A stretch of DNA of 21,280 nt, from the IMG/VR virus record IMGVR_UViG_3300048088_000143, positions 1-21,280 of that record. One strand, given 5' to 3'. Positions 1 through 21,280 of this stretch are shown piece by piece. Each line of letters starts with the position of its first letter. Within the stretch, counting starts at the first letter, position 1. The notes beneath the pieces are model-generated. The model was not told where the DNA came from. It saw nothing but the letters and a program-made list of their open reading frames with translations, and did not search any database. Source of the stretch: a virus. The position numbers were made by a program, and so were the translations under genes.

Positions 1-2596
1 CGTCGGCGCCTTCGGGCAGCACGCGCACCAGCATCGGCCGTTGCATGCCTTCGGCCGCCTTGGGATCGATGCCGAATTGCTCGAGCGCCTGGCGCATGGG
101 GCCCGCGTAGGCTTCGCCGTTGCCGGTTTCGTAGGCGCGATTGATCGCGAGCACGCGACCATTGCCGCCGACCACGCGCCCGTCCGATGCGAGTGTCGGC
201 GCGCCGTAGTCCATGAGCGGCGAATCGCCGAGCTGCTTGAAATCGATATTGGCGGCGATCGATGCGACCTGGGCCGCGGACGCGGCCCGGCTGCGATCGC
301 GCGCTTGCGTCTCGCCCTTGTCGAGCGTGGGCTCGACCGCCTTGGCGTCAACGACCATCCATCTGACGGGCACGTATTGGCCGCCGATGTTGACTTCGCC
401 CTTGTTGCCTTTAAGCCCCTCGTCGACCGCTTTGCTGGCCGGCGTTGGGCTTTTTTGCCCAGCTGGCTCGTTTTCTGGTATACTCGGGGTGGAGGTTGCA
501 ACAATGGCTGCTTTGCCTGATTCGTTTCCTAAAGGCGCCTCGTTTTTCAACGTCGACGGCGTGCCGGTCGTCATCCGCTCTGGTATTCCCTCGATGAACT
601 GCGCCGCATTCGACGGCGCCTCGCCGCGCAAATTCGACCCTGGGCTTGCCCGCGACGAAGGCGCCTCGCTTTCCGAAGTCCAATTCCGCCGGTTCTGCGC
701 GTCCCTCGACAAAGCCGCCTGATACGCGGGCTCGTACTCGGCGCGCATCTGCGCGTTGAGCTCGTCAATGCGCGCGATTTCTTCGGGCGTCTGTAGACGA
801 TTCTCGTCGTTGGCTAGGCGTTCCAGGTCGCTCCGCTCTTTGTAGAGCTTGTGAACGCGCTTTTTCGCCGCGAGCATTTCCGGCAGGTGTATTTGCAGCT
901 CGGACGTGTGCCCGTTGACGTTCGCCTTGACCATGATGTCGCGGTAGCCGTCGGCGTCCGGCACATAGTCCGGCGCGAAACCGTTGCGCTTGACCTTGCC
1001 GCCGGGATATTGCGCATCGAACGCGGCGAGCGCGTCCTGGGTGCCCTGCACGCTATCGCTGACGACCGTGCCGCGCAGTAGATCGCCGATGCGCGATGCG
1101 TCGGGCACGCCGTTTTCGTCGAGGTAGTCCAACGTTATCTTCTCGACCGCGCGCTTGGTGCCTTTGAGCTCGTCGGGAATGTCGACGTCGCCGCCTGGGA
1201 TGGTGCCGGCGATGCGGCGCAAGGTCGCGTCGAACGCGGGCTTTTCGTCGGCCGCCTTCTCGTACATATCGCGCAGCGCTTGCTGCTGCTCGGGCGGCAG
1301 CCTCGCAATGTGCTCGTCATCCGCTGCAGGCGTCGCCACGCGCTCGGGCGCTTTCGCGGGCTCGGCCGCCGGGAGCTCGAGCGCGGCCGCGCGATCGGCG
1401 TCGCGCGCCTGGGCTTGCTCGGCCATCGCGTCAGCCGCGTCGGCGTGAAGCTGCGCCTGCGCGGCTTCCACTTCGGGCGGATTGGGCAGGAAATGCTGCC
1501 CCTCGAGCATCGCCGTAACCTTGACCGGGTCGCCCGCGAGCTCGGCCATCGTCGACTCTTGCATGGCGTCGGCGTGCGCGTTGATCGCGTCGACGTCGGC
1601 CGGCATACCGGGTGCGAGGTCGACGCCCGCATGGCCGACGCTGTTGACCGTCATCGCGTCATCGAGCGTTGGCGACACGGGCACGGCGCCGCTGCCGCCC
1701 GCGGGCTCGCCTGGCGGCATGCCTTCGCCGCCGGGTGCAACGGGCTCCAAACCGGGCGCCGTGGGCTCCGCACCTGGCGGCGCCGTCTCGCCGGGTCGTG
1801 CGCCAGGCCGCACCGTCGGCGGATGCCCAAGGTAGCGCGTGTGCAGGAAGCCGAGCCCGAAGCCGAGTGCTGCGTCGACGGTGCCTTCGCCCACGGCGAA
1901 CGGATGCACTTGCGCCGCGAGCTCGGAATAGCCGTTGTTGGCCAGGTAGGCTTGCGTGGCTGCGCGCGTGCCGACGCCGGTGACGAGGTTGACGCCCGCT
2001 TGCGCCGCGCCCACGCGCAACGCATTCATGCCCAGGCTGACGCCTTCCTTGGCGCTCGCGCCAAGGCCGCCGGGAATGAGCGCCGTACCGCCGGCGACGG
2101 CGCCCTGGCCAAGTGCCAACAGGTGCGCGGTCAACGTGTCGACGCCTTGCGCCTCGTATCCGATTTTCGCCGTGTTGTACGCGGTCAAGCCCTGGTAGCC
2201 GGCGCCGATCAAGCGGCCGCCGCTCGCCGCTGCCGTGTACCATTCGGCGAGCGGTACGATGAGCCCATGTATCAGCACTTGCGACGCCGCGCCCGACGTC
2301 TGTGGTGCCACAAAGTTTTGCTGATAGTCGCGCTCGATGCGCGCTTGTTGCTCGTTCGCTGAATCGATGATGTCCTGGTTATTGAGCGCGTGGCCGATCG
2401 CAAGTTTGGCCGGCGTAATTGCGCTCGACATTACGTTGAGCCCGGCCTTGGCGACGACGTCGACCGGGATTTTGGCAATGTCGGTGCCGAATCCGTCCAT
2501 GATGCTCGGGCCGACATCCATTGGCGACGCCGCCGGCGCCGACGTCAATGCGTCGTAGCGTTGCGCTGCGCTGTCGGGTGTATCGAATGCGCTCAC
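1..2596 (-). CDS. Giant polyvalent phage protein, N-terminal 865 residues (RelA/SpoT-like and DdrB-like ParB domains)
   Basis: The reading frame is open from a GTG at 2596 to the left edge, so the C-terminus is missing. The GTG overlaps the stop of the muramidase gene (GTGA), which implies translational coupling. Residues 1-250 are Ala/Gly-rich with long hydrophobic stretches, followed by a Pro/Gly-rich linker. Around residues 500-580 lies a RelA/SpoT-like segment: DLLRGTVVSDS, then GYRDI (Y551, R552, D553) and SELQIHLPEM (E566, Q568, H570), ending in an HKLYKE helix. Residues about 725-865 match the ddrB-like ParB superfamily domain: ETQARDRSR, then GGNGRVLAINRAY (GGNGR at 810-814), then RPMLVRVLP. 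Such domain mixes are known from phage and plasmid polyvalent proteins, including DarB/DdrB, which travel with DNA into the host and counter its defences. Position after the internal virion proteins supports ejection with the genome. The biochemical activity is inferred, not shown. Confidence 0.85.
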   Translation of the reverse strand, partial: MSAFDTPDSAAQRYDALTSAPAASPMDVGPSIMDGFGTDIAKIPVDVVAKAGLNVMSSAITPAKLAIGHALNNQDIIDSANEQQARIERDYQQNFVAPQTSGAASQVLIHGLIVPLAEWYTAAASGGRLIGAGYQGLTAYNTAKIGYEAQGVDTLTAHLLALGQGAVAGGTALIPGGLGASAKEGVSLGMNALRVGAAQAGVNLVTGVGTRAATQAYLANNGYSELAAQVHPFAVGEGTVDAALGFGLGFLHTRYLGHPPTVRPGARPGETAPPGAEPTAPGLEPVAPGGEGMPPGEPAGGSGAVPVSPTLDDAMTVNSVGHAGVDLAPGMPADVDAINAHADAMQESTMAELAGDPVKVTAMLEGQHFLPNPPEVEAAQAQLHADAADAMAEQAQARDADRAAALELPAAEPAKAPERVATPAADDEHIARLPPEQQQALRDMYEKAADEKPAFDATLRRIAGTIPGGDVDIPDELKGTKRAVEKITLDYLDENGVPDASRIGDLLRGTVVSDSVQGTQDALAAFDAQYPGGKVKRNGFAPDYVPDADGYRDIMVKANVNGHTSELQIHLPEMLAAKKRVHKLYKERSDLERLANDENRLQTPEEIARIDELNAQMRAEYEPAYQAALSRDAQNRRNWTSESEAPSSRASPGSNLRGEAPSNAAQFIEGIPERMTTGTPSTLKNEAPLGNESGKAAIVATSTPSIPENEPAGQKSPTPASKAVDEGLKGNKGEVNIGGQYVPVRWMVVDAKAVEPTLDKGETQARDRSRAASAAQVASIAANIDFKQLGDSPLMDYGAPTLASDGRVVGGNGRVLAINRAYETGNGEAYAGPMRQALEQFGIDPKAAEGMQRPMLVRVLPEGAD

Positions 2597-5289
2597 GGGC
2601 TGGCTGGCGTCGGGTTGACGTCGAGAATGATCGGCAGCCCTTGCTTATTGATTAACGTGGTGTCGCCCAATTTGAGCCCGTAGTGGTAATCGTCGATGCG
2701 CACGGGCGTCAATTTGCTCGGGTCGTCGACCGTGGTTTTGGTGAGCCCGGCCGCTGCCATGCTGTTGACGTAGCTTCGCTGCAGGTTGCGGCGAAAATCG
2801 TCCTCCTTGTAACCCCACGGCATGAGCACGCCCTGGCCGCCGAAGCTCGCCGACAGCGCGCCGATTCCAACGTTGGTCGTGCCGAATTTCGAGCGCTGGC
2901 CGATGACCATATCGATTGCATGATCGAGCCGCTTGCTATCGTAGGCGGGCTCGTTGTAGATGCCGTGCGCAGCACTGTCGGCCGCGTAATAGGCGTAAAC
3001 GCCCTGCTTCGCGCGCGCGAAGCTGTCGGGGTCGTATTTGAAATCCTCGCCGACCTGCTGGCCAATGTATTGATCCATGCCGGCCGTGCCTTGCGTCGGC
3101 GGTAGCGTGTAGACGCGCGCGCCTTCCTGCTTCGCCGCCTTGTCGGGCCGCAGCATGCGATCGCCCTCGAGCAAGGTGAGCGCGACCTGGCTCGCCTTGG
3201 TGCCGTCGGGTGCGGCGGCGACGGGGCCCTTCGCCGCGAAGTTGCCGGCCGCCTGGATCGTCGGCGCGCCCTTGGCGAATGCGGCGACGCCCGCCTGGTA
3301 GACGTCCGACGAAAGGTTCTGACGCATCGACGTCATAAAGTTGACCGCCGCGCTCGGCGTCAGGTTGTGGAAATTCTCGGCCATCGCATCGGATTCGAGC
3401 TTGGTAAACGGCGACGAGCCGGCGACGCCATAACTGTCGCGCATCGTCTGCGCGATCGCGTCGCGGTTTTTGAGCTCGAGCGCGAACGCCTTGGGGTCGT
3501 TGGTGTTGAGCGGGTTGATCTTGGCAATGCCTTGATCGCTGGCCGCCTGCACGGGATCTTTGTCGCGCTCGGCGACGATGCCGTTTCGCGCCTTTTGGAA
3601 GGTATCGGCGTTGGTTTGCTTTTCCTTCCATTGCGGATCGTCCAGGCTCGTCGGTCGCAGCTTTTCAATCTGCGCGTCGAGCTGCGCAATCGTCATCGTG
3701 CCAGCGCCCGCGGCGGCGACGCCCATATCGCGCTGGGTTTGAAACATGGCGGTTTGCTCGGCCGCCTTGCCAGGCTCGTAGGCGCGCGCGATAAGCGCCG
3801 GGTCAGGCATTGCCGGAATGTTCCCGTGCGCGACCTGGTCGGCGTTGGTCGACCATATCGCGCGCAATTGCGCCTGCGCGTCGGCCTGGTCTTTGCGAAC
3901 GAGCGTGTCCGCGTGGTTTTTGAGCTCGATGATTTTCGACGCCGGCAGGCCGCGCAAAAAAGACAGGCTGACATTGCCGTCGACCTGCATGCCCGGCAGC
4001 GTTTCGACGGGAATAGCCGGGTCGACGTCGACCATCGTGGGCGCGTTGGCCTGGGCGATTTGCGTCGGCGTTTGCGGCGCCTGGCCTTGGAGCTCGTTGG
4101 CGAGATTGGTGGCGCGCGCCGTCCAGCCGGCGAGGTTGCCCGCCTTCGCCGGGTCTTGCGCCGTCTGCTGGTAGCCCTGCAGCCGGTAGGCGAGCATCTG
4201 CTGCATATCGCCGCCGGTCGCGGCGAGCATCTTTTTGGCGAAGCCTGGGCCCTGGTTGACCGCGGTATCGAACGCGAATTGCGCGACATTCGGCGGCAGC
4301 TTGTCGGCGCCGATCGCGTCCCAATACTCGCTTTTGTAGATCGGTCGCGCGGTGTCGGGCGTGAGCGTGCTGACGTCGATGCCGGGGTGCGCCGCCTGGT
4401 TGATGCCCAGGTTAGTCGGGCCGGCGCCGGCATCGTTGGCAACGTAGCCGCCTTCGGTTTTGAGGATGCGCGTAAAGGCCGCGTCAAAGCCGCCAGGCGC
4501 CGCAGCCGGCGCGCCAGGCTGCGCTGACCCATCCGGCGCCGCCGGTGCGCTGGGCGGCCCGACGCTGCCCGGTGCCGGGGCATTGCTCGGCGCGTCGTTG
4601 CTCGGCAGGTCGCCGGGTGCAACGCCCGTCATCTTGTTGTAGACGGACTGCATGAGCCGGGCGTGCTGGTTGTTCATCGAATAGCCCGCCGCCATGCGAA
4701 ACTGCATATCGCTGCCCGATTTGAGTTTGTCCTTGACCGCGGCGGGAAGCTGCATATCGTCGATCGCCGCGCTGACGCCCTGGGTGACGTCGTCATACGC
4801 CTGCGGGTTCTGCAGCATGTATTGCGAATAGTTGTCGGTGATTTGGCCGACCTGGTCGACGCGCCACTTGACCTTGGCGCCCGCCTCCCATTGCATCGCG
4901 CTATCGAGCTGCGAGCGCTGCAGCGCGGCGAACGCGCGCGCCGCGTACTGGCGCGCGTAGGGGTTGGATTGTTGGCCGATGAGGTCTTGCCCGTATTTGC
5001 TGACCTGGTCGGCGACCATCGGCGTGTAGCCGGACGGGTCGCCGTCGATGGTGTCCTGCTTATCGCGCTGCCACTGCGCAAGGTCGACCGCGGCTTGCGA
5101 CACTTGCAAATGCGCGTTGGCGACCGCGTCGCGGTTGTCCTGCATGCGCAGCGCTTGCGCGTACTCGCCGCCGGCGTGGCCGAGCTCGGCCAGGCCCGGC
5201 GCGATGTTGACGGGCTCGGCGACAGGCGCCGCCTGGATCGGCCCGCTCGGGCCGCCGCCTTGAATGGGGATAACGCCGGTATTTGCCAT
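2593..5289 (-). CDS. Internal virion (ejection) protein with embedded GH108 muramidase domain
   Basis: 898 residues. The N-terminal 230 residues are Gln/Ala-rich and probably helical, like podovirus internal core proteins. A Pro/Ala linker (about 225-265) leads into a glycoside hydrolase 108-like domain at about 268-370. It shows FDAAFTRILKTEGGYVAND, with E279 in the EGG motif as the likely catalytic acid, then TNLGINQ, YKSEYWDAI and FDTAVNQGPGFA. The remaining 500 residues are helical and unassigned. GH108 enzymes cleave the glycan strands of peptidoglycan. Within a long protein of the internal-protein cluster this suggests local wall digestion during DNA ejection, the role played by the transglycosylase domain of T7 gp16, rather than lysis. 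The ATG at 5289 follows the previous stop by 3 bases with no clear Shine-Dalgarno. The end overlaps the giant protein's GTG. Confidence 0.87.
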   Translation of the reverse strand: MANTGVIPIQGGGPSGPIQAAPVAEPVNIAPGLAELGHAGGEYAQALRMQDNRDAVANAHLQVSQAAVDLAQWQRDKQDTIDGDPSGYTPMVADQVSKYGQDLIGQQSNPYARQYAARAFAALQRSQLDSAMQWEAGAKVKWRVDQVGQITDNYSQYMLQNPQAYDDVTQGVSAAIDDMQLPAAVKDKLKSGSDMQFRMAAGYSMNNQHARLMQSVYNKMTGVAPGDLPSNDAPSNAPAPGSVGPPSAPAAPDGSAQPGAPAAAPGGFDAAFTRILKTEGGYVANDAGAGPTNLGINQAAHPGIDVSTLTPDTARPIYKSEYWDAIGADKLPPNVAQFAFDTAVNQGPGFAKKMLAATGGDMQQMLAYRLQGYQQTAQDPAKAGNLAGWTARATNLANELQGQAPQTPTQIAQANAPTMVDVDPAIPVETLPGMQVDGNVSLSFLRGLPASKIIELKNHADTLVRKDQADAQAQLRAIWSTNADQVAHGNIPAMPDPALIARAYEPGKAAEQTAMFQTQRDMGVAAAGAGTMTIAQLDAQIEKLRPTSLDDPQWKEKQTNADTFQKARNGIVAERDKDPVQAASDQGIAKINPLNTNDPKAFALELKNRDAIAQTMRDSYGVAGSSPFTKLESDAMAENFHNLTPSAAVNFMTSMRQNLSSDVYQAGVAAFAKGAPTIQAAGNFAAKGPVAAAPDGTKASQVALTLLEGDRMLRPDKAAKQEGARVYTLPPTQGTAGMDQYIGQQVGEDFKYDPDSFARAKQGVYAYYAADSAAHGIYNEPAYDSKRLDHAIDMVIGQRSKFGTTNVGIGALSASFGGQGVLMPWGYKEDDFRRNLQRSYVNSMAAAGLTKTTVDDPSKLTPVRIDDYHYGLKLGDTTLINKQGLPIILDVNPTPASP

Positions 5290-5292
5290 CGC

Positions 5293-5781
5293 TTAGGGCC
5301 CGAAAGCGGCCGACGGGTCGACGCCCGCCGGCGAGGTCGTGGGCTTCATGCCGCCCACAAATTGCGAAAGGCCCGCCGCCGCCGCGTTGAAATACCCGCT
5401 CGTGCGCGTGTTGCTGGCGCTCGCGTGTAGTGCCGCTGCTTGCTGCAGGAACGTATCGCGCTGCGCCAGGCCGCCGTAGCGCGTGGTCAGTGCGCTGTAT
5501 TCGGCATTGGTGGCCGACGTCGTCGCGACATCGAGCGCGCTGCCCGTACCTTGCGCAATACCGGAACCGGCGCCGCTCGCGTATTGCTCGGCGAGCTGCT
5601 GCGCGCTCGAGCGGCGCTGCACGTCCTCGCGCGCGTAGCCCTGCGCCGCGGCGACGCCGCCCGCGGCCGTGGCCGCGTCGCCCGCCTGGTTTTGCGCGCG
5701 CGCCTTTTGCTCGGCTGCCGCTGCCGCACTGGCGGCCGTGACCGCTGCGCTGACGGCCATCATTACCGGGATCGCTACCAT
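5293..5781 (-). CDS. Internal virion core protein, T7 gp14-like
   Basis: 162 residues. The N-terminus is a hydrophobic Ala/Val/Met segment (about 1-23) that could insert in a membrane. It is followed by an Ala/Gln/Arg helical region with AREDVQRRSSAQQLAEQYASG, then GTGSALDVATTSATNAEYSAL. This pattern (charged helix, 'sG...GS..' turn, small-residue helix) is typical of the small internal core protein of T7-like and related podoviruses, which forms the outer-membrane part of the ejection channel. I chose the ATG at 5781, preceded by GAGGG, because the frame upstream of it is the antisense-like shadow of the neighbouring GNAT gene. It overlaps the GNAT gene by 7 bases and precedes the muramidase by 3. 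The family is assigned by pattern and gene order, not by a strong motif. Confidence 0.75.
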   Translation of the reverse strand: MVAIPVMMAVSAAVTAASAAAAAEQKARAQNQAGDAATAAGGVAAAQGYAREDVQRRSSAQQLAEQYASGAGSGIAQGTGSALDVATTSATNAEYSALTTRYGGLAQRDTFLQQAAALHASASNTRTSGYFNAAAAGLSQFVGGMKPTTSPAGVDPSAAFGP

Positions 5782-6199
5782 CGTTTGACCCTCGAAAACA
5801 GGTACGCTTCGGAGCCGTCGGGAAACCACGCGCGCATCGGCGCCTCGAATTGGAAGCCGAGCATCAGCGCCCATCGGATCGCGCTCGAGCATTGCGGCGC
5901 CACGGCCATTTCGACGCGGCGAAACGGCACGCGCGCCAGGTGCGCGAGCACGGCGCGATGCACGCCGACAAAATGCCGCGGCGAGCCGTGGCCCAGGATC
6001 GACCAGGCATTGCCACGGCCAAAGCCCAGGTCGCACACGCCGCCCACGCAAAACGTGCGGCCGTCGGCGACCGCGGCGACGCTCTCGACCTTGACGAGCT
6101 CGGCGCGCACGGCCGGCGTGAAGAGCTCGAAGTGCGCGCGTTGCGCGGGTTGCACGTCGATCGTGTCGAAGTGCGCGAGGGTCAAGGGTTCGACGCGCA

Positions 6200-6203
<4 letters not shown>
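5775..6203 (-). CDS. GNAT-fold virion-associated protein, T7 gp13-like
   Basis: 142 residues. It begins [16 protein letters not shown] and ends in [20 protein letters not shown] followed by EAYLFSRV, the usual C-terminal strand-helix-strand of GNAT acetyltransferases ('A..W...LGF..E......DG.....F.R'). The middle has [20 protein letters not shown], fitting the acyl-CoA binding region, but the classic R/Q-x-x-G-x-G/A loop is not clear, so catalysis is uncertain. T7 gp13 (DUF2833) is a GNAT-like protein encoded just before the internal core genes and needed for proper particle assembly. The same position here supports that role. The start ATG at 6203 overlaps the fibre stop in an ATGA junction, with no separate ribosome binding site visible. 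Confidence 0.75.
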
Positions 6204-7646
<1,443 letters not shown>

Positions 7647-7654
<8 letters not shown>

Positions 7655-10046
7655 CGGCCACGCTCATTTGAATGAACATGCCGAGCACGGTCGACGGCAA
7701 AGGTTGGTCTTGAATCCACACAATTTCGGCTTGCGTGGGATCGTCGCGGCCGCCGGCGTAGCCCGCCGGCATGTCGATAACGTAGTCGCCGCTTTTCAAC
7801 GGCGTGGCCGTGTCCATCGCGTCCGATTGCGTGCGCATGTTGACGCGGTCGAAAACGGCATTGACGTCCTCGCTCGCCTGCAGGCGCCCGCCTACGCTAT
7901 TCCACAGGCGCACGGCGACGGCCATGATCCGCGAGCGCTTGCCCCAGGGCGTGCCCGTCTGCGATTGCCCGATCGCCGGCATCGGGTGCAGGATCGACAA
8001 ATAGTTAAAGCCGATGCGTGCGTTGCCCGCGCCGCGTGACTTGTGCGTCAGCGCGAATTTGCCCGCGGCGATGACCTGGTCGGGCACGGTGTAGCCGTCG
8101 ACGAGCGCGCTGGCGGTGACGCCGTCGGGCATGCCGTAGGCGGGGATCGAAAGCCCGTCGCCGGCGACAAAGGCGCGCGAGCCGTAGTCGAGAAATTGCG
8201 CGTCGACCGGGTCGGTGATTTCGTCGTAGGAAAACGGCAGCTTGTCGTTGCTGCGATAGCAGACGTGCGGGCCGAGTACTTCCAATTTGCGCGGCGCGCC
8301 GGCCGGCGTGCCAACGCCGAAGCGGGTTGTAATCATCCATACGTCATCGTCGCGAAGATTCGGCGACAGCACGGCGACCGCATCAATCACGCACGGCGCG
8401 ACCGGCGGCTGGGTGACGTCGGGATTGGTGAAGCCGACGCCGCCGAGCTGGTGCGTCGCCCAGGCTTCCACCTGTTGCTCGGCGTCGAACGTGAGCGAAT
8501 GAAAGTAATTGCCGCCCATCGAGCCGAATGCCCATATGACAGGGTCGGGCGATTGCGTGCTCGCGAGCCGCTTGATTTGCCCGGTCGGCGTGAGCAATGG
8601 CGTCGACGGTAGCTTGCTCGCAATGTGCGACGCGAATGCCGTCATATCCGGCGTGACGTAGCCGCTACTCGAAAAATCGTAGACGATGCGGCGCACCTTG
8701 CGCCCGCCGCGCTGCACGAAAACGAGCGTATTGCCGGTCGCTGCCGGCGGCACAGGTGCGCAGCCGGCGCCGGCGATCGAGCGCGCGCGCGCGTTGCCAG
8801 GCCCGAAGGCTTCGCTCGAGACGTTTTCGCTTAACGCATAGGCGCCGTTGGCAGTGCCGATAATGAGATCGTTGGCGCTCGGCATCGCCGCCATCCACAA
8901 GGCGCGATCGTTTTTGCGATTGGCGAGCGTGACGTTAAGCGCCAGGTCGGGCAGCGTTTGCTGCGCGTCCATCGTCGTGAAATTCTCGAAATCGCCGGCG
9001 ACGCTGCACCAGACTTGTTGACCGCGCGCGAAGCACAGCCGGCCCTGGTAGAAGCACACGGCGACGGGATAACCCTCGTCGACATTCCACGCGGCGCGCG
9101 CCCAGCGCGCCGACGCGCCGCCGGCGGTCAAGGACAGCGGTAGCTTGGTGACGACGGTACAGGTCGCCGCCGTGGCGCTGGTGACGCCGGTAATGAGCAC
9201 TTCGCCATAGTTGTCGTCGGAGTAATCCCACTGCACGCCAGAGGCGCCGGTGCCGTCCCATCGCGCGCCGATCGAATGCGACGGGCGCACGGTGCCCGTG
9301 GTGCCGCTGGTCAGCGCGACATAGTTGCGGCCGTTGGACGTGCGCACCATGCCGGCGGTTATCGCCTTGGCCGTCTCCCAGGGCGTGACGCTGTCGGTTT
9401 TCGGCGCCTGGCAGTACCAATATTCGCCGATGTTTTTGGCGGCGAACAATGCCGAGCTCGCGACCATGCTGACGCCCGCGCCCGACTGCGCGCCGAACGC
9501 GAGCGTAATGGCTTGCGTCGGGCTGACATCCTTGTAAGGCCCTGGCGCATTGACGCCGTCGCCCATTTGCGCAATCTGGAATTGGTATTGCGCAATGCGC
9601 GACAGCTTTTGCGGGTAGTGCGTGCCGTCGCACAGCCACATGACGTCATTGGATTGCGCACTCGCCAGCGGATAGGTGTAGTCGAAGTTGACGGCGAGCT
9701 CGGCCGACGGGAAAACGCCGAGATTGATGCCCCACACGCCGCTCGCGTTGAGAATCGGCAGGCGCGTCGCGCCGTCCCAAAAGCGCATGTACCCCGTGCC
9801 GAGCTCGAGCACGGTGACGGCCGACGTGCTCGCCTCGAAGCCGAGCAATTGCGCCGCGGTGTTGTTCTTCGGCACGCCGACGTATTGCGTGCCAGGTCGA
9901 CGCACGGCCGCGCCGGTGACGCGCGGCAGGTAGTTGAACATCCGCCGACATCCGCTCGCGTACTTGGCCGTGTCGGGGCGGCCGCCGACATAGGGCGAGA
10001 GCTCGCCGCCGTTAAAGCTGGTGATTGCCGGATCGGCGCGAGCCAT
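7647..10046 (-). CDS. Tail tube protein B-like (T7 gp12-like nozzle)
   Basis: 799 residues, close to the T7 gp12 length. The N-terminus, with [20 protein letters not shown] and [20 protein letters not shown], is the hallmark of a widespread podovirus structural family annotated as tail tubular B, nozzle or stabilization protein. The rest is rich in beta strands with many aromatic residues, as expected for a propeller-like nozzle; [18 protein letters not shown] is a typical internal motif. It follows the gp11-like gene with a 1-base TAATG overlap and precedes the fibre with an 8-base overlap, the usual order for the gatekeeper, nozzle and fibre of a short tail. It forms the distal part of the DNA channel. 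Confidence 0.83.
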
Positions 10047-10645
10047 TAGAGCCTCGCGGTAATAAAGGATGTCTCCTGCGAGCGCGCCGGCGGACGCTCG
10101 ACGGCGTTGACGCGGTAGGCGTCTTTCAGCGCGAGCTGGTAGCCGGCGATGAGCCGCTGAAAGTCAGCGCTCGAGCCGGTCAGCGTGCGACATAGATCGT
10201 TCGCCAGGCGCCAGGCGATGACGTCGCCGAACAGCGGATTGAACCGGCTGGCGTCGGACTCGTCGCGCACATAGCGCACGTTAAGCGGCGGCTGCAGGTC
10301 GGAGAGGATATTGCGCCCCTCGATTTCAAACGGCTTTTCATCGCGCATGACGTAGTCGGACAGGCTCGGCCCGCTGTAGAAATCGCCGATCGTGTCGATC
10401 GCGAGCGCGTCGGCCGGGAACGGATAGCAGTAGGCGAAGCCGAACGCCGGCGACGTGGCCGACGCGGCGAGCCCGGTGCGCGCCATCGCGAACGTCCAGC
10501 GATTGCGCGTGAGCTCGACGCGGCGCGTGAAATCGACCTGACTATTGGCCTCGCGCGCCGCCTTGCTCGATTGATCGAGCGACAGCACGCGCGCCTCGCC
10601 GATAAAGACGAGCGCACGATTGGCGATGTCGATGAGCGTGGCCAC
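10046..10645 (-). CDS. Tail tube protein A-like (T7 gp11-like adaptor)
   Basis: 199 residues. The sequence begins MATLIDIANRALVFIGEARV with TRNRWTFAMART soon after, then YCYPFPADALAI. This is the pattern of the T7 gp11 (gatekeeper or adaptor) family, which binds under the portal as a dodecamer. The C-terminal helix contains WRLANDLCRTLTGSSADFQR. The start is a GTG at 10645, supported by GGAG eight bases upstream and by the conserved beginning. The stop overlaps the start of the gp12-like gene by one base, so the two tail tube proteins are probably made in coupled amounts. Confidence 0.85.
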   Translation of the reverse strand: MATLIDIANRALVFIGEARVLSLDQSSKAAREANSQVDFTRRVELTRNRWTFAMARTGLAASATSPAFGFAYCYPFPADALAIDTIGDFYSGPSLSDYVMRDEKPFEIEGRNILSDLQPPLNVRYVRDESDASRFNPLFGDVIAWRLANDLCRTLTGSSADFQRLIAGYQLALKDAYRVNAVERPPARSQETSFITARL

Positions 10646-10657
10646 GCTCGAGCTCCG

Positions 10658-10870
10658 CTATGCCGGTGGCCACGGGCTGCGCATGATCGCGCCTTCGATT
10701 TCTTCGATCGCCTCGAGCACTTCATCGCGCGTAATCTGGCGCGTACCGCCGACGCCGGTAAGGTTCAGGTCGACGGTGAGCTCGACCATTTTGGTGGTTG
10801 CGCCGCCGACGGCTTGCGTGACGTTGTACTCGTTCTCGCCAGGGTTGACGCGAAACACTTGCGTTGCCAT
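10658..10870 (-). CDS. Small conserved-type phage protein, function unknown
   Basis: 70 residues, from an ATG at 10870 with AGGAG ten bases upstream. It starts MATQVFRVNPGENEYNVTQA, has alternating hydrophobic residues (KMVELTVDLNL) suggesting beta strands, then an acidic helix ITRDEVLEAIEEIEGAI and ends RSPWPPA. No enzyme motif is visible. It is the first gene after a terminator and lies directly before the tail adaptor, so a structural or tail-assembly role is plausible. I do not recognise a named family. Confidence 0.75.
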   Translation of the reverse strand: MATQVFRVNPGENEYNVTQAVGGATTKMVELTVDLNLTGVGGTRQITRDEVLEAIEEIEGAIMRSPWPPA

Positions 10871-10884
10871 TTTCGGGTGCTCCT

Positions 10885-10922
10885 AAGAAAACGGGCGGCG
10901 CCACGTTGCGCGACGCCGCCCG
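10885..10922 (-). terminator. Intrinsic terminator after the capsid/decoration pair
   Basis: On the minus strand a perfect 9-bp stem CGGGCGGCG / CGCCGCCCG (10922-10914 with 10900-10892) and a 13-base loop is followed at once by TTTTCTT. It lies between the 143-residue gene and the 70-residue gene. The AGGAG of the next gene follows directly, so read-through would be needed for the tail genes unless a promoter or antiterminator acts here. Confidence 0.75.
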
Positions 10923-10956
10923 ATTGCCGTGGCTTGACAGGGAGCCGCGACGATGT

Positions 10957-11388
10957 TTAACCGCCGATGGTTTCCATGATGACGACGAGCGCGCCCGCAC
11001 CCGGCAGCGTCGCCGCGCCGATGCTGCCAAGGATGACTTCGTCGGCCGCGTAGGGCGTTTGGCTGTCCATCTGCGTCGCCGCACCAAACAGCGTCGGCGT
11101 GTCGACCGCGGTGACGACCGCGGCCGCGCGGTATTTGCCGTTGCTGCCATTGATGCCAATGGCGATCGTCGACGTGCCGAGCGTGGCGGTCGTGTTGATG
11201 ATGCCAACGCAAAACAGCGCGCCTGGCGGTAGCGTCGTGACTTGCCAGTTATCGGTGACGAGCTGGCCGGCGAGGTTCAACGTGCCGCGGTAGGCGCGAA
11301 GCCGCGCACCGACGCCGAGCGTGGCGGCCGGCTTGACGACCGGCGTAGAGCCCAGGCCCGCATTTTCGAGGGAATAGTAGAGTGCCAT
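10957..11388 (-). CDS. Capsid decoration or stabilising protein candidate
   Basis: 143 residues, from an ATG at 11388 with AAGGAAAT nine bases upstream. It starts MALYYSLENAGLGSTPVVKP and is rich in Thr, Ala, Gly and Val with alternating hydrophobic residues, so mainly beta structure is likely. It has one His/Cys-poor core and no enzyme motif. It lies 31 bases downstream of the major capsid gene, and the two are isolated together between two terminators. That suggests it is needed in high copy number, as a head decoration protein would be. The assignment rests on position and composition only. Confidence 0.7.
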   Translation of the reverse strand: MALYYSLENAGLGSTPVVKPAATLGVGARLRAYRGTLNLAGQLVTDNWQVTTLPPGALFCVGIINTTATLGTSTIAIGINGSNGKYRAAAVVTAVDTPTLFGAATQMDSQTPYAADEVILGSIGAATLPGAGALVVIMETIGG

Positions 11389-11419
11389 TGTCGATTTCCT
11401 TTCGGGGCGTGAGGCGCGG

Positions 11420-12325
11420 TCAGACGCAAAGCGCCTGGACGACCTTCTTTTCCTGCAGCCGGGTCGCGCCGCAAGTGGTCTTGACGTACCACTGCATTGC
11501 GTAGCTCTTGTCGGGCCGCTCGTCGATGCGCGCGGTAACGTCGCCCCATATGCCCAGGTGCATACCGCTCTTCAACCACAGCGGTATCTGGCGCGTCGCC
11601 TGGCCAATCGTCGCCGCCGCCTCGTAGATCGTGTCGGTGAATTCGACGATATGAAAATTGACGCCCAGGAAACGCTGCACCATGCCCTCGCGCAGCACGG
11701 CCGAATCCTGGCCGGCATAGTCCGCATTGATGATTTGCGTTTCGCCGAGCAGGTTGTCGTGGTCGAGTGACGTAATCGCGCAGTGCAGCTCGTCGGTCGT
11801 AAGGTCGGCGCCGGCCGACAGCAAGAGCTGGCGCGCCTTGCGCAGCTTGGAGACGGTGAGCCCGACATTGGCCGCGGCGCCGTAGTTGGCGGCGATCGAC
11901 TGCGAGCCTGGGAACGAAACCGGCGTGCCGCCGGTGTTGCCGGTGTTCGACGTGCCGAAAAATGCCAGCAATACCTGGTCATCCATCGCGCGTTGAATGG
12001 CCATCGTGCCCGCTTGCACGCAAGGATTTTGGAAATCGTCGATCGTGCGCAGCTTGTCCTGTTGATCGATCAGGTCGGCCACTTCGTAATCGTTGGGGTA
12101 AACCCAGCGCCGATCGGTCGGCGTGTTGACGAGGGGCGTGTCGGAATTGCGCGGCCGATTTTTGACCGGCTTGACCTGGCCGATTTGGTCGACCGGGTTG
12201 GCGGATTGGCCGATATAGCCGCCGTTGGTGACGGACTCACGCAAGCCGCGCCCTGGCTGTTGCAGCAAGAGCTCGACGGCCGTGGTGTACTGGGTGGTAA
12301 ATAGGGTGGTGACGGGAGCGGACAT
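11420..12325 (-). CDS. Major capsid protein
   Basis: 301 residues. Characteristic stretches are NTPTDRRWVYPNDYEVADLI followed by DQQDKLRTIDDFQNP, then MDDQVLLAFFG, RKARQLLLSAGADL and LHCAITSLDHDNLL. The end is CGATRLQEKKVVQALCV, the usual strand at the close of an HK97-fold capsid protein ('gatr....kvv.i'). This pattern fits the Phage_capsid_2-like family found in many podoviruses. It is encoded just after the scaffold and just before a decoration candidate. The ATG at 12325 has a strong AGGAG site ten bases upstream. A terminator at 12481-12503 separates it from the scaffold, so it may have its own transcript. Confidence 0.87.
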   Translation of the reverse strand: MSAPVTTLFTTQYTTAVELLLQQPGRGLRESVTNGGYIGQSANPVDQIGQVKPVKNRPRNSDTPLVNTPTDRRWVYPNDYEVADLIDQQDKLRTIDDFQNPCVQAGTMAIQRAMDDQVLLAFFGTSNTGNTGGTPVSFPGSQSIAANYGAAANVGLTVSKLRKARQLLLSAGADLTTDELHCAITSLDHDNLLGETQIINADYAGQDSAVLREGMVQRFLGVNFHIVEFTDTIYEAAATIGQATRQIPLWLKSGMHLGIWGDVTARIDERPDKSYAMQWYVKTTCGATRLQEKKVVQALCV

Positions 12326-12480
12326 TGCCGAAATCTCCTAAAACCGTTTGAAGGGTTCTCGAAGTGGCGTGTCCGTTGCCGGGGCCGACTCTTGCGCGTT
12401 TCGCGCGCGCCGCGCGGGCTGCTTTCGGCCGGGTCAGTGGGCGCGTGCTATTGCGGTATCCACGGCCGGATCATGCACAC
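12326..12480 (-). promoter_or_regulatory. Leader of the capsid gene, possible promoter region
   Basis: These 155 bases between a terminator and the capsid start contain no supported gene. The ribosome binding site is AGGAG, just upstream of 12325. Because the terminator should stop scaffold transcripts, a promoter for the capsid genes would be expected here. I see only weak candidates, such as TTGTGT followed after 16 bases by GATACC on the minus strand, which matches sigma-70 boxes poorly. A phage-specific or host alternative sigma signal cannot be judged by eye. Confidence 0.35.
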
Positions 12481-12503
12481 AAAAAGCGCCGCGTGTGCGG
12501 CGC
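12481..12503 (-). terminator. Intrinsic terminator between scaffold and capsid genes
   Basis: On the minus strand a perfect 7-bp stem GCGCCGC / GCGGCGC with an ACAC loop runs into TTTTTGTG. It lies 30 bases after the scaffold stop and about 155 bases before the capsid start. This is the best-formed terminator in the window. Confidence 0.85.
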
Positions 12504-12533
12504 CTGATGCGACATCGCTTGTGCAGATTTGCC

Positions 12534-13481
12534 CTAGACGCGGCCGATGCGCTCGCCGCCGCGGCCGGCCGCGAGCAAGCCCTGGTAATCGCCGGGCAGG
12601 TAGCCGGCGCGGTAGGCGGTCAATTCCTTGACGCGCTTTTGCGCTTCCATGTCGCCCGCCATCAATCGGCGTTGGAAATCCTTGTCCTTGGCAATCGCTT
12701 TGAGCTCGGCCGTGGCCTGGTCGGGCGTCATCGGCAGACTCTCGCCAGGTATGCCGGCGCCGTCGACGCCGCGCTTTTCAATGAGCGCCGCGCCCGCCGC
12801 GGCAAACTTCTCGAGCATGGCCTTGGTGCCGACGGCGCGCTCCATCTTGTCGAGCTCTTCGGTCGTAAAGCCCAATTTCTGCGCGGTCGCGCGAACCGCG
12901 TCCATCTGCTTTTGATAGCCCGCGCCCCAGCTTGCTTTAAGCTCGGCCACGCCCTTGCTCGAGTCCGCGGCGAAGGCGTCCTCCTGGGCCTTGATCGCGG
13001 CCGCGCCCGAATCGGAAAACCATTTCGCGAAGCCGGCGAATTGCGCTTGCGTGAGCCCCAGCGCGTGCCCGGCTTCGCGCGCGCTGGCGACGGCCGGGTC
13101 TTTGGCGATGTCGCCCTCGAGCTTGTAGCCTGCGGGTGACTCGGGGCGGCCGAGCTTATTCCACAGCTCGGCCTGCGCGACGGTGTCGCCTTCCTTGGGC
13201 AGTGCGATGACCGTCGCCTTGTCGGCGCCGATGAGCTTTTGCGCCGAATCGAGCGCGCCCAAAATCTTGATCGGGTCGCCCTGGTACTTCTCGGCGAGCG
13301 CGCGCTGGGCTTCGGGCCATACGATCGCCGGCGCCGTGCCGGCGACTGGTGCAGGGGGGGGTGTAGCAGTCGCGCCGGGCGCCGGCGCGCTGGTGGTGCC
13401 TGGCGCTGGCGTCGCGGCCGGCGGTGCGGCGGTCGTCGCGGTCGGATTGGCAACGAGGGATGCGAGAGTGTCGGCTGGCAT
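12534..13481 (-). CDS. Capsid assembly scaffolding protein
   Basis: 315 residues. The first 55 are a low-complexity Ala/Pro/Thr/Gly tail, followed by a mostly helical, charged body. Motifs include WNKLGRPESPAGYKLEGD, typical of podovirus scaffolds ('lg.PesPegY.l'), FAGFAKWFSDSG, and DQATAELKAIAKDKDFQRRL near the C-terminus, a helix pair seen in the same family. It lies directly before the major capsid gene, as scaffolds do. It guides procapsid assembly and leaves the particle before DNA packaging. The ATG at 13481 has AAGGAAA upstream and begins 3 bases after the preceding stop. A run of eight C bases (8 G on the plus strand at 13354-13361) lies in the linker. Confidence 0.83.
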   Translation of the reverse strand: MPADTLASLVANPTATTAAPPAATPAPGTTSAPAPGATATPPPAPVAGTAPAIVWPEAQRALAEKYQGDPIKILGALDSAQKLIGADKATVIALPKEGDTVAQAELWNKLGRPESPAGYKLEGDIAKDPAVASAREAGHALGLTQAQFAGFAKWFSDSGAAAIKAQEDAFAADSSKGVAELKASWGAGYQKQMDAVRATAQKLGFTTEELDKMERAVGTKAMLEKFAAAGAALIEKRGVDGAGIPGESLPMTPDQATAELKAIAKDKDFQRRLMAGDMEAQKRVKELTAYRAGYLPGDYQGLLAAGRGGERIGRV

Positions 13482-13484
13482 GGG

Positions 13485-13712
13485 TCAATTTCCTTGTGGC
13501 TCGAATTTGTAGAGCCCGGCGATGAGCTCGACCGCCTCGAAAATCGCTTGCGAGACGGTCGATGCGTGGATGTTTTTCAAGCGCCGCGAGACGACGTCGC
13601 GCCCGGCGCCGACGGCGATGAAATCGAACGAGCCCGACGTATTGCGCTCGATGTGAATGGCGACGAGCTCGAGCGGGTTGACGAGCTTCGACGGGCTTGG
13701 GTTGATGAGCAC
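13485..13712 (-). CDS. Small phage protein of unknown function, head region
   Basis: 75 residues from a GTG at 13712: (M)LINPSPSKLVNPLELVAIHI, then SGSFDFIAVGAGRDVVSRRL and a helix ASTVSQAIFEAVELIAGLY. The frame stays open to a TTG at 13742 (85 residues), but that would overlap the previous gene by 29 bases. The GTG sits one base after the previous stop (TGA-C-GTG), fitting the compact coupling of this genome, so I prefer it. I do not recognise the family. It is probably a small alpha/beta protein. Confidence 0.6.
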   Translation of the reverse strand: MLINPSPSKLVNPLELVAIHIERNTSGSFDFIAVGAGRDVVSRRLKNIHASTVSQAIFEAVELIAGLYKFEPQGN

Positions 13713-13713
13713 G

Positions 13714-14022
13714 TCACACGTCCGTCGCGGCCGCCTGGTCAATCATTCGCTGCAGGCGCGCGGGCTCGAGCGCGATGCACTGCTGGATGCGCAGGAACAC
13801 AAAGCGCTTGCCCTCGTTGAACATGACGGCGAGCGGGTCGACGCGGCCCTCGCGATCGGTGCGCGTGCTCGGCCGGTCGACGCAACAAACCCGCCGCAGG
13901 TCGCCGAGCACGATGCCGGCGAGCGGCAGCAAGTCCGGCGTATTCGGGTGCAGGAACGTTGCCCGATACGCCTGTGACAATTCCGACAGGTACTCGGCGC
14001 GCTCGGCACGGCGATCGGGCAT
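13714..14022 (-). CDS. Bbp19-like phage protein
   Basis: 102 residues. It has YRATFLHPNTPDLLPLAGIV followed by LGDLRRVCCVDRP, then FNEGKRFVFLRIQQCIALEP. The pattern (aromatic helix, 'vL.DLrr.c', then 'eGkR.v.LrI') is that of the Bbp19-like family named after Bordetella phage BPP-1, small proteins of unknown role found between portal and capsid genes. The Cys pair C-C and DRP are worth noting, but no complete metal site is seen. The ATG at 14022 starts 3 bases after the stop of the membrane protein gene. Confidence 0.7.
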   Translation of the reverse strand: MPDRRAERAEYLSELSQAYRATFLHPNTPDLLPLAGIVLGDLRRVCCVDRPSTRTDREGRVDPLAVMFNEGKRFVFLRIQQCIALEPARLQRMIDQAAATDV

Positions 14023-14025
14023 GCG

Positions 14026-14226
14026 TTACCTAAAGTGCAGCGCTGGCACGCTGACGCCGCCGAAGAGCAAGCCCAGGAGCACAACGACCGCGAGCAAGCC
14101 CAGGAGCACGATCGCGACCGTATGAAACGGCGCCGGCAGCGGGATTTGCCCGACGATCCAATACAGCAAGTAAAAGACGAGCCCCAGGACAATCACGGTT
14201 ATCAGTAAGGAAATGATCGATTCCAT
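14026..14226 (-). CDS. Small two-helix membrane protein
   Basis: 66 residues. Two hydrophobic segments, about 5-24 (LLITVIVLGLVFYLLYWIV) and 37-56 (VAIVLLGLLAVVVLLGLLFG), are separated by a short polar loop with QIPLPAP. The terminal tails are very short. The strong GGGGGAAGG ribosome binding site lies just before the ATG at 14226. Its length and topology resemble small class II holins, but it lacks the usual charged C-terminus, and no endolysin is adjacent. It also resembles Thivi_2564-type small membrane proteins seen in phage head modules. The function is open. Confidence 0.8.
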   Translation of the reverse strand: MESIISLLITVIVLGLVFYLLYWIVGQIPLPAPFHTVAIVLLGLLAVVVLLGLLFGGVSVPALHFR

Positions 14227-14235
14227 GCCTTCCCC

Positions 14236-14535
14236 CTATGCGCCGCCGGCGTCCGCCTTCGGCGGTCGGCCGCGCTTGCGCTTGCTGGATCGGATGACGA
14301 CCGCGCCCGGCTCGGCGGATGCTTTCGCCAGGCGCACCGTGAGACGGCGCGCCGGATGCAGCGCGCCGCCCTCGTCCTCGATGACGTCATCGAGAATGCT
14401 GCCCACCACGCCCTGCGGCTCGACGTTGAGCCTCGCGCATAGCGTGTCGATGTCGGCTTGCCCGATCGGCGCGGGCTTGGCCTTTTGGATGTAAGCCTCT
14501 GTCGGGCTGACGACGGTGACGATGGACGGAAGCAT
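14236..14535 (-). CDS. Small phage protein with basic AT-hook-like C-terminus
   Basis: 99 residues from an ATG at 14535 with GAGGG eight bases upstream, overlapping the portal stop region. It starts MLPSIVTVVSPTEAYIQKAK, has an acidic middle with SILDDVIEDEGGALHP, and ends with VVIRSSKRKRGRPPKAD. KRKRGRPPK is an AT-hook-like minor-groove binding motif (core G-R-P flanked by basic residues), which suggests nucleic-acid contact. The protein family is not recognised. Confidence 0.7.
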   Translation of the reverse strand: MLPSIVTVVSPTEAYIQKAKPAPIGQADIDTLCARLNVEPQGVVGSILDDVIEDEGGALHPARRLTVRLAKASAEPGAVVIRSSKRKRGRPPKADAGGA

Positions 14536-14544
14536 TCGCGCCCT

Positions 14545-16233
14545 CTACGCTGGCAACGGCACGCCGGGCGGTGCGGGTGCCTGGGTTGAAATGGCGTGGG
14601 CCTGTGCGGCATCCTTGGCCGCCTTCGCCGCGATCGGCGCCGCCGCCAGGATGTTTTGCTGGTTGACTTGCTGCGCGCGCGCCTGGCGCGCCTGGGTGAC
14701 GGCGTCCGGCGTGCGCCGCGCCTTCTGCGGCACGCCGCGCGCATCGGCCAGGATCAGCGCCGCGGCATCGGTGTCGACGACGTCGAGCACGTCCGGCTTG
14801 ACTTGCGCCATCGGTGCCAGGTCGGAAAACCACGCCTGGATCGCGGTCACTTGCGCCGCCATCGCGAGCCGCGTGAGCGGCGACGTGTAAACCACTTTCA
14901 GCACGCCGCCGGCTTGCGCGAGCGACTGCGGCATCGCCGGCAGCTCGCGCTGCAGGATGCCGCGGCGCCATAGCACGTCGAGCTCGCGCTCAATCATGGG
15001 CGCCAGGAATTCGGTTTCCTGGCGGCCCATCGTTGGCGCGAGTAGCTGCCCCTTTTCCTGCGCGCGCAGCGCCGCCTCGTAGGCGGTCATTTCCTTATTC
15101 TCGACGAGGATTTGAAACAGCGTGACCAGGAAGGCGTCATTGATCGAGCGGCGCAAGTCCTGGCGCAGCTCGTTGGCGAGCTGGGGCTCGCCGCCCGCAT
15201 GCAGCGGCACGATCAACGGCCGCCCATTGGTGTCGACGTGGCCGTAATTGAGCCCGTTGGGCGTCAGGTCGATCGCGCCGCCCAGGCCATCATCGGCGAG
15301 CAATAGCGGCGGGTCGACTGCCTTATGGATCGAGCGCAGATAAGTCTTGGTCGCCTCGTTTAAGGTCTTGATGTCCGGCAGCACGATCATCGCCGGCGAG
15401 CGGCCGTACACTTCGCCGACGCTGACGACGTTGCGCGAAACCGCGAACGGGTTGGTAACGTAGAAGCCCTCGCGCACCACCACGCGCGCCTCGCGCGACA
15501 CGATGCAGGAATGGAAGCTCGCACCCGCTGGCGCGTCCCACGCCCACGGCCCGACGTCGCTGACGGGGTAGGCGGCATGCACGAAGTTGAATTTTTGCGC
15601 CGTGCCCTTCTCGGCCGCCTTCTTAATCAAGTCCGGCGTCGTGTCGCCAAACTCGTTGAACGCCTGGCGGCCGTCGAGCTCGTACTCGCGAAACACGGTA
15701 TCAATGCGGCCCGACGCATTCTCGTCAATCCACGTCGCGGTTAATGGCTGCGCGCGGTACAGGATCGGCGCGCTCGAGCGCGACATCGACGCATGCGAAG
15801 CCGCGTCATCGACCAGCATCGCGGTCGTGCCGAAGGCGCCGAGCTGCAAAAAGCACTCATGCGCCTGGCTGCCGAAGTTGGCATCCGGCATGTAACGAAA
15901 GCGGAAAAGCAGTTTGGTCAGCGCCTCGCAATAGCGCTTGCACTCGTCATCGTCGACGAGCTCTTCGGTCGCCGGCGCCAGGCTGTGCCATATCTCCGAG
16001 CGTGGGCATATCAGCGACTCGACGGCCGCGGCATAGCGGTCGAGCGCCAGGCACGCGGTCGCGTCGAATACGCGCTCGGTGTGCTTGTAGCCGGGCACCA
16101 GGCGCGCGGTAAAGGCGCCCATGCGCGGTAACACGCGATCGGCGATTTCCTGCCAATGCGTGTTCCACACGCCGCGCGCGCCCTTGTAGGCGTCCTGGCG
16201 GCGCAGGATCGCGTCAGCGCGTGCGTCGGTCAC
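14545..16233 (-). CDS. Portal protein (head-tail connector)
   Basis: 562 residues from a GTG at 16233 that overlaps the preceding stop (GTGA). Family signatures of the podovirus Head-tail_con portals are present: VWNTHWQEIADRVLPRMGAF, VFDATACLALDRYAAAVESL, CFLQLGAFGTTAMLVDD, VYGRSPAMIVLPDIKTLNEA and EMTAYEAALRAQEKGQLLAP. The C-terminal tail after about residue 500 is Ala/Gln-rich and probably the flexible barrel or internal end. The portal forms the dodecameric ring through which DNA is packaged and ejected. The frame stays open upstream, but the extra 32 residues would be Arg-rich antisense-like sequence inside the neighbouring gene, so the GTG is preferred. Confidence 0.9.
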   Translation of the reverse strand: MTDARADAILRRQDAYKGARGVWNTHWQEIADRVLPRMGAFTARLVPGYKHTERVFDATACLALDRYAAAVESLICPRSEIWHSLAPATEELVDDDECKRYCEALTKLLFRFRYMPDANFGSQAHECFLQLGAFGTTAMLVDDAASHASMSRSSAPILYRAQPLTATWIDENASGRIDTVFREYELDGRQAFNEFGDTTPDLIKKAAEKGTAQKFNFVHAAYPVSDVGPWAWDAPAGASFHSCIVSREARVVVREGFYVTNPFAVSRNVVSVGEVYGRSPAMIVLPDIKTLNEATKTYLRSIHKAVDPPLLLADDGLGGAIDLTPNGLNYGHVDTNGRPLIVPLHAGGEPQLANELRQDLRRSINDAFLVTLFQILVENKEMTAYEAALRAQEKGQLLAPTMGRQETEFLAPMIERELDVLWRRGILQRELPAMPQSLAQAGGVLKVVYTSPLTRLAMAAQVTAIQAWFSDLAPMAQVKPDVLDVVDTDAAALILADARGVPQKARRTPDAVTQARQARAQQVNQQNILAAAPIAAKAAKDAAQAHAISTQAPAPPGVPLPA

Positions 16234-16541
16234 GGCCCGTTTGCCTCGCCGAAGGCGTAACCGATCGACGCGCCCGCGGAGCCGGCGAGCCCGACGCGGT
16301 ACTGCCCTGGGCACAGGTAGACGACGCAAGAGCCGTTCGCGGTGAATTGCGTTACCACGCCGTTTTGCGGGCCGACGCTGACCCAGGTGACGCCGTCTGG
16401 CATCAGCACTTGCAGCGCGAGCGTGCCGCCGCCAAACGTGCCGTAACCCTGCAGCACATGCCGGCCGCCGTGCGATTGAACGCTGTTGCCTGGCGCGTCG
16501 GCCGTGAGCGTGCCCGAATCCAATACTTTGTTGTTGAACAT
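16230..16541 (-). CDS. Small beta-rich protein, possibly structural
   Basis: 103 residues from an ATG at 16541 with AGAGGG seven bases upstream. It starts MFNNKVLDSGTLTADAPGNS and has Gly/Thr/Val-rich strands with TLALQVLMPDGVTWVSVGPQ and VVYLCPGQYRVGLAGSAGAS. The alternating pattern and the 'pdG..W..vg' turn look like a small beta-sandwich, as in head or decoration proteins. It lies between the packaging genes and the portal and overlaps the portal start by 4 bases. No named family is recognised. Confidence 0.72.
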   Translation of the reverse strand: MFNNKVLDSGTLTADAPGNSVQSHGGRHVLQGYGTFGGGTLALQVLMPDGVTWVSVGPQNGVVTQFTANGSCVVYLCPGQYRVGLAGSAGASIGYAFGEANGP

Positions 16542-16551
16542 GGCAAGCCCT

Positions 16552-16758
16552 CTATTGGCCGAGAATCAGTTTGGAAGCCGTAGGCGCGGCCGGCGCGTTC
16601 ATCGAGCCGAGCGGATCGTGGACGAGCATCGTCGACAGAAAGCCGCGACGTTTGCGGATTTGATCGGTGTAGTCCTGCGATTGCGCCGCCTGGTCGATCG
16701 TCGGCACGGGTGTCGGCGCCGGGGGTGCAGCGGATGCGCCGCCGAAAAGTGCGGACAT
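16552..16758 (-). CDS. Small head-region protein with Pro-rich N-terminus
   Basis: 68 residues: MSALFGGASAAPPAPTPVPT, then IDQAAQSQDYTDQIRKRRGF and a C-terminal SKLILGQ. This layout (start MS.LFGG, Pro-rich linker, 'a...d..RkRrG', end in a LG motif) recurs in small proteins next to terminase or portal genes of many tailed phages. Their role is unknown. AGAGGAA lies upstream of the ATG at 16758. It follows the previous stop by 2 bases. Confidence 0.75.
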   Translation of the reverse strand: MSALFGGASAAPPAPTPVPTIDQAAQSQDYTDQIRKRRGFLSTMLVHDPLGSMNAPAAPTASKLILGQ

Positions 16759-16760
16759 AG

Positions 16761-17039
16761 TTAAAAGTTCCTCTCGGGTTTAACCATCAACAGGCGCGGC
16801 CGCTCGGCTTCGCCCTCGCACACGCGCCGCGCGCTCGCCCACTGCGACGCCAGGATTTCGAGCGCGTCGGCCAATTGCTCGTCGCGATCGAAGTAGACGG
16901 CGACCATGCCGCCTTTCGCCTTGCTCGCGCGCTCGCGGTCGTAGCCGCACTCGAGGATGTAACGATTGGGACGGTGCAAGCGCTCGACGCCGCCGAGCTC
17001 GCGCAGGCGTACCGTCAGCGGGGTCGCGCGTGAGCTCAC
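16761..17039 (-). CDS. Small protein coupled to large terminase, function unknown
   Basis: 92 residues from a GTG at 17039 that overlaps the TerL stop (GTGA). It starts (M)SSRATPLTVRLRELGGVERL and continues with a Tyr/Cys/Arg-rich strand (YILECGYDRERASKAK), then GGMVAVYFDRDEQLADALEI and ends LLMVKPERNF. A small alpha/beta protein is likely. The open frame continues upstream inside terL, but that part is an antisense-like shadow. I do not recognise a family. The overlap suggests that it is made in step with TerL. Confidence 0.65.
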   Translation of the reverse strand: MSSRATPLTVRLRELGGVERLHRPNRYILECGYDRERASKAKGGMVAVYFDRDEQLADALEILASQWASARRVCEGEAERPRLLMVKPERNF

Positions 17040-18490
17040 GATAAAATCGCGTATTCGGTTTTGGCGGCTGCCGCGCGCCGGCGGCGCAATGCCAGGTCGG
17101 CGCGCGCGATCGGCTCGGAGAATGTCAGCGCGAGCGCGTCGGCATCGTCGGGCGATGCGAGCCCGCGCTTGGACATATCCTCTTTGCGCTCCATCTGGAT
17201 TCGGTTGTCGCGATCGAATCCGTACTGGATGCCGTGCAAGTCCGCGCGTAGATCGGGGTCGGCGTCGATGCAGCCGGTCGGCAGCCACAGGCGCATCTCG
17301 CCCCAGCATTCCGCGCGCTTGTTGGCGTAGTCGCTGCCGTTGCGCGCCTTGCCGCCGAATTGCACTTCGCGCACGGCATAGCCGAGACTCTTTAGACGAT
17401 CGACCACGCCGCCGCCGACGCCGTTACCGTCGACAAAGATTGCTGCCGGGTTGTACTTGTCGGCCGCCTCGGCGACAAAGCCCGCGAGCTGCATGACGTC
17501 CGCGCCGCGGTATTTGCGCGCCGGTACGCTTTGCGCGTCGCGGCCCTGGCGAAAGCGGATAACGGATTTGTCGCCGCCAAACCTGGCGACGTCCACACCC
17601 ATGACGAGCGGCGCGCCGTCGTCGCGCGTCGGCTGCCTGGCCGCGGCGCCGTCGATGACGTCCTCGCCGATAAACTGCGCATCGCCCGCACGCGGGAAAA
17701 TGCCGCGCACGCGCACGCGCACGAAGTCAGAATCCTCGCCGTAGTCCTCGATCCACTGCGCAATCTGCACCTGGTTCGCCATGCGCGCCGAGCGACTGTC
17801 AATCTGGCGCGTAATCCAACGGTGCCGAAAGCGGCCGAAGCACTCGCGAAAGCGCCCGGTGTTGCGCGTCGGGTTGCCGAACACGGCCCAAACGATTTCG
17901 GTATTGGCGTCGGTCAAGGCGCCTTCGGCCGTCTCCCATATGACATCGGGGATCGCGCTCGCCTCGTCGAAAATGAGCACGATTCGCTTGCCCTTGTTGT
18001 GCAGGCCGGCGAAGGCTTCGGTATTGTTTTCGCTCCACGGCACCAGGTCGACGCGCCAATTCTTTTCGTGGCCGTCCTGGGTCGAATAGATCGCCGTCGC
18101 GGTGACGGTAAACATGAAATGCGAAACCGCGAGCCGGTGCCACTTGGTGAGCTCGGGCCAGGTTTTGGTGCGGAGCTGGGTGTCGGTGTTGGCCGTGACC
18201 ACGCCGCGCGTATCTTCGGCGGTCGACATCGCCCACAGGATCAGCCAGGCGACGAGCGCGCTCTTGCCGATGCCGTGGCCGGATGCGACGGCGACGCGCA
18301 TGGCCTGGTTGAGCGTCAGCACGCCATCGCGCACGGCGGCGAGGATGTCGGTTTGCCAGGTGTCGGGCCCGGTGTGACCCTCGAGCTCGCCCTCGCCCCA
18401 GGCGAACGCATAGCGCACGAACGCGAGCGGGTCGCGCCGCATGCTGGCCAGGTCAGCGGCGACCGCGGCGAAGTATTCGCGCTCGGTCAT
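17036..18490 (-). CDS. Terminase large subunit (packaging ATPase/nuclease)
   Basis: 484 residues. The ATPase domain has Walker A GHGIGKS (71-77) and Walker B IVLIFDE (170-176, D175 and E176), followed by FGNPTRNTGRFRECF, a common terminase coupling region. The RNase H-like nuclease domain has GVDVARFGGD (D300), IFVDGNGVGGGVVD (D354) and a C-terminal acidic SPDDADALALTF (about 446-457), the usual three metal-binding sites. It cuts concatemeric DNA and drives it through the portal. The ATG at 18490 overlaps the stop of the 52-residue gene (ATGA) and its own stop overlaps the next GTG. Confidence 0.95.
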   Translation of the reverse strand: MTEREYFAAVAADLASMRRDPLAFVRYAFAWGEGELEGHTGPDTWQTDILAAVRDGVLTLNQAMRVAVASGHGIGKSALVAWLILWAMSTAEDTRGVVTANTDTQLRTKTWPELTKWHRLAVSHFMFTVTATAIYSTQDGHEKNWRVDLVPWSENNTEAFAGLHNKGKRIVLIFDEASAIPDVIWETAEGALTDANTEIVWAVFGNPTRNTGRFRECFGRFRHRWITRQIDSRSARMANQVQIAQWIEDYGEDSDFVRVRVRGIFPRAGDAQFIGEDVIDGAAARQPTRDDGAPLVMGVDVARFGGDKSVIRFRQGRDAQSVPARKYRGADVMQLAGFVAEAADKYNPAAIFVDGNGVGGGVVDRLKSLGYAVREVQFGGKARNGSDYANKRAECWGEMRLWLPTGCIDADPDLRADLHGIQYGFDRDNRIQMERKEDMSKRGLASPDDADALALTFSEPIARADLALRRRRAAAAKTEYAILS

Positions 18491-18645
18491 TTACGCCCGC
18501 CTTTGGCACGCTGCCGATGCGATCGCACGCGCGCCTGGCGCCGCCGCTTGGCGAGCTCGAGCTCGGCCGGCGCCGGCGCGTTGCCGGGGATGTAGCTCGC
18601 CGGCGTGCTGGCGCGCGCCTTGTGCTGGTTGTAGCGCGTGGTCAC
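18487..18645 (-). CDS. 52-residue basic protein between terminase subunits
   Basis: A short frame from a GTG at 18645 to a TGA at 18487: (M)TTRYNQHKARASTPASYIPG, a Pro/Ala linker, then a strongly basic C-terminus with AKRRRQARVRSHRQRAKGG. The start overlaps the TerS stop (GTGA) and its stop overlaps the TerL ATG (ATGA), so it bridges the two terminase genes exactly. That double coupling is the main evidence that it is real. The basic tail suggests DNA or RNA binding. It might link TerS, TerL and DNA, but this is inference. It is easily missed because of its size. Confidence 0.65.
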   Translation of the reverse strand: MTTRYNQHKARASTPASYIPGNAPAPAELELAKRRRQARVRSHRQRAKGGRK

Positions 18646-19160
18646 GATGCGCGCTTACGGGCTTGCGCCAGGATCAACGCAAAATCGATGCCGCTATGTT
18701 CGTGCTGTATCTTGTCGCGCCAGCGATCCGGCATCCGGTTTTTTGTCCAGAAAATGCAGGCGGTCGTGTCCGGCGCGAAGTAGCGGCGCACAGGCGTCTG
18801 CACGATTTCGCTGCGGCCGTCGCCTATGGCAATGGTGCGGATGTCGATGTCGTCGTGCTCGTAACCACAGGCACGCTCGAATAGCGCCCGCTCGACGCGC
18901 GCATTGGCATCGGAGCGTCCCTCTTTTATGGCGCCTGAAAATTCCGGCCGGCTCGCAATCCAATCGTCGATCGTGCTCGGATTGACCGCGAAGTATTCGG
19001 CTAAATCCTCGTTGGTGGCGCCCATGCGCGCTGCCTTGCGCGCAATGCCGACGTAGCGCTCGTCGAATTTCGATGGGCGCCCGCGCTTGCGCTTCGCGGG
19101 CTCGGGCTTCGGCCGCTTGCGCTTGGTGCTCGGCTTCGGAGGCTGGGCATTTTTGCTCAT
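18642..19160 (-). CDS. Terminase small subunit
   Basis: 172 residues from an ATG at 19160; a GTG two codons upstream (19166) is the alternative. A Lys/Pro-rich N-terminal tail ends in KRKRGRPSKFDERYV. A helix-turn-helix follows, with KAARMGATNEDLAEYFAVNP and STIDDWIASRPEF. The rest carries ALFERACGYEHDDIDI and FWTKNRMPDRWRDK, standard for small terminases of this type ('a.iFwlKNR.p..WrDk'). TerS binds the packaging start site in the DNA and hands it to TerL. A GRP motif suggests added minor-groove contact. The end overlaps the 52-residue gene. Confidence 0.9.
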   Translation of the reverse strand: MSKNAQPPKPSTKRKRPKPEPAKRKRGRPSKFDERYVGIARKAARMGATNEDLAEYFAVNPSTIDDWIASRPEFSGAIKEGRSDANARVERALFERACGYEHDDIDIRTIAIGDGRSEIVQTPVRRYFAPDTTACIFWTKNRMPDRWRDKIQHEHSGIDFALILAQARKRAS

Positions 19161-19170
19161 GCCCACGAAT

Positions 19171-19455
19171 TTACGTCAATCGCCGCCCGCGGATGGATTT
19201 CGTCATGCGACATCGGAAATCTTCAACGAGCTCGAAGAGCTGGCAATCCTGGCGCAGAAGCTCGAAACGCAATTCGCCCTGGCCAGCAAACCGCCAGGAA
19301 TAGCGGCCGTGGTCGACGCCGATTTCGCGCTTGATCGCGCTGACGCGCGTGTCGGCGAGTCCGAGCACGTCGGCGATGTCGACGTTGTTGGCGCCGAAGG
19401 CGTCCAATCGTTCGACGATGTCGAAGAGCTCGCGCTTGGCGACCGGCCGCGTCAT
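19171..19455 (-). CDS. Small helix-turn-helix-like protein
   Basis: 94 residues from an ATG at 19455, four bases after the DUF1376 stop and without a clear ribosome binding site. The segment KRELFDIVERLDAFGANNVD and IADVLGLADTRVSAIKREIG looks like a helix-turn-helix in which the second helix (DTRVSAIKREI) would read DNA. The C-terminal half (RFELLRQDCQLFELVEDFR) is probably a dimerising helix. It lies directly before terS. A regulator of the late operon or a packaging accessory are both possible. The family is not recognised. Confidence 0.7.
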   Translation of the reverse strand: MTRPVAKRELFDIVERLDAFGANNVDIADVLGLADTRVSAIKREIGVDHGRYSWRFAGQGELRFELLRQDCQLFELVEDFRCRMTKSIRGRRLT

Positions 19456-19459
19456 TTTG

Positions 19460-20107
19460 CTATTCGCCGCTGTTGTGGTGTTTGTGCTCGGCGATTGCGC
19501 GCAGGACGCGCATGCGAAGCTGGGGTAACGCCTCGCCCGGTCTTGCCTCTATGCCGACGCTTTTGCCCTTGTCGACAATGCCTTGTGGCGATCGCATCCA
19601 ATCCGCGCGCGCGGCTTCGTTGGAAGTTACTGCACCGTTATTAGATATAACGGTTTTGGTTAGCATCGGCCGAGCATCGTCCAAGCATTGCTCGCCGGCC
19701 GTTTGAGCATCGGCTCGAGCATTGCTTGGCGCCTCGTCGAGCATCGATCGAGCATTGCTCGGCGCATGCTTGGGTCGCGTTTTAGCATCGCCCGCCCAGC
19801 GCGTGACGGACGCCGCCAGCGCCTTGCTGTGCCGGATGTGATACTTCGCGAGCTCGGCGTCGGCGCGCTTTTGGTGGTGGCCGTCGTCCTCTTGCTCGAA
19901 AAACTTGGCGACGACGTAGTCGACCGCGACGCGCTCGGCGAGCGTTACCGCCCCGGCGAGCCGGTAGCGTTCGCGCTTGTCGAGCGGTAACGGTGCTTCG
20001 TGCGCATAGTATTGGTCGAGCAATTCGCGATATGCGCCGCGCTCCGTGAGCGTGAGCCCCCTGGTCGCCTTCGCAAAATCGCCAATGTGATGCGGGTAAC
20101 TGTGCAT
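19460..20107 (-). CDS. DUF1376 (YdaU-type) replication-initiator-like protein
   Basis: 215 residues. MHSYPHHIGDFAKATRGLTL, then TERGAYRELLDQYYAHEAPL and a strand-helix part to about residue 90 match DUF1376, found in phage genes that occupy the place of replication initiators. A linker from about 106 to 150 is encoded by repeated AGCAT units and holds NARSMLDEAPSNARADAQTA. The C-terminus has WMRSPQGIVDKGKSVGIEAR and LRMRVLRAIAEHKHH. I start at the ATG at 20107, because the family begins MH.YP.HIGD and GGAAA lies about ten bases upstream. An ATG at 20116 is too close to that site. No helicase or loader gene is in the window. Confidence 0.82.
   Translation of the reverse strand: MHSYPHHIGDFAKATRGLTLTERGAYRELLDQYYAHEAPLPLDKRERYRLAGAVTLAERVAVDYVVAKFFEQEDDGHHQKRADAELAKYHIRHSKALAASVTRWAGDAKTRPKHAPSNARSMLDEAPSNARADAQTAGEQCLDDARPMLTKTVISNNGAVTSNEAARADWMRSPQGIVDKGKSVGIEARPGEALPQLRMRVLRAIAEHKHHNSGE
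19635..19653. repeat. AT-rich inverted repeat, possible origin unwinding element
   Basis: The perfect 7-base arms ccgttat and ataacgg flank tagat. The 31 bases from about 19637, through the palindrome and the following ttttggtta, are roughly two-thirds A/T by hand count, the most AT-rich stretch I noticed in an otherwise very GC-rich window. It lies next to the AGCAT repeat cluster inside the DUF1376 gene. Confidence 0.6.
19662..19790. repeat. Helically phased AGCAT iteron-like cluster
   Basis: On the plus strand agcat begins at 19662, 19673, 19684, 19706, 19718, 19740, 19751 and 19784, with a variant gcatgct at 19764. Five sites continue as agcatcg and three as agcattgct. Steps are 11, 11, 22, 12, 22 and 11 bases, then about 33 to the last, close to one, two or three turns of the helix. 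The steps of 11 and 22 fall in different reading frames, so this is not a simple protein repeat. The cluster encodes the linker of the DUF1376 protein, as lambda iterons sit inside gene O. Confidence 0.65.
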
Positions 20108-20131
20108 GGTGCCCATTTCCGAGCGCTAACG

Positions 20132-20923
20132 TTAGACTTTGAACCAGGCCGGTATCTTTTTCGAGCGCCCGCGGTTGAGAATCTCGACGGCAGCCGACGC
20201 GACGCATTGCGGTCGCGACTGCGCAGTCTGTTCGCGGATGACGTTCGCCTTGTGCATCAACGCGCCGACGCCGCCGCGCATATCGTGGAAACGCGCGATC
20301 GCGTCGCTGTCCTGCAGCGCGCCGTTGTAGCGTTGGCACACCAGCGCGACGCCGTCGATGATTTCCTGGGTTAGTCCTGGGTCGCCGAATGATTTGTTTA
20401 CGATGACCAGGGCGCGCGCGAGGGTCTTGGCGCCGTCGCGACGATACACGCCCAATAGGGTTTTGACGCAGGAAACCGTGCCCTCGGCCTGGTTGCGCGC
20501 GATGTTGAGCCCGCAGCCCTCGACCGTTCTCTTGACGTTGACTTCATCGTCGAGCCCGCCGGTGACTGCAGTATTAAATCGGTCGTATGCCGTAACCCCG
20601 CGCGTCGCGTTGAGCTCGAGAAACATGACGGCCTCTTGCGCTTCCGTCATGCCAGTGTAGACGCGGCAGTCGATGCTTTGCGTTTTCCAGCCGTCGCCCA
20701 GCCAATCCTTGACGACCTCGACGCGATGCTGGCCGTCGACCTCGTAGTAATAACCGTCGCGAAGATTGACCACGGGATAGCCCAAAAGCTCGGGGTCAAA
20801 CGTGGCGCGCAGCTTCGAGACGTGCTGCGGCACCAGGCGCCGCTGCGCGCGCTCGGAGACGCGCATTTTCGCGAGCGGCACACCCTTGATGACGGAATTA
20901 AGTTTCGCAAGTTCGTTGCTCAT
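20132..20923 (-). CDS. ParB-like protein (DUF6551-type)
   Basis: 263 residues from an ATG at 20923 with AAAGGAG nine bases upstream. The ParB-like N-domain shows KMRVSERAQRRLVPQHVSKL, then YPVVNLRDGYYYEVDGQHRV with DGQHR at 63-67, the ParB/Srx-type phosphate-binding box, and FLELNATRGVTAYDRF, the second typical box. The remaining part is helical, with EIIDGVALVCQRYNGALQDS. The layout matches phage ParB-like proteins annotated DUF6551. These may bind or nick DNA or hydrolyse nucleotides, and a role in replication or regulation is inferred. It overlaps the upstream HTH gene by 26 bases. Confidence 0.8.
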   Translation of the reverse strand: MSNELAKLNSVIKGVPLAKMRVSERAQRRLVPQHVSKLRATFDPELLGYPVVNLRDGYYYEVDGQHRVEVVKDWLGDGWKTQSIDCRVYTGMTEAQEAVMFLELNATRGVTAYDRFNTAVTGGLDDEVNVKRTVEGCGLNIARNQAEGTVSCVKTLLGVYRRDGAKTLARALVIVNKSFGDPGLTQEIIDGVALVCQRYNGALQDSDAIARFHDMRGGVGALMHKANVIREQTAQSRPQCVASAAVEILNRGRSKKIPAWFKV

Positions 20924-21280
20924 CGGCGAGCTCCTTTAGTTGGCGGCGCAGCGCTTCTAGCGCTGGTTCCGCTTCGCGCAATTCCGCCAGGAGCTCTGTC
21001 GCCTCCGTGGCGGGTACCTCGAAACCGTGGGCAAGGTTGAGCCCGTGCGCGACGCCGGCGATCGTGGCGACGGACGTGCGGACGATGCGCGCCGGGTCGA
21101 TTGGGCGCCCGCGCTTGGGCATCGCGATCTTGACGCCTTCCGCCCGCATAAGGTCGCGCACGCGCTGCGGCGACAGTTCCAGCGCTGCGGCGATTTGTTC
21201 GACGTTGAAGCCTTGCGCGATGTAGGCGCGCAAGGCTTTGACGCGCTCGGCGCGCGGCCGGCCGCGCGGCGATGCGCGCT
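20898..21280 (-). CDS. Helix-turn-helix DNA-binding protein, start outside window
   Basis: The frame is open to the right edge with no ATG or GTG, so the start lies beyond it; 126 residues are visible. The visible N-terminus reads RASPRGRPRAERVKALRAYI. It is followed by an HTH, NVEQIAAALELSPQRVRDLM, then EGVKIAMPKRGRPIDPARIV. The C-terminus is a charged helix with LREAEPALEALRRQLKELAD, likely a coiled coil. Two GRP motifs flank the HTH. It is probably a transcription regulator or a replication accessory, but the family is not identified. Confidence 0.75.
   Translation of the reverse strand, partial: RASPRGRPRAERVKALRAYIAQGFNVEQIAAALELSPQRVRDLMRAEGVKIAMPKRGRPIDPARIVRTSVATIAGVAHGLNLAHGFEVPATEATELLAELREAEPALEALRRQLKELADEQRTCET
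21251..21268. repeat. 18-base perfect GC palindrome
   Basis: cgcgcggccggccgcgcg reads the same on both strands. It lies in the coding part of the edge gene, within codons for RGRPRA. In such a GC-rich sequence it may be chance or codon-driven. An operator is possible but not supported. Confidence 0.35.

Follow-up and report, generated by a model that had tools for sequence, protein, structure and literature searches.

In phage lambda the origin of replication lies in the middle of the initiator gene and comprises iterons and an AT-rich tract, as described in PMC7466680, and PMC3985674 gives these iterons as four 19-bp sites bound by the O protein. Iteron plasmids likewise have repeated initiator sites, placed beside a DNA unwinding element (DUE) with repeats of its own, and their Rep initiators have winged-helix domains. 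We know of no case in which plasmid iterons are encoded in the initiator's linker. The locus analyzed here, a phage gene of the DUF1376 (YdaU) family, is best read as a lambda-O-like origin that would lie within an initiator gene whose product belongs to a different protein family. As in lambda, repeated sites follow the N-terminal domain within the (proposed) initiator gene, and an easily melted tract adjoins the iterons. The repeats themselves differ: the unit is 11 bp in DUF1376 genes as against 19 bp in lambda, and in many DUF1376 relatives the adjoining block is, unlike that of lambda, a 7-bp repeat.

The window, meaning the whole stretch of DNA that was analyzed, is a virus record of 21,280 bp. 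It was compared with a 39.5-kb IMG/VR phage record (G001) that is largely collinear with it; from the DUF1376 gene to the far end of the window the two are collinear at a DNA identity of 85-95%. The 1.2 kb located 5' of the gene (window 20109-21280) have no DNA match in G001, and a mosaic boundary likely lies just 5' of the DUF1376 gene. Among the families listed from a scan of 32 greedily chosen G001 ORFs were an integrase and structural proteins; this choice of ORFs missed even the DUF1376 gene, and absence from the scan therefore proves nothing. The structural region of the window contains a collagen-like, Gly-rich repeat protein with GATG/GNTG repeats (6200-7654, minus strand). The features of the locus are as follows.

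18642-19166, minus strand: terminase small subunit (phrog_309, E 2.8e-46)
19171-19455, minus strand: downstream ORF of 94 aa, no family match above cut-off
19460-20116, minus strand: DUF1376 (YdaU-family) gene, 218 aa, PF07120; proposed initiator holding its own origin
19634-19661, unstranded: AT-rich palindrome, taken as the proposed DNA unwinding element; lies past the iterons in gene direction
19652-19666, minus strand: junction ATGCTAACCAAAACC, where the last iteron runs into an A/C-rich stretch
19662-19788, unstranded: iteron cluster, nine AGCAT/ATGCT sites encoding the linker, eight in 11-bp register with one 12-bp step
19684-19712, unstranded: composite repeat copy 1, holding GCAATGC
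19718-19746, unstranded: composite repeat copy 2, 34 bp further
19751-19779, unstranded: composite repeat copy 3, 33 bp further
19847-20098, minus strand: DUF1376 domain (match coordinates), predicted winged-helix-like fold (AlphaFold2), proposed to bind the iterons
20132-20923, minus strand: upstream neighbor, DUF6551/ParB-like protein (PF20188, phrog_1033)
20898-21233, minus strand: small HTH-like protein, upstream (weak matches)

The gene product belongs to the DUF1376/YdaU family, matching PF07120 with an E-value of 2.6e-25 and 89.1 bits against a cut-off of 30.1. This was the only match in a Pfam scan at E<=0.1, which returned neither the lambda O family (PF04492, Phage_rep_O) nor, in a difference from iteron plasmids, any Rep family. 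Matches to the PHROGs 'primosomal protein' families 3992, 9327, 4118 and 6451 were also obtained. DUF1376 proteins carry this label in PHROGs and in some phage records, so a replication role for them has been guessed before; in the PHROGs match listing it comes without an origin or iterons attached.

The linker-coding DNA of the window gene carries AGCAT on the plus strand at 19662, 19673, 19684, 19706, 19718, 19740, 19751 and 19784, and on the minus strand at 19766. Successive plus-strand sites are 11, 11, 22, 12, 22, 11 and then 33 bp apart, the single 12-bp step making the phase of the register slip by 1 bp, once. An earlier, sequence-only reading of this DNA had reported at least eight AGCAT sites with the first six of these spacings and had named a similar density elsewhere in the genome as a refutation. 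The cluster is confirmed, with nine sites in 127 bp, and there are no more than two in the next-densest 130 bp of either the window or the whole of G001. The arrangement also persists in a relative, as that reading had asked, with sites and spacing conserved and synonymous changes at 0 of 36 linker codons and at 21 of 162 codons outside the linker; G001 has nine AGCAT sites inside its own DUF1376 gene. Over the whole window AGCAT is unenriched (33 observed, 30.3 expected), and the nine sites per 130 bp compare with at most four in 60 dinucleotide shuffles (collagen-like gene cut out). The density is not extreme among all 5-mers, since GC-rich words such as CGCGC reach at least 13.

Shuffles of the window gene that preserve its codons give a mean of 2.2 ATGCT and a maximum of 6 in 20,000, against the 8 observed; when the motif is left free, by scoring the commonest linker 5-mer, codon shuffles give p = 0.007. 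In the lag test described below, the window gene has its best lag at 33 (p 0.01) and a lag-11 z of only 1.4, and it is not among the 112 strict period-11 arrays of the family, a shortfall that is likely due to the 12-bp step and the repeated peptide. The case from the window gene alone is thus moderate. GCAATGC, which lies in composite repeat copy 1, occurs 13 times in the window, three of these copies within the linker. The junction ATGCTAACCAAAACC has counterparts in two other loci, TGCTAACCAAAACC in L240 and TGCTAACCAGAACC in L235. The stretch at 19749-19761, CGAGCAATGCTCG, is a 13-bp palindrome save for its central base, and the family word ATGCGAACGCA likewise contains the mirrored halves TGCG/CGCA; given this symmetry the iteron sites may be bound by dimers.

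Directly past the last iteron, in gene direction, lies the softest DNA of the whole window, the softest stretches of 25, 30 and 50 bp starting at 19638, 19637 and 19616, respectively. The 8-bp arms of the palindrome at this place, ACCGTTAT and ATAACGGT, occupy 19634-19641 and 19647-19654. The sequence-only reading had singled out this palindrome as the softest DNA it saw, correctly for all three lengths. The corresponding hairpin (19636-19662) has a z of -5.96, and 1 of 200 shuffles was equally good.

We extended the comparison to 242 DUF1376 loci, the window included, from IMG/VR, bacterial genomes and phage records, all of which have the domain. They include the best 80 of 586 and the best 80 of 593 candidates, 63 genome loci and 15 annotated phage loci hand-picked from 100 records with a match; L001 and L020-L022 were left out as repeats of other loci. 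Dropping three incomplete genes left 239, which reduce to 192, 145 and 90 genes at 90, 70 and 50% identity. Phages and prophages from several groups of proteobacteria yielded members of the family.

The neighborhood of these genes connects part of the family with replication. Among the 144 loci other than the window, 141 have at least 400 bp downstream and 122 have an ORF of at least 70 aa near the gene end. Of these next ORFs, some of which may be spurious, 16 match DnaB_C, nine an IstB/DnaC-like ATPase and four lambda P itself, whose gene provides lambda with a helicase loader next door, and at least 93 match none of the three. In contrast to lambda, no IstB-type loader was found in the window record: searches for DnaB_C and IstB were empty both there and in G001, two records that may be incomplete. 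The window phage would use host factors or an unrecognized loader.

The domain is a plausible candidate for the binder of the repeats. AlphaFold2 predicts residues 11-100 as one block of helices with a beta hairpin (pLDDT 93-98), and the best matches among solved structures are mostly winged-helix proteins (Z 4.5-6.3), including ORC2 and entries with 'initiator' and 'Rep-DNA complex' in their titles; these matches are too weak for a claim of relationship. Foldseek gave no match at E<=0.001, and a sequence search of the PDB gave a single marginal, unrelated match (E 0.75). The 11-mer words of the linkers were taken from 157 of 192 genes with a permissive detector, which picks up words in 45-54 of 192 shuffled genes as well. 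Their similarity tracks how alike the DUF1376 domains are (Mantel r 0.36, p 0.001), with no such relation to the C-terminal part (r 0.01, p 0.32). Words agree at 5.7 of 11 positions, the random level being 5.6, where domain identity is below 35%, and at 10.0 where it exceeds 80%. This correlation fits binding of the protein to its own gene; linkage of neighboring sequence could give the same.

The correlation is also compatible with a linked binder, and the array might be bound by some other protein of the phage, such as a repressor or a ParB-like protein, and serve regulation or partition with no origin involved. Tandem repeats also act as centromeres and operators, and a ParB-like gene stands immediately 5' of the window DUF1376 gene. 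However, tblastn at E<=1e-3 finds neither the ParB-like nor the HTH neighbor in G001, where the array is retained, or in the other 241 DUF1376 loci, most of which include about 2 kb upstream. The two proteins are consequently unlikely partners of the array, and this lowered slightly a probability that was already small. Also against a regulatory or partition site are the helicases, loaders and lambda P genes that adjoin part of the arrays, and a position inside the gene with an adjoining soft or strand-biased block, which is that of the lambda origin. We consider this explanation improbable, and the further rivals taken up next markedly more so.

The repeats could instead merely reflect a repetitive, low-complexity protein linker. 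Peptide repeats are present (APSNAR...APSNAR), and the best lag of the window gene, 33, would suit them. Because 7 and 11 are coprime to 3, however, peptide repetition alone does not yield lags of 7, 11, 14 and 22, and these are the lags that recur. We measured the self-matching of post-domain DNA at lags 4-40 against synonymous-codon shuffles that preserve the protein. In the 145 genes below 70% identity, p<=0.01 was obtained in 58, with z>3 at lag 11 in 51 and at lag 7 in 45; other long ORFs from the same loci gave p<=0.01 in 5 of 203, and z>3 at lags 11 and 7 in fewer than two each. When the whole post-domain region was used, 62 of 145 genes reached p<=0.01 and 94 had z>3 at 11/22 or 7/14. 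Inside the domain itself (bp 0-230) there is a weaker signal too, with excess at lags 11 and 22 in 6 and 11 of the 145 genes.

Strict arrays, defined as three or more adjacent copies, gave the same periods. Period 11 is represented in 112 of 192 genes (3.7 after shuffling) and period 14 in 69 (2.7). The remaining 14 periods between 8 and 23 gave at most 14 genes, at period 12 (11.3 after shuffling), followed by period 9 (8 and 0.3) and period 8 (7 and 1.3). Strict period 7 proved a poor test, with 143 of 192 genes yet 55.4 after shuffling, and period 14 is the usable one. The contention of the sequence-only reading that protein repetition does not explain spacings of 11 and 22 thus extends to the family, most of whose signal is removed by shuffles that keep the protein. 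With the synonymous-site conservation described below and periods that are not multiples of 3, this leaves a purely protein-level origin of the repeats very unlikely. The periods do not depend on one word: after removal of the dominant-word genes from the 90-gene (50%) set, lags 11 and 7 still come first in the remaining 43. The periods persist as the DNA words change between genes.

An independent set was drawn from a Pfam search of 369 genomes, which found 15 places in 11 genomes (our own profile recovered 11 of the 15). Its 11 genes, taken by Pfam alone, contain no strict period-11 or period-14 array (0 of 11), and the frequencies given above accordingly hold for the sampled clades. In this set p<=0.01 was reached in 1 of 11 genes, although by mean z the top three of the 37 lags are, in order, 11, 7 and 22. 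Within single genomes, the linker is the top lag-11 site in Bordetella IFTN2, Vibrio 1.003.O, Moraxella Mcat24 and the window record, and not in Methylophilaceae P19250A, Acinetobacter KEN_01 or G001. The lambda-O family was tried as a positive control. It was found at eight places in 6 of the 369 genomes, giving seven loci with testable ORFs, picked by position, of which L259, one ORF of L261, and L265 reached p<=0.01, with lags 30, 26 and 20. These ORFs share no period and did not provide the codon-shuffle test with a positive control from a known origin.

Short tandem repeats are prone to expansion, and the arrays could be neutral products of replication slippage in a tolerant linker. In favor of this, the C-terminal regions do diverge faster than the domain. 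Synonymous sites contradict neutrality. In 53 independent pairs from 512 candidates, each gene being used once, synonymous change at codons of unchanged amino acids is lowest in the linker, at 14.5% (248/1705), against 27.2% (1088/3996) for the domain and 33.5% (1462/4361) for the C-terminus, and the linker rate lies below the domain rate in 45 of 53 pairs (sign test p 2e-7). For the window gene and that of locus L002 the changes are 0/36 in the linker, 4/84 in the domain and 16/56 in the C-terminus, and the linker differs from the remainder of the gene at p 0.016. There is very little doubt, in our judgment, that the linker repeats are functional DNA. Slippage would in addition have had to generate both periods, in a single order, in diverged genes whose words differ, and we give it hardly any credence.

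This order is strict. The median starts of the best 11-bp and 7-bp windows are 316 and 362 bp from the beginning of the gene, and the 11-bp array is ahead of the 7-bp array in all 30 of the 30 genes that have both (z>2.5). Typically (ATGCGAACGCA)n is followed by ATGCTA or ATGCTC and then by (CACCAGA)n, (ACACAAG)n or (AACCAAG)n. The coding strand of the 7-bp arrays is 42% A, 33% C, 13% G and 12% T. After synonymous shuffling they keep 38% A and 32% C (A+C falling from 75% to 70%), so that the bias is mainly carried by the peptide. The most repeated linker 7-mer of the family is GCAATGC, present in at least two copies in 37 of 145 genes where 5.2 are expected. Some second blocks use a 6-bp unit in place of 7 and encode DQDQDQ, TPTPTP or NQNQNQ, as in L059, L034 and L013.

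Least probable of all is a packaging (pac) site: the small terminase gene of the window starts 294 bp past the end of the DUF1376 gene, but in five whole phage records the DUF1376 gene is ~2.8 to 8.6 kb from the nearest annotated terminase (counted across record ends where shorter), and lag-11 arrays are plain in three of those five phages.

We return to the lambda-like reading, in which the linker repeats would be a replication origin on which the DUF1376 protein acts; we think this probable, and infer both the binding and the origin activity. The sequence-only reading had put forward such an origin with self-binding as an idea to test, and the idea withstood two of the refuting outcomes named there, a similar AGCAT density elsewhere (none in the window or G001) and loss of the spacing in a relative. 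The DUF1376 gene would encode a replication initiator and the DNA coding for the post-domain linker would be its origin. The winged-helix-like N-terminal domain would bind the iterons (GCAATGC/ATGCTCGA), which lie about one helical turn apart, and would form a multimer on one face of the DNA. Assembly of the initiator would then melt the adjoining soft DNA, which in the window phage would be the AT-rich palindrome and in many relatives the 7-bp repeat, with its A/C-rich coding strand and T/G-rich partner. The C-terminal part would recruit DnaB, either directly or via a loader.

A broader proposal, to which we give slightly less than even weight, is that DUF1376 genes represent a separate and widespread class of phage origin within the initiator gene. 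Here 11-bp double-strand sites for the initiator, each spanning one helical turn, would precede strand-biased 7-bp repeats whose role is to capture single strands as the DNA melts and the helicase is loaded, and the words would drift as the periods, order and place stay. Since 7 and 11 are coprime to 3, such an origin would force 7- and 11-residue peptide repeats on the linker.

Were the origin reading correct, a Pfam family that still bears the name 'protein of unknown function' would gain a function, and in phages with clear arrays the origin would be located to a few hundred bases with no experiment needed. A second family, without detectable sequence kinship to lambda O, would then share the origin-in-initiator layout. 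Further in-gene origins could come to light through the simple device of codon shuffling combined with a search for periods not divisible by three.

The reading would also point to a location for the origin of a well-known prophage. The Rac prophage of E. coli K-12 has an active origin, oriJ, according to PMC3945230. In Rac, ydaU, which is a DUF1376 gene, is followed by the ATP-binding ydaV, and the ydaU linker (L246:5120-5977) shows GATGTTCAAAC-like repeats by eye. Codon shuffling of this gene gives p 0.002 with lags 23, 33 and 11 (lag 11 z 2.6), and over a longer stretch p 0.008 with lags 23 and 32. Rac ydaU-ydaV is thus like the loci above in its DUF1376 gene and its linker repeats, which in ydaU are irregular with best lags of 23 and 33, and we regard the ydaU linker as a candidate site for oriJ. 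Plasmids with oriJ were reportedly the subject of work by Potrykus in 2000.

A phage-like circle of P. aeruginosa has the gene order HTH regulator, Cro/CI, CII, YdaU and primase/helicase. Plasmids on which DUF1376 might be the sole replicon were also sought; examination of 3 of 12 distinct plasmid accessions gave no clean case, one record having its own repM beside the YdaU/ATP-binding pair and the other two being phage-like. The plasmid pSWBY1 has a YdaU-family gene and an ATP-binding gene (L256:20629-22262) along with repM and resistance genes, and a 52.8-kb circular 'plasmid' (L257, NZ_CP124656) encodes portal, capsid, tail and integrase and has a lambda-like early region. Linker p-values are 0.31 for pSWBY1, 0.16 for the P. 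aeruginosa circle and 0.05 for pANC7919.1, beside the 0.008 of K-12 ydaU, and in none of these four linkers is lag 11 among the top four lags.

Other signals commonly consulted for origins contribute little. The shift in GC skew at 19.7 kb that the sequence-only reading had proposed to look for is absent from the window. The minimum of the detrended skew lies 532 bp from the linker in Moraxella Mcat24 and 184 bp in Acinetobacter KEN_01, and at least 3.6 kb away in the other three of five whole phage records. Gene direction also alters skew, and we have not counted it as evidence. The consensus of the DnaA box is TTWTNCACA. With up to one mismatch it occurs 10 times in the window (8.7 expected), and there is none between 19159 and 20251; a DnaA-dependent origin was rejected for want of a DnaA-box cluster near the linker.

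A literature search gave no description of iterons or an origin in DUF1376/YdaU genes among the sources within its reach, which were seen in part and left out most subscription papers, so an earlier report is possible. The accessible parts of PMC5795418, PMC8557891 and PMC8312247, papers in which DUF1376 occurs, make no mention of iterons or an origin, that of PMC11014345, in which YdaU occurs, describes none in these genes, and the accessible part of PMC11142715 concerns a different plasmid replicon, without iterons.

One linker of the family has a further peculiarity. In L026 the DUF1376 reading frame continues into a stretch that looks like an HNH endonuclease, which might reflect insertion of a homing element into the linker.
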